From: Salinirubrum litoreum
Lineage (GTDB): Archaea; Halobacteriota; Halobacteria; Halobacteriales; Haloferacaceae
Length of the DNA: 64,000 nucleotides
NCBI RefSeq assembly: GCF_020567425.1
Contig: NZ_JAJCVJ010000001.1
Location: forward strand, 682,001-746,000
Direction: 5' to 3'
Below, in pieces: positions 1 to 64,000 of this stretch. The notes under the pieces are model-generated. The model searched no databases and had not been told where the DNA came from. It was given only the letters and a program-made list of their open reading frames with translations. Each line of letters opens with the position of its first letter. The first letter of the stretch is position 1. The position numbers were made by a program, and so were the translations under genes.

Positions 1-222
1 GCCCGCGAGACCGAAGGGTTCACCGGGAGCGACATCGAGGCGGTGATCCGGGAGGCGTCGCTGCTGGCGATGGAGGCGTACCTGTCGGCGGAAGGCGGCG
101 AGACGCCGCCACTGCGAGTCGAGGCCAAGCACCTGCGCGAGGCGCTGGACGCGGCCCGCCCCTCGATCACCGAGTCGATGCGGCAGTACTACGACGGGTT
201 GTCGGAGGAACTCGCGCGCTGA
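1..222 (+). CDS. CDC48/VCP-family AAA+ ATPase, C-terminal end (partial)
   Basis: The window opens inside this gene; the last 73 codons are present and end in TGA. The visible segment starts with the EGFTGSDIEAVIREAS stretch, which matches the small helical subdomain following the second AAA module of CDC48/VCP-type ATPases (the GxSGxDIxxxxxEA signature). It ends with a helical tail containing LREALDAARPSITESM, the usual C-terminal region of these proteins. The family unfolds ubiquitin-like-tagged or aggregated proteins in the cytoplasm and works as a hexamer. The catalytic Walker motifs lie outside the window, so the assignment rests on the tail alone; a related AAA ATPase remains possible. 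Confidence 0.8.
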   Translation, partial: ARETEGFTGSDIEAVIREASLLAMEAYLSAEGGETPPLRVEAKHLREALDAARPSITESMRQYYDGLSEELAR

Positions 223-581
223 ATCGGCGACGAGGACGATCCGGGACTCGACTACATCGACGCCGCCAGCGCACCGCACCAGCACTGCTGGCCCACCGCA
301 TCAGCACCCTCAGCCCACTGCACTTCGACACCCCGGAATCCGAGAGGACGCGATCTGCTGGCGACCCGACCCGAATCGTGTCCGAGCGACGGCGAGGACC
401 GATTCGCCGTCCGCGTCGCCAGCAGTCGGGGAGGCGTGGGGGTACTGCGACTGCCGGGTTCCCCCGCGCGATCACCGACCTGTCGACCCCACTCGACGCG
501 CTCGGCAGACGATCACCCACGGGACACGACGGGCCACCGGGTCGGGGCACACTTACGGTCACGACGCACGTCCAGCCAGCC
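223..581. other. Intergenic region with a nested hairpin, no gene seen
   Basis: This is the gap between the CDC48-type gene and the enoyl-CoA hydratase. No reading frame here has haloarchaeal protein character: the open frame running into the downstream gene encodes an Arg/Pro-rich stretch that is better explained as chance. A 13-base near-palindrome lies at 279-291, and a strong nested hairpin at 355-425 is listed separately. A weak TATA-like element (cacttacgg, about 549-558) sits roughly 25-30 bases before the hydratase ATG and fits a leaderless transcript. Confidence 0.6.
355..425. other. Nested inverted repeat / candidate structured RNA
   Basis: Bases 355-365 (ctgctggcgac) are perfectly complementary to 415-425. 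Inside them 372-378 pairs with 400-406 and, after one bulged base, 380-383 pairs with 396-399, closing a 12-base loop. In total 22 pairs form in 71 bases. It lies 133 bases after the CDC48-type stop codon and 157 before the next start. It could be a small RNA, a terminator-like structure or a protein-bound palindrome; no family is recognised and the strand is unknown. Confidence 0.45.
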
Positions 582-1358
582 ATGCAGTGGGACACGATCA
601 CCCTCGACATCGACGACGACGCGATAGCGACCCTCACCGTGGATCGGCCGGAGCGCCTGAACGCGCTGAACGTCGAGACGCTGGAAGCGATCGAAGATGC
701 CCTCACAGAGGCCGAGGCGCAGGACGCTCGCGTGCTGATCCTCACCGGCGCGGGGGAGAAGGCGTTCGTCGCCGGCGCGGACATCGGCTACATGCAGGAC
801 CTCACGACACCGGAGGCGCAGGCCTACGCCGAACTCGGCCACCGGGTCGCCGACGCCATCGAGTCCTTCCCCGGCGTCACGATCGCCGCGATCAACGGCT
901 ACGCCTTCGGCGGCGGGTGTGAACTCGCGCTGGCCTGCGACCTGCGGGTCGCCTCCGAGCGCGCCGTCCTCGGACAGACCGAGATCGACCTCGGTATCGT
1001 GCCGGGGTGGGGCGGCACCCAGCGACTGACGCGACTCGTCGGCGACGAGACCGCCCGCAGACTGATCTTCTTCGGGGAGCGCGTGGACGCCTCCGACGCG
1101 AACGAACTCGATCTCGTCGGCGAGGTCGTCGCACACGACCAACTCCACGACCACGTCCGCGACATGGCCACGGAACTGGCCGCGAAACCGGCCGTGGCGC
1201 TCCGGACCGCGAAGGAGGCGCTGAATCAGGTTCACGAGACGCACCAGCACGCCGGACTAGCCTACGAGCGCCGGGCGTGGGCCGGCCTGTTCGGTACGCA
1301 CGACCAGCGCGAGGGGATGGCGGCGTTCGTGGAGAAGCGCGATCCCGAGTTCGAGTAG
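582..1358 (+). CDS. Enoyl-CoA hydratase/isomerase (crotonase) family protein
   Basis: The 258-residue product has the usual crotonase length, and probably hydrates enoyl-CoA in fatty-acid or amino-acid breakdown. The ATG at 582 was chosen because MQWDTITLDIDDD gives the normal N-terminus and a TATA-like element precedes it. The oxyanion-hole segments are visible: AFVAGADIGYM (61-71) and GYAFGGGCELALACD (106-120). Glu134 in GQTEIDLGIVPGWGGTQRL matches the first catalytic glutamate of rat mitochondrial hydratase, but the position matching its second (Glu164) appears to be Arg160 in DETARRLIFFG. That alignment is by eye. The loss of one acid suggests a hydratase with altered chemistry, or another crotonase activity. 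It is transcribed alone. Confidence 0.85.
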   Translation: MQWDTITLDIDDDAIATLTVDRPERLNALNVETLEAIEDALTEAEAQDARVLILTGAGEKAFVAGADIGYMQDLTTPEAQAYAELGHRVADAIESFPGVTIAAINGYAFGGGCELALACDLRVASERAVLGQTEIDLGIVPGWGGTQRLTRLVGDETARRLIFFGERVDASDANELDLVGEVVAHDQLHDHVRDMATELAAKPAVALRTAKEALNQVHETHQHAGLAYERRAWAGLFGTHDQREGMAAFVEKRDPEFE

Positions 1359-1391
1359 AGGCCAGCGCAGGGTCTTTTCAATCTTCGTAGC

Positions 1392-1595
1392 GTGAGTCGA
1401 GTCGTGATCGAGCACCTCCGTCAGTCGCTCCGTGCCCGCGTGGCGGCGAACTTCGTGGTCGCCGTGGTGGTCGGGTTCGGCGTCGCGCGACTCGTCGGTG
1501 AACCGACCGCGAGCGCACTCGTGACGAGTGTCGGCGTCGGCATCGGGGTCGTCGTCGCCGTGCTGTTCGTCGGCCGTGACGAGGGCGAGAACTGA
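1392..1595 (+). CDS. Small two-helix membrane protein
   Basis: This 67-residue protein starts with GTG. After a short basic N-terminus (EHLRQSLRAR) it has two hydrophobic segments, roughly residues 17-36 (AANFVVAVVVGFGVARLVG) and 41-61 (ALVTSVGVGIGVVVAVLFVG), and ends in a short acidic tail. It is probably an integral membrane protein with both ends in the cytoplasm. It follows the hydratase after 33 bases on the same strand, but nothing ties it to that function. The family is not recognised; codon use is haloarchaeal, which supports a real gene. Confidence 0.6.
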   Translation: MSRVVIEHLRQSLRARVAANFVVAVVVGFGVARLVGEPTASALVTSVGVGIGVVVAVLFVGRDEGEN

Positions 1596-1685
1596 GAGCA
1601 CTCCTGCCTCGCGTGTCACGCCACACCGTACCGCGGTCGGTCGGTTCGGAAAGGGATTTACGCGCCAGCACGCCACCGAGAGGTA

Positions 1686-2879
1686 ATGGCCTACAAGATC
1701 GGACTCGTCGGCAAACCCTCTGTCGGCAAGTCCACCTTCTTCAACTCTGCGACGATGAACGACGTGCCGGAGGGTGCCTACCCCTTCACGACGATCGACC
1801 CCACGGTCGGGGAAGCCTACGTCCGCGTCGAGTGTGCCGCCCCGGAGTTCGACGAGACCTGCACGCCCGACACCGGCTACTGCGCCGACGGGACGCGGTA
1901 CGTCCCGGTCAAACTCGTGGACGTGGCGGGGCTGATCCCCGGCGCACACGAGGGGAACGGCCTCGGCAACCAGTTCCTCACCGACCTCAACGAGGCCGAC
2001 GTGTTGATCCACGTCGTGGACTTCTCCGGGCAGACCGACGCCGAGGGTGAACCCACCGAGGGCCACGACCCCCGCGACGACATCGACTTCCTGGAGGAGG
2101 AGTTGGACCAGTGGTATCTCGAGATTCTGGAGAAGGGGATCGAACGCTACCGCTCCGGCTACCACGGGACCGAGAAGGACATCGAAATCGAACTCGCCGA
2201 GCAGATGTCGGCGTTCAAGACGAACAAGGACGAACTCAAGCGATTCATCCGGCGTGTCGGCGTCGGGTTCGACCCCGACGAGTGGGACGAGTCCGACCGC
2301 CTCGACCTCGCCCGCGAGATTCGCAAGGAGACGAAACCCATCGTCATCGCGGGCAACAAACTCGACACGCCCGAGGGACAGGCGAACTACGCCGAGATCA
2401 CCGACGATCCGGAGTACGACCACCTGCCGATCGTCCCCGCGAGCGCCCACGCCGAGAAGGCGCTGAAGAACGCCGCCGAGGCCGGTGTCGTGGACTACGA
2501 CCCCGGCGACAACGACTTCGAGATCACCGGCGACGTGAGCGACGGTCAGCGCGAGGGCCTCGAACAGATCGAGTCGTTCGTGACCGAGTACGACGGCACC
2601 GGCGTCCAGCAGGCCTTAGAGACTGCACTGTTCGACACGCTCGGCGTCATGGCCATCTTCCCCGGCGGGGCCGAGTCGATGGGCGACGAGCAGGGCCGAG
2701 TCATGCGTGACTGCTTCCTGCTCCCCGAGGGAGCGACGACCGAGGAGTTCGCCCACCACCTCCACTCCGACATCGGCGAGGGCCTGCTCCACGGCATCGA
2801 CTGCCGGAGCAAGCGCCAACTCGGCGGGGACCGCACGCTGCACCACCGCGACGTGGTCGAACTGGTCTCGACGAACTGA
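1686..2879 (+). CDS. ychF: YchF/OLA1-related Obg-family GTPase
   Basis: The 397-residue translation factor GTPase carries the P-loop GLVGKPSVGKS (7-17), G2 threonines in YPFTTIDPTVG, the G3 motif DVAGLIPGAHEG and the G4 motif NKLD. It ends in a TGS domain (about 325-397) with the typical GVMAIFPGG and LPEGAT segments. Bacterial and eukaryotic YchF/OLA1 have NxxE at G4 and prefer ATP; the intact NKLD here argues for GTP, as in archaeal members of the family. A long insertion (about 115-215) separates G3 from G4. The proteins associate with ribosomes. The next gene, methionine aminopeptidase, also acts on nascent chains and lies 93 bases downstream on the same strand. Confidence 0.92.
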   Translation: MAYKIGLVGKPSVGKSTFFNSATMNDVPEGAYPFTTIDPTVGEAYVRVECAAPEFDETCTPDTGYCADGTRYVPVKLVDVAGLIPGAHEGNGLGNQFLTDLNEADVLIHVVDFSGQTDAEGEPTEGHDPRDDIDFLEEELDQWYLEILEKGIERYRSGYHGTEKDIEIELAEQMSAFKTNKDELKRFIRRVGVGFDPDEWDESDRLDLAREIRKETKPIVIAGNKLDTPEGQANYAEITDDPEYDHLPIVPASAHAEKALKNAAEAGVVDYDPGDNDFEITGDVSDGQREGLEQIESFVTEYDGTGVQQALETALFDTLGVMAIFPGGAESMGDEQGRVMRDCFLLPEGATTEEFAHHLHSDIGEGLLHGIDCRSKRQLGGDRTLHHRDVVELVSTN

Positions 2880-2972
2880 CTGCGCCTCGCCGCTCCGATC
2901 TCCGCCGTCTCGACTCCCGCTGGCACCGCCGACTCCGGAACCTCTTTGCCGCCGTCGGGCCAAGCCGGCGGT

Positions 2973-3866
2973 ATGACAGACGGTGCCCTCGACAGCGAGG
3001 TCCTCGACAAGTACCGCGAGGCGGGCGACATCTGGCGAACCGTGATCGACGAAGCCGCCGACATGATCGAACCGGGCGTCACCCACCTCGACGTCGCGGA
3101 GTACGCCGAGTCCCGCGTCGAGGAACTCGGCGGCGGCCACGCCTTCCCGGTGAACATCTCGGTCGACGAGGAGGCCTCCCACGCCACGCCGGCCAGAGAC
3201 GACGAGACCGAGTTCGCCGAGGGTGAACTCGTCTGTCTCGACATCGGTGTCCACGTCGACGGCTACATCGCGGACGCGGCCGTGACGGTCGACCTCGGCG
3301 ACCACACCGAACTCGTCGAAGCGGCCGAGGAGGCTCTCGACGCCGCACTCGACGCGATGGGACCGGGCGTCGAGACCGGCGTCGTCGGCAGAGAGATCGA
3401 GGAGGTCATCCGGGGCTACGGCTACACGCCCGTCCTCAACCTCTCTGGCCACGGCGTCAAGCAGTTCGACGCGCACACCGAACCGAGCGTCCCGAACCGT
3501 GGCGTCGAGCGCAGTGTCGAACTCGAACCCGGACAGGTCGTCGCGGTCGAACCGTTCGCCACCGACGGACGCGGGAAGGTCGGCGAAGGGTCGAAAGAGG
3601 AGATCTTCGAGATCCAGCGCGAGCGGTCGGTCCGGAACCGACAGGCACGACAGGTCTTAGAGCAGATCACGAACGAGTTCGACGGGCTTCCCTTCGCGGA
3701 ACGCTGGCTCGACTCGCCGCGTGCCTCGATGGCGCTCCGCCGACTGAAGCAGAACGGGATCGTGAAGGGCTATCCGGTGTTGAAAGAGGAGGAGGGCCGG
3801 TACGTCAGCCAGGCGGAACACACCGTCGTCGTCACCGAAGACGGCATCGAGATTCTGACAGCGTAG
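2973..3866 (+). CDS. map: Methionine aminopeptidase, type II
   Basis: This 297-residue enzyme removes the initiator methionine from nascent proteins using two metal ions. Metal ligands can be read: the aspartates in CLDIGVHVDGYIADAAVTVD, the histidine in SGHGVKQFDAHTEPSVPN, and the glutamates in VAVEPFATDG and AEHTVVVTEDG. The insertion with LEQITNEFDGLPFAERWL, forming a winged-helix-like lobe, identifies type II, the archaeal/eukaryotic form. The ATG at 2973 gives MTDGALDSEVLDKYREAGDI, the usual archaeal N-terminus; upstream in-frame codons are rejected because they read into the promoter (cctctttgcc, about 2941). No extra N-terminal domain is present. Confidence 0.95.
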   Translation: MTDGALDSEVLDKYREAGDIWRTVIDEAADMIEPGVTHLDVAEYAESRVEELGGGHAFPVNISVDEEASHATPARDDETEFAEGELVCLDIGVHVDGYIADAAVTVDLGDHTELVEAAEEALDAALDAMGPGVETGVVGREIEEVIRGYGYTPVLNLSGHGVKQFDAHTEPSVPNRGVERSVELEPGQVVAVEPFATDGRGKVGEGSKEEIFEIQRERSVRNRQARQVLEQITNEFDGLPFAERWLDSPRASMALRRLKQNGIVKGYPVLKEEEGRYVSQAEHTVVVTEDGIEILTA

Positions 3867-3979
3867 ACGGCGGCCGCGGCTCGTCAGCGATCTCTCCTCG
3901 GTTCCGATACACGGTCCGACGTGCAGGCTGCCGTCGCTAGTGCTCCATCGGCGCACGGACGGCGAACGTCCCGCGAGAA

Positions 3980-4180
3980 TCAGGCGTTGTTCATGCGCTG
4001 TGACTGCTCGTCACCACAGCGCTGGCAGGTTGCGACCCGGTACGGCTCACGCGAGAACTGTGCGTTCTTCTGCTTCGCACTCTCCGTGCGGATCTCCACG
4101 TGTACGTCGTGGTGGGTCTCGGTGCCACAGCGCTCACACGGTTCCGTCATCCGGTCGAGATCGGTCGGTTTCGTTGCCAT
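3980..4180 (-). CDS. Small zinc beta-ribbon protein (DUF7835-like)
   Basis: The 66-residue protein has two CxxC knuckles, PCERCGTE (residues 14-21) and ATCQRCGDEQ near the C-terminus, separated by a basic stretch with FSREPYRV. This gives a four-cysteine zinc ribbon similar to ribosome-associated or RNA-binding ribbons. From memory it matches a haloarchaeal family named DUF7835, which ends in RMNNA as here. ATG at 4180 is preferred over an in-frame codon 12 bases upstream because a TATA box (tttttattca on the minus strand, 4207-4216) lies about 30 bases away and would give a leaderless message. The exact role is unknown. Confidence 0.8.
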   Translation of the reverse strand: MATKPTDLDRMTEPCERCGTETHHDVHVEIRTESAKQKNAQFSREPYRVATCQRCGDEQSQRMNNA

Positions 4181-4525
4181 CGTCACCTGCACCTTGCGGC
4201 GAGATGTGAATAAAAACCCCCTTTCGTTCCACCCGTTTCCGACCGTTCATCGCAAGACGAGAGTACGATCGGCTCTCTCACGAGACGAGAGACGACGAGA
4301 CTGTTCAAAGAGCGCTCTCGACTCTCATAATTCGGCTTAATTCGGTGAACGGCCACAGTCTTTATATACTACTTTGTTTGCAGTTCTGTTCAGCGCCCCA
4401 CGCCGTGAAGAATCGTGTCGTTTGGCGGTCTGGCGTCGGAGTCGCCCACGTCCGCGGTCGACGTCGTCACCTCGTGTCGTCGTCGTCACGGTACACCTAT
4501 GCCCGGGCCGTGTGTCGCGGGTGAC
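4181..4525. other. AT-rich divergent intergenic region
   Basis: The gap separates the zinc-ribbon gene (minus) from the HIT gene (plus). It holds the minus TATA at 4207-4216, a purine-rich stretch with several gagacgaga/agagcgctctcg segments (4257-4320), and a plus-strand promoter-like block at 4328-4368. A second weak TATA-like element (about 4488-4500) lies just before the HIT start. No convincing gene is present; the short basic frame starting with GTG at 4403 has the wrong composition. Confidence 0.6.
4328..4368 (+). promoter_or_regulatory. TATA box with paired direct repeats
   Basis: Two copies of taattcgg (4328-4335 and 4338-4345) are spaced by exactly 10 bases, one helical turn, and sit 16-33 bases upstream of a strong TATA element, tttatata (4361-4368). 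This fits a regulated archaeal promoter. A transcript would start near 4392, about 135 bases before the HIT ATG, which would be an unusually long leader for a haloarchaeon. Confidence 0.5.
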
Positions 4526-5065
4526 ATGGATCAGCTGTTCGCACCGTGGCGCATCGAGTGGGTCGAACGCGACGGCGAGGACGCCATCGACGGCTGTCCG
4601 TTCTGTGTCATCCCCGACCGTGACGCGGACCGCGAGCACCTCCTGCTCGCCGAGAGCGAACACACGGTCGTCCTGTTGAACAACTACCCCTACAACCCCG
4701 GCCACGCGATGGTCATCCCGCGCCGACACACCGGCGACTGGGTCGACCTGAGCGAGGCGGAACTGCTCGACCACGCGAAACTCAAACGTCGGACGCTCTC
4801 TGCACTCCGGAGCGCCTTCGCGCCCGACGGCTTCAACGTCGGCGAGAACCTCGGCGGGGCAGCGGCCGGGGGGTCGATCGACGACCACCTGCACACCCAC
4901 GTCCTCCCGCGCTGGTCGGGCGACACCAACTTCATGCCGGTCGTCGGCGACACGAAGGTCGTCGTGGAGGCGCTGGACGACACCTACGCGAAACTCCACG
5001 AGGCGTTCGCCGAGCAGGACGGCGTGACGGTCGCGGACGGCGAGACCGCAGTACAGATCGACTGA
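4526..5065 (+). CDS. HIT-family nucleotide hydrolase/transferase
   Basis: The 179-residue histidine-triad protein has a CPFC knuckle (about 29-32) with a downstream histidine for zinc, followed by the family block YNPGHAMVIPRRH. The catalytic triad H-x-H-x-H lies in DDHLHTHVLPRW. Proteins of this type hydrolyse dinucleoside polyphosphates or nucleoside phosphoramidates in the cytoplasm. ATG at 4526 (MDQLFAPWRIEWV) matches the conserved N-terminus of archaeal HIT proteins. An in-frame GTG at 4415 would add a poorly composed extension, but cannot be excluded because a good promoter lies just before it. Confidence 0.9.
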   Translation: MDQLFAPWRIEWVERDGEDAIDGCPFCVIPDRDADREHLLLAESEHTVVLLNNYPYNPGHAMVIPRRHTGDWVDLSEAELLDHAKLKRRTLSALRSAFAPDGFNVGENLGGAAAGGSIDDHLHTHVLPRWSGDTNFMPVVGDTKVVVEALDDTYAKLHEAFAEQDGVTVADGETAVQID

Positions 5066-5147
5066 GCGAACGCGACTCGCCGCCGGCCTCGGAGGCTGCG
5101 ACCCGACGCCGAACGCCTTTTCCTGTCCGGTGCCGAAGCGGCGAGCG

Positions 5148-6089
5148 ATGGATCGCCAGTCGGCCGTCAGGCGCGTGGGGTTCGTGATCCTCGCGGTCAA
5201 CCTCGCGCTGGTGGCGGCGAAAGCGGGCGTCTGGTACGCGACCGGCAGTCTCGCCGTCGGGTCCGAGGCCGTCAACAGCCTCGCGGACTCGGTCTACTCG
5301 CTGTTCGTCCTCGCGGGACTGTATCTCACGACCCGACCGCCGGACTTCGAACACCCCCACGGTCACGAGCGCATCGAACCGTTCGTCTCGCTCGTCATCG
5401 CGGTCGGGGTCATCGGCGCGGGGTTCGCCATCCTCTACCAGTCGGTGACGACCGTCCTCTCGGGTTCCTACGGTGTCTCTGCCGGGACCGCCGGGATCGC
5501 GGTACTCGCCGGGTCGGCGGCCGCGAAGTACGCGCTCTACCGGTACTGTCTCCGGGTCGGCGACGAACACAACTCCCCGGCACTCGTTGCGACCGCGAAG
5601 GACAACCGGAACGACATCCTGACCGCCGGTGCGGCGCTGATCGGGGTCCTCGGCGCGTCGGTCGGCGTCCCCGTCCTCGATCCGCTGGCCGCCGGTGTCG
5701 TCTCGTTCGGCGTGCTGTACACCGGCTACGAGATCACGCGCGACAACCTGAACTACCTCATCGGAACCGCACCGCCGGAGGAACTCCGCGCCGAGATCGT
5801 CCGCCGAGCCCTCGCACACCCGGACGTGCGGGGCGCACACGACGTGATCGCCCACTACGTCGGGCCGGAGGTGGACGTGAGTCTCCACATCGAGGTGGAA
5901 GGCGACATGACACTCCGGCAGGCCCACGACATCGAGACGGGCGTCGTGGAGTCGATCCGGGCGATGCCGGAGGTCGACGACGTGTTCGTCCACATCGACC
6001 CGAAGGAGTTGGACGAGTGGAAGGAGGACCCGGAGACGGATCGGCTGGCGGGGATCAGACCGGACGGCGAGGGCGAGGAGGGGTCGTGA
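5148..6089 (+). CDS. Cation diffusion facilitator (CDF) family transporter
   Basis: This 313-residue metal/proton antiporter of the cell membrane has about six transmembrane helices (roughly 1-215) followed by the cytoplasmic CDF dimerisation domain (REIV through HIDPKEL). Family landmarks are the loop motif HPHGHERIEP and the fifth-helix metal pair D-x3-D in KDNRNDILTA. In the second helix (LADSVYS) only Asp47 is kept; the residue matching YiiP Asp49 is Ser51, so site A would be D/S/D/D, which may shift selectivity away from zinc (inference). ATG at 5148 is preferred; an in-frame GTG at 5130 adds six residues. No metal-responsive regulator is adjacent. Confidence 0.88.
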   Translation: MDRQSAVRRVGFVILAVNLALVAAKAGVWYATGSLAVGSEAVNSLADSVYSLFVLAGLYLTTRPPDFEHPHGHERIEPFVSLVIAVGVIGAGFAILYQSVTTVLSGSYGVSAGTAGIAVLAGSAAAKYALYRYCLRVGDEHNSPALVATAKDNRNDILTAGAALIGVLGASVGVPVLDPLAAGVVSFGVLYTGYEITRDNLNYLIGTAPPEELRAEIVRRALAHPDVRGAHDVIAHYVGPEVDVSLHIEVEGDMTLRQAHDIETGVVESIRAMPEVDDVFVHIDPKELDEWKEDPETDRLAGIRPDGEGEEGS

Positions 6090-6122
6090 GTGGCCGTCGC
6101 GGGCGTCTCGTGCGACGACTGC

Positions 6123-6710
6123 TCAACAGGCCTGCCCGGTCAGGGCGAGGCGGACACAGCCGAGGTAGGGTGCGCCGACGGTCGCTTTCGACTGGATCCA
6201 GGCGTCCTTCACCGGCGGAGCGCGCCGGATGGCCTGGTCGTAGGTCGGGTTTGCGTCGCCTTTCGTGATGTAGCCGGCGTTCGGGGCCGGACAGTTGGCG
6301 AGTTCGGCACAGGACTCGACACCGGTCGGGAGTGCGCTCCGGTTCGCCTCGTCGTACCAGTTCTCGCCGGCCTCGACGTGGAACATCGCCCGGTGGATGA
6401 TCGGCGACCCGCGTCTGTCCGGCGGGGCGTAGACCACCACGTCGCCGCGCATCCCGAAGCGTTCGTAGCCCTGCGAGGCGTCGCGGGTGACGACGCCGCC
6501 GTCGGTCGCGGCCGGGGCGGTGTAGCGTTCCGGGCCGGTGACGAAGATCAGATCACCCTTGCTCATGTGGGGTTCCATGCTCCCGCTCTCCACGGCGACC
6601 ATCGGGGGCCAGACCCCGCTGAGGGCGAAGAGGACCGCGCCGACGAGGAGGACGGTGCCGACCGTCTCGGCGAGGTCGCGCCAGAGGGGCTTCTGCTCGT
6701 CGTCTCCCAT
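6123..6710 (-). CDS. sec11: Signal peptidase I (S26 family, archaeal/ER type)
   Basis: The 195-residue membrane protease removes signal peptides from secreted proteins. One transmembrane helix (about 14-36, VGTVLLVGAVLFALSGVWPP) precedes the catalytic serine in ESGSMEPHMSKGD. The second catalytic residue is histidine, in SPIIHRAMF, rather than lysine, which marks the archaeal/eukaryotic type, and the conserved aspartate lies in YITKGDANPTYDQ. The catalytic domain faces outward. A TATA element (aaagatacag, minus strand, about 6733-6745) lies some 28 bases before the ATG. The gene stands alone, convergent with the upstream carrier. Confidence 0.92.
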   Translation of the reverse strand: MGDDEQKPLWRDLAETVGTVLLVGAVLFALSGVWPPMVAVESGSMEPHMSKGDLIFVTGPERYTAPAATDGGVVTRDASQGYERFGMRGDVVVYAPPDRRGSPIIHRAMFHVEAGENWYDEANRSALPTGVESCAELANCPAPNAGYITKGDANPTYDQAIRRAPPVKDAWIQSKATVGAPYLGCVRLALTGQAC

Positions 6711-6936
6711 CGTCGGAGGGTTTCGGGCGACAGACCTGTATCTTTCGATGCACTCGATTGGAACGGAAACGCGGTGTCGCTGTCGTGATGCCGATCGTCA
6801 CGTCCGGTACGTGGCACGGGCCCGCGACAGCGAAGCGACCGCAACCGCCACCGCCCGTCTCGTCCGGACCACCAACCCACTCGGTCGCATCCGAGAGCGA
6901 AACACATCCCTCCCACCGCCACGAACCCGGAGTCAG

Positions 6937-7758
6937 ATGCTCACCTCGGTCACGGTCCCGGTCGAGACGCGCGCCCCCGGCGGCACCACCAACGCCTACC
7001 TCGTCGGCCAGACCGACACACTGCTCGTCGATCCACCGGCGCGCAGTCCGGCCCTCGACGGCGCGGTCGGCGACCACGACGTCCAGCACCTCGCGGTCAC
7101 GCACACTCACCCGGATCACGTCGGGGCAGTCGCCGACTACGCCCGTGAGACCGACGCGACCGTCTGGTGCCGGCGCGGCCGCGAACGGCGGTTCCGGGAG
7201 GCGACCGGCGTCGGCCCGGACCGGACGTTCGCGGAGGGGACGACCATCCCGAGCGACCCGCCGGTGACGGTCCTCGACACGCCCGGCCACGCACCCGATC
7301 ACGTCGCGTTCGCGTTCCAGCAGTCGGACACCAACGCGAGTGCGACGCGGTCGGGGCCGACGGCCACGGAGATACTCGTCGGCGATCTCGCGGTCGCCGA
7401 GGGGAGCGTGGTCGTCGGTGCACCGGAGGGTGACGTGCGGGCCTACTGCACCGCCCTGCGCCGCCTCCTCGCACGGGACGCCCGACGACTCCACCCCGGG
7501 CACGGGCCGACGATCTCCGACCCCCGAGCGACCTGCACTCGCCTGCTTGCCCACCGGCACGACCGCGAGCACCGGATCGAGTCTGTGATCCGAGGCGGTG
7601 CGCGGGACATCGACGCGGTGCTCGACGCGGCCTACGAGAAGGACCTGACCGGCGTACGTGATCTGGCTCGCGCGACCGTGATCGCGCACGTCGAGAAACT
7701 CGCCCGCGCCGGGCGGATCGAGTGGGACGCCGACTCGGAGCGCGTCGCCCCGGCGTGA
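6937..7758 (+). CDS. MBL-fold metallo-hydrolase (LACTB2/glyoxalase II-like)
   Basis: The 273-residue protein has the metallo-beta-lactamase signature HTHPDH (about 53-58), a later metal histidine in DTPGHAPDHVAF, an aspartate in ILVGDLAV, and a histidine in RLHPGHGPTI. After the catalytic fold comes a C-terminal winged-helix-like segment (DLTGVRDLARATVIAHVEKL) typical of LACTB2-type nucleases and related hydrolases. Substrate could be RNA or a thioester; sequence does not decide. ATG at 6937 gives MLTSVTVPVETRAPGG, the conserved N-terminus; an in-frame open stretch upstream has non-haloarchaeal composition. Confidence 0.85.
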   Translation: MLTSVTVPVETRAPGGTTNAYLVGQTDTLLVDPPARSPALDGAVGDHDVQHLAVTHTHPDHVGAVADYARETDATVWCRRGRERRFREATGVGPDRTFAEGTTIPSDPPVTVLDTPGHAPDHVAFAFQQSDTNASATRSGPTATEILVGDLAVAEGSVVVGAPEGDVRAYCTALRRLLARDARRLHPGHGPTISDPRATCTRLLAHRHDREHRIESVIRGGARDIDAVLDAAYEKDLTGVRDLARATVIAHVEKLARAGRIEWDADSERVAPA

Positions 7759-7825
7759 CGCGGGACACAGGACACGCGGGATTTCACCCGACGCGCTTTT
7801 CGCTCTCCGACCCCCAGCACCGGGC

Positions 7826-8617
7826 GTGCAGAGTCTCGACGCGGAACTCGCCGAAGCCCGCGAGTTGGACACCGACAGCCTCGCGGACGCGATCCAGTCC
7901 ATCGGCTTCGAGTGTACGCGCTGTGGCGCGTGTTGCAAGGGGTACGATCCAGCCGACACAGGAGGCGAGCAAGCGAACGACGGCGCGGGAGGCGAGGAGA
8001 GGAGAGACGACGCGGGAGGCGAGGAGAGGAGAGACGACACGCGTCGGGAAGACTCGGCGTCGTCCGACGCGGACTGTCACGACGACCGCGAACCCCACAC
8101 CGCGACCGTCTTCCCGGACGAGGTTCGGGACCTCCGGGCCGCGACCGACTACGACTGGCGGGACGTGGCCCGGCCGATGCCCTACGGCCTGCAGGAGGTC
8201 GACGGCGAGCAGACTGGCGAGACCTTCGAGTGGGCACTGCAGACCGACGCCTGCGGCGACTGTACCTTCTACCGCGAGAGCGACGACGGGACCGGTGCCT
8301 GTGCGGTCCACGAGGACCGACCACTGATCTGTGAGACGTACCCCTTCAGCGTCGCACTCGGCGGGACCGCTCAGCCGATGGGCGAGGCGGTGGACGAGGC
8401 GGGGCAGGTCCGCGCGCACGAGTGCGAAGGACTGGGCCGAGACATCTCTCGCGAGAACGCCGAACAGTTGGCGGCGGCGCTGAAGGAGCGTGCCGTCCGT
8501 GAGATCGAGGAGGCGATCGCGGTCCGAGACGGCTACCGGCCGGTCGAGACGGAGGCGGGCGAGGTCGTCGTCCACGACTCCGAGGGTGCGAAGCGACCGG
8601 ATGGGTCGGCGTTGTAG
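7826..8617 (+). CDS. YkgJ-type cysteine-cluster protein
   Basis: The 263-residue protein, starting with GTG, has the CxxCGxCC cluster (FECTRCGACCKG, residues 29-40), a second pair in ACGDCTFY, and cysteines in GACAVHEDRPLICETYPF. This arrangement defines the YkgJ/Fli(B) zinc-or-iron-sulfur family of unknown biochemical role. Between the first cluster and the conserved core lies a long charged insertion (about 42-95). It contains a perfect 27-base tandem duplication giving two nine-residue GGEERRDDA units. The conserved core resumes at TATVFPDEVRDL. The next gene, a TRAM protein, follows after about 100 bases. Confidence 0.85.
   Translation: MQSLDAELAEARELDTDSLADAIQSIGFECTRCGACCKGYDPADTGGEQANDGAGGEERRDDAGGEERRDDTRREDSASSDADCHDDREPHTATVFPDEVRDLRAATDYDWRDVARPMPYGLQEVDGEQTGETFEWALQTDACGDCTFYRESDDGTGACAVHEDRPLICETYPFSVALGGTAQPMGEAVDEAGQVRAHECEGLGRDISRENAEQLAAALKERAVREIEEAIAVRDGYRPVETEAGEVVVHDSEGAKRPDGSAL
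7984..8037 (+). repeat. 27-base in-frame tandem duplication
   Basis: Bases 7984-8010 are repeated without a mismatch at 8011-8037 inside the YkgJ-type gene. The unit is nine codons, so the frame is kept. Perfect identity suggests a recent slippage or unequal-crossover event. It falls in a hydrophilic linker between the cysteine cluster and the conserved core. Confidence 0.95.
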
Positions 8618-8694
8618 TGGGCCACCGGCAGCACCGACGTCGCGGGCAGTCGGCCCCGAAACCCCAAGTCTCGGCCACGTTCCTCCGGCGGTAC

Positions 8695-8703
8695 ACCTTT
8701 AAC
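8695..8703 (+). promoter_or_regulatory. TATA element of the TRAM gene
   Basis: The sequence acctttaac lies 20-28 bases before the ATG at 8723, the spacing expected for a leaderless haloarchaeal transcript. Confidence 0.55.
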
Positions 8704-8722
8704 GATTCGCACCACACAACGA

Positions 8723-9145
8723 ATGGAGGTCTACACGTTGGAAATCTCAGATGAACTCCTGTGTCTGTTCAGTGCGGACGTGCGGGCCGAGGACGACCGC
8801 TACGTCGTAGAGGTACCCCGTAGAGAGGTCGAGACCGGCGCTATCGAACCGGGTGATACCTACCGAGTCGCGCTCATCTCTCGCAGTCGTGGCGAGTCGA
8901 GCGACACCGACGAGGCGTCCCAGAGCAGTAGCCCGCCGTCGGAGCCACAACCACCGGTCGAGGTCGGCGAACTCCGGTACGTCGAGATCGAGGACATCGG
9001 CAAGCAGGGCGACGGCATCGCCCGCGTCGAACGCGGCTACGTCATCATCGTCCCCGGCGCGGAGATCGGCGAGCGCGTGAAAGTCGAGATCACCGAGGTC
9101 AAGTCGAACTTCGCGGTCGGCGAGATCATCGACGACGACTTCTGA
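8723..9145 (+). CDS. TRAM-domain protein
   Basis: The 140-residue protein ends in a TRAM domain (about 76-138) with the typical IEDIGKQGDGIARVERGYVI and GAEIGERVKVEITEV segments. This OB-like fold binds RNA and is found in tRNA-modifying enzymes and, as a stand-alone domain, in archaeal RNA chaperone-like proteins. The N-terminal half (EVYTLEISDELLCLFSADV...VPRREVETGAIEPG) resembles another small beta-barrel and is joined by a Ser/Pro-rich linker. This two-part architecture is common in haloarchaea. It has its own promoter. Confidence 0.85.
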   Translation: MEVYTLEISDELLCLFSADVRAEDDRYVVEVPRREVETGAIEPGDTYRVALISRSRGESSDTDEASQSSSPPSEPQPPVEVGELRYVEIEDIGKQGDGIARVERGYVIIVPGAEIGERVKVEITEVKSNFAVGEIIDDDF

Positions 9146-9231
9146 GCCACGGATCGTCGACAGATCGATTGCTGGTTCGCTTTCCTTTCGAAGCGGAAGT
9201 CCCCCGCAGTAGCCGTCTTCACGACGTGAAA

Positions 9232-9253
9232 CTCACCGGAACAATATTGTGAG
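9232..9253 (+). promoter_or_regulatory. Palindromic promoter of the propeller lipoproteins
   Basis: A perfect palindrome, acaatattgt (9241-9250), provides the TATA-like core about 25-30 bases before the ATG at 9274. It is bracketed by an inverted repeat, ctcac (9232-9236) and gtgag (9249-9253). The overlap suggests a regulator could compete with TATA-binding protein. Confidence 0.45.
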
Positions 9254-9273
9254 TGGTTCGTGTCACGAGAAGT

Positions 9274-10485
9274 ATGACGCGACAGCGACGCGCCGTCTTA
9301 CGGGCGCTCGGCGTCGCCGGACTGGGGCTCGCCGGCGGCTGTCTGGGTGGCGGCGACGACACCGCGACGCCACGCTCCAACGGGGGCAACGGCGGTGGGG
9401 GTGGGGAGACACAGACCACGGCGACCAGTGACGGAACGGAGACACCGACCGAGACGCCGACACCGACGATGACGCGGACCGGCCAGTGGCCGATGACGCA
9501 GGGTGGTCCGCGTGCGACCGGGCAGGCCGCTGCCGGCCCGCCGCGCGAGTCGGTGCGCTGGGAACAGCAACTCGGGGGGAAGATCCGGTCCGGACCGGCG
9601 GTCGCCGGCGACCGACTGTTCACGACCGCGAACAAACAACTCGTCGCGGTCGCACTCGACGACGGCGAAGAACTGTGGCGAACCGGTGTCGGTGGACAGG
9701 TACAACACTCGGTCGCGTACCACGAGAAGACCGTCCTCGTGCCGACCGAGAACGGCATCGTCGCGGTCGACGCCGAGTCCGGAGCCACGCAGTGGAGCAA
9801 GCGCCTCAAGGGCGGTGCGGCGACCGACGTGACCACGACCGCCGGAACCGCGATGGTCGCCTCCGGGAAGCAGGTGTACTACGGCCTGACCGTCGGCGAC
9901 GGCTCGGTCCGGTGGGACAGCGTCCCGTTCAACTTCGGCGGCCTGCAGGAGGCGTCTGCGGACGGTCGACAGGTGTACGGTGGCGGCGAGAACGCCTTCT
10001 TCGCCATGCAGGACGGTGCGCGCCAGTGGACGAAAGAGATCGGTGGCGGCATCGTCGGCGCGCCGACCGTCGGGGACAAGTACCTGTTCGTCGGGACGAA
10101 CTCGGCGAAGGGGCTGGCAGTCGCGAAGGAGACCGGCAACACCGAGTGGGAGACGCGACTGAACGGCGGCGCGACGGCCTCGCCGGCGCTCGACGACCGG
10201 TCGCTGTACGTCCCCGCCGGCGGCACGCTCCACAAACTCCAGCGTGGCTCCGGCGACAAGGTGTGGGAGACCGGGCTGGACAACACCTGTCTCGTCGCGC
10301 CGGCGATCACCGACGAGGCGATCTACCTCGCCACGACCAGCGGGACGATCTACTCGATCAGTCCCGACAACGGGACGATCTTCTGGAAGCACGAGGCCGA
10401 GATGACGATCCAGTCCGACCCGGCGCTGGCGGGCGGGCGACTCTACATCGGCTCCGACTCCGGACAGCTGTTCGCCTTCGAGTGA
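9274..10485 (+). CDS. PQQ-like beta-propeller lipoprotein, copy 1
   Basis: The 403-residue exported protein begins with a twin-arginine motif (TRQRRAVLRALG) and the lipobox LAGGC, so it is predicted to leave through Tat and be lipid-anchored outside the cell. A Thr/Pro/Gly-rich linker (about 25-75) leads to a propeller of PQQ-type repeats; each blade carries phrases such as VAVALDDGEELWRT and IVAVDAESGATQWS. Such domains may bind a cofactor or act as scaffolds; no catalytic residues are evident. ATG at 9274 is chosen because the in-frame GTG at 9253 lies within the promoter. The next gene overlaps its stop by one base. Confidence 0.9.
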   Translation: MTRQRRAVLRALGVAGLGLAGGCLGGGDDTATPRSNGGNGGGGGETQTTATSDGTETPTETPTPTMTRTGQWPMTQGGPRATGQAAAGPPRESVRWEQQLGGKIRSGPAVAGDRLFTTANKQLVAVALDDGEELWRTGVGGQVQHSVAYHEKTVLVPTENGIVAVDAESGATQWSKRLKGGAATDVTTTAGTAMVASGKQVYYGLTVGDGSVRWDSVPFNFGGLQEASADGRQVYGGGENAFFAMQDGARQWTKEIGGGIVGAPTVGDKYLFVGTNSAKGLAVAKETGNTEWETRLNGGATASPALDDRSLYVPAGGTLHKLQRGSGDKVWETGLDNTCLVAPAITDEAIYLATTSGTIYSISPDNGTIFWKHEAEMTIQSDPALAGGRLYIGSDSGQLFAFE

Positions 10486-11675
10486 TGCCGCCAGTTCAGT
10501 CCCGCAGGACACTCCTCCGGCGGACCGGCGTCACGCTCGCCACAGTCGGCCTCGGCGGACTCGCGGGCTGTCTCGGGTCCGACACGGAAGCGACCCGCAC
10601 CGAACAGACGCCGACAGCCACATCCACGCCGACGCCGACACCGACCGGGCCGCCGCCGACGCCGAGAGCGTCCGGGCCGTGGCCGACCACACGGGCCGGC
10701 CCGCGACACCTCGGCCGGACGACCGACGCCGGTCCGAGCGAGGGCAGTGTCGCGTGGACGACCACGCTGGACGCACCGGTCGTCAGCGAACCGATCGTCG
10801 CCGACAGCGCCGTCTTCGTGGCCACCGAGGCGGGAGAACTCGTCTCCCTCGCGGTCGCCGACGGGAGTGTCCGGTGGCGCGTGCCGACGAGGACGAACGT
10901 CGCGCCGGCTTACGCCGACGGCTCTCTCGTCGTCGCCGACGACGGCCTCCGAGCACTCGACGTGCGGACCGGCGAGGAGCAGTGGTCGGCCGCACTCGAC
11001 GGCTCTCCGACGAGTCCGCCGACGGTCGCCGAGGGGGCCGTCTACGTCGCGGTCGCCGACGAGTCGCTCGCGGCCGTCGGACTCGACGGCACCGTCCAGT
11101 ACGAGACCGCGCCGTACACGCAACTCGGCGGGGTGGCGTCCCCGACCGTGACGGCCGACCGGATCACGCTCGGGGCGACGAACGGCTACTACGGCGTCCG
11201 CGACGGTCGCAGAGCGTGGAAGCGATCGCTCGGCGGGAGCGTCGCCGGGCCGCCGGTCGCGACCGACCGGTCGGTGTTCCTCGCCACCGACGGCGGGAGT
11301 CTGCTGGCGACGAAGCCGACGTCCGGCGGTGTGCAGTGGGAGCGAGATTTGCCGAGTGGGGTGCCGGGGTCGCCGGTCGTCGCGGACGGCGTGCTCTCGC
11401 TCGTCGCCGGCGACCGACTCCGGGCGCTCAGAGCGACGAGTGGCGACGACCTCTGGCAGACGCCGCTGTCGGCACAGGAGACGACGACGCCGGCGCTGGC
11501 CGGTGGGATGCTCTACCTCGGCGACTCGGCCGGAACCGTCCTCGCAGTCGACGTCGACGACGGGATCACCGAGTGGGACGTCGAGGTAGACGGTCCCGTG
11601 CGAGTGCCGCCGGCGGTCGCCGGGAAGAGTCTGTTCGTCGGCACCGAGGCGGGCACCGTCGCTCGGGTCGACTGA
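10485..11675 (+). CDS. PQQ-like beta-propeller lipoprotein, copy 2
   Basis: The 396-residue paralogue of the preceding gene starts at the TGATG overlap with its stop, so the pair is surely co-transcribed and translationally coupled. It too has a Tat motif (QSRRTLLRRTG), a lipobox (LAGC) and a Thr/Pro linker before the PQQ-type propeller. Blade phrases such as LVSLAVADGSVRWRVPT and LRALDVRTGEEQWSAAL recur. The order of blades is the same as in copy 1, but sequence identity appears moderate, which suggests an old duplication. The two probably form part of one cell-surface assembly; ligand unknown. Confidence 0.9.
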   Translation: MPPVQSRRTLLRRTGVTLATVGLGGLAGCLGSDTEATRTEQTPTATSTPTPTPTGPPPTPRASGPWPTTRAGPRHLGRTTDAGPSEGSVAWTTTLDAPVVSEPIVADSAVFVATEAGELVSLAVADGSVRWRVPTRTNVAPAYADGSLVVADDGLRALDVRTGEEQWSAALDGSPTSPPTVAEGAVYVAVADESLAAVGLDGTVQYETAPYTQLGGVASPTVTADRITLGATNGYYGVRDGRRAWKRSLGGSVAGPPVATDRSVFLATDGGSLLATKPTSGGVQWERDLPSGVPGSPVVADGVLSLVAGDRLRALRATSGDDLWQTPLSAQETTTPALAGGMLYLGDSAGTVLAVDVDDGITEWDVEVDGPVRVPPAVAGKSLFVGTEAGTVARVD

Positions 11676-11687
11676 GTTCGGAGAGCG

Positions 11688-13226
11688 TCAGTCGTCTGCC
11701 GGCACGTCCGCCGCGTCGCGGGCGAGCAGCCGATCCAGTGCGTCGACCATCGCCGTCACGCTGGCGAGCGTGATGTCCGCGTCCGAGGCGGCGACGGTGA
11801 CGGTCCGGTCCTTGCGGGACATCTCCACCTCGACGGTGACGACCGCGTCCGTCCCGCCCGTGATGGCGTCCACGTGGTAGGAGTCCAGCGAGGCGTCGGC
11901 CTGCGGGCCGAGTGCGCCCCGGACTGCTTCGACGGCGGCGTCGACCGGTCCCGACCCGGTGCCGGAGGCGACCCGCTCCTCGTCGTCCACGCGGAGGCGG
12001 ACGCTGGCGGTCGGGATGCCGCCGCCGGAGGCCGTGGTGAGGTCCAGCAGTTCGACCCGGCGGTCGCGTTCCCGGCCCTGCACGTCCTCGGCGATTGTCA
12101 GCAGGTCCGCGTCGGTCACGCGCTTGCCCCGGTCGCCCAGTGCCTTCACGCGGTCGACGACCGCCGACAGTTCCTCGTCGGTCACGTCGACGCCGTGTTC
12201 CTGCAGGGCGGCGTGGACGCCGGCGCGCCCGGCGTGTTTCCCGAGGACCAGCCGGCGCTCGCGGCCGACCGTCTCGGGCGGGTACGGTTCGTACATCGCG
12301 TCGTCCTTCAACGTCCCGTCGGTGTGGATGCCCGACTCGTGGGTGAAGGCGTTCTCGCCGACGACCGCCTTGTTCGGCGGGAGCGGAATCTTCGTCGCCC
12401 GCGAGACGAGTTCGGCGAGGTCGTACAGTTCGTCGAGGTTCACCGTCTCCACGTCGTAGCAGTGGTGGAGCGCGATGGCGACCTCCTCCAGTGCGACGTT
12501 GCCGGCGCGTTCGCCGATGCCGTCGACGGTCGCGTGGACCATGTCCGCGCCGGCCCGGAGGCTGGCGTGGACGTTCGCCATCGCGAGGCCCAGGTCGTCG
12601 TGGGTGTGCGTCGAGGTCGGGCCGAACTCGGCGAGTCGGGAGACGGCCTCGAAGGTCTCCTCGGGACTGGCGTGGCCCACGGTGTCGGCGAAGCAGAACC
12701 GGTCTGCCCCGGCGTCGTGGGCGGTCTCGGCGAGTCGGCAGAGGAAGTCCAGGTCGGCCCGGGAGCCGTCCTCGCCGATGACCTCGACCCAGAGGCCGTG
12801 GTCGCGGGCGTACGCCACGAGGTCGGCGGTCGTCTCCACGACGCCGTCGCGGGAGGTGCCGACCTTGTCCTCGACGTGGCGGTCGCTCGCCGGGACGACG
12901 ATGGTGACGCCGTCGACGCCGCAGTCTACGGCGAGGTCCACGTCGTTGCGGACGCCGCGGGCGAAACTGGTGACGGTCGCGTCCAGACCGAGGTCGGTGA
13001 CCCGGCGGATGGTCTCGCGTTCGCCCTGGCCGGTGCAGGCGCTGCCGGCCTCGATGTAGTCGACGTTCGCCCGGTCGAGTGCGCGGGCGATGTCGGCCTT
13101 CTGTGCGGGCGTCAGCGAGACGCCGGGTGCCTGTTCGCCGTCGCGCAGGGTGGTATCCAGAAGCTGTACCGCGTCGCGGTCAGTGAGAGGGGGTAGTTCG
13201 GGGGAGCCCCCGAATAAATCGATCAC
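11688..13226 (-). CDS. 2-isopropylmalate / (R)-citramalate synthase family protein
   Basis: This 512-residue acetyl-CoA-dependent synthase has the family start LLDTTLRDGEQAPGVS (22-37), the metal-binding HxH in STHTHDDLGLAMAN, the GIGERAGNVALEEV block, and HESGIHTDG. The C-terminal LeuA dimerisation/regulatory domain (about 385-500) is complete. The protein could be LeuA (leucine), CimA (isoleucine through citramalate) or homocitrate synthase; haloarchaea carry paralogues and the sequence alone does not separate LeuA from CimA. No other leucine gene is adjacent. The promoter with a tttaaata TATA element precedes it. Confidence 0.88.
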   Translation of the reverse strand: MIDLFGGSPELPPLTDRDAVQLLDTTLRDGEQAPGVSLTPAQKADIARALDRANVDYIEAGSACTGQGERETIRRVTDLGLDATVTSFARGVRNDVDLAVDCGVDGVTIVVPASDRHVEDKVGTSRDGVVETTADLVAYARDHGLWVEVIGEDGSRADLDFLCRLAETAHDAGADRFCFADTVGHASPEETFEAVSRLAEFGPTSTHTHDDLGLAMANVHASLRAGADMVHATVDGIGERAGNVALEEVAIALHHCYDVETVNLDELYDLAELVSRATKIPLPPNKAVVGENAFTHESGIHTDGTLKDDAMYEPYPPETVGRERRLVLGKHAGRAGVHAALQEHGVDVTDEELSAVVDRVKALGDRGKRVTDADLLTIAEDVQGRERDRRVELLDLTTASGGGIPTASVRLRVDDEERVASGTGSGPVDAAVEAVRGALGPQADASLDSYHVDAITGGTDAVVTVEVEMSRKDRTVTVAASDADITLASVTAMVDALDRLLARDAADVPADD

Positions 13227-13264
13227 GAGTCATTGCTGCTCTACCCTGTCTCTGACTGGCACGG

Positions 13265-13272
13265 TATTTAAA
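13265..13272 (-). promoter_or_regulatory. TATA element of the LeuA/CimA gene
   Basis: On the minus strand tttaaata lies about 40 bases before the ATG at 13226, preceded by a purine/GC stretch that could serve as BRE. Confidence 0.6.
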
Positions 13273-13363
13273 CCGGCTGTTGTGACAGTTCTTGCTGTCC
13301 GACCGGTTCCAGCAGTCGTCCCGCCGACAGGTCACGCCGCCGGCGGGCGGTCGCCGTGACGGT

Positions 13364-13903
13364 TCACTCCTCGACCAGTTTCACGGTGTCGCCCGGTTCC
13401 ACCGCGTCGGCGGTCCCTGCCGGCAGTTCGTAGATGGCGTCGGCGGTCCCCCAGCCGAGTCCGACCCACGGCCGGAGGCGTCTCACCTTCGTCACCTCGT
13501 CTCCGACGGTCCAGACCGCGTCGATGGGAAACGGGACGAACAGCATGTGGAGGCTCCTGCCGCGCGGGTCCGGAAACCGGAACGCCATCGCCGAGCCTTC
13601 GGGGAGCGCGCGCCGGAACATCAACCCTCGGGCCTGCGAGAGCGGTCCCTCGGCGAGGTCCACCTCCTCGGCCAGCACGCGCTCTCGGGGTTCGTCCACC
13701 TCGGCGGGGTGGTCGGCGATGCGCTCGGTCACCTCCTCTGCGGCCTCGGCGGCCTGCGCGCGCCGACGCTCGGCCTCGTCGGGGCGTTCGTCCGGTCGGG
13801 CGCGGCGCTCGACGGCCGCGACCTCCTCGGTGATCTGCTCGCCGACGCCGGGTTCGGTGGGCTCCGGAGGGGTGACCTGCGCCGGGACGTGGATCAGTCG
13901 CAC
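13364..13903 (-). CDS. DUF192 family protein
   Basis: The C-terminal part (about 90-179) is a DUF192 domain: LSQARGLMFRRALPEG, AMAFRFPDPRGRSLHMLFVP and RPWVGLGWGTADAIYELPAG are recognisable. The domain forms a small beta-barrel of unknown role, often membrane-associated. The N-terminal half is a highly charged, probably coiled region rich in Glu and Arg (about 25-75) that is longer than in most homologues. No signal peptide is visible. It sits between divergent and convergent neighbours with no clear partner. Confidence 0.82.
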   Translation of the reverse strand: MRLIHVPAQVTPPEPTEPGVGEQITEEVAAVERRARPDERPDEAERRRAQAAEAAEEVTERIADHPAEVDEPRERVLAEEVDLAEGPLSQARGLMFRRALPEGSAMAFRFPDPRGRSLHMLFVPFPIDAVWTVGDEVTKVRRLRPWVGLGWGTADAIYELPAGTADAVEPGDTVKLVEE

Positions 13904-14027
13904 ACTGCGGGCTTCTCACGCACCCGACAAAACGGTTGCGCGGTGCGGCTCCGGGACCGCCCGCTGGCCACTTCGCCGTCCGACCGGAGTCCGTAGGTTC
14001 AACTGCGATGCGGACTCAGACTCCGGC

Positions 14028-14549
14028 ATGGAGAAGACGCCCACCGGGACCTCGGTCGGCGTGGACGACCCCTACGCGGTCGCGGGGCGCTGTGACCACC
14101 TGACCGACGACGGCCGGTGTCGCTACGCACTCCAGCACGCCGGCAACGACCCGGAGTTCGCCGAGGCGCGCCGGGCCGAGGACTACGCCTGTGTCGCCGG
14201 CGACGAAGACTGCGACTGGCGCGACTGTCCGCACTACCGGTGGACCCCACGCGACCGGGAGTGTGTCCGGTGTGGGCTCGAGGAGGTCCGCATGGCCCAC
14301 GAGGACGCCCGGCCACTCCTGGAAGAACACCACCTGTCGTACGGCGACGGCTCGGCGACGAGCCACGAGATCACGGTACGCCTCTGTCGGTGGTGTCACG
14401 CGAAGGTCCACGACTCCTTCGCCCGCATCGACGACGACGTGTCGCCCGATCCGGAGGCCATCGCGGCGCGCGAACAACGCCGGGGGAAGGAACTCGACGA
14501 GATGGGGTTCTCGTCTGCGAGAGAGCGGTACGACTCTGGATCGGAGTGA
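14028..14549 (+). CDS. HNH-like zinc-binding protein
   Basis: The 173-residue protein has many cysteines: CDHLTDDGRCRYAL, YACVAGDEDCDWRDC, and a CxxC pair in ECVRCGLEE. A following ARPLLEEHHLSYGD...EITVRLCRWCHAKVHDSF stretch looks like an HNH/His-Me finger, with the HH pair, the second CxxC and the closing histidine. It may be a nuclease or only a zinc-structured protein; the asparagine of canonical HNH is not obvious. From memory it resembles a conserved haloarchaeal family of unknown function. ATG at 14028 precedes this conserved start. The gene is monocistronic. Confidence 0.7.
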   Translation: MEKTPTGTSVGVDDPYAVAGRCDHLTDDGRCRYALQHAGNDPEFAEARRAEDYACVAGDEDCDWRDCPHYRWTPRDRECVRCGLEEVRMAHEDARPLLEEHHLSYGDGSATSHEITVRLCRWCHAKVHDSFARIDDDVSPDPEAIAAREQRRGKELDEMGFSSARERYDSGSE

Positions 14550-14602
14550 GAGCGAGCGGTGTCGCGCGGGGCTCGGTCGAGTCGGTATGGACGCGAGCGG
14601 TC

Positions 14603-16165
14603 TCAGTCGGCCTTCGAGCCACCGTCGGGCCGATCACGCCCTCTGACGCGGTCCCACGCGGACTCGAACGCCTCGTCGTCCTCGACGACTGCCTCCCACT
14701 GGATCAGGCCGCGTTCGTCACGCGACCCGGAGACGGTGTTGTCCAGCACGAACGCGGCCAGGCCGCCGACCGCCATCCCCGTGCCGCCGATGACGAACAG
14801 CGTGTTCGCCACGATGTCGGTCCCGAGGAGCACGCCCGCGACCGGGATACCCGCGAGACCCTGCTGGAAGAACGCCGAGGCCGTGACACCGTCGGGGGCG
14901 GCCGCGCCGAGACCATTGATGTACGCCGGGACCGCCAGGCCAGCGAAGAGCGCGAAGCCGACGATGAAGACGTTGCGCTGGGAGTCCAGATCGACGTACT
15001 TCAGGTTCGACAGGCCGACCGCGACGATCTGCCCGAACATGGCGAGGAAGAGCCCACCGACGATGGGGTTCGGGATGGTGGCGACCGCCTGTCCGAAGTA
15101 GCCGACGAAGCCGACGAACAGCATCACGACCGCACCGATCTGGACGACGTACCGCGAGGCGACGCCGGTCAGGCCGATGGCACCGATGTTCTCGGAGTAG
15201 GAGGTACAGCCACAGCCACCGAAGGAGGCGGAGACGATGTTCATCAGCCCCTCCATGCCGATACCGTGGTTGATCCGGCGTTCCGAGGGTGCGCCCTGTC
15301 CCGACAGACGGGCCACGGCGTGGTAGTCACCGAAACTCTCGACCATCGAGGCGGCGACCCCGGCGAACATCCCGACCACGAGGGGAAGCGAGACCTCGGG
15401 AATCCCCCACTGGAGCGGGTAGATCGGCATGATCGCCGGCGCGGACAGCACCTGTCCGTAGGCGACGTACCCCGGCGAAGACGAGGTGTAGACGCCCGCG
15501 AGCGACAGCACGAGGGCGATGGCCCACGCGGTCACGACGCCCAACAGGACCGGGAACAGATCGAAGATGCGGTGGCTCGTGTCGAGATACAGCGAGAAGA
15601 GGATGATGAGCCCCAGCGTCAGGCCCAGCAGCCAGAAGTCGTTCGTCGCGGCCGTGATCTGCGGCGTGTTGAACAGCGCCAGTCCGATCAGCGCGATCGT
15701 CGGGGCGACGACGACCGGTGAGATGAACCGCCGGAGGCGACCGAGCAGGCCGAAGTAGCCGATCGCGACCTCGGCGAGCGAGGCCACGATGATCGCCCCC
15801 TGCAGTTGGAGGAGCGCCGCCTGCCACGCCGGCCCGGTGGGGTTCGAGGCCTGTACGACCCCGATCACGGCCAGCGCGGGCGCGAGCATCGAGAAGGGTG
15901 CCCCCTGCACGATCGGGTAGCGGTTCCCGATCGTCGTCTGAGCCAGCGTGGCGATGCCGGAGACGACGAAGAATGTGCCGACGAACTGCGGGACGATCTC
16001 GCTGGGCATTCCGAGTGCGCCCGCGAGAATCAGTGGGACCGCGATGTTCGCGCCGACCATCGTGAGGTAGTGTTGCACCCCGAGCAACAGCGAGGTCGGC
16101 AGGGGTGGTCTGTCGTCGATACCGTACTCCACGAAACTCGATTCCGACGTGTTCTCTTCGCTCAT
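14603..16165 (-). CDS. Uracil/xanthine permease (NCS2 family)
   Basis: The 520-residue transporter has about 14 membrane helices. NCS2 landmarks are LLLGVQHYLTMVGANIAVPL at the N-terminus, the VESFGDYHAVARLSG segment, and the family signature around SYSENIGAIGLTGVASRYV. It brings nucleobases into the cell with protons or sodium; the SENIG segment is the substrate-binding region, but the base cannot be assigned. A GCGCTSYSEN stretch with three cysteines is notable. Start at 16165 (MSEENTSESS) was chosen because the TATA element gatttatca (16199-16207, minus strand) lies about 35-40 bases upstream. Confidence 0.9.
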   Translation of the reverse strand: MSEENTSESSFVEYGIDDRPPLPTSLLLGVQHYLTMVGANIAVPLILAGALGMPSEIVPQFVGTFFVVSGIATLAQTTIGNRYPIVQGAPFSMLAPALAVIGVVQASNPTGPAWQAALLQLQGAIIVASLAEVAIGYFGLLGRLRRFISPVVVAPTIALIGLALFNTPQITAATNDFWLLGLTLGLIILFSLYLDTSHRIFDLFPVLLGVVTAWAIALVLSLAGVYTSSSPGYVAYGQVLSAPAIMPIYPLQWGIPEVSLPLVVGMFAGVAASMVESFGDYHAVARLSGQGAPSERRINHGIGMEGLMNIVSASFGGCGCTSYSENIGAIGLTGVASRYVVQIGAVVMLFVGFVGYFGQAVATIPNPIVGGLFLAMFGQIVAVGLSNLKYVDLDSQRNVFIVGFALFAGLAVPAYINGLGAAAPDGVTASAFFQQGLAGIPVAGVLLGTDIVANTLFVIGGTGMAVGGLAAFVLDNTVSGSRDERGLIQWEAVVEDDEAFESAWDRVRGRDRPDGGSKAD

Positions 16166-16287
16166 GCGCGTGAGTCGCTCGGTGCGATGTGAAGCGAGGT
16201 GATAAATCCAACTCTCCCGACCGAGGTCGTGTCGGCCGAGGGACGTCTGTGACGGCGGAGTCCACGACCGAGCGGAGTCGATCCGCC

Positions 16288-16902
16288 TCAGATGATGTAC
16301 CACGACCGCAGCACACCCTCCACGAACGCGACCAGCGGCGTCAGTCCCCGGAAGGCGTAGCCGAACACCAGTGTCGCCGGGATCGCGCCAGCGACCGCCG
16401 CCCGGCCGAGCGTCGTCCCGTGGACCGTCGCCAGGCCGATCACCAGGAGGGCCGCGCCGTACAGCGTCGCCAGGATCCGCACCTCGGGGAACGGAAGCCC
16501 CGCGACCACCGCCGGTGCGGTCGCGTAGGCGATCACCTGCACCGTCTCGGAGACGCCCGCCCGATCACGCACCGTGGCGATCAACAGGATCGTTTGCAGT
16601 GCGGCGGTCAGGTGGAGCGTGGCCGGCGCGATGACCAGCGCCACCGCCAGCACCGACAGGACGAAGGGGACCGCCGTCCCGCCGCCCAGATCGGGGACGT
16701 AGCTCGGCTGGAAGGCGAACAGTCCGAGGACGTACACCAGCGACACCGCGACCGCGAACGAGAGGCCCGGCGCCTGATCGCCTGGTGCGACCCCGTTCCG
16801 GAAGAACCGGCGGGGACGGAGCAGTACCTCGACCCACGCTCGCGCCAGTCCGCGCGGGCCGCGATCACGGCCGCCGCTGGGATTCTCGACCCACGTCGTC
16901 AC
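16288..16902 (-). CDS. Yip1-family membrane protein
   Basis: The 204-residue protein has an N-terminal cytoplasmic stretch (WVEVLLRPRRFFRNGVAPGDQ), characteristic of Yip1-domain proteins, then about five or six helices ending in GVLRSWYII. Archaeal Yip1-like proteins are of unknown role. It lies six bases from thymidine kinase, with both on the minus strand, so the two probably share a message. Confidence 0.82.
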   Translation of the reverse strand: MTTWVENPSGGRDRGPRGLARAWVEVLLRPRRFFRNGVAPGDQAPGLSFAVAVSLVYVLGLFAFQPSYVPDLGGGTAVPFVLSVLAVALVIAPATLHLTAALQTILLIATVRDRAGVSETVQVIAYATAPAVVAGLPFPEVRILATLYGAALLVIGLATVHGTTLGRAAVAGAIPATLVFGYAFRGLTPLVAFVEGVLRSWYII

Positions 16903-16908
16903 GGATTA

Positions 16909-17496
16909 CTATTCGCGTCGGAGCGTATGACAGTTGCGACACCGCGCCTCGTACGACTCCTCGGCCCCGACCATGATCGTCGGATCGTCGGCGTGGGCCG
17001 GTTCGCCCTCGATGAGTCGCTGGTTCCGCGTCGCCGGCTCACCGCAGACCGAACAGATCGCCTGCAACTTGTCGACGTACTCCGCGATGGCCATCAACTG
17101 TGGCACCGGCTCGAACGGTTCCGCCCGGAAGGTCTGGTCGGTCCCGGAGACGATGACACGCCGCCCGTCGGCCGCGAGTGCCTCACAGACCGCGACGAGC
17201 GTCTCGTCGAAGAAGTTCGCCTCGTCGACGGCGACGACCTGCTCCCCGTTCATCGCGTCGGTGATCGACCACACGCCGTCGCCCTCCGACTCGACGACCT
17301 CGGCGTCCCACTGGCGACCGTTGTGGGTCCCGATCGTCGCCTCGCCGTAGCGGTCGTCGACTGCAGGTTTGAACACCGCGATCTCCTGGCCCGCGATCTC
17401 GGCCCGGCGGAGTCGCCGGAGGAGTTCCTCCGTCTTCCCCGAGAACATACTCCCGGTGATGACCTCCACCCACCCGGAGTTGGTGATAGCGTGCAT
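16909..17496 (-). CDS. tdk: Thymidine kinase (type II)
   Basis: The 195-residue enzyme phosphorylates thymidine in the pyrimidine salvage pathway. It has the P-loop GSMFSGKT (15-22), a FKPAVDDRY segment, the catalytic acid in VDEANFF, a zinc lasso made of CSVCGEP and CRNCHTLRR, and the YEARCR segment. Length and architecture match bacterial/archaeal type II enzymes. A stop codon six bases before the Yip1 gene suggests an operon. Confidence 0.93.
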   Translation of the reverse strand: MHAITNSGWVEVITGSMFSGKTEELLRRLRRAEIAGQEIAVFKPAVDDRYGEATIGTHNGRQWDAEVVESEGDGVWSITDAMNGEQVVAVDEANFFDETLVAVCEALAADGRRVIVSGTDQTFRAEPFEPVPQLMAIAEYVDKLQAICSVCGEPATRNQRLIEGEPAHADDPTIMVGAEESYEARCRNCHTLRRE

Positions 17497-17562
17497 GCAC
17501 CCAACCGGTGACGCGACCGGTAAAACGGTTGCTGGTTCGCCTGCGGGCGAGCGGGTACGGCG

Positions 17563-18114
17563 CTACCCGCCACCGCTTCGGCGACCGTCTCCCCGGCGGA
17601 ATCGTTCGAAGAAGCCGTCTCCCTGCTGGATCGCGTAGTAGGTGGCGGTGAGCGCGATGATCGCGAGGAAGCCGGCCCCGACGAGTGTCGGAGCCACCCA
17701 GCCGAACCCCGGCACCGCCACCAGCGAAGCCAGCACCGAGAGCAGGCCGAGCACGGAGAGCGCGACGTAGAGTTCGTTGGTCGACAGGCCGTACTCCTCG
17801 ACGACCTCCATGTAGACTGTCACGGCGTCCGCACCGTCGAGCAGTTCCACCTCCTTAGAGTCGGGGTCGTAGGCGACGACGCCGGCCTCGTCGAGTCGCG
17901 GGAGATGCGTCTGGTGGAGCGAGACGTAGACACTCTGCCGGACGTTCTTCGGTGGGGGCGACTCGCCCGACTCTTCGCTCGCGAGTTGATCCGCGAGCGA
18001 CCCGACCGTCGCGCGACCACTGCTCTGCTTGAGGTGTTCGATCACGAACCGACGCCGGTCGTTCCGGAGGATGTCGTACACCTCGCTCTCGTCGAGTCTG
18101 TCTGTCACCGCCAT
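17563..18114 (-). CDS. DUF7344 membrane protein, copy 1
   Basis: The 183-residue protein begins with a winged-helix-like region (about 1-105): DESEVYDILRNDRRRFVIEHLKQ, then SVYVSLHQTHLPRLDEAGVVAYD. This is typical of the haloarchaeal DUF7344 family, thought to bind DNA. Two C-terminal hydrophobic segments (about 125-175) anchor it in the membrane, suggesting a membrane-bound transcription regulator. ATG at 18114 (MAVTDRLDE) is preferred; an in-frame start 57 bases upstream adds a basic, Arg-rich extension. A second copy with the same layout is encoded upstream. Confidence 0.82.
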   Translation of the reverse strand: MAVTDRLDESEVYDILRNDRRRFVIEHLKQSSGRATVGSLADQLASEESGESPPPKNVRQSVYVSLHQTHLPRLDEAGVVAYDPDSKEVELLDGADAVTVYMEVVEEYGLSTNELYVALSVLGLLSVLASLVAVPGFGWVAPTLVGAGFLAIIALTATYYAIQQGDGFFERFRRGDGRRSGGG

Positions 18115-18385
18115 ACGACCTCGTCGCTGTCTGGATCGAGGCGTCCCTCGGCTCCGTCCTGTCGGGTACACCGCCTGTTCGACGCAACCGAGCCAACTCC
18201 GTGCATACCACCCCGACGCGGAGTCGGAGGTTCAGTATAACGTGAATACCGACAGCGGCCGACTGGTAGCCAGTCACTTCCACGCTTAGGTCGGCTCGCT
18301 TTCGGCGTAGGTACCACTGATCGCTCGACTGCCGCCGGGATTCGACGCCGACCGATCATCGAGGATCGGGTCGACCGCGCCAGAC

Positions 18386-18946
18386 TCACTCCCGAAGCCT
18401 GTCGAGTACGGTCTCCTCCTGGTTCGACACGTGGTAGAGCGACGAGACGACGAGGACGAGGAACAACAGCGCGACCAACACGGTGCCGAGCATCCCCGAC
18501 AGGACCGGCATCCCGGACGCGACGGCGACCGACAGTCCCAGTCCGAGTAAGCCCACCCCGAGGTAGTACTCGGCCCACGAGATCCCGTCTTGTGGAACGA
18601 CCTCCATGTAGACGGCCACCTCGTCGGCACACTCCGCCAACCGGACCCGTTTCGAGTCCGAATCGTACTCGACGATCCCGAGGTCGTCGAGTTTCGGCAA
18701 GTGTGTCTGGTGGAGCGAGACGTAGACGCTCTGGCGAATGTTTCGCGGCGGCGGAGACTCCCCAGACTCCTCGGCCGCGATCCGTTCGGACAACTCCCGG
18801 ACACTCTCGCTACTGTCCTCGACCTCCTGCAGTCGCTCGATCACCAGCCGCCGACGGTCGTTTCGCAACACGTCGTGGATGTCGGCCTCGTCGAGTTCGC
18901 TGTGTGCAGGACCTCCCCCGTCCTGCCGGACCCCTTGAGAACTCAT
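18386..18946 (-). CDS. DUF7344 membrane protein, copy 2
   Basis: The 186-residue paralogue of the neighbouring gene has DEADIHDVLRNDRRRLVIERL, the long SVYVSLHQTHLPKLDDLG segment and two C-terminal hydrophobic helices (about 128-172). The two genes are separated by 271 bases and probably have separate promoters. Start at 18946 (MSSQGVRQDGG) is the first methionine with haloarchaeal composition. The promoter region (18950-19055) is AT-rich and full of small repeats. It lies directly downstream of spoVR, which may be coincidence. Confidence 0.82.
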   Translation of the reverse strand: MSSQGVRQDGGGPAHSELDEADIHDVLRNDRRRLVIERLQEVEDSSESVRELSERIAAEESGESPPPRNIRQSVYVSLHQTHLPKLDDLGIVEYDSDSKRVRLAECADEVAVYMEVVPQDGISWAEYYLGVGLLGLGLSVAVASGMPVLSGMLGTVLVALLFLVLVVSSLYHVSNQEETVLDRLRE

Positions 18947-19056
18947 CTCGGAGTAATGTTCGCCCTGTAGCAAAAGAAGGTATCCGATTGTTTTCCCTGA
19001 CCGATTGTCAGTATTATGTACGTTTCGAAACGCTAAATCGGGGCTTAAAAAGCGGT
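18947..19056 (-). promoter_or_regulatory. AT-rich, repeat-containing promoter region
   Basis: A perfect 12-base palindrome cgtttcgaaacg (19021-19032) lies just upstream of TATA-like tacataata (minus strand, about 19012-19020). Further toward the gene are an inverted repeat ctgac/gtcag (18997-19011) and two copies of ccgattgt (18984-18991, 19001-19008). The TATA is about 65 bases before the DUF7344 start. It also contains cttttta near 19050, which may end spoVR transcription. Confidence 0.5.
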
Positions 19057-21078
19057 TCAGAGCCAGTCGTCTGGCTTCGTGTCGTAGTCCACGTCGGTCG
19101 CCGTGATCCGGTCTTCGAGGTCCGGATCGAGGTCGTAAGTCTCGAATCGCTCCCCGTCGTACCGGATGCGTTTGCCGACTTCCGTGGGTGTCGGCTCGCG
19201 GTTCCGCCGGCGGGCGACCTCCACGTCGTGGTCGTCGAGTTCCTTCACGATGGTCATCAGGTTCACCGGGCGACCCCACAACTGGTAGATGCGCTCCAGC
19301 ACGTCCTTCGCCTGCCCGATGTCGAGACTGATCCCGTTGTACTGGTGGCCGAGGAGCAGTTCGTTCCGGTTGGCGAAGTTCCCGTCGTACACCGCGACGG
19401 TCGGCTTCCCGAAGTTCGTGAACTGCAAGAGCAGTTTCTTCTTCACGTCCTCGTAGTCGGTCGACGTCACGCGGTAGTCGTTGCTCGCGTGGGTGAACTC
19501 GTAGGTGAAGTAGTGGTTGTCGGTGACGAACTCCTGGGTGAGGAACTCGTCTAAGAAGGTCACGTCGTTGTGACTCGCTCTGATCTCGCGCATCCGGTCC
19601 CACCCGGCGGCGTAGTCCACGTCCGCCAGCGCCTCGGCGACCGAGTCGTACTTCTCGTCGTCGAACATGTACCGGGCCAGTCGCTCCAGTTCCGACTGGC
19701 CGATGCGACGCAGGAAGCCACGGTTCTGCTTCTTCACGAGCGAGAAGTGTCGCTCGGCGAGTCCCTCGTAGGTCAGCACCTTCCACGGGTATGTGTCCAC
19801 GTCGACGGCCTCGTCACTGTCGGGGTCGACGTCGCCGTCGCGGGTCGCGATGGCTCGGTCGAGGGCCGCCTGGTCGATACGCGGGTCGTCGCCGAGTGCC
19901 GCCAGTTCGTCCAGTCGTTCGGGCGTCACACCGTCGATTGCGGGGTGCGGCGCGAGTCGCTCCTGGACCGTGTCGAAGTCGACCACATCGGTCAGGTTCC
20001 GCCACGTGATGCCCCGCACGCGGAGGAGTTTGTCCGCGACCTCCCGCCGGTTGACCGTGTTCTCGACGTACTCCCACAGTTCCTTCCCGAGTTTGTAGGG
20101 GTTCAGGCCGGGCGACCCGAGGACGCGGGCCTGGTGGTCGGCGTACGAGAGGAACTCGTCGGTGCCGGCGAACCGCTCCTCGCCCATCATCATCGACTCC
20201 CAGTAGGCGGCCCACCCCTCGTTCATCACCTTCGTCATCTTCTGGGGGGCGAAGTAGTACGCCTCCGCGCGGAGCATGTCGAGTACGTCGCGTTGCCACT
20301 CTTCCATCTCGACGGCCTTCCCGCTGTCTGCGTCGTACTGCTTGCCGTGTTCTCTGAGGAACGCCAGTACGTCCTTCCGGGGTTCGTCGAGTCTGGCCGC
20401 CGCCTCCTCCGCCTCGGCGAGACGGTCCAGCCACTCCTCGTCGAACACCTGGCGGCGCACGTCCTCGGAGATGTCCATCTCGTCGAGGCGGTCCCGGAGG
20501 TCCTCGGGTGTCTCGTCGTCCTCGTCGGATCGCTCGGTGTCGAACGCCCGGTGCTGGTCGATGGTGTCCTCCAGACACAGTACCGCGTCGATGAACGCCT
20601 CGACCTCGCCACGGTCGATGTCGGGGTCCTCCATGTACCGACCGATGGCGTCGCCGTGGCGTTCGAGCATCGCGGTCGCGTCCAGTTCGCCGCCGAACAG
20701 GCGGTACCAACTGTTGTTCTTGAAGAAGTCGGCGTGCGCCTCGACGTGGGTGATGACCGCCTTCTGGTCGACGAGGGCGTTCGACTCCTGCAGGAAAGCG
20801 TGGCTCGGGTCGTCGTTGTTGACGAGTTCGTAGGCCCGCCCGCCGAGGAACTGGCTCTGTTTCTTCGATCTGTCGTACTGCATCCCCCACCGCCAGTGGG
20901 GGTACCGGTGCTGGAAGCCGCCGTAGGCCATCAACTGGTTCATCTCGTCGTAGTCGACGATCCAGTAGTTGACCGGGTAGGGGTCCAAGCCGAGTTTCTC
21001 GGCCAGGGCGTTGGCCTCCCGGACCGGTTCACCCAGTCCGGCGGCCTCCCGTCGTGCGTCGATTCTGTGGTCTCTCAT
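19057..21078 (-). CDS. spoVR: SpoVR family protein
   Basis: This 673-residue protein matches SpoVR/YcgB of bacteria, which acts in spore cortex formation in Bacillus and in stress responses elsewhere; the biochemistry is not known. Recognisable blocks include [21 protein letters not shown], the [13 protein letters not shown] segment, histidines in [13 protein letters not shown], and the long [16 protein letters not shown] region. An insertion rich in Glu and Asp (about 170-275) makes it longer than most bacterial forms. The start overlaps the yeaH stop by four bases, so it is the fourth gene of the operon. The biological role in a non-sporulating archaeon is unknown. Confidence 0.93.
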
Positions 21079-22385
21079 TCGTCTGCCTCCGTGCTCAGCA
21101 CGTCGTAGATGGCGTCGATCACGTCCTCGGGGGTCGAGACGTACGTGACGACGACGTTACCCGTGTCGCCCAGTGCTCGCTCGACCTCCTCGGCGTGGGT
21201 CGCGTTGATCGCGTTCCCGCCGGGTTGCGTCTCCACGTAGGCGTGGAGGTTGGCGGGGATCTCCTCCATCAGGGGGATCACGTTCTCCGTCGTGTCGTTC
21301 GAGGAGTTCTCGGAGTCGCCCGCCGCGAAGACGTAGCGGTTCCACTCGCTCCACGGGTACTCCTCCTCCAGCACCTCCTTCGCCAGTTCGTACGCCGACG
21401 AGATCTTCGTCCCGCCGCCCGACCGGATGCCGAAGAAGTCGTCGCGGTCCACCCGCCACGCCTCCGCGTCGTGGGCGATGTAGACGAACTCGGCGTTGTC
21501 GTACTTGCCCGTCAGATACCAGTCCAGCGGCGTGAAGGTTCGCTCGACGAGTTCGCGCTTCTTCTCGCGCATCGACCCGGAGACGTCCCGGATGTTGACG
21601 ACGACGACGTTCTTCTGCTTCTTCTCCACCACTTCGGGGTGCCGGTAGCGCTCGTCCTCCCGGCGGAACGGGACGTTCCGCAGGCCGTCGCGGCGGATGC
21701 GCTGGATGGTCGTCGTGCGCTCGACGTTCGCCTCCATCTCGTCGAAGGAGTCCCACCGGCCGCGTTCGGCTTCGAGCGCGTCCCACTCGTCGTCGATCCA
21801 CGCCTGCGAGACGAGGATGTTTTGTTCGCGGCACCACTCGAACACCTCGCGCGGCGTCACGCCGGCGACCGTCATCGCCTCCCGGACGTAGTCCTCGTCG
21901 AAGTCCATCGCCAGTTTGCGCTTCAGGCCGCGTTTGAACAACTGCTCGAAGTCGAGCGTCGAGTTCGGCCCGGCGCGGGTGAGTTCGGTGAAGTCGCCTT
22001 CGACCTCCTCGATCACTTCCTTGCCTTTGGGTTCCAGATCGAGCCCCAGTTCCTCGTCCAGTTCCTGGGCGAACTCCTCGGGATCCATCTGGTAGTACTC
22101 GTGGTCGCCGCCCTCCTCGCCGGGGTCGCCGTCCTCGTCGCCGTCGCCGGGTTGTGGCTGACCGACCGGTTGGCCCACGTCCGGCGTGCCGCCCTGTCCC
22201 TGTCCGACGCCGCCCTTGTCGCGGGGGTCGTAGGCGAACTCCGGCAGGTCGACGACCTTGATCGGGACGTTGATGCTGTTCGGGCCGGAGCCACCGAGGT
22301 CGCCGTAGCTGATGAACTCCTTCAGGTCCTCACGGCGCTGTTCGCCGACCTCGCGGAATCTGTCCAGATCGTCTCTCAGTCCCAT
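21075..22385 (-). CDS. yeaH: YeaH/YhbH (DUF444) von Willebrand-type protein
   Basis: The 436-residue protein has an N-terminal region with a Gly/Asp-rich insert (about 50-100), the conserved [13 protein letters not shown] block and, from about 260, a vWA-like domain with the metal-site motif [28 protein letters not shown] and [14 protein letters not shown]. In Escherichia coli the orthologue acts with the kinase YeaG/PrkA. The start overlaps the PrkA2 stop by ten bases, and its own stop overlaps spoVR by four. An ATG at 22385 ([12 protein letters not shown]) gives the family N-terminus. Confidence 0.93.
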
Positions 22386-24649
22386 TTGTAACTCACCTCT
22401 CTGAGCACCGCACGGCTGGTCAGTTCGGCCGACGCCTCGCTGTAGCCGTGGGTCGTCATCTCCGCGATGGTGCGCTCTTTCACGCGGGCCGTCTCGGTGT
22501 TGGCCGGCGGGTCGTCCCACTGGCGCGGGTCGAAGTCCTCGAACAGGCGCTGGACGTCCTCCCAGTCGTTCGTGTCCAGCACCGCCCGGATCACCGGGAT
22601 GCTCGACAGGTCCACGTCCTCGATGGCGAAGTCGTCGTCGCGGTTCTCCCACGCGTAGCGGTTGATCGCGGTGATGATCTTCTCCCGGCGGAACTCCACC
22701 ACCGGATCGGTCGGCTCGTTCCCCTGGTAGGCGGCCGACGAGAAGCGCCCGAGGTGTTCCGTCTCGAACAGCTTCATCAGCAGGGGGTCCGGATCGACCG
22801 GGCCGCGTTCCGTCTCGATCTGTTCGTCCGCGTCCCACGCGTAGACGTGTTCGACGTACTCGGCGACGGTCTCCTCCTCGACGCCCTTCTCGGCCAGCAG
22901 CGCCGAGAGGACGTCCCGCTCCTGTCGCTCGAAGATTTGCTTTTTCACGCCCGCCAGGCGCGTCTCGTACTCGGTCGCCTCGCCGCGGGAGAACACCGGG
23001 GCCGACTTCAGGTCGTCGGCCATCGCGTCCAGCACGTCGTCGGGCATGATGACGCGTTCCACGGGGAGGTCCGGGTGGTGGCGGTCGCGGTCCTCGTGGA
23101 GCAGGTCCGCGATGACGTCGCGGGTGTACGTCACCGGGATGCCGTGGCTCCCGTCGTTGGAGTCGTCGTCGAAGTCGTAGTCGCGCTTCTCGTGGCGCTC
23201 GTCGCCCGACTGGAGGTAGCCCTGATCGTAGATGATGGCCTTGTCGACCAGGTCCAGTCCCGGCGGCACGTCCTCGCCGTCGAGTCGGGTCACGACGCTG
23301 TAGAGTGCGGCAGCGGTGATGGTGTGGGGTGCGAGTTCCCGGTCGATGGCCCGCCCCCGGTTGTCCCGCACCGTCACGTGCAGTGGCTCGCGGATGCGGG
23401 CCTCAAGGTCGGCGTAGTCGTTCGCCTCCCACACTGTCGTTTCGTTCGTCAACTCCCGCTGGATCAACTCGGCCTCCAGCGAGAGGTTCGTCAGGTACCG
23501 GAACTCGTGTTTGTCGAGTCGGCGCTTCAGCGCCTTCAGGGGGTCTCTGCCGTTTCTGTCCGCGAACTTGTCGAGTTCCACGTCCAGATCGGGGTTCGAG
23601 ATGACGAGCAGTTGCGTGTCGATGTCCATCCCGATGCCCTTGTCCAGTTTGACGCGCCCCTCGTCGGGGACGTTCAGCAGTTTCTGGAGCAGGTCGGAGT
23701 GCTGGGTCGCGTCCTCCACGACCGTCAGCAGACCGTTCCCCTGCGACAGCACGCCGTCGTAGCTGAACGCCTGCGGGTTCTTCCGGCCACGGGAGTCCAG
23801 TTCCCGGAGCATCCCCATCATCCACGACCCGACGAGTCGCTCCTTCGGACTGCCGTCGTCCTCGGAGTGGAGGATGCCGATGCCCTGCCCCACGTCCACG
23901 ACGTAGTTCTTCACGCGGAGGTGGCCGGGGTCGGCGATGCGACTGAACAGGTCGGCCTTCCCGGCGCGGCGGTACTCCTCTTCGAGGTAGCGGTACGCCT
24001 CCCGGCAGAAGGGGTCGAGGTCCTCGTCCACCGTGATGGGGATGTGGTCGTCCAGTTCGGCGTTGAGGTCGGCGAGCAGTCGCTTCCGGACCTCCGGCGG
24101 GAAGACGGTGAGCGGGTGCGACTGGACGGGTGACTCGTACCAGTCGTCCTCGCGCTCTCTGCGTTCCTCGCCGTAGCTCAGCCCACGCGTGTCTTCGGCG
24201 TTGGCGACGTTCCACTCGACCGTGTACCGTCGCCCTGCCTCTGTCTTCGAGTACTCGCGCAGGCCGTTGACGAGACAGCGCTTCAGTTCGGACTTGCCCG
24301 TCGCGGTGGGGCCGTCGAACCAGATGATCTTCTCGCCCTTCCCCCGGTCTGCGGCGATCGTCCGCAGGTCGTCGACGAAGCCGTTCAGCACCTCGGTGTT
24401 GCCGAGGACCGCGTGCTCGCCGTCGTTGTGCGGGTCGTCGAAGAAGCGGTAGCGCTCCTTCTGTTCGCCCTCCTCGACGACCTCGCGGGTCCCCATCGAC
24501 TCGATGGCTTCCAGCAAGTACTTCGAGGCGTGGCTGGCGATGCTCGGGCGCTCGAAGGCCGCGTCCACGTAGTCGGCGAGGCTCATCGGCTCCTCGTAGG
24601 CCCCCGTGAGCGCCTCGTCGCCCGCCCGGATGTAATCTGAAGAACGCAT
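22376..24649 (-). CDS. prkA: PrkA-family AAA protein, copy 2
   Basis: The 757-residue protein has PrkA architecture: the N-terminal leader [20 protein letters not shown], an AAA-type module with P-loop GPTATGKS (113-120), sensor-like [13 protein letters not shown], and a C-terminal PrkA domain. Members were described as serine kinases; later work on Bacillus PrkA reports AAA+ protease activity, so the biochemical role is open. The ATG at 24649 overlaps the copy 1 stop by one base (TGATG). Compared with copy 1 it is longer and has a larger middle region. In most bacteria only one prkA is present, so the pair may form a heteromer (inference). Confidence 0.92.
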
Positions 24650-26721
24650 CACTCTTCGAGTTCGGCCTTGGCGACCTCCGCGCCGGCGAACTCGAGCACT
24701 TCGCGGGCCCCCTCACGCGAGTAGCCCTGTTCGACCAGCGCGTCGACCCAGGCGTTGCGCTCGTCGTCGTCCAGTTCGTTCGCGGACACCAACGCCGAGA
24801 AGTTGATGTTGTGTTTCTTGTCCTCCCAGAGTTTGCGCTCCAGTGCGCGGCGCAGGCGGTCGTTGTCCTGCGGGTTGAACGACGTGCCCTCGCGGGCGCG
24901 CCGGGAGACCCAGTTGGAGACCTCCTGCCGGAAGTCGTCTTTCCGGTCCGACGGGATGTCGAGTTTCTCCTCGACCGACCGCAGGAACTTCTCGTCGGGG
25001 TCCTGCTCTCTGCCGGTGAGTTCGTCCTCGACCGTCGCGTCGTCGATGTACGCCATCACGTGGTCCATGTACTTCTCGCCCTGTCGCTGGATCTCGTCGA
25101 TGTCGTAGGCGAGGGCGTGGCGCACGTCCTCGATGGCGCGGTCCTTGTACTCCTCGCGGACCAGTTCGAGGTACCGGTAGTAGCGATCCAGGTTCTCCTC
25201 GGGGATCGACCCGTGGTTCTCCAGGTTCTGCTCGAAGTGGTTGAAGACCGTGAGGGGACTCAGGTAGTCCCGTCCGCGGTGGGTCGAGTCCATGATCGCC
25301 TCGGCGATCTCGTCGCCGATGAACCGGGCCGAGACGCCGTCCATCCCCTCCGCGATGTCGGCCTTCGACTCGCCCTCCTCGCGGAGTTTCTTCACGTCGA
25401 CGTCGTCGATCTCGTCGATCTCGCCGTTGTAAGCCTTCGCCTTCTGGAGGAGAGTGATCGTCTCGCCGTCGGGTTCCTCGATGCGGGTGAGGACGCCGAA
25501 CAGCCCCGCCATCTCCAGGGCGTGCGGTTCGATGTGCATGTCCGGCACGTCGGCGTTCCGGAGCATCTTCCGGTAGATCTCGGACTCCTGCTCGTACTCT
25601 AAGACGTACGGGAAGTCGATCCGCTTGGTGCGGTCGTTGAACGCCTCCATCTTCTCGTCGCCCTTCTTGTCCCGGTACTCGGGCATGTTCGTCCGGCCGA
25701 CGATGACCTGGTCGATGTCGATGCGGGGGTTGTTCTTCGGCTTGATCGTCTGTTCCTGCGTCGCGTGCAGGAAGTCGTAGAGGAACTCCCGCTGGAGTTT
25801 CAGCAGTTCCTCGCCGGAGAAGATGCCCCGGTTCGCGTTACAGAACGCGCCGGAGTAGTCGAACGCTCGCGGGTCCGACTCGCCGTAGATGGCGAGTTTC
25901 GAGTAGTTGATGTCGCCGGTGAGTTCCGTCTCGTCCTGGTTCTTCTTGTCCTTCGGTTCGAACGTCTCGATGCACTGCCGCTTGTTCTCGCTCGCCACGA
26001 GGCGGATGATCTCGACGTGGTTCTCCAGGACTGCCTGGAGGTCGTCGTCGTAGTGGGCCAGCAGGCGGTCCATGTAGAACTCGCTGGCCGGGTCGAGCGA
26101 CTGCTCGTTCCGGATGGTGTACGGCGCGTCCAGTTGCTCGTTGAGTTGCTCGATGACCGTGTCGCGCTGTTCCTGCGGGAGCAGAACGAGGGGGTCCTGG
26201 TTCATCGGCGACTGCACCGTGTCGTCGCCGGGGTCCTGATCCCGGATCACGTCGCCGAGGTTGACCCAGCGGAACGTGTACATCCGGCCCTCGTCGCGGA
26301 GGGTGTAGTCCTCGAAGTAGCGTCGGACCATCCAGTCGAAGTGGGACTTCCCGGAACCGACCGGGCCGAGCAGGAGTTTGATCCGTTTCTCGGGGCCGAG
26401 GCCGCGAGCGCCGGACTTCACCTTGTTGACGAACTCGTGGATCGACTCGTGGACCTCCCGGCCGTAGAAGACGTTCTCCCCGTCGTGGAGCGGGTCTTCG
26501 GAGGCCATGAGATACTCGACGACGCCGGCGTCCTCGTCGTACTCGGTGCCGTAGTGGTCGAACATGTCCGCGACGCGCTGGTTGGCGTTGCGGCCCAGTT
26601 TCGGGTCCTCGTACACCTTTTCGAGGTACCAGTCGAACGTCTTCGCCTCGCGGAGGTCCGCCGGCATCGACTCGCGGTACTGTTTGCTCAGTTCTTCGAG
26701 GGTTTCGATGTCACCTTTCAT
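24649..26721 (-). CDS. prkA: PrkA-family AAA protein, copy 1
   Basis: This 690-residue protein is the first gene of the operon. The start region LEELSKQYRESMPADLREAK precedes the FDWYLEKVYEDPKLGRNA block, and the AAA module has P-loop GPVGSGKS (119-126), PMNQDPLVLLPQ and the sensor-like DQVIVGRTNMPEYRDKKGDE. The C-terminal PrkA domain includes RDYLSPLTVFNHFEQNL. It is closer in length and phrasing to bacterial PrkA (YeaG) than copy 2. About 300 bases of DNA with several AT-rich boxes lie upstream. The family role is as for copy 2; both may regulate proteins under starvation or salt stress. Confidence 0.93.
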   Translation of the reverse strand: MKGDIETLEELSKQYRESMPADLREAKTFDWYLEKVYEDPKLGRNANQRVADMFDHYGTEYDEDAGVVEYLMASEDPLHDGENVFYGREVHESIHEFVNKVKSGARGLGPEKRIKLLLGPVGSGKSHFDWMVRRYFEDYTLRDEGRMYTFRWVNLGDVIRDQDPGDDTVQSPMNQDPLVLLPQEQRDTVIEQLNEQLDAPYTIRNEQSLDPASEFYMDRLLAHYDDDLQAVLENHVEIIRLVASENKRQCIETFEPKDKKNQDETELTGDINYSKLAIYGESDPRAFDYSGAFCNANRGIFSGEELLKLQREFLYDFLHATQEQTIKPKNNPRIDIDQVIVGRTNMPEYRDKKGDEKMEAFNDRTKRIDFPYVLEYEQESEIYRKMLRNADVPDMHIEPHALEMAGLFGVLTRIEEPDGETITLLQKAKAYNGEIDEIDDVDVKKLREEGESKADIAEGMDGVSARFIGDEIAEAIMDSTHRGRDYLSPLTVFNHFEQNLENHGSIPEENLDRYYRYLELVREEYKDRAIEDVRHALAYDIDEIQRQGEKYMDHVMAYIDDATVEDELTGREQDPDEKFLRSVEEKLDIPSDRKDDFRQEVSNWVSRRAREGTSFNPQDNDRLRRALERKLWEDKKHNINFSALVSANELDDDERNAWVDALVEQGYSREGAREVLEFAGAEVAKAELEE

Positions 26722-27245
26722 TGTATCACTGCTGTCTCGCTTGTGTCGGTCGAACGGTCGGTGTCGGGCGACGCCACCGGGCGGAGAAAGAAAGACCGGT
26801 GGCGGTGGTCGGGTGCGACAGGTGACTCACGCCGCCGATCGCAGTGCTCCTGCGACCGGCGACCGATCCCACCGTGGGCGCGTCCGGGTGAGTTCCATGT
26901 CATGCGTACACGTACCACACCTCGCTGCCCACCGTCGGATCGGCGTGAGACGACAGAATCGACGCAGGAGCCGAACGGTGGGCGCGGGAGGGGCGATCTC
27001 GCCCGGCCGACGAGCGACCGAGACTATTAAGAGTGTGAGGGATACTCTCACATAAGTCTTGTCTCAGCTTCGGTACGTGTCTCGAAATTAATATCGGTGT
27101 AACAGTACGACGAGAGCCAGATGACGCGGTCGGGCGTCGTGAGCGTCCAGCTCCGCTGATATACCTTTCGTTAGCACCGGTCGGACCCCGCCGTTCGCGG
27201 TCGGCGACGTCGGGGTGTCCCGTCCCACACCCATCGCTCGGTCGC
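26722..27245. other. Upstream region of the prkA operon
   Basis: No gene is supported here. A perfect 9-base inverted repeat (26772-26780 and 26796-26804) with a purine-rich loop lies 50-83 bases before the prkA1 ATG. The block 27015-27165 is AT-rich and has several TATA-like elements on the minus strand (cttaatag near 27025, acttatgtg near 27051, gatattaat near 27095, ggtatatca near 27158), together with a small gtgag/ctcac inverted repeat (27035-27051). If one of these drives the operon, its mRNA has a leader of about 280-400 bases, which is unusual for a haloarchaeon. Confidence 0.5.
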
Positions 27246-27362
27246 TCACGACGATTCGGTACGCTCGCGGACGACTTGCATCCACAGGAGGGCGGTCTGG
27301 AGTGCGAGTACGAGCAGTGTCAGGAGCTGCACGCCGACGCGGATGGCTGTCGCTGGGTCCAT
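27246..27362 (-). CDS. 38-residue single-helix membrane protein
   Basis: The product starts MDPATAIRVGVQLL and has one hydrophobic helix (about 8-28, VGVQLLTLLVLALQTALLW) followed by a short basic/acidic tail. Codon use fits the host. A TATA-like box (caaagcttatagc on the minus strand, near 27450) is rather far. Longer in-frame starts exist (to 27470) but add residues with poor composition. Small single-helix proteins of this sort are often missed; the function is unknown. Confidence 0.55.
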   Translation of the reverse strand: MDPATAIRVGVQLLTLLVLALQTALLWMQVVRERTESS

Positions 27363-27593
27363 GCGTGTGTGCCTCCGGTTCGGTCCACCCCTTACCGATG
27401 CCGACAGCACAACCAGTACACTCGTCAGTCCGTGGCAATCCGAACCGCTATAAGCTTTGGAATTGCTCACATATAAATGTTGGGTAGATTTCCGTAATCG
27501 GGGTGCAAATAACTGCGACGACGGCCACTCTCAGGCGTGACACGCCTGTCCCCGAACGAGAGCCATTTGAGTCCCGCCGACCAACCGGCGGGT

Positions 27594-27980
27594 ATGAGTC
27601 TCGACGCTTTGCCGGCGGGCTGGCAGGTCTGGACCGAGGAACACGAGGGTCGCGTGATCCTCGCGTACCGGCCGGACGTGTTCGACACCGAGCAGTTCCC
27701 CGCGCCGTGTCTGCCGACCATCTTCGTCTCGAACGGGTCACGTCGGAAGCGACCGGGCGCCTCGCAGGTCGCGACCGACACGTGGCACGCCTCCCTCCTG
27801 TTGGAACCGGAGATCGAAGGGCCGGTCCGGAAGTTCGACTCGCGGGAGGACGCGCTGGTCGGTGCGGTCGGACTCGCCGAGGCGTTCGTGGCTGGCGAGA
27901 TCGACTATCGCGGGCTGTACCAGGTGCCACGTGAGGACTACTTCGCGAAACTGGACGAGTTGGTCGGCGACAGCGAGTGA
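27594..27980 (+). CDS. DUF5820-like haloarchaeal protein
   Basis: The 128-residue cytoplasmic protein begins LDALPAGWQVWTEEHEGRVI and contains FPAPCLPTIFVSNGSRRKRP, WHASLLLEPEIEGPVRKFDS and a C-terminal YRGLYQVPREDYFAKLDELV. From memory these phrases match DUF5820, a family restricted to haloarchaea, with no assigned role. ATG at 27594 is chosen over an upstream in-frame start because the region before it is promoter-like (catataaatg, 27470-27479). No partner gene is adjacent. Confidence 0.75.
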   Translation: MSLDALPAGWQVWTEEHEGRVILAYRPDVFDTEQFPAPCLPTIFVSNGSRRKRPGASQVATDTWHASLLLEPEIEGPVRKFDSREDALVGAVGLAEAFVAGEIDYRGLYQVPREDYFAKLDELVGDSE

Positions 27981-28683
27981 GTCGTCCGGGGGTCCGGAAC
28001 TCGGTAGTCGCAGTCGTCCCCGAGCCTCCCCGACTGCTTGCGACCGAACTGCGAGCAGACCACTCCCTGTCGCTCGGGCCCTGCTCGGTGCCGGTCGCCA
28101 CCAGCTCGCGTCCTCGTGAGTTCCGGGTTATGATCGCGTGATCGGACGACGAGTGTCGCGTGCGCTTTCACCTCGAATTCGGCGCGCGAGGAGCGTCTTC
28201 GTGAGTCGGGCGAGACCGGAGGTCTCGCTGAAAACCGGCGCGGAGCGCCGGTGATGAAACGAACGAAGGTCAGCGAGAGCGTGTCTCTCGCCAGACGCGA
28301 GGGAGGCGGGGTGGGCGGTGCGGAGAACCCCGCCGAGGCCGGGGAGGACGAGGTGCGGTGCAGTGTGGTTGCGGTGCGGGTGCGGTTCCTCGCGTAGCAC
28401 GAGTAGCGTTGCTGATGCGGTCGTGGCCTGTGGCGCGGTCACGGTCGAATAGTCCGTTTGCACCGGATCGAGTAGTGGTGCCGTCGCGGTCTGTGGTGTC
28501 GTCGCGGTCGGTGTTCCAGTCTGCGGTGTCGTAGTAGTCGCGGTCTGCGGTGTCGTCGCTGTCAGCTGTAGAACCGACTCCCGACTGTCGGTGAACCGAC
28601 GACGAGAGCGAACACCCATCCACACCAACGCAGCCGTCGTCTCAGAGGAAACCACCATATCGCCAGCGCGCGTACGATCAGCG
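27981..28683. other. Gene-poor stretch with hairpins and low-complexity DNA
   Basis: This 703-base gap is the longest in the window. Open frames on both strands give Arg/Pro/Thr-rich, non-acidic translations unlike neighbouring proteins. Four consecutive perfect hairpins occupy 28210-28334. From about 28401 to 28563 the DNA consists of imperfect repeats of gtcgcggtctgyggtgtcgt. A Thr/Pro/Gln-rich translation of this part on the minus strand resembles a secreted-protein linker, but there is no start, signal peptide or domain to go with it. It could be a non-coding RNA gene or a degraded gene. Confidence 0.55.
28210..28334. other. Run of four perfect hairpins (candidate structured RNA)
   Basis: Stems are 28210-28217/28221-28228 (8 pairs), 28235-28240/28246-28251 (6 pairs), 28273-28279/28285-28291 (7 pairs) and 28305-28312/28327-28334 (8 pairs), all without mismatch. 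Linkers include tgaaaa and tgatgaaacgaacgaag. I could not match it to RNase P, SRP or C/D-box RNA. Strand unknown. Confidence 0.4.
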
Positions 28684-28782
28684 ATGGCCGACTCCCAGAC
28701 CCGGTGTAAGATCTGCGGTCGCACCTTCGAGAGCGACGAGGCACTCCGGAAACACGTCCGCGAGATCGGACTCGTGGACTGA
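28684..28782 (+). CDS. 32-residue zinc-finger-like protein
   Basis: The product reads like a single C2H2 finger: CKICGRTFESDEALRKH. Cysteines 8 and 11 and one histidine are in place, but the second histidine expected three to five residues later is absent (the tail is VREIGLVD), so it may not bind zinc in the usual way or uses another residue. Haloarchaea encode many such tiny zinc-finger proteins, some of which affect growth. A TATA-like ccatatcg lies about 25-30 bases before the ATG at 28684. Confidence 0.65.
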   Translation: MADSQTRCKICGRTFESDEALRKHVREIGLVD

Positions 28783-28800
28783 CTCGCCCGACGATGCACC

Positions 28801-29604
28801 CTACCGATAGCGATTCAACCGATCACGAAGTTGCTTCGCCGAGCCACGGGCGGCCTTGTCGAAGTTCTCACCCTCGCCCGCGAAGATGATCCCCCGCGAG
28901 GAGTTCACGAGGCCGACACCCACGCCGTCCCGGTCGGCGAGGCCGTACTCGACCGCCGCCTCGACGTCGCCGCCCTGTGCGCCGACCCCCGGCACGAGGA
29001 ACGGGATGTCCGGGACCTGCTCCCGGAGCGATTCGAGTTCCTCGGGCGCGGTGGCACCGACCACCAGGCCGACGTTGTCGTTCGCGTTCCACAGGTCCGC
29101 GAGCGCCGCGACACGCTCGTACACCGTTTCGCCCGAGTCGAGTTCGAGGTCCTGCAGGTCCGCGCCGCCGGGGTTCGAGGTCCGGCAGAGGACGAACACG
29201 CCCTTCTCCTGTCGGTCGAGAAACGGCTGGAGCGAGTCCCGACCCATGTAGGGGTTCACGGTGATCGCGTCCGCACGGTCCAGCAGGCCGGCGTACTGCC
29301 GGGTCGTGTTCCCGATGTCGGCGCGTTTGGCGTCCAAGAGGACCGGGACGTCCTTGCCGTGGGCGTAGGCGATCGTCTCCGTCAGGGCGCGCCAGCCGTC
29401 GGGGTCCTCGTAGAACGCCGCGTTCGGCTTGTAACACGCCGCGAACTCGTGGGTCGCGTCGATGATCCGGCGGTTGAACGCCCACCGGGGCAGGTCGTAC
29501 TCCTGGAGATGCTCGGGGATCCGACTCGGGTCCGGGTCGAGGCCGACCGAGACGACGCTGTCGGTCGCCCGGATGCGATCCGCGAGCGTGTCGAAGAACG
29601 TCAT
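28801..29604 (-). CDS. pyrF: Orotidine-5'-phosphate decarboxylase
   Basis: The 267-residue enzyme makes UMP from OMP, the last step of de novo pyrimidine synthesis. The active-site block LLDAKRADIGNT supplies Asp91, Lys93 and Asp96. Also seen are GLDPDPSRIP, the phosphate-binding GVGAQGGD and the C-terminal NSSRGIIFAG. Length and wording match the type 2 (long) family used by haloarchaea and many bacteria. The gene is alone and divergent from the aldolase-FBPase pair. Confidence 0.95.
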   Translation of the reverse strand: MTFFDTLADRIRATDSVVSVGLDPDPSRIPEHLQEYDLPRWAFNRRIIDATHEFAACYKPNAAFYEDPDGWRALTETIAYAHGKDVPVLLDAKRADIGNTTRQYAGLLDRADAITVNPYMGRDSLQPFLDRQEKGVFVLCRTSNPGGADLQDLELDSGETVYERVAALADLWNANDNVGLVVGATAPEELESLREQVPDIPFLVPGVGAQGGDVEAAVEYGLADRDGVGVGLVNSSRGIIFAGEGENFDKAARGSAKQLRDRLNRYR

Positions 29605-29812
29605 GCTCGGTGGTGGCGCGGACGCGACCCTCGTTCTTTCGATCCGTCTCGACCGGTCGCCTCCACCGGCTGGTTCGTTGACTACGACTGTAGTAACTCG
29701 TTGCCACGAGACTCACTCAGATCGTTGTAAACGTTCTCTGATACTCTCAGAAGCCGTCATATCCGATTTCTGACCACCAACTACTTACGTCAGTTCGTCA
29801 CAGTACAGCGTG

Positions 29813-30610
29813 ATGTTGCCCTTTGCCGACAGCCCGATCAAGCGCAACGGAAAGTCACTCATCCTCGCCTACGACCACGGGCTGGAACACGGCCCGGCCG
29901 ACTTCAAAGGGATGCCGGAGACGGCCGATCCGGAGCGGACGTTCGAACTCGGCACCCACGACGCGGTCACGGCGGTCGCAGTACAGAAGGGAATCGCCGA
30001 GGCGTACTACCCCTCCTACGAAGACGACGTGAACCTGCTGGTGAAACTCAACGGGACCTCGAACCTCTGGATGGGCGAACCGAACCAACCGGTCAACTGT
30101 ACGGTCGACTACGCGGTCGACATCGGCGCGGTCGGTGTCGGCTTCACCATCTACGGCGGATCGAACCACGAGGTCGAGATGTTCGAGGAGTTCCGCGAGG
30201 CACAGCAGTCCTGCCGGGACTACGACATCCCGATGGTGATGTGGTCGTACCCGCGCGGGCAGGGACTCAAGAACGACACGGCACCCGACACGATCGCCTA
30301 CGCGACCCGCCTCGCCCTGGAGATCGGTGCCGACATGGTGAAGGTGAAGTACCCCGGCAGCCCCGACGCGATGAGCCACGCGGTGAACATGGCGGGGAAG
30401 ATGCCGGTCGTGATGTCAGGGGGGTCGAAGATCAGCGACGAGGAGTTCCTGCAGACGGTCAGTGCGTCACTGGACGCAGGTGCGAAGGGACTCGCGGTCG
30501 GCCGGAACATCTGGCAACGTGACAACCCGATCGAGATGCTCGACATGCTGGAACAACTGATCTTCGAGGACGCGAGCGTCGAGGCGGCGCTCGCGCACGG
30601 CGGCGACTGA
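29813..30610 (+). CDS. Class I fructose-bisphosphate aldolase (archaeal DhnA type)
   Basis: The 265-residue aldolase works through a Schiff base in glycolysis/gluconeogenesis. It has the LAYDHGLEHGP start (Asp21 block), SYPRGQG, the KVKYPGSPDAM segment containing the lysine candidates 177 and 179, and the phosphate-binding VMSGGSK and GLAVGRNIWQ. The gene overlaps fructose-1,6-bisphosphatase by one base, which supports hexose-phosphate metabolism over the related aroA'-type shikimate enzyme. The ATG at 29813 follows an in-frame GTG at 29810. An inverted repeat tctga/tcaga (29737-29751) lies 60-75 bases upstream. Confidence 0.9.
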   Translation: MLPFADSPIKRNGKSLILAYDHGLEHGPADFKGMPETADPERTFELGTHDAVTAVAVQKGIAEAYYPSYEDDVNLLVKLNGTSNLWMGEPNQPVNCTVDYAVDIGAVGVGFTIYGGSNHEVEMFEEFREAQQSCRDYDIPMVMWSYPRGQGLKNDTAPDTIAYATRLALEIGADMVKVKYPGSPDAMSHAVNMAGKMPVVMSGGSKISDEEFLQTVSASLDAGAKGLAVGRNIWQRDNPIEMLDMLEQLIFEDASVEAALAHGGD

Positions 30611-31572
30611 TGACCGACCCAGACGACGCGGCCGGTTCGGACGATCCGAGCGACGCTAGTGACCCACCCGACGCGTCGGCAGACGGGACCGGGGAGACGA
30701 TCACCGCGGTCTTCGACGTGATCGCCGAGACGGCCCCGGACATCCGCCACGGCCTGCCCGGCAGACGCCTCGAAGACGCCGGCGTCAACCCCAGCGGCGA
30801 GCGACAGGCGGCGGCGGACGTGTACGCCGACGACCTCCTGCGCGACCGGATCGGCGAGGTCGCGGGCGTCGCGGAGTACGCCAGCGAGGAACGCCCCGAC
30901 GTCATCGACGTCTCCGGTGCAGAGTCGGACGCGCCCGGCGATCACGACGCGACGCTCTCGGTCGGCGTGGACCCCCTCGACGGCTCCTCGAACCTCAAAC
31001 CGAACAACACGATGGGCACCATCGTCGCGGTCTACGACGCGCCCCTGCCGGCGGACGGCGACCACCTCGTCGCCGGCGGCTACGTCCTCTTCGGCCCGGT
31101 GACGACGATGGTCGTCGCCCGCGAGGGCCACGTCACCGAGTATCTGATCGAGGACGACGGGACCCGGAACGTCGTGCAAGACGACGTGCGACTGCCCGAC
31201 CAACCGGGCGTCTACGGCGTCGGCGGGCGCGTCCCCGACTGGCCCGACGACGTGACCGACTACGTCCGCGAGGTCGAGTCGGACGACAGCATGAAACTCC
31301 GGTACGGCGGGTCGATGATCGGCGACGTGAACCAGGTCGTCACCTACGGCGGCGTCTTCGCGTACCCGAAACTCCACTCGGCACCGAACGGGAAACTCCG
31401 CCTCCAGTTCGAGGGCGCGCCCATCGCCTACGTGCTGGAGTGTGCCGGCGGGAAGTCCACCGACGGCGAGCAGTCGCTCCTCGACGTGCCGGCGACCGAC
31501 CTCCACCAGCGCGTACCGGTGTACATCGGCAACGCCGAGTTGATCGACCGACTCGAATCGGCCGTCGAGTGA
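30610..31572 (+). CDS. fbp: Fructose-1,6-bisphosphatase (class I)
   Basis: The 320-residue gluconeogenic phosphatase carries the metal-binding motif DPLDGSSN (121-128), SEERPDVIDV-type acidic residues before it, and the substrate block MKLRYGGSMIGDVNQVV with GKLRLQFEGAPIAYVLECAGG. An acidic, Ser/Asp-rich N-terminal extension (1-25) is characteristic of haloarchaeal proteins. The ATG overlaps the aldolase stop (TGATG), so the two are translated as a unit for the reverse glycolytic route. Confidence 0.93.
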   Translation: MTDPDDAAGSDDPSDASDPPDASADGTGETITAVFDVIAETAPDIRHGLPGRRLEDAGVNPSGERQAAADVYADDLLRDRIGEVAGVAEYASEERPDVIDVSGAESDAPGDHDATLSVGVDPLDGSSNLKPNNTMGTIVAVYDAPLPADGDHLVAGGYVLFGPVTTMVVAREGHVTEYLIEDDGTRNVVQDDVRLPDQPGVYGVGGRVPDWPDDVTDYVREVESDDSMKLRYGGSMIGDVNQVVTYGGVFAYPKLHSAPNGKLRLQFEGAPIAYVLECAGGKSTDGEQSLLDVPATDLHQRVPVYIGNAELIDRLESAVE

Positions 31573-31697
31573 CAGCCAGGGACACCGCCGCGAGAAGGCG
31601 GAAGGGTCCACTTCTGTGCGGGAGGCGTAGTCCGTCGACGGTTCGGCGGTCGAAACCCTCACAACGTTCATGACGCGCTACCGAGAACCGTGAGACG

Positions 31698-33206
31698 ATG
31701 CCAGACGGCGCACCGATTCGGGTCCTGCACGTCGACGACGACCCGGCGTTTCTCGATCTCACGGCCGTCTCGCTGGCCGACGACGAGATCGAGGTCGTCA
31801 GCGAGTCCGACGCGAACGCCGTCTTGGACCGACTCGCCGAGGAACCAGGCTCCACCTGTGGAGCGACCGCCGAGTCCGGGCCGACCGCAGCGGCGGACCC
31901 GCCGCGAGGTGACGCCGCGTTCGACTGTGTGATCAGCGACTTCGACATGCCGGGGATGGACGGCCTGTCGCTGCTGGAAGCGGTCCGGCAGTCGTACCCC
32001 GCGCTCCCGTTCGTGCTGTTCACTGGGAAGGGGAGCGAGGAGATCGCCGCAGAGGCGATCTCGGCGGGTGTGACCGACTACATCCAGAAACAGGGGGGCG
32101 GCGAACAGTTCCGCCTGCTCGTGAACCGCGTCCGGAACGCGGTCGCACAGGCCCGCGCAGAACGCCGACTCGAACGGAGCGAGGAGCGCTACCGCCGGCT
32201 GGTCGACACCTCGCCGACGCCGATCGGCATCTACGCCGCTTCGGGTGAGATCGTCTACGCGAACCGGGCCGGCGTGGACTTCTTCGACGCCGACGACCCC
32301 GAGGACCTCTGTGGCCGGACGGTCTTCGAGTTGGTCGACCCGAGCGACCGGGACCTCGCCGAGGAGCGCGCCCGCCGAGTCATCGACGACCGGACGCCCG
32401 CACCGCCGCTCGAACTCGAACTGACCAGTTTCGCGGGTGAACGCCGGCACGCCGTCTTGACCTCCGCCCCGGTGGAGTACGCCGGCGAACCGGCCGCGCA
32501 GGTCGTGCTCAACGACATCACCGAGTACGTGCAGACACACGAGGAACTCGCGCGGCGGAACGAGCAACTGGACCGGTTCACCGGCGTCGTGAGTCACGAC
32601 CTCCGGAACCCGCTGAACGTCCTCTCCGGGCGACTGACGACCGCCCGCGACCGGGCCGACCAGATGGAGGGCCCGACCGCCGAGGCGCTCCGGCGCGACC
32701 TGACCCGGATGGCCGAGGCGGCCGGGAACATGGGCGCCCTCGTCTCCGACCTGTTGACGCTGGCCCGAGAGGGTGACACGGTGGACAGCCCCGAACCGGT
32801 GTGGCTCCCGACGGTCGCGCGCTCCGCGTGGGCGGACGTGCCGACCGGCGAGTCGGCCGAGTTGGTGGTGGACGCGAACCGGTCGATCCCCGGCGACGAG
32901 CATCGCCTGCAGGAGTTGTTACAGAATCTGTACGCGAACGCGGTCCAGCACGGCGGCGCGGAGGTGACGGTCAGGGTACTCGGCCTGCCCGAGACGCCGG
33001 GGTTCGCGGTCGCGGACGACGGCCGGGGGTTCACAGACGCGGATCGGTCGTCGGTGTTCGACCACGGCTACACGACAGACAGCGACGGCACCGGGTTCGG
33101 TCTGGCCATCGTCGAACGCATCGTGGAGGCTCACGGCTGGTCGGTCCGGGCGACCGAGAGCGACGCCGACGGCGCGCGATTCGAGATTCGGACCGACACG
33201 GAGTGA
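31698..33206 (+). CDS. Hybrid sensor: receiver-PAS-histidine kinase
   Basis: The 502-residue cytoplasmic sensor starts with a response-regulator receiver domain (1-130) with acidic pocket Asp13/Asp14, phosphoacceptor Asp81 in VISDFDMPGMDG and Lys111 in FTGKGSEE. Next is a PAS domain (about 165-280), then HisKA with His300 in VVSHDLRNPLNVL, and an ATPase domain with NLYANAVQHGG, VADDGRGF and GTGFGLAIVERIV. The receiver-first layout is common in haloarchaea and suggests a phosphorelay with another kinase. No membrane helix is present, and no partner gene is adjacent. Between receiver positions 47 and 75 is a hydrophilic insert. Confidence 0.92.
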   Translation: MPDGAPIRVLHVDDDPAFLDLTAVSLADDEIEVVSESDANAVLDRLAEEPGSTCGATAESGPTAAADPPRGDAAFDCVISDFDMPGMDGLSLLEAVRQSYPALPFVLFTGKGSEEIAAEAISAGVTDYIQKQGGGEQFRLLVNRVRNAVAQARAERRLERSEERYRRLVDTSPTPIGIYAASGEIVYANRAGVDFFDADDPEDLCGRTVFELVDPSDRDLAEERARRVIDDRTPAPPLELELTSFAGERRHAVLTSAPVEYAGEPAAQVVLNDITEYVQTHEELARRNEQLDRFTGVVSHDLRNPLNVLSGRLTTARDRADQMEGPTAEALRRDLTRMAEAAGNMGALVSDLLTLAREGDTVDSPEPVWLPTVARSAWADVPTGESAELVVDANRSIPGDEHRLQELLQNLYANAVQHGGAEVTVRVLGLPETPGFAVADDGRGFTDADRSSVFDHGYTTDSDGTGFGLAIVERIVEAHGWSVRATESDADGARFEIRTDTE

Positions 33207-33327
33207 ACGGAGTAAGACTGGGAACTCGCGGTGCAGTCACGCGTGCGGGTCCGGACTCCCGGCGGTCTGACTCCGGTCGCGGTACTGTCGTCGCGGCTCT
33301 CCTCCCGTCACAGTCCGCGTACCGTCG

Positions 33328-35253
33328 TCACGCGCCGGTTTCGATCCGATCCTCGTCGACGAAGATCACGATCTTCTCGTACCAGAGGCGGAAGTAGTGG
33401 CGGTGGCCCTCGTAGGTCTCCAGTTGCCCCTCCACTTGCTCCAGATTCTGCTCGTGGACGATCACGACCGGCGGCGGGTCCTGCAGGGGCGCGCCCGCCT
33501 CGGACGGCGGTGTGCTGGTCACGTTCGCGTCCCACTTCTCCAGATACCACGGCAGGGGCATCCGACTCAGCCAGTTCTGTTCGCCGCCGCCGGGACCCGG
33601 CGGTTGGAGCGCGTCACTCTCGTTGCGGACGTAGAACAGCGGTTCGTCGCCGTCGTACCCCCCGTAGAACAACACGTCCGTCCCCTCGTTCTCCCGGACC
33701 ACGTCACGGACCTCGAGCAGGGTGTCTTTCATGTCGTTGTGGGGCTGTGCCCACTGGAGCACCTCGCGGTGCTCGTCGTTCGTCGAGTTCATGTAGGTCA
33801 CGTTCGCGCCGACCGCGCCCCCGACCGCGACGAGGATGACGAGCGCCGCGAGTCCCGTGCTGACCGCGTCGTCGGCCGACAGCGAGGCCCGCCCGGAGCG
33901 GTAGATCATCGCCAGGCCGACCGCCGCCGGCACGGCGAGGGGGACGATGGCGTGGACCGTCGCCCACGGCGCTTCGATGTCGGTGGCGATGGGATACCCG
34001 AGGATGCTGACGAAGCCCCAGTAACTCGCGAACGCGACCAGATCACGCGGCCCGTCGCCCGAGTAGCGATCCGCGAGAAAGCCGAGCACTGCGAAGGGGA
34101 TCACGACGAACGCGCCGTGCAGGAGCGTCTCCAGAAACCCGTAGAGGAAGGGCAGGTAGGCGTGGTCCTGGTGGCCGCCGGAGGCCCACGTGCCGACGAA
34201 CTTCTCCCACGACCCGACCGTCGCCTCGCCGACGACGCCGGGGAGCATCGCGGGGTTGCCGAACGCCTGCCAGAGATCCGGACGCGGCGCGTAGAAGAAG
34301 ACGATCACGAGGAAGAAGCCGACCAGCGCGCCGACCGCGTGGCCCCACCAGCCCCGGAACCGACGAGCGACTTCCCGCAGGCCACCGGCGACGAGTGCCG
34401 GTCGCGTCGGTGACCTCGGCGCGGTCGCACCCGTGTCGCCGCTGCCGGCACTCGGTGACTGGCCGCCGTCGGCCAGTGCCCGCGAGCGACTGGCACGCCG
34501 GAACTCGGCGAGTCGATCCAGCAGGTCTTCGCGGCGCGTGACGAGTCGGTGGTCCAGCAGGAGCGCGGCGGCCCCGGCGAAACAGACGACGTAGATCAGC
34601 GCGTTCTCCTTCGTGGTGAACGCCAGTCCGAGGCTCACGCCCGCAGGTGTGAGATAGCGTGCGTCCCGGACCGTGATCGCCCGGACGAGGAACCCGAGTG
34701 CGAAGACGGCGAACGTCGCCACGAGCAGGTCGCTGCGCATGAACCGGGAGTAGTAGACGAGGATCGGATTCAGCGCGAGTAGACCCGCCAGCGCCACGAT
34801 CTCGGCGTCCCGCAGGTGGTCGCGGAACAGCCACGCCGCAAGGGGGAGCAACCCGCCGATCACCGCGACCGGCAGGCGCGCGAGGAAGTCGCTGGGGACC
34901 ATCCCGAACGCGGCGGCCGCGGTGAACAGGTAGTCGTTGACGACCGGGACGAAGGGACCGTGGATGATCGGGCGGTAGCTCAACTGGCCGGACTCGTGGT
35001 AGCGGAGGAGCCAGTAGCCGACGCGAGCCTCGTCCCAGTGGAAGATTCGCCCGCCGAGTGCGTACAGGCGGAGCACGAGTGCGGCGACGGTCGTGAACAG
35101 GACCGCGAGGAGGACGTTCGACCGGTCACCCGCGAGTCGGCCGAGAAGCGACTCACCGGTGCCACCGGGCGAGTCGTCGTAGTCGGGCGAGGGCGTGTCG
35201 TCTCGCGCCGAGGGAGGGTCGGCGGGATCGGCGCTCGACGCATCAGCTGTCAT
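33328..35253 (-). CDS. Agl23-like membrane protein (TIGR03663), copy 1
   Basis: The 641-residue protein has about 12 membrane helices in a glycosyltransferase-C-like arrangement. The first outer loop holds RIFHWDEARVGYW (the acidic pair typical of GT-C active sites), with YRPIIHGPFVPVVNDYLF following. The C-terminal outer domain contains DVLFYGGYDGDEPLFYVRN and LPWYLEKWD. The family is annotated as flippase-activity-associated Agl23, implicated in lipid-linked sugar handling during archaeal protein glycosylation. Two Ser/Arg-rich loops are cytoplasmic. ATG at 35253 was chosen; an in-frame start 30 bases upstream is possible. A second copy is at 44304. Confidence 0.88.
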   Translation of the reverse strand: MTADASSADPADPPSARDDTPSPDYDDSPGGTGESLLGRLAGDRSNVLLAVLFTTVAALVLRLYALGGRIFHWDEARVGYWLLRYHESGQLSYRPIIHGPFVPVVNDYLFTAAAAFGMVPSDFLARLPVAVIGGLLPLAAWLFRDHLRDAEIVALAGLLALNPILVYYSRFMRSDLLVATFAVFALGFLVRAITVRDARYLTPAGVSLGLAFTTKENALIYVVCFAGAAALLLDHRLVTRREDLLDRLAEFRRASRSRALADGGQSPSAGSGDTGATAPRSPTRPALVAGGLREVARRFRGWWGHAVGALVGFFLVIVFFYAPRPDLWQAFGNPAMLPGVVGEATVGSWEKFVGTWASGGHQDHAYLPFLYGFLETLLHGAFVVIPFAVLGFLADRYSGDGPRDLVAFASYWGFVSILGYPIATDIEAPWATVHAIVPLAVPAAVGLAMIYRSGRASLSADDAVSTGLAALVILVAVGGAVGANVTYMNSTNDEHREVLQWAQPHNDMKDTLLEVRDVVRENEGTDVLFYGGYDGDEPLFYVRNESDALQPPGPGGGEQNWLSRMPLPWYLEKWDANVTSTPPSEAGAPLQDPPPVVIVHEQNLEQVEGQLETYEGHRHYFRLWYEKIVIFVDEDRIETGA

Positions 35254-35360
35254 GAGACGGTGTAGCCACTGCCGGGGTAACAACTCTTGTGATTACGACG
35301 ACAGTCGTTTGTCCTTTCGGCTCGCCGTCGGTCGCTCCCGACGACGCGCCCTCGTGGAGG

Positions 35361-35400
35361 GTGACCGACAGCGACCGACGGCGACCGACAGCGACCGACC
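35361..35400. repeat. Four tandem decamer repeats
   Basis: Four units of gcgaccgac(a/g/c), period 10, run from 35361 to 35400 (the first begins gt). Base 35371-35382 (gcgaccgacggc) is also the perfect inverse complement of 35324-35335. The repeats end 60 bases before the ribH ATG and fall in the region shared with the divergent Agl23-like gene. The period of one helical turn would place repeats on one face of the DNA, as for a cooperative regulator; slippage DNA is the simple alternative. Confidence 0.7.
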
Positions 35401-35460
35401 GACACTGCATCGCCTGCGCCGAACGGTAGTTCTTTGCCGAGGCCACACCACGCGACCGGT

Positions 35461-35865
35461 ATGACACGACTCGGACTGGTGGTGGCGCGGTTCAACGCCT
35501 CGGTGACGGAGCCGATGGCGGAGACGGCCCGCGAGACCGCCGGGGAGCGCGACGCCGAGATCGTCGAGACCGTCGAGATTCCCGGCGCGTACGACGCACC
35601 GCTCGCCGTGGATCGACTCGCTCGGCGGGACGACGTCGACGCCGTCGCGGTCGTCGGTGCTATCGTCACGGGCGACACCGACCACGATCAGGTCATCGGC
35701 CACGCGGTCGCCGAGAAACTGGCCGACGTGAGCGTGGATCGGGACACACCGGTCGCGTTCGGCGTCTCGGGGCCGGGCCAGAGTGGTGCCGAAGCGCGCG
35801 AGCGCATCGAGAAAGGAGCGGAAGCAGTAAACAGTGCGGTCGATATGTACGAGACACTACCATGA
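35461..35865 (+). CDS. ribH: 6,7-dimethyl-8-ribityllumazine synthase
   Basis: The 134-residue enzyme condenses the butanone phosphate and ribityl-pyrimidine precursors in riboflavin synthesis. Landmarks are LGLVVARFNASVTEPM, EIPGAYDAPLAVDRL, and the catalytic-site loop GAIVTGDTDHDQVIGHAV with its histidine; the TPVAFGVSG stretch matches the family. It is shorter than bacterial proteins, as in other archaea. The stop overlaps the start of the aminotransferase gene by four bases. Confidence 0.93.
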   Translation: MTRLGLVVARFNASVTEPMAETARETAGERDAEIVETVEIPGAYDAPLAVDRLARRDDVDAVAVVGAIVTGDTDHDQVIGHAVAEKLADVSVDRDTPVAFGVSGPGQSGAEARERIEKGAEAVNSAVDMYETLP

Positions 35866-37013
35866 CGGACTTCGACTTCGCGGACCGTGTCGGGCGTGTA
35901 GAGCCGTCGGCGACGCTGGCAATCTCCAACCTCGCCGGGGAACTGGAAGCAGACGGGATCGACGTGGTCGACCTCTCGGTCGGGGAACCGGACTTCCCGA
36001 CCCCGGAGAACATCGTCGAGGCCGGCAAGGACGCGATGGACGCCGGCCACACCGGCTACACCTCCTCGAACGGGATTCCGGCACTGAAGGAGGCTATCGT
36101 CGACAAACTCCACGACGACGGCATCGACTGCGGGACCGAGAACATCATCGTCACGCCCGGCGGGAAGCAGGGGCTGTACGAGATCGTCCACACCCTCATC
36201 GACGACGGCGACGAGGTCGTCCTGCTCGACCCGGCGTGGGTCTCCTACGAGGCGATGGTGAAACTCGCCGGCGGGAGCCTGAAACGCGTGGACACCTCGC
36301 CGCACGACTTCCAGTTGGAACCGGCACTGGACGAACTGGCCGAGACCGTGTCTGACGAGACGGAACTGCTGGTCGTCAACTCTCCGTCGAACCCGACCGG
36401 CGCGGTCTACTCCGACGCCGCGCTGGAAGGGGTCCGAGACCTCGCGGTGGAACACGACATCACCGTCATCTCCGACGAGATATACAAGGAGATCACCTAC
36501 GGCGTCTCCCAGACGAGTCTCGGGTCGCTGGAGGGGATGGGCGACCGGACGATCACGCTCAACGGCTTCTCGAAGGCCTACTCGATGACCGGGTGGCGGC
36601 TCGGCTACTTCTGTGCGCCCGAGTCGGTCGTCCAGCAGGCGGGCAAACTCCACAGCCACTCGGTGTCGTGTGCGGTGAACTTCGTCCAGCACGCCGGCGT
36701 GGAGGCACTCCGGAACACCGACGACGCGGTCGCGGAGATGCGCGACGCCTTCGAGGAACGCCGGGACTTCCTCGTCGACCTGCTGGCGGAGCACGGCGTG
36801 GACGTGGCGGTGCCGGACGGCGCGTTCTACATGATGCTCCCCGTCGACGACGACGATCAGGCGTGGTGTGAGGGAGCCATCGAAGACGCCCACGTCGCCA
36901 CGGTGCCGGGGAGTGCCTTCGGGACGCCGGGCTACGCCCGCATCTCCTACGCCAAGAGTCAGGAGCGACTCGCCGAGGCGGTGGAGCGACTGGCCGCCCA
37001 CGACTACCTCTGA
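35862..37013 (+). CDS. Pyridoxal-phosphate aminotransferase (class I, aspartate type)
   Basis: The 383-residue enzyme binds pyridoxal phosphate through Lys238 in NGFSKAYSMTGWRLGY. Other landmarks are VVNSPSNPTGAVYSD, the DEIYKEITYG block with the cofactor-binding Asp/Tyr, and GYARISYAKS with the substrate-carboxylate Arg. It is nearest to archaeal aspartate/aromatic transaminases, so the donor cannot be fixed. Its start overlaps ribH (ATGA), an odd pair functionally; the operon may be only a chance of position. Confidence 0.9.
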   Translation: MTDFDFADRVGRVEPSATLAISNLAGELEADGIDVVDLSVGEPDFPTPENIVEAGKDAMDAGHTGYTSSNGIPALKEAIVDKLHDDGIDCGTENIIVTPGGKQGLYEIVHTLIDDGDEVVLLDPAWVSYEAMVKLAGGSLKRVDTSPHDFQLEPALDELAETVSDETELLVVNSPSNPTGAVYSDAALEGVRDLAVEHDITVISDEIYKEITYGVSQTSLGSLEGMGDRTITLNGFSKAYSMTGWRLGYFCAPESVVQQAGKLHSHSVSCAVNFVQHAGVEALRNTDDAVAEMRDAFEERRDFLVDLLAEHGVDVAVPDGAFYMMLPVDDDDQAWCEGAIEDAHVATVPGSAFGTPGYARISYAKSQERLAEAVERLAAHDYL

Positions 37014-37059
37014 GGCGGGTTCGAGAGCGATTTCGGCTTTCGGCAGTGTCGAGAGGACG

Positions 37060-37075
37060 GAGAGCTTCGGCTCTC
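37060..37075 (+). terminator. UUCG-tetraloop hairpin after the aminotransferase gene
   Basis: gagagc (37060-37065) and gctctc (37070-37075) close a ttcg tetraloop, 47 bases after the stop codon. Such stable hairpins are frequent 3' ends in GC-rich genomes; no T-run follows, so termination is uncertain. Confidence 0.4.
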
Positions 37076-37173
37076 GGCCTCGTCGACCGAAGCGCTCTCC
37101 TCTCGTCGGCTACATCACGCCGAGTACATCGGGACGCGAAACCGGTTTCACCTCTCCGGACCAACCGCCGGCA

Positions 37174-38526
37174 GTGACGATCCTCGGCGTCGACGACACC
37201 GACTCCCGCGAGCGCGGGATGTGTACGACGTACCTCGCCGACCGGGTGGCCCGCGAGATCGAGTCCCGGGGCGGGCGCGTACAGCGCCGCCTCCTCGTCC
37301 GACTCAACCCCGCCGTCGAACACAAGACGCGGGGCAACGCCGCCCTCGCGCTCCACACCGAGCATCCGACCGACGCGGTCCGCGACATCGCGACAGAGGC
37401 GCTCGCCGCCCTCGCGGAGACCGACGACCCGCGAACGAGTCCGGGGCTGGTCGTCGCGGACACCGATCCAGAGACGGTACCCGACGCTGTCGCCGAGTTC
37501 GCCCGCGAGGCCCTCCGGGAGTTCCACACGACCGACGACGCCGTGGCGCTCGCAGAGTCCGTCGGCTACGAGCACCGAGGGTGGCACGGCGGCCGGGGGC
37601 GCATCGGCGCGCTGGCGGCCGTCGGCGCGTGGCGCGCCTTCGACGAGTGGACCTACGAACACGTCTCCTACCGAGTGTTCGACCGGTGTGGCACCCCCCG
37701 CGAGGTGGATCACGACTCGGTGTTCGCCGCCGCCGAGTCGGGCTACCCCGAGGTGTGGGACACCGTCGACCGCGCCGAGGGAGAATCGGTCTGCGTCCCC
37801 CACGCACCCGGCCCGATCCTCCACGGTGTTCGCGGCGACGACCCCGACGCAGTCCGCCGTGTCGCGTCCCGGATCGACGCCGAACCGGTCGCCCACTCGG
37901 CGACGTTCGTGACGAATCAAGGCACCGACGCCCACCTCCGCCCCGGCGAGATCGGTGCCCTCCGAGACGGCCGGAGCTACCGCGTCGACGGGGTCGTGAG
38001 CGCGGCACCCGAGACGCGCGCCGGCGGGCACGTCCACCTGACGCTGGCCGACGAGGACGCCGAGGACGCGAGAGACGCAAGAGGTGCGGGAGATGCGAGA
38101 GGCGCGAGAGACGCAAGAGGTGCGGGAGACGCAAGAGGCGCGAACCGGCTCGACTGTGTGGCGTTCGAACCGACGAAGCGGTTCCGTGATCGCGTCCGCG
38201 CGCTGCGCGTCGGCGACCGACTCACGGTCTGTGGCGAGGTCAGCGACGGCACGCTCAAACTGGAGAAGTTCGCGGTCCGCGAGTCGGTGACGACCGAACT
38301 CGCCACCCCGGTCTGTCCGGACTGCGACCGGACGATGGAGAGCGCCGGCCGGGGACAGGGCTACCGCTGTCGGGACTGCGGGACGAGTGCCCCCGGCAAG
38401 ACCGAGGTTCGGATCGACCGCGACCTCGAAACGGGCTGGTACGAGGTCCCGCCCTGCGCCCGCCGACACGTCGCCAAACCGCTGATTCGCGGGGGCTTCG
38501 ACGCGCCGACACATCCCGAGCGGTGA
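37174..38526 (+). CDS. tiaS: tRNA(Ile2) 2-agmatinylcytidine synthetase
   Basis: The 450-residue archaeal enzyme attaches agmatine to C34 of the isoleucine tRNA that reads AUA, preventing misreading of AUG. It starts with GTG and the GVDDTDSRERGMC segment (5-17). Then come the GWHGGRGRIGALAAVG block, an OB-fold (from about 273) and a C-terminal zinc ribbon with CPDCDRTM and YRCRDCGTS. A tandem repeat expansion (about 299-322) sits in a loop of the OB-fold, between HVHLTLADEDAE and NRLDCVAFEPT. This insertion is rich in Ala, Gly, Arg and Asp and absent from the general family. Confidence 0.92.
   Translation: MTILGVDDTDSRERGMCTTYLADRVAREIESRGGRVQRRLLVRLNPAVEHKTRGNAALALHTEHPTDAVRDIATEALAALAETDDPRTSPGLVVADTDPETVPDAVAEFAREALREFHTTDDAVALAESVGYEHRGWHGGRGRIGALAAVGAWRAFDEWTYEHVSYRVFDRCGTPREVDHDSVFAAAESGYPEVWDTVDRAEGESVCVPHAPGPILHGVRGDDPDAVRRVASRIDAEPVAHSATFVTNQGTDAHLRPGEIGALRDGRSYRVDGVVSAAPETRAGGHVHLTLADEDAEDARDARGAGDARGARDARGAGDARGANRLDCVAFEPTKRFRDRVRALRVGDRLTVCGEVSDGTLKLEKFAVRESVTTELATPVCPDCDRTMESAGRGQGYRCRDCGTSAPGKTEVRIDRDLETGWYEVPPCARRHVAKPLIRGGFDAPTHPER
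38068..38139 (+). repeat. 36-base in-frame tandem duplication in tiaS
   Basis: Bases 38068-38103 are repeated at 38104-38139 with two substitutions. Each copy also contains smaller direct repeats (gagacgcaagaggtgcggg and gagatgcgagaggcgc-like sub-units), so several rounds of expansion are likely. The unit is 12 codons and keeps the frame. Confidence 0.9.
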
Positions 38527-38552
38527 CTGCGACCCGGTCGGGTTCCAGCCCG

Positions 38553-39185
38553 TCAGCGATCCAGCGCGGCCAGCACGTCACGACTCGACGCGACCGTGGC
38601 GAACTCGCCGGACAACTGCGCGAGTGCGGCCCGGTGGTTCTCCGCTGCCGACAGGTGCCCACCGCCCGGCACCGCACGGTCGAAGGTCGCGGTCGCGTCC
38701 GCGACGACGACTGCCTCGAAGCCGAGGTTCTCGGCCATCCGTGTCGTCGTGGAGACGCAGTGGTCGGTCGTCAGGCCGACGACGACCACCGTCTCGTGGC
38801 CGTGGTCGCGGAGCCACGTCTCCAGCCCCGTGCCGACGAACGCACTGTTGACCGACTTCTCGAAGGTCGGTTCGTCGGCCACCGGAGCAGTCCTGGCCTG
38901 GAACGCGAACCCCGGGCCGTCCGGTCGGAGTGGCGAGTTCGGTTCGGTAGACGCGTGGCGGACGTGGACGCGCGGGAGGTCGCGGTCGCGCCACGCGTCG
39001 AGCAGTTCGCCGGCGCGGGATTCGGCGTCCGGGTTGGTTCGCTCGCCCCACGCCGAGTCCTCGAAGCCGGTCTGGAGGTCGACGAGCAAGAGGACCGGGT
39101 CGGGCGGGAGCGTGAGGTCGGGAGCGAGCGCGCCGGTGGTCGAGTGGTCGAGCAGTGGCCCGTCGACGTCCGAGTCCTCGGGCAT
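38553..39185 (-). CDS. Isochorismatase-family cysteine hydrolase
   Basis: The 210-residue protein has the family triad: Asp36 in [13 protein letters not shown], Lys110 in FEKSVNSAF and Cys143 in [12 protein letters not shown]. The family includes nicotinamidase and other amide or ester hydrolases; the substrate cannot be read off. ATG at 39185 lies one base after the YcgG-like stop; an in-frame GTG at 39194 would overlap it. The two genes are therefore probably an operon. Confidence 0.88.
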
Positions 39186-39186
39186 C

Positions 39187-39990
39187 TCAGTCACTCGCCT
39201 GCGGCGCTGGCGGCTGGACTTTCGGGTGTTCTCGCGTCACGCGAATCGGACACTCGTCGGGTGCCTGCGACTCGTCGGCCGAGAGCATGTACTGGATCCA
39301 CTCGCGGTCGCCCTCGACGCCCCAGTCGCCGATGTCGGCGTGTGGGCAGACGCCGTCGTACTCGGTGATCCGTTCCTGGATGACCTCGCGGGCCTGCTGG
39401 CCGGCCTCGGTGTCGGCCGTGATCCCCTCGAAGATAGCCCGGGGCTGGAAGGTGATCTCCAGTCCGATCGGACAGTACCGGCTCATCCGGTCGTCGTAGA
39501 AGGGCGCACGACAGGTCGGGAACATCGGCTCGCCCGCGAAACAGAACTCCCAGTGTTCGTCGTCCGGATCGGTCGGGATGTCCGCCGGCCACGGCTCCGG
39601 GTCGTGGACGTGGAGGAACTGGAGGACGTGCCACAGGCGCTCGTGGTAGTCGGCTTCGGTCACGACCGCCGGGTCGGGGTTCCAGAAGGTGACGAGCGAG
39701 CACCGGTCGCTGTAGTCCGGGAAGGTCTCGACGTACTCGGTCAGTGTGTCCCGGAACGCGAACAGCGCGTCGGGGTCCGTCGAGGACTCGACGAAGGTGT
39801 AGAGCGCGTCGCCGTTGCGTTCCGACTCGATGCCGAAGTAGCAGGGGAACGGCGAGTCGTTGCGCTCGCCGAGCAGGCCCTCGCGGAACGACTCGTAGTG
39901 CGCCTCGGCCCAGTCCGGGAGGTCGCCGGCGGCGAGTCGGTCGTGGAGTTCCGACTGCGTGAGCAGTGACTGCACGCCCGGTTCGTTCAT
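39187..39990 (-). CDS. YqcI/YcgG family protein
   Basis: This 267-residue protein contains the family phrases [40 protein letters not shown], the [17 protein letters not shown] block and [15 protein letters not shown]. Conserved cysteines in PCYFG and PTCRAPF and a heme-protein-like layout are reported in the family, but the activity is unknown to me. It is followed at once by the isochorismatase-like gene. No signal peptide is present, so the protein is cytoplasmic. Confidence 0.85.
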
Positions 39991-40090
39991 ACCTCGACTG
40001 AGGCACGCAGAAGTATGTGGATTTCGAAGGATCGAGTGTGGATCTCGAAGGGCCCGCGGTCGGTCTGCCCGCTCCTCGAAGACTCCGCGC

Positions 40091-41659
40091 TCAGTCCGCC
40101 CGGACCGAGTAGACCGCCGACTGCTCGTCGGGGGCGGTCGTCGTCAGCAGGGAGACACCGAACGTGAGCACGAGGCTCAACAGCATCCCGTACAGCGCGA
40201 AGTCCCACGTGAAGTAGGTCGTCCCGAAGACGGTCAGTGTGGACCCGGCGACCGTGAGCGTCTGTGCCGGGACGAAGACGTGAGCGAGGTAGAACACCTG
40301 ACTGCCGAGGATGCCCGCGAACATCCCCTGCCGGTTCGTCCGGGGCCAGTAGAGTGCGAGCATCACCGGCAGTGCGAGTTGCGCGAACCCGCCGAACGCG
40401 GTGTCGCCGACCTCCAGCAGCGTGCCGGGGCGGAACAGACTCCCGACGAACGCGAGCAGTGCGAAGCCGGCGACCACGACACGGGCGAGCAACCCTTCCG
40501 TTCGCTCCGAGGCGTCGGGGTTCACCAGCGGTCGGTAGAGGTCCCGCGTGATGTACGAGGCACCCGACAGCAGCATCGAGTCCGAGGAGGACATCATCGC
40601 CGCCATCGCGCCGGCGATCACCAGCGCCGCGAACCAGACCGGCGTGTACTCGTTCAGCAGGACCGGCACGACGTTCTGACCCTCCGGAACGACCACGCCG
40701 AGTCCGGCGGCCCACGTGCCGAGCAGGAACGCCGGGACGAAGAGGAGAACGACGAGAACCGGCCACAGCGCGAAGGAGCGCTTCAGCACGCGGGCGTCCT
40801 TCGCGACGAAGAACCGCTGGTTGATCTGTGGGAACATCGTCACGCCGAACGCGATCGTCACGGCGGTCGAGATGATGTACTGCGGGGTGTAGAAGCCGCT
40901 TCCGAGCGAGAGGAACCCGGCGGTCGTCTCACCCGCCTGCAGGCCCTCGTTGATCGGGCCGAGACCGCCGACCGCCGAGAGTACCCACGCGACCGCGATC
41001 CAGACGATACCGAGCATGAACAGCCCCTGGATCGTGTCGGTCCACGCGACGCCTCGCAGGCCCGCGGCCGCGACGTAGCCGATCATGAACACGGTGATGA
41101 GCGCCGCGCCGGCCCAGTAGGGCACCGCGCCGTTCGTCAGACCGGTGATCGCTTCGCCGGCACCGATCTGCTGGAGCATCACGTACGGGAACAGCCAGAA
41201 GACGCTGATCCCGGCGACCAGGGCGCGCAGGGTGGTCGACCCGAACCTGTCGCCGAGCATCTCTCCCAGCGTGACGTACCCCTGTTTCCGACCGACGAGC
41301 CACTGCTTGTAGCCGATCAGGTACCAGAGCACCGCAAAGAGGATGCCGTCCATCACGCCCATCACGAGGATCCACTCGGGACCGAACCGGTAGGCGATGT
41401 CCGGCCCGGCGAAGAACGTGAACGCCGACAGGAGGGTGGCGAACGTCGTGAACAACAGGACGACGGTCCCGATAGACCGCGAGGCGAGGTAGTAGTCCTC
41501 GGCCGCTCGGCTGGTGACGCGATACGCGACGAGGCCGACCGCGAGCGCCAGCACGAGGTACGCGCCGATCACGCCCAACTGGACCGCGAGGTCCGACTGG
41601 AGCACGACCACCGGGAGTGAAAGCGAGGCCCAGACCGGGGCGAGTCCGGTGAGGCTCAC
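40091..41659 (-). CDS. Sodium:solute symporter (SSS) family transporter
   Basis: The 522-residue transporter has about 13 helices. SSS landmarks are DYYLASRSIGTVVLLFTTFAT, the GYVTLGEMLGDRFGS loop, GLRGVAWTDTIQGLFMLG and the sodium-site phrase AGAMAAMMSSSDSMLLSGA. Together with the preceding DUF3311 protein it forms the usual two-component pair, like bacterial PanF/MctC-type symporters for small organic acids. The start is the GTG at 41659, overlapping the DUF3311 stop (GTGA), which is better supported than the open frame upstream. Confidence 0.9.
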   Translation of the reverse strand: MSLTGLAPVWASLSLPVVVLQSDLAVQLGVIGAYLVLALAVGLVAYRVTSRAAEDYYLASRSIGTVVLLFTTFATLLSAFTFFAGPDIAYRFGPEWILVMGVMDGILFAVLWYLIGYKQWLVGRKQGYVTLGEMLGDRFGSTTLRALVAGISVFWLFPYVMLQQIGAGEAITGLTNGAVPYWAGAALITVFMIGYVAAAGLRGVAWTDTIQGLFMLGIVWIAVAWVLSAVGGLGPINEGLQAGETTAGFLSLGSGFYTPQYIISTAVTIAFGVTMFPQINQRFFVAKDARVLKRSFALWPVLVVLLFVPAFLLGTWAAGLGVVVPEGQNVVPVLLNEYTPVWFAALVIAGAMAAMMSSSDSMLLSGASYITRDLYRPLVNPDASERTEGLLARVVVAGFALLAFVGSLFRPGTLLEVGDTAFGGFAQLALPVMLALYWPRTNRQGMFAGILGSQVFYLAHVFVPAQTLTVAGSTLTVFGTTYFTWDFALYGMLLSLVLTFGVSLLTTTAPDEQSAVYSVRAD

Positions 41660-41868
41660 GCCTCCACCCCCATCCCGCGATCCCACGCACTGCGGGTGAA
41701 CAGGTAGAAGACGCCGCTGGCGAGGCACATCCAGCCGATGTGCCACCACAGCCACAGCGGGAGTCCGGCGACCACGCGCCCGTCACCCCACAGGAACCAC
41801 GGCACCGCGAAGACGACGAGCACTGCGAAGGTGAGTATCCACAGATACTCTCTCGGTGTTCGAGCCAT
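41656..41868 (-). CDS. DUF3311 small membrane protein
   Basis: The 70-residue protein has two hydrophobic helices: about 9-26 (WILTFAVLVVFAVPWFLW) and 34-56 (LPLWLWWHIGWMCLASGVFYLF), with the W-x-G-x2-C segment of the family. DUF3311 proteins are encoded just before SSS symporters and are thought to be part of the transporter. The stop overlaps the symporter GTG. ATG at 41868 is preferred to more distant codons because a promoter-like block with a perfect inverted repeat lies upstream. Confidence 0.88.
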   Translation of the reverse strand: MARTPREYLWILTFAVLVVFAVPWFLWGDGRVVAGLPLWLWWHIGWMCLASGVFYLFTRSAWDRGMGVEA

Positions 41869-41928
41869 CAGTGGCACTACTAATCGACACAGGTACGTAA
41901 AGGTTGTTAGATCGTGTTCGTTCTCTCT

Positions 41929-41953
41929 TATCGAAGAATATTTTTCTTCGATA
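41929..41953 (-). promoter_or_regulatory. Perfect inverted repeat at the DUF3311-symporter promoter
   Basis: tatcgaagaa (41929-41938) and ttcttcgata (41944-41953) are exact inverse complements, spaced by five bases (tattt). The arms together are AT-rich and include the TATA-like aaatatt. They lie about 60-85 bases before the DUF3311 ATG. This is the shape of an operator for a dimeric regulator overlapping the core promoter. Confidence 0.6.
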
Positions 41954-42065
41954 CGGTGTCGTGAGGGAGTTCGGTAATGCACGAGTGACCGGTCGACGGA
42001 ACGTCGGAGTCGTCGCTGGAGTGACTGCCGTCGAAGCGCGATAGTCGGCGTGACGCGGCCCCCCG

Positions 42066-42710
42066 TCAGTCGCGCAGGGCGACGACCACGTCGACCAGAC
42101 AGAGAGCGACGAGAAACAGGAACAGTTCAGGGGAGAGCGCCGACCCGACGTCCCGGTCCAAGGGGTCCGTGGTCGCCGCGACCAGTCCCAACCCGACCGC
42201 GTAGTAGCCTGCGCGGGCGAAGGTCCACCGCCGCTCTCCACGGTCGAGGTGCGGGACCAGTCCGGCACCGACCGCGCCGAAGACCGCGGCCGAGACGATG
42301 CCCAGAACCCACGATCCGGTAGCGATGTCCAGCACCGACGCGCCGTAGGTGGCGATCATCAGCGTCCCGGACAGCAGGGCCGCACGCCGGAGGAACTGAA
42401 AACTCCCGCCGCGTTCGGCCATCGTGGACGCCGAGAGCGTGGGCCACGGGTGCCCGACCGAGACGTAGCCACCCCGGACGGTGCCCACCGCGAGGATGGT
42501 CGCGGCGTAGCCCGCGATCCCCGCAGTTTTGGCCTCGACGTAGATGTACGGCGTCTGGAGGACGACCCACAGCGCCGGAAGCCCCAGCACGGTCGTCTGC
42601 GCGAAGCCGGCGAAGACGTGGGCGATCCAGCGCTCGATCCCCTCCTTCTCGTCGTCCCGCCGGGGGCGCGCCGGGCGTGAGGCGGTTCGGTCGCGGTTCG
42701 ATGAACTCAT
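42066..42710 (-). CDS. Membrane protein of unknown function
   Basis: The 214-residue protein has a hydrophilic N-terminus with basic/acidic residues (RPARPRRDDEKEGIERWIAH), then about six hydrophobic segments, including FAGFAQTTVLGLPALWVVLQ, AGIAGYAATILAVGTV and LFLFLVALCLVDVVVAL. No motif is recognised. The cytoplasmic loop with FQFLRRAALLSG is basic, fitting the positive-inside rule. The gene is alone; a TATA-like region lies near 42735. Confidence 0.65.
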   Translation of the reverse strand: MSSSNRDRTASRPARPRRDDEKEGIERWIAHVFAGFAQTTVLGLPALWVVLQTPYIYVEAKTAGIAGYAATILAVGTVRGGYVSVGHPWPTLSASTMAERGGSFQFLRRAALLSGTLMIATYGASVLDIATGSWVLGIVSAAVFGAVGAGLVPHLDRGERRWTFARAGYYAVGLGLVAATTDPLDRDVGSALSPELFLFLVALCLVDVVVALRD

Positions 42711-42879
42711 CCCCCCGACCGTAGCTGGACTATGATCTAAAGGCTTGGGAGCGTGAGAGGAATCCGAGTGAGTCGTCGGTGGTCTCCGTCGAGCGTCGTC
42801 TGTCGCCGGTCCCGCAGCAGTCTACGCTCGGCCGGCGCGCACGGGTAGTTTGACCCGGCTGGCGGACCTCTGTGGAATC

Positions 42880-43002
42880 GTGTTCTCCTCGCTTCGATCG
42901 CGGGTCGCCAGGGTTCTCCCGAATCGACTCGTCCTCGCGGTCCTCCTCGATCTGCTCGTCTGCTGCCTCCTCCTGTTCTGGATGGCCGTGACCGTCACCT
43001 GA
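42880..43002 (+). CDS. 40-residue single-helix membrane protein
   Basis: A GTG-started frame encodes a basic N-terminus (SLRSRVARVLPNR) and one hydrophobic helix (LVLAVLLDLLVCCLLLFWMA), ending in VTVT. Its stop lies three bases before the stop of the convergent RNA ligase partner gene. The codon choice and the positive-inside pattern support it, but there is no clear promoter; it could be chance. Confidence 0.4.
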   Translation: MFSSLRSRVARVLPNRLVLAVLLDLLVCCLLLFWMAVTVT

Positions 43003-43005
43003 CGA

Positions 43006-43725
43006 CTACTCCGTGGAGTCGGTGGTGTCGTCGGTGCCGGTGTCGGTTGGGCCGTCGGTACCGGTGCCGGTCACGCGGTCGCCGTTCGCGGCGGTGAGAT
43101 ACGCCTCCAGCAGGCCGGGGAAGTCTCTCCCTTTCAGGTAGCGCAGGCCGAAGTCCTCGGCCCACGAGATGATCCCGGTGTCCTCGGTGACGACGCCGGC
43201 GTCCATCTCGCGGGCGAGGATCAGGAGGTCGAAGTCCTCTCGGGAGTCCAGCACCCCTTGCCTCAGCGTCCGCCGGTACTCGTCGCGCAGGTCGGAGATG
43301 ACCTTGTCGACCTCGCTCAGGTGGTCCTCGGCCGGGTCCTCGCGGGAGTCCTCGGCCTTCCGGACCGCCTTCTCCGAGACGCGTAGCCCGCGATTCACCC
43401 GGTCGCTCATCTCGTCGATGAAGCCGTAGACGATCTCTGCGGGGATCATCACCTCGAAGCGCGCGGGGTTCTTCTTGATGACCCAGGCGTTCAGTTTGGC
43501 GAAGGTCTCCTCGGAGACGCCGCGGTCCTCCAACATCCGGGCGAGTTCCTCGTAGATGGACGGCGGGAGGTAACAGGAGATGTTGAGTTCGAGTTTCGCC
43601 CGCGCGATCAGATCGAGAAAGCGGGAGACGGCGTCTTCGAGACTCTCCCCGTCCCGTCGGATCTCCTCGGTGATGAAGACCGACGTGTCGAGGACGAATC
43701 GCTGTTTCAGCGGATACTCCGGCAT
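43006..43725 (-). CDS. RNA ligase partner protein (PIN-like)
   Basis: The 239-residue protein matches the archaeal 'RNA ligase partner' family, whose genes usually lie near an Rnl3-type ATP-dependent RNA ligase. It is a PIN-domain protein: Asp13 in [15 protein letters not shown] is the first acidic residue, and [19 protein letters not shown] supplies others. The C-terminal tail (about 215-239) is a Thr/Gly/Asp repeat. No ligase gene is within this window. The start [10 protein letters not shown] agrees with the family and with a TATA (gatatttcac, 43749-43758) about 28 bases upstream. Confidence 0.88.
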
Positions 43726-43748
43726 CACCGGAGATTGACGCCCGGCAG

Positions 43749-43758
43749 TGAAATATCG
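43749..43758 (-). promoter_or_regulatory. TATA element of the RNA ligase partner gene
   Basis: gatatttcac on the minus strand ends about 24 bases before the ATG at 43725, consistent with a leaderless transcript and against the longer in-frame start. Confidence 0.6.
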
Positions 43759-43953
43759 TCCGGGGCGGGTTCGAGGGAATCTGCGCGAGAGTTCGGCGAG
43801 GATTTCGACCAGGATCACTGCTACGACGACCGACTGAAGAATCTGACTCACGTCACGCGACCAGTCAGGCGGGCTGGCGCGACCCCCGTGTCGCGCCGAC
43901 GGTCGCAGGTAGGCGCTCACGCTGAAAGCGACTGGTCCACCGGGTGTTGCATG

Positions 43954-44115
43954 AGTCCCCGCCCAATCTCAGGGTGGGACTGAAAGGGGCCGCGCTCTCG
44001 ATCCTGCCCCGACGCCGGTAGCACTGGACTGAACGAGAGCGCGAGCGAAGCGACGCGCTCTCGTGAGGGAAGCGCGCACCAAGTCGCGGCAGGTCGAGAG
44101 CGTGGGGGCTTTCAC
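43954..44115. other. Inverted-repeat element / candidate structured RNA
   Basis: A hairpin (43954-43981, about ten pairs with a bulge) is followed by the words gactgaaagg and a large stem. Bases 43993-44008 (cgctctcgatcctgcc) pair with 44088-44102, 15 pairs with one bulge. Inside, 44034-44043 pairs perfectly with 44054-44063. Because the same octamer (cgagagcg / cgctctcg) occurs alternately four times, other pairings are possible. The arms extend outward to tgaaag on each side (43981 and, inverted, 44114). It could be a small RNA or a short mobile inverted-repeat element. Confidence 0.5.
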
Positions 44116-44273
44116 CTCTCGTCGTCTGCGACCGATTCGACCGAGTTCTCGACAACCGATTCGACCAAGTTCACACCCTCGCTCCAGTCGACAGAATCTA
44201 CCGCTCGGACCGAATCGACAGAACCCACGTCTCGAACGTTTCCACCAGAACCCGCGTACTCGTATCCACCGCC

Positions 44274-44281
44274 TTCATATC
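44274..44281 (+). promoter_or_regulatory. TATA element of Agl23-like copy 2
   Basis: ttcatatc lies 23-30 bases before the GTG at 44304 and would give a leaderless transcript. Confidence 0.5.
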
Positions 44282-44303
44282 GGTCGCGCCAGCAGTCGGG
44301 GGT

Positions 44304-46061
44304 GTGCCGTCCTCCGACCCCCGCAACCGACTCCACGCCGCCCTCTTGGGACACCCCGGTCGGAGTCTCGCCGCGATCACCCTCCTCGCGCTCGTCCTCC
44401 GACTCTGGAGTCTCGGCGCGCGCACCATCCACTGGGACGAGGCCCGCGTCGCCTACTGGACCGTGCGCTACCTCGACTCGGGCGTCTTCTTCTACCGGCC
44501 CATCGTCCACGGACCCTTCCTCCAGATCGTCAATCGCCACGTGTTCGCCCTGCTCGGCCCCACCGACGCCAAGACTCGCCTCGTCGTCGCACTGCTCGGT
44601 GGGGTGCTCCCGGCGAGCGTCTGGCTCCTCCGGGCGCACCTCGACGACGCCGAACTGCTCGCAGTCGCCACGGTTCTCGCGGTCGACCCACTCCTGCTGT
44701 ACTTCTCGCGGTTCTCCAGAGCCGACGTGCCACTGGCCGTCTTCGCGTTCGTCGCGTTCGCCTTCGCAGTTCGGGCGTACGACACCGGCCGCGTCCGGTA
44801 CCTGCTCGCGGCCGGTCTGGCGGCCGGCCTCGCGACCACGACGAAGGAGAACGTCCTCGTCTACCTCGCCTGCGGTCTCGGTGCCTGCGTGCTCGCGGTC
44901 GGAACGCGGGTGCTCTCGCGCCACACAGCGGACGGGACCGCACTCGGCACCGCACTCGGCGAGACCACAGAGACGATTTCCGGGCGACTCCGGCCGCTCC
45001 TCCCCGGCGTGGGTCCCGCACTCCTGCTCGCACTCGTCCCGATTCTGGTCTTCTACACCCCGCGCGGGGTCGGCGAACCCGCGTTCGGCGCGCTCCTCGG
45101 CGAGCCGACGCTCCTGCCCGCCGCGGTCGGACAGGCGACGCTCGGCACGTGGGAGACCTTCGTCGGCGGTATCTGGGCCGACTCCGCGACGCGGGATCAC
45201 CCGTATCTCCCCTATTTACTCCACTTCGTCGGCATCCTCGCGGTCGGGAGTGCCGTGTCGTACACTCTCGCGGTCGGCGGGACGGTTCGAGAACTATGGC
45301 GGGGAGTTCGGCACCGCAGTTCGTCTGCGGTGTCGGCGAGTCCAGCACCACGCGGCTTGGTCGTCGGCACGGCCGGGTGGGGGTTCGTCAGCGTCCTCGG
45401 CTACCCCCTGGGGACCGACGTCATGGCCCCGTGGCTCGGCGTCCACGTGATCGTCCCGCTGGCAGTCCCGGCCGGTGTGGGTCTGGTCGCGCTCCTCCGG
45501 TGGGGGAGCGAGCGCCTCCGGCAGGGTGACCGCGCGACGGCCGGGGCAGTCCTGCTCGTCTGTCTCCTGCTCGGGTCGCAGGTCGCGTTCGTCGCGTACA
45601 CGACCAGCTACACGACGCCGACGCCGCGCGTGAACGCCATGGCGCAGGGTGCCCAACCCGGCGACGACCTTGACCCACTCGTCGCCGACATCGAAGCCAC
45701 CGCGGGGTACGATCCGGGGGTGCTCTACTACGGCGAGCGCTTCTTCCTCCCGAACGAGTCGGTCGCCGACCGACCGCCGCGACCCGACGCCGACGCCCCG
45801 TGGCTCGGCTTCTGGTTACGACGACTCCCGATGGCGTGGTACGCGGAACGCGCCGGCGTCGAGACGGACTACGTCTGGAAGGCTCCCGAGTTCCGGGACC
45901 GCGAGAGCTATCCGCCGGTGGTGATCGCCCCCGCCGAGGAGGCAGACGTCGTTCGCCGGACGCTCCCCGACTACCGGTCGGCGACGTACGACACCGCGCT
46001 GTACGGGAACCGTGTCGTCGTGTTCACCGACGAACCGCGGCTGAACACGACTGTGAACTGA
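44304..46061 (+). CDS. Agl23-like membrane protein (TIGR03663), copy 2
   Basis: The 585-residue paralogue of the protein at 33328 starts with GTG and a short hydrophilic N-terminus, then TIHWDEARVAYWTVRYLDSG and FYRPIVHGPFLQIVNRHVF, matching copy 1 block by block. The C-terminal outer domain has GVLYYGERFFLPNE and LPMAWYAERAG. It lacks the Asp/Ser-rich N-terminal extension of copy 1 and has a shorter cytoplasmic loop. Two such proteins in one neighbourhood suggest separate glycosylation pathways or substrates (inference). Both probably span the membrane about 12 times. Confidence 0.88.
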   Translation: MPSSDPRNRLHAALLGHPGRSLAAITLLALVLRLWSLGARTIHWDEARVAYWTVRYLDSGVFFYRPIVHGPFLQIVNRHVFALLGPTDAKTRLVVALLGGVLPASVWLLRAHLDDAELLAVATVLAVDPLLLYFSRFSRADVPLAVFAFVAFAFAVRAYDTGRVRYLLAAGLAAGLATTTKENVLVYLACGLGACVLAVGTRVLSRHTADGTALGTALGETTETISGRLRPLLPGVGPALLLALVPILVFYTPRGVGEPAFGALLGEPTLLPAAVGQATLGTWETFVGGIWADSATRDHPYLPYLLHFVGILAVGSAVSYTLAVGGTVRELWRGVRHRSSSAVSASPAPRGLVVGTAGWGFVSVLGYPLGTDVMAPWLGVHVIVPLAVPAGVGLVALLRWGSERLRQGDRATAGAVLLVCLLLGSQVAFVAYTTSYTTPTPRVNAMAQGAQPGDDLDPLVADIEATAGYDPGVLYYGERFFLPNESVADRPPRPDADAPWLGFWLRRLPMAWYAERAGVETDYVWKAPEFRDRESYPPVVIAPAEEADVVRRTLPDYRSATYDTALYGNRVVVFTDEPRLNTTVN

Positions 46062-46215
46062 GCCGGGTCGAGTGGACGTGTCTCGAGAGCGTGGCAGTGT
46101 CGTGGCGAGGAGAGCGTGTTCGGATCGGTGCAGTCCCCGTCTTTCGACGCTACTGCGAGTGAAGTAGGCACGGCCTTCGACGGTGTTAAGCGTCTGTGGT
46201 CGGTACGTTTGTGGG

Positions 46216-47568
46216 ATGAGTAGCCCGGCCATCGACGTGGTGGAGTTCCTGCTGACGGCACACGTCTACACGAACGAGCGGGACTTAGACGAGAACGACC
46301 TACCGCCCCGGTACCGACAGGTGTTCTGGTCGGACGGGCAGATCGAACGACCACTGACGACGACCGAGACGACGGCGCGGAAGGCGACCGGCGTCGAACA
46401 CCCGTGGGACGCCATCTCCGATCTCCTCTTCACCCAGCACGAGGAGTTCTCGGGCAAACTCTCGCTGACCCAACCGGAGATGGCCGAGGAGTGGCTGGCA
46501 GACCGGATCGACGAAGAACAGATCGCGACGAACCCGACGCTGGCACACGTCTACGAGGACTACACCGGGATCGACGTGAGCCACGAGGAGGCCCGCGAGC
46601 AGAACCGCCCGATCCAAGCCGACCGCGTCTGGATCGACTCCCTGCTGGAGGAGTACTTCGACGAGGACGAGGACGGCGAGATGCTGGACCTCGTGAACGT
46701 CCTCGCGCCCGAGGAGATCGAGATGACACTCGACGACCTCGTGTTGACGACCGATCAGGAGGGCGAGATCCAGAAGATCGTGAAGGCCATCGAGCACCGC
46801 GACTACCTCGCGGACATCGGCCTGCGCGAGATCGGAAAACTGCTGTTCGTCGGGCCGCCGGGGACCGGCAAGACGACCATCTCGCGGGGGCTGGCCCACG
46901 AACTCGGCCTCCCGTTCGTCGAGGTGAAACTGTCGATGATCACGAGTCAGTACCTCGGCGAGACGGCCAAGAACGTCGAGAAGACGTTCGAGGTCGCCAA
47001 GCGACTCTCGCCGTGTATCCTCTTCATCGACGAGTTCGACTCGGTGGCGAAGACGCGCCGGTCGGACGAACACGCCGCCCTCAAGCGGGCGGTGAACACC
47101 CTCCTGAAGTCCATCGACGACATCTCGCTGATCCGGGACGACGTGCTCCTGATCGGGGCGACGAACCACCCGGACCAGTTGGACGCGGCGGCGTGGCGGC
47201 GCTTCGACGAGATCGTCAACTTCCCGAAACCGGACGAGCAGATGCGCGCGGACATCCTCCGGGTCATCACCCGCCGGATGGACATCGCCGAGTTCGACCC
47301 CGAGTCGGTCGCGGCGAAGACCAGCGGCCTGACCGGGAGTGACCTCCGGATGGTCCTGCGGGAGGCGGTACTGGAGGCGCTGATGGAGGAGCGCACGACG
47401 CTCACCCAGGAGGACATCATGGACGCCGTCGCCGACTTCGAGGAGCGCGACAACCTGAAGAACATGGACATGATCGACGGCGACTCGGACGCGCTGGTGG
47501 CCGGTGACGGCGGGCAGGACGACGGCCACGCACACGATCACGACGACGGACACACGCACGACCACTGA
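46216..47568 (+). CDS. AAA ATPase with histidine-rich tail
   Basis: The 450-residue protein has one AAA module: Walker A GPPGTGKT (213-220), Walker B CILFIDEFDS, a sensor-like LIGATNHPDQLD and the C-terminal SGLTGSDLRMVLREAVLEAL. The N-terminal 190 residues are not like CDC48 N-domains and are not recognised; they include acidic loops (YFDEDEDGEMLDL). The last 16 residues, DDGHAHDHDDGHTHDH, hold seven or so histidines alternating with aspartate, a likely metal-binding tail. Next is an MBL hydrolase starting two bases after the stop, with a gagg element before its ATG, so the pair is an operon. Confidence 0.88.
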   Translation: MSSPAIDVVEFLLTAHVYTNERDLDENDLPPRYRQVFWSDGQIERPLTTTETTARKATGVEHPWDAISDLLFTQHEEFSGKLSLTQPEMAEEWLADRIDEEQIATNPTLAHVYEDYTGIDVSHEEAREQNRPIQADRVWIDSLLEEYFDEDEDGEMLDLVNVLAPEEIEMTLDDLVLTTDQEGEIQKIVKAIEHRDYLADIGLREIGKLLFVGPPGTGKTTISRGLAHELGLPFVEVKLSMITSQYLGETAKNVEKTFEVAKRLSPCILFIDEFDSVAKTRRSDEHAALKRAVNTLLKSIDDISLIRDDVLLIGATNHPDQLDAAAWRRFDEIVNFPKPDEQMRADILRVITRRMDIAEFDPESVAAKTSGLTGSDLRMVLREAVLEALMEERTTLTQEDIMDAVADFEERDNLKNMDMIDGDSDALVAGDGGQDDGHAHDHDDGHTHDH

Positions 47569-47570
47569 GG

Positions 47571-48395
47571 ATGCGTGTCACCCTGCTCGGCACCGGCGAC
47601 ACCACGGGGACGCCGACGGTCGGCTGTGACTGTGAGACCTGTATCGAGGCCCGCGAACGCGGCGTCGAGCGCACCCGTTTTTCGGTTCACGTCGAGAACG
47701 AGGCGACCGGCGAGTCGCTGCTGATCGACGCCAGCCCGGACTTCCGCCACCAGTTTCTCCGCGAGGGCGTCCCGCTGCCGGACGCGGTCGTGATCAGCCA
47801 CATCCACTTCGATCACCTCGACGGCCTCGGCAACGCCTACCGCCTGTTCGACGACCTGCCGGTCCACGCGCCGAGCGAGGTGGACCCCGTCACGGAGGAG
47901 AGCGTCGCGGACACCATCCGGCGGAAGTACGACTACCTCGACCGGATCACGGTCCACGACGAGGCTCCCTTCGAGCCGTTTCGTGCGGCGGGGCTGGACG
48001 TGACACTCGTGCCGGTGGACCACCCGCCACTGCTCTGTTACGGCCTGCGGATCGAGGACCCCGAGACCGGCGGGACGCTCTCGCTGTCGGGCGACACGAG
48101 TTACAACGTCTCCGACGAATCCCTACGCGTGCTGGCAGACCCGGACCTGTTTCTCGCGGACGCCATCGTCCCGGCGAGTCTCTGTGAACACCACCCGCTC
48201 GGCGGGCGGCACCACGACGCCGACGGCGTGCCGCAGACGTTCGGCACGAAGCACATGACCCGCGAGGGGGCGCTGGCGATGGCCGAGGGGATCGGTGCCG
48301 ACGAGACGCGGTTGGTTCACACTGCGCACTTCTACCCGGCCGACGAGGCGTTCGCGGAACCGCTGGCCGTCGACGGCGAAGTGTACGAGTTGTGA
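47571..48395 (+). CDS. MBL-fold hydrolase (PhnP-like)
   Basis: The 274-residue protein begins RVTLLGTGDTTGTPTVGCDC and has a CDCETC zinc-type cluster, SHIHFDHLDGLGNAYRLF, GDTSYN and HTAHFYPA, the layout of PhnP-type phosphodiesterases of the metallo-beta-lactamase fold. In bacteria PhnP hydrolyses a cyclic ribose phosphate in phosphonate breakdown; no phosphonate genes are here, and tRNase Z-like functions remain possible. The start codon is preceded by gagg overlapping the AAA stop (tgaggatg), a Shine-Dalgarno-like coupling. Confidence 0.88.
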   Translation: MRVTLLGTGDTTGTPTVGCDCETCIEARERGVERTRFSVHVENEATGESLLIDASPDFRHQFLREGVPLPDAVVISHIHFDHLDGLGNAYRLFDDLPVHAPSEVDPVTEESVADTIRRKYDYLDRITVHDEAPFEPFRAAGLDVTLVPVDHPPLLCYGLRIEDPETGGTLSLSGDTSYNVSDESLRVLADPDLFLADAIVPASLCEHHPLGGRHHDADGVPQTFGTKHMTREGALAMAEGIGADETRLVHTAHFYPADEAFAEPLAVDGEVYEL

Positions 48396-48560
48396 AATCG
48401 TCGGGGAGTCACCGAGCGACCCGACCGGGTGTCGCAGGTGGCGAGAGCCACGCACGGGGTGGGTCCGGTCGGGGACGCTGGACACCGCTGGTACGTCGTC
48501 CACGGCCGTGAGGCTGGACACGCCTGTTAGCCGCGTCCGGTCGTGGCGATTCGCAGATAG

Positions 48561-48567
48561 CTTTTAT
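48561..48567 (+). promoter_or_regulatory. TATA element of the CPBP gene
   Basis: cttttat lies about 35 bases before the ATG at 48602. Confidence 0.5.
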
Positions 48568-48601
48568 CCGTCTCACCGCGTACGAGGTCGGCGATACTAC
48601 C

Positions 48602-49437
48602 ATGAGTAACACTTCTCCGGCGTCGGAAGACCGTGATGTCGGCCCCGTGGGTATCGGTGCCTTCCTCCTCTTGACGTTCGCGTGGTCGTGGGGCTTCTGG
48701 GTCCCCGACGTCCTCGTCGAGGTGGGTGTCGTCGAGAGCGTTCCGGCTCTCCCGAACCTCGGTGCCTTCGGCCCGACGGTCGCCGCCGTCCTCCTCGTCG
48801 CGTACGCCGGTGGCCTGACGGGCGTGCGACGACTCCTCGGGCGGGCGATTCGGCTCGACTACCCTCGGCGGTGGGTTCTGGTCGCGCTGTCGGTCCCGCC
48901 GGCAATCGTCGGCGTCGCACTCGCGGTCGCCGTCGCCACCGGCACGACGCCAGTGTTCCCCTGGTCGGGCCAGCCGATAATCCTCCTCGTCGCCTTCGGC
49001 TGGATTCTCTTTCTGGGCGGGCCTGTCCAGGAGGAATTCGGCTGGCGTGGGTACCTCCTCGACCCACTCCAGACACGACTCACCCCGCTCGGTGGAGGCA
49101 TCGCCGTGGGACTCGTCTGGGCGGTCTGGCACCTCCCGCTGTTCTACATCCCGAGCGAGACGATCTACTACGACAGTCCGTTCCTCGGGTTCGCCGTCTC
49201 CATCACCCTGCTGTCGGTGCTCATGACGTGGGTGTACAACAGCACGGACGGAAGCCTCCTCCCGGTCCTCTTGATGCACACCCGTGGAACTGGGCGCAGG
49301 GGATGTTCCCCGTCCTCGAGTCCGACCCCGCGAGTCTCGCGATGGTCGGTGTCCTCGCGGTCGTCACCGTCGCCGTGGTGTTATACTCGGGGCGGACGCG
49401 CCTGGGGAAATTCGGAGGGGACGTCCGACCGAACTGA
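48602..49437 (+). pseudogene. CPBP intramembrane protease, frameshifted in the third motif
   Basis: The gene encodes a CPBP (Abi/Rce1-type) membrane protease with about seven helices. The first motif is EEFGWR (144-149), the second WAVWHLPLF with His177. The third motif, H-x3-N, is broken: after LLMHT (223-227) the frame turns Arg/Ser-rich, while the next frame resumes at once with WNWAQGMFPVL and continues to a TGA at 49437. Loss of one base near 49282-49284 explains this; restoring it gives HT.WNW. The frame in use would run to 49459. It may be a sequencing error, recent pseudogene or phase variant. Confidence 0.82.
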
Positions 49438-49607
49438 ACCACTCTCCGCTCGGATGTGAACGCTCGACGGGCACGACGACCCGCGACGGTCGGCCGACTG
49501 GGACGCACTCCTGCCGACCGATAGTAGCAAGACGGCGTCAGTCCGGCCGACCGGGAGTAGCCCGGCGCTGGCACTCCGACCAGACCGCAGAGGGCGACGA
49601 GAGCGTG

Positions 49608-50024
49608 TCAGTCCCCGTCCGAGACCGGGTCGAACCGGAAGCCGTCCCAGTCTTGACTCGCCGGTTCGCGGATGCCGGCCTCCGGGTCTCGAAGCTCCGA
49701 ACAGTACACGGGCCGGACCTCGTCACCGATCTCCACCGCGTCGGTCGTCGCCTGGCCGATGGCGCGCACCGGTTCGCCGTCCACGTCGAACTCCACGATG
49801 GCCAGCGTGTTCGGTTGCCGGACGCCCGGTGGCGTCGCGGTGCTCGTCGTCCACGTCACCACCTCGGCGGTGTACTCGGAGAGGTCGACCGTGCCGACCT
49901 GGTCGCCGCCGTCCGGACCCAGCGGGTGCGGCGGGTAGGTGATGCTCCCGTCGGCGTAGCGGGCCGCCTCCATGATCGGTGCGTCGTCGGTCTCCGCGTT
50001 CGTCTCGGTAGTCTCGTCTGTCAT
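49608..50024 (-). CDS. Thiolase-associated OB-fold (DUF35-like) protein
   Basis: The 138-residue protein is of the DUF35/OB-fold group that binds the thiolase or HMG-CoA synthase in archaea and helps pass substrate. It has ITYPPHPLGPDGG, DLSEYTAEVVTWTTSTATPP and FDVDGEPVRAIGQATTD. The N-terminal zinc-ribbon cysteines usual for DUF35 are absent; only one cysteine (PVYCSEL) remains. The start overlaps the thiolase stop by four bases. This coupling supports a complex. Confidence 0.85.
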   Translation of the reverse strand: MTDETTETNAETDDAPIMEAARYADGSITYPPHPLGPDGGDQVGTVDLSEYTAEVVTWTTSTATPPGVRQPNTLAIVEFDVDGEPVRAIGQATTDAVEIGDEVRPVYCSELRDPEAGIREPASQDWDGFRFDPVSDGD

Positions 50025-51175
50025 CGTCCCGCCTCCAGAATCGTGGTCGTGACACAGTTCCCGAAGCCGCCGACGTTACACGCGAGGCCCACGTCCGCCT
50101 CGACCTGTCGCGGCCCGGCCTCACCGAGTACCTGCTTGTACACCTCGTACATCTGTGCGACGCCCGACGCGCCGAGGGGGTGGCCCTTCGACTTCAGGCC
50201 GCCCGAGGTGTTGATCGGTAACTCGCCGTCGCGGTCCGTGACGCCCGCCTCGACCGCTTTCCAGCCCTCGCCCTTCTCGAAGAAGCCGAGGTCCTCCGAC
50301 TGGAGGAACTCCAGGATGGTGAACATGTCGTGGAGTTCCGCCACGTCCACGTCGTCCGGGTCGCGGTCGGCCATCTCGTAGGCGATCTCCGAGGACTCGA
50401 CGACCCCGCGCATGGTCGTCGGGTCGGCGCGTTCGTGGACGACGTGGGTGTCCGTCGCGCCGCCGATCCCCGAGACGACGGCGTAGTCGTCGGTGTACTC
50501 CCGGGCGACCGACTCCGGGCAGAAGAGCAGCGCCGCCGAGCCGTCGGTGATCGGACAGAAGTCGTACAGCCGGAGGGGGTCGGCGACGACCGGCGACTCC
50601 AGGACGGTCTCTAAGTCGACCTCCTTCCGGAACTGCGCGTGGGGGTTGTCCACACCGTTCCGGTGGTTCTTCACGGCGACCTTCCCGAGACTCTCGCGTG
50701 GGGCGTCGTAGCTGTCGAGGTAGAGCCGCGCCGTCAACCCCGCGAACGAGGGGAGCGTGATCCCGTGTTTGTACTCCACCGGATGGGTCAGCGAGGCGAT
50801 CACGTCGGTCGCCTCGGCGGTACTCCGGTGGGTCATCTTCTCCCCGCCGACGAGCAGGGTCATGTCGCTCGCGCCGGAGGCGACCGACTGCCACGCGGCG
50901 TAGGTGCCCGCCCCGCCGGAGGAAGAGGTCTGGTCGATGCGAGCGGTGTACGCCGGCATCGCCGCCAGGTCGTGCGCCAGGGCGTTCGGCACGCCGGTCT
51001 GGCCCTCGAACTCGCCGCTGGCCATGTTCGAGACGTACAGATGCTCCACTGCGTCGGGTGACACGTCGGCGTCCGCGAGACAGGCCTCGCCGGCCTCCGC
51101 CAGCAACTCGCGGATCCAACCGTCCCGGTCCCCGAACCGGGTCATCGACGCGCCGATGATCGCTACGCGGTCCAT
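50021..51175 (-). CDS. Thiolase-family protein with serine at the nucleophile position
   Basis: The 384-residue protein belongs to the SCP2-type thiolases. The C-terminal residues are typical: GGLKSKGHPLGASG with the catalytic histidine and NVGGFGNCVTTT with a cysteine. In the first motif, usual E-x2-C-x-S-G, the sequence is DQTSSSGG, so Ser84 takes the place of the nucleophilic cysteine. From memory, this is shared by the haloarchaeal group. It may be a thiolase working through serine, or a different acyl-CoA enzyme or scaffold. The promoter contains ggtttaaacc (51198-51207) about 25 bases upstream. Confidence 0.88.
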   Translation of the reverse strand: MDRVAIIGASMTRFGDRDGWIRELLAEAGEACLADADVSPDAVEHLYVSNMASGEFEGQTGVPNALAHDLAAMPAYTARIDQTSSSGGAGTYAAWQSVASGASDMTLLVGGEKMTHRSTAEATDVIASLTHPVEYKHGITLPSFAGLTARLYLDSYDAPRESLGKVAVKNHRNGVDNPHAQFRKEVDLETVLESPVVADPLRLYDFCPITDGSAALLFCPESVAREYTDDYAVVSGIGGATDTHVVHERADPTTMRGVVESSEIAYEMADRDPDDVDVAELHDMFTILEFLQSEDLGFFEKGEGWKAVEAGVTDRDGELPINTSGGLKSKGHPLGASGVAQMYEVYKQVLGEAGPRQVEADVGLACNVGGFGNCVTTTILEAGR

Positions 51176-51197
51176 ACGACACGTTGCTCCCTCGCCC

Positions 51198-51207
51198 GGT
51201 TTAAACC
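51198..51207 (-). promoter_or_regulatory. Palindromic TATA element of the thiolase gene
   Basis: ggtttaaacc is a perfect 10-base palindrome whose centre is about 28 bases before the ATG at 51175. Confidence 0.55.
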
Positions 51208-51335
51208 CGACTCATCCGGTCGGCACGATGCTGGCCGACGCCCCGTGGTCGCTCTCACCACCCGCCGGATCGTCTCTCCCCACCGACAGATTCGGTCCCG
51301 AACAACTCGGCTTCGATTTATTCGAGTGCCAGAAG

Positions 51336-51344
51336 AAATATAAT
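51336..51344 (+). promoter_or_regulatory. TATA element of the Tat-exported hydrolase
   Basis: aaatataat lies 27-35 bases before the ATG at 51371, preceded by another AT-rich word (gatttatt, 51315-51322). Confidence 0.6.
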
Positions 51345-51370
51345 CGGCTACCCACGACGAGAGAAACGCG

Positions 51371-52297
51371 ATGAACGATAATGAAGGTCACGCAGGGCGG
51401 GCGAACAGGAACGTATCGAGACGGACACTCCTCGGATCGACGGCGGTCGGGGTCGCCGGAGTCGCCGGACTCGCCGGCTTCTCCGGGACGGCGTCGGCGA
51501 TCACGAAGGGCGACGGCGACGACGACGGGCCACCGCCGGAGAACTTCCCGCACGTCACGACGCGGGACCACTTCGAGATCGGCTGGTTCGGCGACGTGGA
51601 TCTGACCGGCGGCAACACCGACACCAACTACAGCACGAAGAACGGCATTCCGGGACTCGACGGCACGTCGCCCGACGAGATCGCCATGCACGTCCACGGG
51701 TGGCTCTCGGACGTGGACTCCGCGCTGATCTCGTTCGAGCAGTCGAGACAGGCCCTGCGGAACAACGGCTACGACAGGCCGGTCGTCGGCTTCTCGTGGG
51801 ACGCGGACACCGGCGTCGACAACTGGTGGCCCGCGACCGAGATCGCCGAGCGCAACGGCTACAAACTCGCACAGTTCCTCTTCGACTACACGGAGGCGAC
51901 CGGCGGCACCTCGCTCCGACTGCTCGCGCACTCGCTGGGCGCACGAGTCGTGCTCTCGGCGGTCCGGACGCTGAACTACAACGGCTACACGGACGTCGTC
52001 AGTTCCGTCTCGCTACTGGGCGGTGCGGCCGACAACGACGCGGTGTCGCTGAGCGGGACCTACGGCGACGACCTCGAAGCGGCAGTCGGGTCGGTGGACA
52101 ACTTCTGGAAGGCCGACGACAGCGTGCTGAACTACGCCTACTCGACGGCGGAGTTCGACTCGGCGGTCGGCGAAGAAGGGTGCGAGGGCACCCCGCCGAA
52201 CAACTATCAGGACCACAACGTGGACTTCGTGCCGGACCACTACTCCTACTACGAACCGAACGAAGGCTGTATGAGCGAGGTCGTCGCCGAGTTCTGA
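51371..52297 (+). CDS. Tat-exported alpha/beta-hydrolase-like protein
   Basis: The 308-residue protein has a Tat signal (NVSRRTLLGSTAVG... ending near ASA, about 45) without a lipobox, so it is probably released outside the cell. The mature part has an alpha/beta-hydrolase pattern: EIAMHVHGWLSD, the nucleophile turn LLAHSLGARVV, and a histidine candidate near QDHNVDFVPDHYSYY. It resembles the DUF726/lipase-like group. Gln/Asn/Asp-rich surface loops match a salt-adapted extracellular enzyme. Substrate unknown. It has its own promoter. Confidence 0.82.
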   Translation: MNDNEGHAGRANRNVSRRTLLGSTAVGVAGVAGLAGFSGTASAITKGDGDDDGPPPENFPHVTTRDHFEIGWFGDVDLTGGNTDTNYSTKNGIPGLDGTSPDEIAMHVHGWLSDVDSALISFEQSRQALRNNGYDRPVVGFSWDADTGVDNWWPATEIAERNGYKLAQFLFDYTEATGGTSLRLLAHSLGARVVLSAVRTLNYNGYTDVVSSVSLLGGAADNDAVSLSGTYGDDLEAAVGSVDNFWKADDSVLNYAYSTAEFDSAVGEEGCEGTPPNNYQDHNVDFVPDHYSYYEPNEGCMSEVVAEF

Positions 52298-52697
52298 CTC
52301 CCCTCACGTCTGCGACGCGGACACCGGCGAGTGAACGGTTAAGCCACCACGCGTCGTAGGTGAACTGCGTCAGTTGTGCAGTCCAGTCGGTCGTGAGACG
52401 TGTCGTGCTAGACGCATCACCCGCGCGGTGGTCACGAGGTGGGCGACGGCGAGCGACGTGCTGGGAGGGCCGTCGTCTTCGCCCGCCCGCCCCGCGACGA
52501 CCGTGACCGGTGACGAGGGGGCGACCGGGCGGGGTCCGGGCATCGGGCGCGGTGGGATTCCCCGAGTTCGGCTCAGGGTCGGGGGGCACCGAGCACCACG
52601 ACGAGGACGGGGGAGCCGTGACGAGGGACACGGTCCTCGTCGTTCGACGCGTCAGCATCCGAGCCCGGAGTCTATCCCGGGACGACCCGGTCGAGAG
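52298..52697. other. Convergent intergenic region with a nested hairpin
   Basis: Between the hydrolase (plus) and the archaetidylserine synthase (minus). No frame has haloarchaeal protein character. A nested inverted repeat at 52598-52643 is listed separately. The word acggttaag near 52337 is TATA-like, but nothing follows it that looks like a gene. Confidence 0.55.
52598..52643. terminator. Nested 11-pair hairpin between convergent genes
   Basis: Bases 52598-52608 (acgacgaggac) are exactly complementary to 52633-52643, and 52617-52620 pairs with 52629-52632 inside. It lies 55-100 bases after the stop of the synthase. It could be a shared 3' structure that protects or ends both messages. Confidence 0.4.
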
Positions 52698-53378
52698 TTA
52701 TCGTCGCCAGTAGAATCGCGGACCGGCCACGGTGTACGCCAGCGCGAGAAACAACAGGCCCCACGCGAAGACGCGGCCGGGGAAGCCCCGTAAGAGAATC
52801 GCCAGCGCCTGCACGACACCCATCACCAGCGCGTCCTGCCAGTGGAGGTCGGGGTAGGTGATCGTCGTCACCATCATGATCGCCAGCACGCCGGCCAGTG
52901 CGACGAGCATCGGCGGCGTGACGAACCCCGCCAACACCCCGGCGGCGAGGATGGTCGCCGAGAGCGTCGTCTGGACGCCCTCGGTCTCGTCCGAGTTCGT
53001 GTCGAGCACGGTGTAGAGACCGAGTCGGACGACCGCCATCGCCACGAACAGGCCCGGCAGGGCGATCCCGGCCGCAAAGAGGAGTGGCTCGGCCGGCCAC
53101 GACCAGACCTCCTTCGCGGTGCAGGCGATCAGCAGCGCTGGCGCGACCCCGAAGGAGGCCACGTCCGCCAGCGAGTCGAGATACTCGCCGGCGTCGCTGG
53201 AGCCGACTTTTCTGGCGACCACGCCGTCCAGTCCGTCCGCGATGGCCGCGAGTAAGATCAGCCGTGCGGCGAGTCCGGTGTCGACGGTAGCCGCGACTGC
53301 CGCGAAGAAGCCGAGTGCGGCGTTGGCGGTCGTCACGGCGTCGGCCGCGCTCAGCCGACCGAGGAACCGGGGTTGCAC
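52698..53378 (-). CDS. pssA: Archaetidylserine synthase (CDP-alcohol phosphatidyltransferase)
   Basis: The 226-residue membrane enzyme carries the CDP-alcohol motif D-G-x2-A-R-x8-G-x3-D-x3-D in DGLDGVVARKVGSSDAGEYL plus the next DSLAD. It has about six to eight helices. In haloarchaea it makes archaetidylserine, later turned into archaetidylethanolamine, and is linked to archaeosortase (ArtA) lipid anchoring of PGF-CTERM surface proteins. A TATA element (atataaaaa, minus, 53409-53417) lies about 31-39 bases upstream. Confidence 0.9.
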   Translation of the reverse strand: MQPRFLGRLSAADAVTTANAALGFFAAVAATVDTGLAARLILLAAIADGLDGVVARKVGSSDAGEYLDSLADVASFGVAPALLIACTAKEVWSWPAEPLLFAAGIALPGLFVAMAVVRLGLYTVLDTNSDETEGVQTTLSATILAAGVLAGFVTPPMLVALAGVLAIMMVTTITYPDLHWQDALVMGVVQALAILLRGFPGRVFAWGLLFLALAYTVAGPRFYWRR

Positions 53379-53408
53379 GTCCGCCCGGTCCCACGGCGTC
53401 GGCTTACG

Positions 53409-53417
53409 TTTTTATAT
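53409..53417 (-). promoter_or_regulatory. TATA element of pssA
   Basis: atataaaaa on the minus strand lies 31-39 bases before the ATG at 53378. Confidence 0.6.
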
Positions 53418-53548
53418 CCGGGGCGGACGTTCCCGCGACGGAACTGCCTCGGTCGGTGGACGCCCGCGTCACCGCTCACTGTAATCGACCCACACGATTC
53501 GACGCGGGAACCACACCACATTTGTCCGTCCGGTCCCGACAGAAGCGT

Positions 53549-53959
53549 ATGGACAGACGCACCTTCCTCGCGGGCGCGTCGGCGGTCGGGATCACCGGAC
53601 TCGCGGGCTGTACGGCCCTCGGAAGCGGTAAGGACGACTACGACATCGGGATGACGGCGGTCGCTTACCGCCCCCCGTCGCTGACGGTCGAGGTCGGCGA
53701 CACGGTCGTCTGGAAGAACACGTCCTCGCGTGCGCACAGCGTGACGGCCTACGAGCAGGGGATTCCGGACGAGGCCGACTACTTCGCCACCGGCGACTTC
53801 GCCTCGGAGCAGGCGGCCCGAGACGCGTGGGACGGCGCCGCCGGCGCGATCAACTCCGGGGACACCTACGAACACACGTTCGAGGTGCCGGGCACCTACG
53901 AGTACTTCTGCATCCCCCACGAGACGGGCGGGATGGTCGGGACTGTCGTCGTCGAATAA
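53549..53959 (+). CDS. Halocyanin-like cupredoxin lipoprotein
   Basis: The 136-residue exported blue-copper protein has a Tat-like start (MDRRTFLAGASAVG) and lipobox (LAGC), so it is anchored outside. Copper ligands are visible: histidine in RAHSVTAY and the Cys/His/Met group in YFCIPHETGGMVG. The spacing C-x2-H-x4-M matches plastocyanin/halocyanin. It probably carries electrons in the respiratory chain. Start ATG at 53549 is the only one giving the signal. The gene is monocistronic. Confidence 0.9.
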   Translation: MDRRTFLAGASAVGITGLAGCTALGSGKDDYDIGMTAVAYRPPSLTVEVGDTVVWKNTSSRAHSVTAYEQGIPDEADYFATGDFASEQAARDAWDGAAGAINSGDTYEHTFEVPGTYEYFCIPHETGGMVGTVVVE

Positions 53960-54045
53960 GGGAGAATCGAACTGCGTGCGATCGTCGGTGATCGCCCACG
54001 TCCGGGCGGTCGCCGACGAACCCCAGTCGGCGGCGGTCGACCGAG

Positions 54046-54693
54046 TTACGCCTCTTCGTCGACCGCGAGGTCCTCGGCGTCCACGTCGACGGCCGCCTCC
54101 TCCTCGGCGGCGACCTCTTCGGGACGTGCTTCCAGCGTCAGCTTCTGGATCTCCACCCGGCGGAGCGGGTAGATGGTCTTCGCCTCGCCGTAGATGGCCG
54201 AGGAGAGTCGCCCCTCCACGACGCTGTCGACGAGTTGCTCGAAGCTGCGTTCTTTCGCGGCCTCGCGCACGAGGTCGATCATGACCCGGCGGATGGCCTG
54301 CTCCTGACTGCGGTCGGCCTTCTTGGTCGTGAAGGCGACCGGCTGGAGCTGGACGCGGTAGTCGTCGGTCGTCAGCACCGTCTGGGCGACGGAGACCTTC
54401 GACGCACCGCGCCGGACGAGACTCCGGAGGTAGTCGCGTGTGAGTTCGTGCTTGACGAACTCGGTGTACGCGGCGTCGGAGCCGACGTCGGTGATCTTGA
54501 ACGTCAGCTTGGTGTTGTTCTGGCCGGCGTCGTCTTCGATCTCGCCGAGCGTCGTCTCGATGGTTCGCTCGTAGATCTTGTCTGGTTCGTCGGCGAAGGT
54601 CTCGCCGAGTTTCGCGCGGTCGAACTGCTCGGGTGCGAGCACGTCGTACCAGCGCTTGCCTCGCTTCTGCTTGGATACGGATCGTTCACTCAT
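54046..54693 (-). CDS. rps3ae: 30S ribosomal protein S3ae (eS1)
   Basis: The 215-residue protein starts MSERSVSKQKRGKRWYDVLA and continues with FKITDVGSDAAYTEFVKHEL and the QLQPVAFTTKKADRSQEQAI block; it matches archaeal S3ae (the eukaryotic S3a relative) throughout. The acidic tail (EEVAAEEEAAVDVDAEDLAVD) is typical of haloarchaeal ribosomal proteins. The start overlaps the pcc1 stop by eight bases, making it the last gene of the S15-RecJ-like-Pcc1-S3ae operon. Confidence 0.96.
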   Translation of the reverse strand: MSERSVSKQKRGKRWYDVLAPEQFDRAKLGETFADEPDKIYERTIETTLGEIEDDAGQNNTKLTFKITDVGSDAAYTEFVKHELTRDYLRSLVRRGASKVSVAQTVLTTDDYRVQLQPVAFTTKKADRSQEQAIRRVMIDLVREAAKERSFEQLVDSVVEGRLSSAIYGEAKTIYPLRRVEIQKLTLEARPEEVAAEEEAAVDVDAEDLAVDEEA

Positions 54694-54928
54694 GATTTGG
54701 TGTGGTGTGTCGGTCTGCTGTCTCTGCGACTGTGTCCGCGACGGAGACGTTGACGACGTAGTCGTCGACCGACGACTGCAGGCCGCCGGTCGTCTCTCGC
54801 TCGATCTCGGTCACGACCCGGTCGCCCTCGACTCGCGTCGTCATCGACGCGGTGTTGTCGGGGATCAGCGCGGCCGCCACGACGGCGGGGTCCGCGTGGG
54901 TCGTCCGGAGTCGAGCGCGTCGGGTCAC
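54686..54928 (-). CDS. pcc1: KEOPS complex subunit Pcc1
   Basis: This 80-residue protein starts with GTG (VTRRARLRTTHADPAVVAAA) and contains LIPDNTASMTTRVEGDRVVTE and the GGLQSSVDDYVVNVSVAD stretch of the Pcc1 family. KEOPS makes the t6A modification of tRNAs at position 37; Pcc1 is its dimerisation subunit. It overlaps the RecJ-like gene by four bases and the S3ae gene by eight, a conserved archaeal arrangement that links it to ribosome genes. Confidence 0.9.
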   Translation of the reverse strand: MTRRARLRTTHADPAVVAAALIPDNTASMTTRVEGDRVVTEIERETTGGLQSSVDDYVVNVSVADTVAETADRHTTPNHE

Positions 54929-56121
54929 AGTGCCTCCCTGAACGCCGCGATGAACTCCTTCGTCGGTGCCTCGAATCGTGCCTCGCCGGTCCGTGTCGTC
55001 CCGCCCGCAGTGCCGCCGAGTTCGGCGACGGCGGCCGAGAGTGCCCGACCGACGCCGACCGGGTCGACGCTCGCGGCGGCCGCCCCGTCGTCGCCGACGA
55101 CGAGGACGGTCGGCTCCGGAGAGCGGAAGTCCCGGCAGAGCCGAGCGACGGTCCCGAGCGTCGTGTGATCGACCTCGGTCTCGACGCGGGCGACGAACAG
55201 GCCGTCGTACCGGCCGGTCGTCGCCTCGCGGAGCGCGCGGTGTGCGACGAGCGCGTGCTCGCGCCACGCCGACAGCGCCGCCTCCCGAGCGTCGTGTCCG
55301 AGCGCCAGCGCGACACCGGTTCCGGGTCGCTCTCTGGCGACCGCGTCCAGCACGTCGGCGTAGCCGCCGAGCGTGGCGAAGGGGGCGTCCGGTGTCGCGT
55401 ACGGCCGGAGCAGTCGTTCGACCGCCTCGGCCGACCGTGGGGTCGCGTCGGCGTCGGTCGCGGTCTGGACCGCGACGAGCGACGCGACGGTACGGTGGGC
55501 GTCGTCGTCCAGTTCTGCCGGCAGGTCCAACTCCGCGAGGTCGGCGCGCAGGCGCTCCACCTCGCCGGAGTACGGCCCGTGGGCGAGTGTCGTGTGTGCC
55601 AGTCCGTCGCCGAGGTCGGCGACCGGGACCGCCACGCCGGGTCGGCGCTCGACCGCGCCGGTCTCGACTGCGGTGTCGAGGACGTCCTCGCTCCCGGCGT
55701 CGCCGGGAACGGACTCGCGGGCGACGACGCCGGCGAGCGTGAGCACGGGGTCGGGGTCGGTCCCGAGCACCCGCGCCGTCTCGTCGGCGGTCACGCTGGC
55801 CGGCGTCGGTTCGCCGGGGACGACGAGGTCGGCGGGTGCCGACTCGTGGCCGACCGCGAGGACGAGGCTGTCGTCGTCGCGGTCGGTCGACTCGTCTGTC
55901 GCGTCGGCGTTGCCGGTGACGGTAGGGTCGGCGGTCGCGGCCGAGGTCGTCCGGATCTGGAACGGCACGTCGAGGGCTCTGCACGCCCGCGCGAGGAGAC
56001 CGCTGGCGGCGAGGCTGTCGCCGTCGGCCCGCGCGAGCACCCGGACGAACGGGGCCTCACGCAGGGCGCGGGCGACGGTCTCGCCGTCGGCGGTCTCGTC
56101 GGCTGGACGTGCAGTGGACAT
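54925..56121 (-). CDS. RecJ/DHH-like protein with degenerate active site
   Basis: The 398-residue protein occupies the place of the archaeal RecJ-like gene between S15 and Pcc1. DHH features are partial: VRVLARADGDSLAASGLLARA corresponds to motif I, but the usual D-x-D-G is reduced to one aspartate, and no clear DHH triplet is visible later. LVLAVGHESAPADLVVP resembles motif II. The C-terminal DHHA1-like segment (GARF... TGEARFEAPTKEFIAA) ends the protein. It may be an inactive Cdc45-like scaffold rather than a nuclease. It starts three bases from S15. Confidence 0.8.
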   Translation of the reverse strand: MSTARPADETADGETVARALREAPFVRVLARADGDSLAASGLLARACRALDVPFQIRTTSAATADPTVTGNADATDESTDRDDDSLVLAVGHESAPADLVVPGEPTPASVTADETARVLGTDPDPVLTLAGVVARESVPGDAGSEDVLDTAVETGAVERRPGVAVPVADLGDGLAHTTLAHGPYSGEVERLRADLAELDLPAELDDDAHRTVASLVAVQTATDADATPRSAEAVERLLRPYATPDAPFATLGGYADVLDAVARERPGTGVALALGHDAREAALSAWREHALVAHRALREATTGRYDGLFVARVETEVDHTTLGTVARLCRDFRSPEPTVLVVGDDGAAAASVDPVGVGRALSAAVAELGGTAGGTTRTGEARFEAPTKEFIAAFREAL

Positions 56122-56124
56122 CGA

Positions 56125-56589
56125 CTAGTCGAGGAGTTCTTTCGCGGCGTCGTAGCTGTACGTGAAGTCTTCGTCGAGCTTGCCGCCCCGGTAGTAGGAG
56201 ACGAGCCGACGGATCTTCGACTCCGTGTTCTGGAGTGCGCGGCGGTTCTGGTGGTCCTGACCGTTCTCCTCCACGTGCTCGCGGAGGGTGATGGCGCGTT
56301 CCATCAGGTTCCGGAGGTCCTCGGGCAGATCGGGGTCGGCGTCGTGGTCCTCGAGAATCTCGGTGACCTTCTTGCCGGTCGCCAGCTTCACGTTCGGGAT
56401 CGGCGTGCCCTTCACGCCCTCGTCCCGAAGCGCGAGTCCGATCTGGCTCGGGTCGTGGCCCTGCTCTGCGAGTTCCACGACTCGCTCCTCGATGGCCTCG
56501 CTGTCTACGTCACTCCACTCCGGCGGTTCGTCTGTCACGGGCTTGTCCGAGTCGGAACTCCCGCGACGGCGGGTGTGCATTCGTGCCAT
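56125..56589 (-). CDS. rps15: 30S ribosomal protein S15
   Basis: The 154-residue archaeal S15 has the N-terminal extension RMHTRRRGSSDSDKPVTDEP with WSDVDSEAIEERVVELAEQG, then the core DPSQIGLALRDEGVKGTPIP and the C-terminal RALQNTESKIRRLVSYYRGG helix. It opens the operon with the RecJ-like and Pcc1 genes. ATG at 56589 (MARMHTRR) is preferred; the MHTRRR codon nine bases later is also possible. The promoter may be the tgttatcga word near 56645. Confidence 0.95.
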   Translation of the reverse strand: MARMHTRRRGSSDSDKPVTDEPPEWSDVDSEAIEERVVELAEQGHDPSQIGLALRDEGVKGTPIPNVKLATGKKVTEILEDHDADPDLPEDLRNLMERAITLREHVEENGQDHQNRRALQNTESKIRRLVSYYRGGKLDEDFTYSYDAAKELLD

Positions 56590-56862
56590 TGTTCTGGTTG
56601 GAACGGCACAAGCCGCAGAGGTAGATGTACCGACTGCTGTCGATAACACGTCCGTAATCCCGAAGTCCGGGCGCGTGTGCCCCGGACGAGTCAGATTTAC
56701 GGCTGTGCTGTTCCCGTCGGTGAGTCGTCGGCTCTCGGTGAAAAGGGTTGTCACTCCGGACTGGGTGTGTGTCTCGGTCCCAGACGTGGCGCGGGTAGCC
56801 GTGTGACTTATTCTCACGAACGGCCACCAGAAACTTACCAGTTCCAGCCGTTTTCGTCTCTC

Positions 56863-57444
56863 ATGGAACGACGCAACTTCCTCGAGGCGACGGCGACACT
56901 CGCCACAGCGAGCACGGTCGGACTCGCCGGCTGTTCGGCGATGAGTGGCACCGCGACCGGGACGCTGGCGACGCGGGTCAGCGACCAGCCCGGCGACATC
57001 GCCGACTTCGAGGAGTGTATCGTCACGATCACCGAGGTCTGGGCCAAGCCCGCCGACGGTGAACTCGTCGAGAAAGACGTCGAGGAGACCGACGCGGACC
57101 TGACGGAGTTGCAGGGCGAGGCGTCGTCGCTGGTCGACGAGGTCGAACTGGAGACCGGCGAGTACAGCTTCCTGCAGGTGCAGATCAACGAGACGAGCGC
57201 GACGCTGACCGACGGGAGCGAGGCGAACGTGCAGGTCCCCGGCGAGGCGCCCCTGAAGTTCGAGAAGAGCTTCGAGATCCGGGCGGGCGAGACGACGCAG
57301 TTCACCGCCGACTTCACGCCGGTCAAGGCCGGCGGCAGTGGGATGTACAACCTCCAACCGGTCGCCGAGGAAGTGACCGTGACCTACGAGGACGAGGAGA
57401 CCGAGAGCGGCAACCAGACGACCGGCGGCAACGAGTCCGCGTAA
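56863..57444 (+). CDS. DUF4382 lipoprotein
   Basis: The 193-residue exported protein has a Tat-like start (MERRNFLEATATLA) with lipobox LAGC, then a DUF4382 domain: GTLATRVSDQPGDIADFEECI, EVWAKPADGELVE, SSLVDEVELETGEYSFLQVQ and an Ig-like beta structure at the end. The C-terminus is Asn/Gly/Glu-rich (NQTTGGNESA). The domain probably binds or scaffolds at the cell surface; no enzyme role is known. A TATA-like gaaacttacc lies 25-35 bases upstream. The gene stands alone, divergent from S15. Confidence 0.85.
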   Translation: MERRNFLEATATLATASTVGLAGCSAMSGTATGTLATRVSDQPGDIADFEECIVTITEVWAKPADGELVEKDVEETDADLTELQGEASSLVDEVELETGEYSFLQVQINETSATLTDGSEANVQVPGEAPLKFEKSFEIRAGETTQFTADFTPVKAGGSGMYNLQPVAEEVTVTYEDEETESGNQTTGGNESA

Positions 57445-57567
57445 CGCCGCCATCGGTGAATCGACACGGTCGACACGACCGTTCTGCGTCTTCGACACGG
57501 CGACCGCGAGTGGCGACAGTCTCGGTCGGGACGACCGAAGCCGGAAAAACAGCGTGTGTCGCCGACC

Positions 57568-59619
57568 TCAGCCGACGACGATCCAGACCGCCAGCGCGAT
57601 GGTCTGCAGGATGATGACGAACTTCACGCCCGAGAGGATGTCCGCGTCGCGGATGTACCCCGAGATGAACCCCGAGAGGATCGCCTGCAGGGTGACCGCG
57701 TGGAAGAACAGCACCGACAGCAGGTTCGTGTCGATGCTCGCACCGAAGGAGGTGCCGCCGGCCGCCGCGCCGCCACCGCCGCCGCCGGAACTCGCCTGAT
57801 CGGTCAGCCCCGACATCACGTCGAGGAACTGGGTCTTCAGGATCGCCATCACCGCGAGCAGGGTGAGGTACGTCATGATGATGATGACGACCTGCATCCG
57901 GGTGCGGGACTTGCGTTCGCGGGCGATGTCGTCCTGGTTCTCGGAGGCCTGTGCCGCCGTGGTCAGTACGTCCGTGATCTGGCTGGAGGCCTCCTGTGCC
58001 TTCGTGATCAGCTTCACCGTGCGGGCGAGTCGCGGGATGTGGTACTTGTTGTTGAACTCGACCAGCGCCTCCCGGAGGCTCATCCCGTAGTTCACCTTCG
58101 CGTACATCACGTCGAACTCGTCAGCGAGTTTCCCGGACGAGGTCTCCGAGACGGTCTTGACCGATTCGAGCAGGGTCTGGCCGGTGTCGTTCGCACTGGA
58201 GAGTTTCCGGAGGTTGTCCGACAGTTTGCTCACGACCGCGTTGCGCGACCGCTGGTTCCACTCCCGGAAGAAGGCGAGCGGGAACGCGGTGATGTAGATC
58301 GGCACGTACACCCAGATGAACGTCCCCCAGACCGGTTGTGCGACCATCCCGTCCCACGAGGTCGGTGCGACGCCCTGCACCAGCGCGACTGCCAGCAGGA
58401 CCAGCGCGGCCGGGACCGTCAGCGCCAGCGTGTACAGCGGGTTGTCCCGGAAGAACAGGTGCGGCGCTTTGAGCAGTTCCTTCGTCTTGTAGGTGCCCTC
58501 CTTGCTCTTGATGCGGTCGAAGACGCCGAAGGTGCCCGCGAAGCTCTCGATGAGGCCGAGGTGGAGCAGGCCCTCTTTGTTCGACTCGGCGAGGCGGTCG
58601 GTCCCCTCCTGCGGGCTGAGGTAGCCGTCGCCCGGTTCGTCCTCCTTCACCGTCGAGACCAGCACGAGGAACCCGACGCCCGTGAGGGGAATCAGGCCGT
58701 AGACGGTCGCGTACAGGAGGAGTTGGTCAGCGTTGCCCAGCATCGACATGATGACGAGGATGATGATGAGCAGGAGCGGAAACAGCGAGAGCGTCATGTA
58801 CATCTCGCCGAACAGTTCCAGCGTCTCCAGGGTCATCTCCTGTTGCTGCTGGGCGGTCCGCATGTGCTTGTCCTTCTTGTCGTCCAGGAACTGCTCCATG
58901 TTCCCGCCGGAGTTGACGATAGAGAGCATGTCCGTCAGGAACTGCGAGAGTTCGTCGCTCGGGGTCGCTTCGGCTTGATTCTGGATGGCGTTCCGGTAGT
59001 CGGTGCCGAAGTACTCGGTCTCCTGGACGATGCCCTGGAACTCGCGGGCCACCTCGCCGTAGGTGTCCTCGGCCTTCGCCATCGCCTCCAGAATCTCCAA
59101 CTGGTTCAGCCCCCCGACCGACAGGGCGTACATGAACGACACCGAATCGGAGAGGAGCATGTTGATCTCGCGTTTCCGCGCCGACGCCCGCGAGTAGGGG
59201 ATGGCCAGCAGTGTCCCGAACCCCATCCCGAAGCCGATGGCACCGAAGAACAGCCCCGAGAACAGCACGGCGGCGGGCATCTTCAGCGCCTCGATGGTCT
59301 GTAACGCCCCCGGACTCGGGGCGGGGAGTCCGATAGACAACATCTCCGTACTCAGAATACCGAGTGCGAACAGGCCGTAGGCGAGCAGACTGCCGACCAA
59401 CCACAGCGCGCCCCCCGCGATGACGCCGATCGCGAGCGCCTGCGAGATGAACATCTCGACGGTGTCGCCCATCCGTGCTTCCGCCAGTTTCGTCTCGATG
59501 TCGTGGACGAAGTCGCCGTCGGGGTCGAACAACCACTGGAACAGCGGGTAGAAGGCGTCACCGAGCGCGTCCGCGCTGTTTCCGCCGCCGACGCTCGGTC
59601 CACCCGTGTCGAGACTCAT
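57568..59619 (-). CDS. pilC: Type IV pilus assembly membrane protein PilC
   Basis: The 683-residue protein is the polytopic platform of archaeal type IV pili (T2SSF family). It has two F-type domains, with the repeated patterns GGLNQLEILEAMAKAED and YGMSLREALVEFNNKYH, and about nine membrane helices. The start overlaps the pilB stop by four bases, so it is the second gene of the operon. A Gly-rich segment (about 645-655, SSGGGGGGAAAGG) lies in a terminal loop. It could also serve an archaellum-like system, but haloarchaeal archaellum genes usually cluster elsewhere. Confidence 0.9.
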   Translation of the reverse strand: MSLDTGGPSVGGGNSADALGDAFYPLFQWLFDPDGDFVHDIETKLAEARMGDTVEMFISQALAIGVIAGGALWLVGSLLAYGLFALGILSTEMLSIGLPAPSPGALQTIEALKMPAAVLFSGLFFGAIGFGMGFGTLLAIPYSRASARKREINMLLSDSVSFMYALSVGGLNQLEILEAMAKAEDTYGEVAREFQGIVQETEYFGTDYRNAIQNQAEATPSDELSQFLTDMLSIVNSGGNMEQFLDDKKDKHMRTAQQQQEMTLETLELFGEMYMTLSLFPLLLIIILVIMSMLGNADQLLLYATVYGLIPLTGVGFLVLVSTVKEDEPGDGYLSPQEGTDRLAESNKEGLLHLGLIESFAGTFGVFDRIKSKEGTYKTKELLKAPHLFFRDNPLYTLALTVPAALVLLAVALVQGVAPTSWDGMVAQPVWGTFIWVYVPIYITAFPLAFFREWNQRSRNAVVSKLSDNLRKLSSANDTGQTLLESVKTVSETSSGKLADEFDVMYAKVNYGMSLREALVEFNNKYHIPRLARTVKLITKAQEASSQITDVLTTAAQASENQDDIARERKSRTRMQVVIIIMTYLTLLAVMAILKTQFLDVMSGLTDQASSGGGGGGAAAGGTSFGASIDTNLLSVLFFHAVTLQAILSGFISGYIRDADILSGVKFVIILQTIALAVWIVVG

Positions 59620-62600
59620 TCGTCCTCCTCGGGGTCGGCGCTCTCGAACTCACCGAAGCCCCACTCGTCGTCGAGGCCGGCGTCGCCATCCCCGTCGCCG
59701 TCGGCGTCGTCGCCCTCGTCACCACCGAGATCGAACTCGTCGGGCGCGTCGTCTCCGTCGAAGTCGCTCCCCTCGCCGAAATCGCTTCCGTCACCGAAGT
59801 CGCTCCCGCCGTCGAACCCGCCGCCCTCGTCGAAGTCGCTCGGATCGCCCAGGTCGTCCACGTCCCAGTTGTCCGGGTCCTCCATGTCGGCCGGCGAGGC
59901 GTCGTCGTCCATCTCCGAGGGGTCCGACCCGATGAACATCGGTTCGTCGCCGAAGTCCAGTACGTCCTCGTCGCCCTCGGCGTCCGCCTCTGGCTCTGTC
60001 TGTGACCCACTCGCCGGATCGTCGAGGTTCATCGACCCGCCCCCCTGTCCCTCGTTCAGGTGCAGTTCGTCTGGGTCGTCGGACTCGTCGGGGGCTTCGA
60101 GTTCGCTCGGGTCGTCGAACTCGTCGCCGTACTCGTCCAGTGGATCCGGGCCGTCGTCGGACTGCTCGTGGTCGGCGGCCGCGAGTTCCGGGTGGTCCGG
60201 CCCGTCGTCGTCCGCGTCGGCCACCACGTCTTCCTCCGATTCGAGGTCCAGCAGGGCGCTGGCGACACTGCTCGCGTCCTCGCCACGGTAGTCGTCGAAC
60301 AGTTCGTCTTCGGCACGGTCGAGAATCTCCTCGGCCTCGGCGATCTTCTCCTCGTTCGCGCTCGGGCGCGGCACCATCGCCTCCTTCTCGGGGTCGATGT
60401 CGATCAGGACCGACTCCATCTCCCGCAGGTCTTCCAGCGACCGTTCCAACTGGCCGTTCGCCATCAGCGTCAGGATGGTGTCCTGGTCGTTGATGAACGC
60501 CTGGAACGTCGCCGCGACCTGCGTGTAGGTGTTCAGGCCGTGTTTGATCAGGTACGCGAGGACGACCCGGCGCTTGAACATCTCGGTCCGCAGGGTGTGT
60601 TCGTTCCACCCACGGTCGAACTTGATCTCGTCCAACGTGTTCGAGTCGCCCATCTTCAGGAACTCGTCGGTCTCGGCCTGCCACTGGTAGACGTCCTGCA
60701 CGTTGATCTCGTCGTTCTCGGCGTCGTAGTGGTTGATCTCTGTGAGCGACTTGTTCCGGCGGACCTTGTTGCCCTGCACCCGCGTCTGGGTCTGGATGGA
60801 GACGAGGTCCAGCGCGGTGAACATCGTCTTCGAGACGTTGATCGGGTCGGTCGTGAACCGCTTCAGCACCTCGCCGACCGAGTCCGCGTGGAAGGTGGTG
60901 TAGGTCGTGTGCCCCGTGGACATGACCTGGAAGAGCGTCCGCCCCTCCTCGCCACGGATCTCACCCATGACGATGTACTCGGGGCGCTGGCGCAGTGCGG
61001 CCTCCAGCAGGTCGAACTCGTCCACGTCGCCCTTGTCGTCGTCGGAGAAGGAGGGTCGCGTGACCGACGCGATCCAGTTCCGCTGTGGCAGTTCGACCTC
61101 GCGGGTGTCCTCGATGGAGACGATCTTCGCGTTCGAGGGGATGAACAGCGAGACCGCGTTCAGCGAGGTCGTCTTCCCGGAGGCGGTACCCCCGGCGAAG
61201 ATGAGGCTCTTGTTGTTCTCGATGCAGAGCCAGAGGAACGCCATCTCGTCGAGCGAGAAGGTCGACCAGTTGATCAGGTCGATGGGCGTGAACGGCACGT
61301 CCTTGAACTGACGGATGGTGTAGTTGGTCCCGTGATCCGACACTTCCTTACCGAGCGTCAACTGGGCACGGGAGCCGTCCGGCAGGGTCGCGTCGACCTG
61401 CGGTCGACGCTTCGAGATACCCTTCCCGGATCGCTGTGCCAACTTGACGACGAAGTCGTCCAGTTCCGTCTCGTCGTGGTAGATGTTCGTGATCAGCTGT
61501 TCGTAGTCGCCGTGGTAGACGAACACCGGCGAGTTGTAGCCGTCACAGGAGATGTCCTCCACGTTCACGTCGTTCTTGATCCCGTCGATGCGCTCGTAGC
61601 CGATGAAGTCCCGCTTCAGCAGGTAGAGCAGTTTGTCCACCTGGTACTCCGAGAGGGTGTCTCGGTCCTCCTCGATGACGACCGGTTCCGGTCGGGCTTC
61701 GATTCCCTCCAGTCCGCCGTCCTCGGTGCGGTGGCCCTGCCAGCCGAGCATCGCCAGCAGTTTCGCGGTCGTCCCTTCGTCGTCCTCGACGCCGAGTCGC
61801 TCCGCGACCGTGTCCAGCAGTTCGTTCCCGTCGTCGGTCTGGTAGAGGTCGTACCGCTCCAGGAGACTCAGCGTCTCGTTCTCGATGACGGTCCGGCGCT
61901 GGTCGTCGCCGCCGACCAGCACTCCGTCGTCGGAGTACTTGATCGCGTTCCGGAGTTTGCCGGTGAGGAACTCCTTCAGGTCGGACTCGATCTCGGTCGT
62001 GTACGGCTGGACCACGTAGTACTTCTTCTCGTTCTCCTTGCTGGAGTGGAAGATGATGACGAACGCGTACGGTTTGTTGACCCAGTAGCGTTCGATCTCC
62101 TCGAAGTGGGTCTTCTTCGCCAGCGGGACCGACTTCTCCAGATCGTAGCGGTTGACGACCGTGGTGTGGCCCTCCGAGGTGGAGAAGAAGTCGTCCTCGG
62201 AGAAGTCCTCGGCCACGTCGACGGTTCGCCGGTCCACGATCTCGGCGAGGTCGTCCCGGCGGTTCCCGGCGTGAGAGAGCACGCTCTCGACGTGCTCGGG
62301 GTCGAAGCCGAGCGTCGGTTCGGCGTCGAAGGGGTCGACCTCGCCCTCCGACTCCGGCCGACTGCCGTCCTCGTCGTAGTAGTACTCACGCTTGTAGTGT
62401 TCCCACAGGTACTCGTCTTTGACGACCGGCGTCGTCTCCGGGTCACAGAACGACTCGAAGTGCTCCTGCAACCGTTCGGCGGTCGCACCGGCCTCGCCGA
62501 CACGGTCTTCGGTGTCGGTCGGGTGGAAGCCCAGATGCTCCTCGGGGTCGAAGTCCACACGCGCCCAGTCCTGTTCGCCGAGCGTCGTCCGGACCGCCTC

Positions 62601-62867
62601 GTCGTCGCCCGAGTCCCAGCGCTCGCTCCCCGGTGCGGCCCCGAGATTCCGATACAGTTCCGACTCGACCTCGTCGTAGTCGTACTCCGTGAGGTAGTCC
62701 GACCACGTGTACTCGCCGACCGTGACCTGCTGTCCGTGGGTGTCGGTCCCCGCCTCCCCGTCGGCGTGCCCCTCGGACTCCGCTGAGTCGTCGGCTCCGC
62801 TCAACTGCGATGGGTCGGAGCCGTCAGCGTCGTCGATAGCCATTGGTCCACCGTCGGTGTCCCCCAT
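59616..62867 (-). CDS. pilB: Type IV pilus assembly ATPase PilB
   Basis: The 1083-residue hexameric ATPase powers pilus assembly. Walker A is GGTASGKTTSLNA (about 555), followed by SIEDTREVELPQRNWIASVT, the Walker B-type YIVMGEIRGEEGRTLFQ and STGHTTYTTFHAD. It is unusually long: an acidic N-terminal domain (1-110) and an about 190-residue Asp/Gly-rich C-terminal tail with repeated GSDFGDGSDF-like units (near 1010-1035). The start at 62867 matches a leaderless promoter (ttaattatg, 62885-62893); an in-frame ATG at 62843 is possible. The pilC gene follows with overlap. Confidence 0.9.
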   Translation of the reverse strand: MGDTDGGPMAIDDADGSDPSQLSGADDSAESEGHADGEAGTDTHGQQVTVGEYTWSDYLTEYDYDEVESELYRNLGAAPGSERWDSGDDEAVRTTLGEQDWARVDFDPEEHLGFHPTDTEDRVGEAGATAERLQEHFESFCDPETTPVVKDEYLWEHYKREYYYDEDGSRPESEGEVDPFDAEPTLGFDPEHVESVLSHAGNRRDDLAEIVDRRTVDVAEDFSEDDFFSTSEGHTTVVNRYDLEKSVPLAKKTHFEEIERYWVNKPYAFVIIFHSSKENEKKYYVVQPYTTEIESDLKEFLTGKLRNAIKYSDDGVLVGGDDQRRTVIENETLSLLERYDLYQTDDGNELLDTVAERLGVEDDEGTTAKLLAMLGWQGHRTEDGGLEGIEARPEPVVIEEDRDTLSEYQVDKLLYLLKRDFIGYERIDGIKNDVNVEDISCDGYNSPVFVYHGDYEQLITNIYHDETELDDFVVKLAQRSGKGISKRRPQVDATLPDGSRAQLTLGKEVSDHGTNYTIRQFKDVPFTPIDLINWSTFSLDEMAFLWLCIENNKSLIFAGGTASGKTTSLNAVSLFIPSNAKIVSIEDTREVELPQRNWIASVTRPSFSDDDKGDVDEFDLLEAALRQRPEYIVMGEIRGEEGRTLFQVMSTGHTTYTTFHADSVGEVLKRFTTDPINVSKTMFTALDLVSIQTQTRVQGNKVRRNKSLTEINHYDAENDEINVQDVYQWQAETDEFLKMGDSNTLDEIKFDRGWNEHTLRTEMFKRRVVLAYLIKHGLNTYTQVAATFQAFINDQDTILTLMANGQLERSLEDLREMESVLIDIDPEKEAMVPRPSANEEKIAEAEEILDRAEDELFDDYRGEDASSVASALLDLESEEDVVADADDDGPDHPELAAADHEQSDDGPDPLDEYGDEFDDPSELEAPDESDDPDELHLNEGQGGGSMNLDDPASGSQTEPEADAEGDEDVLDFGDEPMFIGSDPSEMDDDASPADMEDPDNWDVDDLGDPSDFDEGGGFDGGSDFGDGSDFGEGSDFDGDDAPDEFDLGGDEGDDADGDGDGDAGLDDEWGFGEFESADPEEDE

Positions 62868-62884
62868 CAAAAAGCCTTCTCCAT

Positions 62885-62936
62885 AATTAACCCAAACTTA
62901 CTACTTCTGTCTCTCTGATACGTTCGGAATCGAACG
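62885..62936 (-). promoter_or_regulatory. pilB promoter with inverted repeat upstream
   Basis: ttaattat (minus, about 62886-62893) is the TATA, 19-26 bases before the ATG at 62867. About 30 bases further upstream cgttcg (62921-62926) and cgaacg (62931-62936) are spaced by gaat, an operator-like inverted repeat. Confidence 0.55.
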
Positions 62937-63090
62937 CGACCCGGTCGCGACAGATTCGGCTGCAGTCCTGCTCTTTCTCTCCGAAATTCCGACGACAGCG
63001 ACTGTCGGCTCCCGTGCTCTTCTGTGGTCGGGTCTCCGACAGAACTGCGTAGGTTCAGATGGATCGAGTGCCCGTTCGCTCGCGCGCGAC

Positions 63091-63121
63091 ACCGAGTTAA
63101 GCCGGGCTTAACCGCCTCGGT
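63091..63121 (-). terminator. Palindromic hairpin after acylphosphatase
   Basis: gttaagcc (63096-63103) and ggcttaac (63105-63112) are exact inverse complements around one base, and accgag (63091-63096) pairs with ctcggt (63116-63121) outside. It lies 65-95 bases after the acylphosphatase stop, so a 3' structure is the likely role. Confidence 0.45.
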
Positions 63122-63185
63122 TCGCTCGGCTCGTCCGACTCGATTCGGGGATCGGTACCACCGGTGTCGCCCGCGTCACACCGAC

Positions 63186-63473
63186 TCAGCGTCTGATCTC
63201 GAAGCCGTCCAGTCCCTCGGGGTCGCCGTACTCGACGGCCACGTCCGAGACGGTCGCCTGTGGACTGCCCGTGTCGCACCAGTCGACCATCGACTCCACC
63301 GCCGAGCGTGGGCCCTCGAACACCGCCTCGACCCGGCCGTCGGCGAGGTTCCGCACCCAGCCGTCGACGCCGTGGTCGCGGGCCGTGTCCCGTGTCGTCG
63401 CGCGGTAGAAGACGCCCTGTACTCGCCCGGTGACGAAGACGTGTGCGCGAACGCGGTCGCTGTCGTCGGTCAT
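63186..63473 (-). CDS. acyP: Acylphosphatase
   Basis: The 95-residue protein has the complete small-enzyme fold: VRAHVFVTGRVQGVFYRATT (with the phosphate-binding Arg in the GRVQGVFYR loop), DGWVRNLADGRVEAVFEG (with the catalytic Asn) and the C-terminal VEYGDPEGLDGFEIR. It hydrolyses acyl phosphates such as carbamoyl and acetyl phosphate. ATG at 63473 is chosen; the open frame upstream would extend into the divergent phosphohexomutase gene. Confidence 0.95.
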   Translation of the reverse strand: MTDDSDRVRAHVFVTGRVQGVFYRATTRDTARDHGVDGWVRNLADGRVEAVFEGPRSAVESMVDWCDTGSPQATVSDVAVEYGDPEGLDGFEIRR

Positions 63474-63566
63474 GGATCGACGTTCGACGCCCGCCGGGGA
63501 AAAGCCACCGTCCCGGGCGCGACGCGAATCGACGGCATCTAAGTGGTCGGCCGGAAACGGTGGCGT

Positions 63567-64000
63567 ATGGACTTGTTCGGAACCGCCGGCATCCGTGGCA
63601 GTGCCAGAGAGCGCGTGACACCGGAACTCGCGCTGGCGGTCGGCCGCGCCGTCGGTCGGGACGCCGACGAGGTCGTCGTCGGCCGCGACGGACGCACGAC
63701 CGGCCCGGCACTCGCGGCGGCCGTCGAGGCGGGCCTGCTCTCTGCGGGCGCGACCGTCCGCCGAGTCGGCGTCGTCCCGACGCCCGCACTCGCCTCCGCC
63801 TCGCGGGGCCGACGCGGCGTGATGCTGACCGCCTCGCACAACCCGCCGACCGACAACGGGATCAAACTGTTCGTGAACGGCGTGGAGTACGACCGCGAGG
63901 CGGAACGCCGGATCGACCGCCGCGTCGAAGCCGACGAACCGTCGGCGGCGTGGGACGAGTGGGCCGACTCCAGCCACGTCGACCCACTGCCCGACTACCG
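63567..64000 (+). CDS. Phosphoglucomutase/phosphomannomutase family protein (partial)
   Basis: The first 144 codons are present; the gene runs off the window. It starts MDLFGTAGIRGSARERVTPE, contains VVVGRDGRTTGPAL and the active-site phosphoserine motif TASHNPPTDNGIK, which identifies an alpha-D-phosphohexomutase. Glucosamine, glucose or mannose phosphate could be the substrate; the missing domains decide this. It is divergent from acylphosphatase, with 93 bases between the start codons. Confidence 0.93.
   Translation, partial: MDLFGTAGIRGSARERVTPELALAVGRAVGRDADEVVVGRDGRTTGPALAAAVEAGLLSAGATVRRVGVVPTPALASASRGRRGVMLTASHNPPTDNGIKLFVNGVEYDREAERRIDRRVEADEPSAAWDEWADSSHVDPLPDY

Follow-up and report, generated by a model that had tools for sequence, protein, structure and literature searches.

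An order-wide family of dispersed, folded intergenic elements with BOX-like organisation in haloarchaea

A structured sequence in a stretch of 64,000 nucleotides from Salinirubrum litoreum (hereafter the window) belongs to a family of dispersed elements that lie between genes across a haloarchaeal order, and for this family we found no earlier description in the literature searched. The original prediction, a possible RNA or mini-mobile element that had escaped recognition, is thereby borne out in part: the family is multicopy, its stems covary and it corresponds to no Rfam family. We lean, if only by a modest degree, towards reading it as a dispersed BOX-like element that is recognised through its folded plus strand, most likely in the form of RNA. 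Neither the conserved words nor the known haloarchaeal repeat families led to a description in the open-access literature searched (subscription papers being outside that search), and we do not assert priority.

Fold, covariation and the folded strand

The covariance model R2, which was trained on other genomes only, places the copy at 43973-44114 on the plus strand (109 bits, E 1.3e-21), the next-best match in the 64-kb window reaching only E 0.63. The segment 43972-44115 (+) has a predicted folding energy of -85.2 kcal/mol, where its dinucleotide shuffles average -61.4 +/- 3.95 (z -6.0) and none of the 200 is as stable, and a single fold dominates its ensemble, the minimum-free-energy (MFE) structure having a frequency of 0.44 and coinciding with the centroid. 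This structured core is a rod of helices, P0 to P4, separated by conserved internal loops. It is closed by an almost invariant clamp, P0, in which TGAAAG at 43981-43986 pairs with CTTTCA at 44109-44114, and which is followed by a GGG/GGG internal loop (43987-43989 opposite 44106-44108) that is invariant in alignment A1 and has the consensus GGGGC/GGGGC in alignment A2. P1 (43990-44001 with 44094-44105) comprises 12 pairs, P2 (44003-44013 with 44083-44093) contains a C.C mismatch (44009/44087) that is retained among the copies of the same genome, and P3, together with short flanking pairs, has its 5' side at 44017-44025 and its partners inside 44071-44080. An asymmetric internal loop, with GGACTGA at 44026-44032 and GAGGGA on the opposite side at 44065-44070, leads to the apical hairpin P4 (44033-44064), which is swapped wholesale among copies; the 3' half of the rod (44065-44114) consists of the loop strand, P3', P2', P1', the GGG loop and P0'. 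The hairpin arms of the original prediction are there as claimed (outer stem 43990-44013/44083-44105, inner hairpin 44033-44043/44054-44064), and so are the matching tgaaag/ctttca words, which form P0.

Covariation supports this fold very strongly. In alignments A1 and A2, which were fitted to the structure, two-sided changes occur at 18 of 41 pairs within the own genome, with 96.6% of the cells paired, and at 37 of the 41 pairs across 105 copies from other species (800 two-sided cells); the latter copies score 0.463 for covariation, against 0.120 when shuffled (0 of 500 shuffles as good) and 0.03-0.05 for slid controls. P1 was in addition read from sequence anchors alone, i.e. in a manner not fitted to the structure, for copies in which 7 or more of the first ten pairs are Watson-Crick; its positions 1-10 then hold 2066 Watson-Crick, 47 G-U, 12 A-C and 45 other combinations in 217 distinct copies. 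At most positions of P1 all four Watson-Crick pair types are observed, and the unpaired loops are conserved across the order while the stem sequences change.

The two mismatch types are unequally represented, at a ratio of about 5 to 1: all helices together contain 161 G-U against 25 A-C combinations (117 against 25 when the outermost pair is removed). Mutation alone would be expected to produce both in equal number, and the G-U excess therefore identifies the plus strand as the folded strand. RNA should show such an excess, and single-stranded DNA should as well, though to a lesser degree; G-T is more stable than A-C in DNA too, so that strand asymmetry alone cannot separate the two. Within P1, G-U pairs are scarce (about 2%), scarcer than one would expect of a typical RNA.

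The scarcity of G-U intermediates and the joint change of the two arms could also stem from mutation instead of selection, namely from hairpin template switching (quasipalindrome correction) and ectopic gene conversion in a neutral repeat. P1 alleles that are few and discrete per genome, and the existence of shortened perfect palindromes and internal deletions, agree with such a process. Nevertheless, we regard it as quite improbable, in view of the GGG/GGG loop, the C.C mismatch of P2 and the GACTGA/GAGGGA loop, all of which survive uncorrected in the copies of the own genome, of the order-wide conservation of the loop sequences, and of the excess of G-U over A-C, for which correction would require a strand preference.

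Hairpin modules, 5' domains and 3' tail

The unit of about 135 bases with inverted ends that had been proposed holds in so far as the arms of P0 and P1 are inverted, but the actual unit is larger, as a 5' domain of about 110-560 nt and a 3' tail recur alongside the core. In the window the element extends from near 43860 to about 44226. Most copies are preceded by a recurring sequence of about 140-560 nt that is of type V1 or V2. The window copy has a V1 domain (43860-43971, +), in which ACCAGTC..GACTGGT encloses hairpins and which is also found upstream of other copies. The V2 domain is itself a covarying fold of 45 pairs, 16 of which show double Watson-Crick changes. A TATA-like block starts 26 nt ahead of the first paired base of V2 in about 9 of 21 V2 copies, a position at which the TATA element of haloarchaeal promoters is reported to lie (PMC8707807). 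No obvious promoter of their own is present in the V1 copies or in about half of the V2 copies.

The core varies by modules as well. Long copies (152-356 nt) have additional hairpins at fixed points of a common frame, and a double hairpin, TGGTTCGA..TCGAACGACA, occurs at 11 places in the own genome and at 4 loci in other genomes. The GACTGA/GAGGGA loop is found in both directions, which distinguishes type a from type b copies, the two sides being exchanged in the latter. On the 3' side, the tail (44109-44226, +) is composed of a GGGGGCTTTCACC(N)CTCGTCGTC unit and degenerate 24-27-nt repeats, which in the window copy lie at 44131-44148, 44155-44172 and 44209-44226 (+); several copies contain a repeated 54-nt unit. 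Translation of the minus strand of the tail yields SVESV repeats that end at the TGA of GGTGAAAG. We judged this reading to be an artefact of the 24/27/54-nt periodicity, because a real gene of the window occupies the opposite strand there.

Some copies have further repeats in or near them. An element of about 400 bp in genome G094 (locus L299, 4881-5283) has TTATTTATAAG, possibly an outward promoter, in its tail units, and in its upstream part CGAGGCTGGGGAGG is located between hairpins. Upstream of many copies in the own genome (e.g. L062, L077 and L120), 300-700 nt before the core, there are tracts of degenerate 5-7-nt units (GCGACA, GCACC, GCAACC and similar ones), mixed with TACTCGATCCGG..CCGGA and CTCGTGCTAGCGCGAG hairpins. 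At L087 a tandem array of about seven GTGGCTGGAACTGAAAGC units precedes a minus-strand copy (contig C1 of the own genome, about 1137 kb).

Distribution, genomic sites and evolution

A BLAST search of the own genome with the window copy yielded 73 matching pieces, and R1, a covariance model made from 20 copies, yielded 91 matches at E <= 1; about 70 copies have both ends. At least 120 stretches from the genomes of named haloarchaea (Haloarcula, Natrinema, Natronococcus, Haladaptatus, Halorussus, Haloparvum, Halobaculum and other genera) contain the exact word GGTGGGACTGAAAGGGGC, followed by the same rod, and gtgggactgaaaggggc, given in the original prediction as a word that recurs between haloarchaeal genes, indeed does so. 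The covariance-model search that had been suggested along with it returned haloarchaeal homologues with compensatory stem changes, at copy numbers from 0 to more than 100 across the genomes searched. Run on 393 genomes sampled from the phylum, R2 matched 65, every one of them in Halobacteriales (65 of the about 81 sampled in that order, 16 being without a match), and 0 of the about 312 sampled genomes outside it. The number of copies per genome ranges from 0 to at least 68 among 35 relatives (R2), and congeners in genus g14 vary from 7 to at least 115 (R1).

The two largest contigs account for 58 of the 60 best matches in the own genome, and contigs C3-C5, taken as secondary replicons, for the other 2, against 12.9 expected. 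The viral contigs and phage records searched contain no copy, which argues against a virus or phage origin; a plasmid-borne mobile element was rejected likewise, given the depletion of C3-C5 and at best six plasmid records with the element in each search.

No RNA family of Rfam 15 reaches its gathering score on the element. The best sub-threshold match, CRISPR-DR45 (19 bits against the required 37, E 1.4), is the sole and weak Rfam indication of a relation to CRISPR; the likeness to CRISPR repeats that had been suspected is not significant, and the element, in contrast to CRISPR repeats and CreA RNAs, is not found in repeat-spacer arrays. In GTGGGACTGAAAG there is what we take to be a short likeness to the crRNA 5' handle. 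The Cas6 model PF10040 had no match in the element-rich genomes tested, nor in the control Haloferax volcanii, which presumably has a cas6. The only Rfam match in the window at gathering score is an S15-Halobacteria ribosomal protein leader (RF03143) at 56646-56717 on the minus strand (63.8 bits), away from the element.

According to a simple composition-based gene caller, the calls of which are approximate, all copies examined in the own genome are intergenic. The gene downstream of the window copy encodes an Agl23-type protein (TIGR03663). The strands of the neighbouring genes are random (-- 21, ++ 19, -+ 14, +- 13), on which ground a 5' leader or 3' UTR element was rejected, and no uniform cis role on adjacent genes is visible. 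These counts also bear on the suggestion that mutually exclusive stems make the element a cis-acting attenuator or riboswitch. The cgctctcg/cgagagcg octamer on which this idea was based does occur four times, in alternation, in the window copy; the alternation is, however, found in only 3 of 47 own-genome copies and is incidental. As one fold dominates the ensemble, and as the copies have no bias of orientation towards either neighbour, nor any consistent orientation or position relative to a regulated gene, such a mechanism is very improbable, and as a property of the family it is refuted.

Comparison of 400 kb of genome G094 with the syntenic stretches of three congeners revealed that at most comparable sites two or more of the species share the element. 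Two neighbouring G094 sites are without it in genome G013; there the borders are imprecise and target duplication is absent, the sites being larger deletions or diverged, so that the two G013 sites looked at provide no clean empty site. Of 22 orthologous copies with both anchors, all from one genus, 17 have a changed sequence in the 5' arm of P1, and 12 of these 17 retain full pairing; like the anchor-based P1 counts above, these numbers do not come from the structure-fitted alignments. Among own copies there is no linkage between the alleles of P1, P2, P3, the loop type and the 5' domain (permutation P 0.06-0.94), and the two arms of each helix match though they lie farther apart in sequence than unlinked segments. 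This is the pattern that would be left by selection for pairing or by exchange of whole apical segments.

Within 900 nt, no copy with a gene between its ends was seen, only deleted ones: the three 5' ends that have no 3' partner at the normal spacing, which were considered as autonomous gene-holding copies, turned out to be internal deletions. Most of the rod is deleted between the ends at L110, L113 and L116 (near 4003) and at L158, L175 and L204, and one rod-deleted copy is a perfect palindrome, as from hairpin-mediated deletion. Head-to-head pairs, with about 28-31 bp between two GGTGGGAC ends, are present at L163, L167, L176, L177 and L179 and in genomes G386, G434, G470 and G477. On contig C1 of G094 (near 406.5, 1016.3, 1078/1080, 1726.8 and 2248.7 kb) close pairs flank one gene with their tails inward; the matches listed for the genus of G094 include no back-to-back pair.

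Comparison with known repeats and possible role

The main rival explanation is that the folded plus strand acts as single-stranded DNA, i.e. that the element is a non-autonomous mobile element, the hairpin of which is recognised by a transposase or recombinase (compare REPINs, IS200/IS605 ends and attC). This would account for copies that are dispersed, intergenic and randomly oriented, for the strong copy-number differences between congeners in g14, for the folding of one strand, and for the nesting of hairpin modules within the core; REP/REPIN sequences, which are associated with a Y1 (RAYT) transposase (PMC3116915), share the hairpins, the single-strand asymmetry and the inverted pairs. Nevertheless, we consider it rather unlikely. 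The element is several times longer than REPINs, and a Y1 (HUH) transposase (PF01797) has 0 matches in five element-rich genomes (G056, G013, G016, G006 and G483), whereas several are present in the element-free G001, G008 and G484, on which grounds dependence on this transposase was rejected. In addition, copies are absent from the viral sets searched and few on plasmids, most compared sites are common to several species with the pairing kept, and neither of the two sites without the element has the clean borders or target duplication of an insertion.

The ERIC/IRU and Correia repeats, which are MITEs (PMC10969869), resemble the family in being intergenic imperfect inverted repeats, with 30-700 copies, that are folded if transcribed. 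The haloarchaeal element differs from them in that no terminal inverted repeats, target-site duplications or, within 900 nt, parent transposon were found (at the two sites looked at there is no such duplication at a precise empty site, and the recurring sequence runs 5' and 3' past the inverted P0/P1), in that the fold is kept at orthologous sites, and in that its abundance is uncorrelated with the one transposase family tested. A literature search on PATE, the palindrome-associated elements of haloarchaea with ends related to IS200/IS605, yielded no match.

A further likeness is to BOX of Streptococcus, which is organised as boxA-boxB(n)-boxC (PMC3049150). Both are dispersed in many intergenic copies per chromosome, are foldable if transcribed and have a slow turnover of insertions (PMC3049150), and both are modular, combining ends that are fixed with inner or repeated modules that vary. 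BOX belongs to another domain of life, and the two are likened by organisation, with no claim of kinship; the haloarchaeal element is set apart by its order-wide conservation, its very strong covariation, the free reassortment of its nested helices, its location almost entirely on the two largest contigs, its tail repeats and its 5' domain of two alternative types. By analogy, the element would work most like BOX and also like ERIC-type repeats, a resemblance that does not demonstrate membership in either.

In the BOX-like reading that we favour, the functional state would be the folded plus strand, a rod with fixed internal loops between its nested helices P0-P4; hairpin modules, which are optional, a V1 or V2 domain and the 3' repeat tail are added to this rod. 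Transcription might proceed from neighbouring genes or, in some V2 copies, from an own promoter, and a host protein may bind the rod via the conserved loops. The copies would have spread by past dispersal and would now stay at fixed chromosomal sites, where the pairing could be maintained by selection on the fold and by an exchange between copies that moves both helix arms together, presumably through gene conversion.

It is possible, though on the whole doubtful, that the family constitutes a new class of large structured archaeal non-coding RNA, with tens to more than 100 related genes per chromosome across Halobacteriales, the rods of which are combined from exchangeable nested helices and plug-in hairpins. 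Selection on the fold would hold these genes at fixed sites, and they would influence some genome-wide process, for instance chromosome organisation or the sequestration of an RNA protein. If this is right, a single covarying family, absent from Rfam and from the open papers searched, would make up much of the haloarchaeal intergenic DNA. With over 100 natural variants per genome it would provide a model for two questions: whether dispersed repeats should be regarded as selfish, as domesticated or as transcribed machines, and how pairing arms stay matched while adjacent nested segments shuffle.
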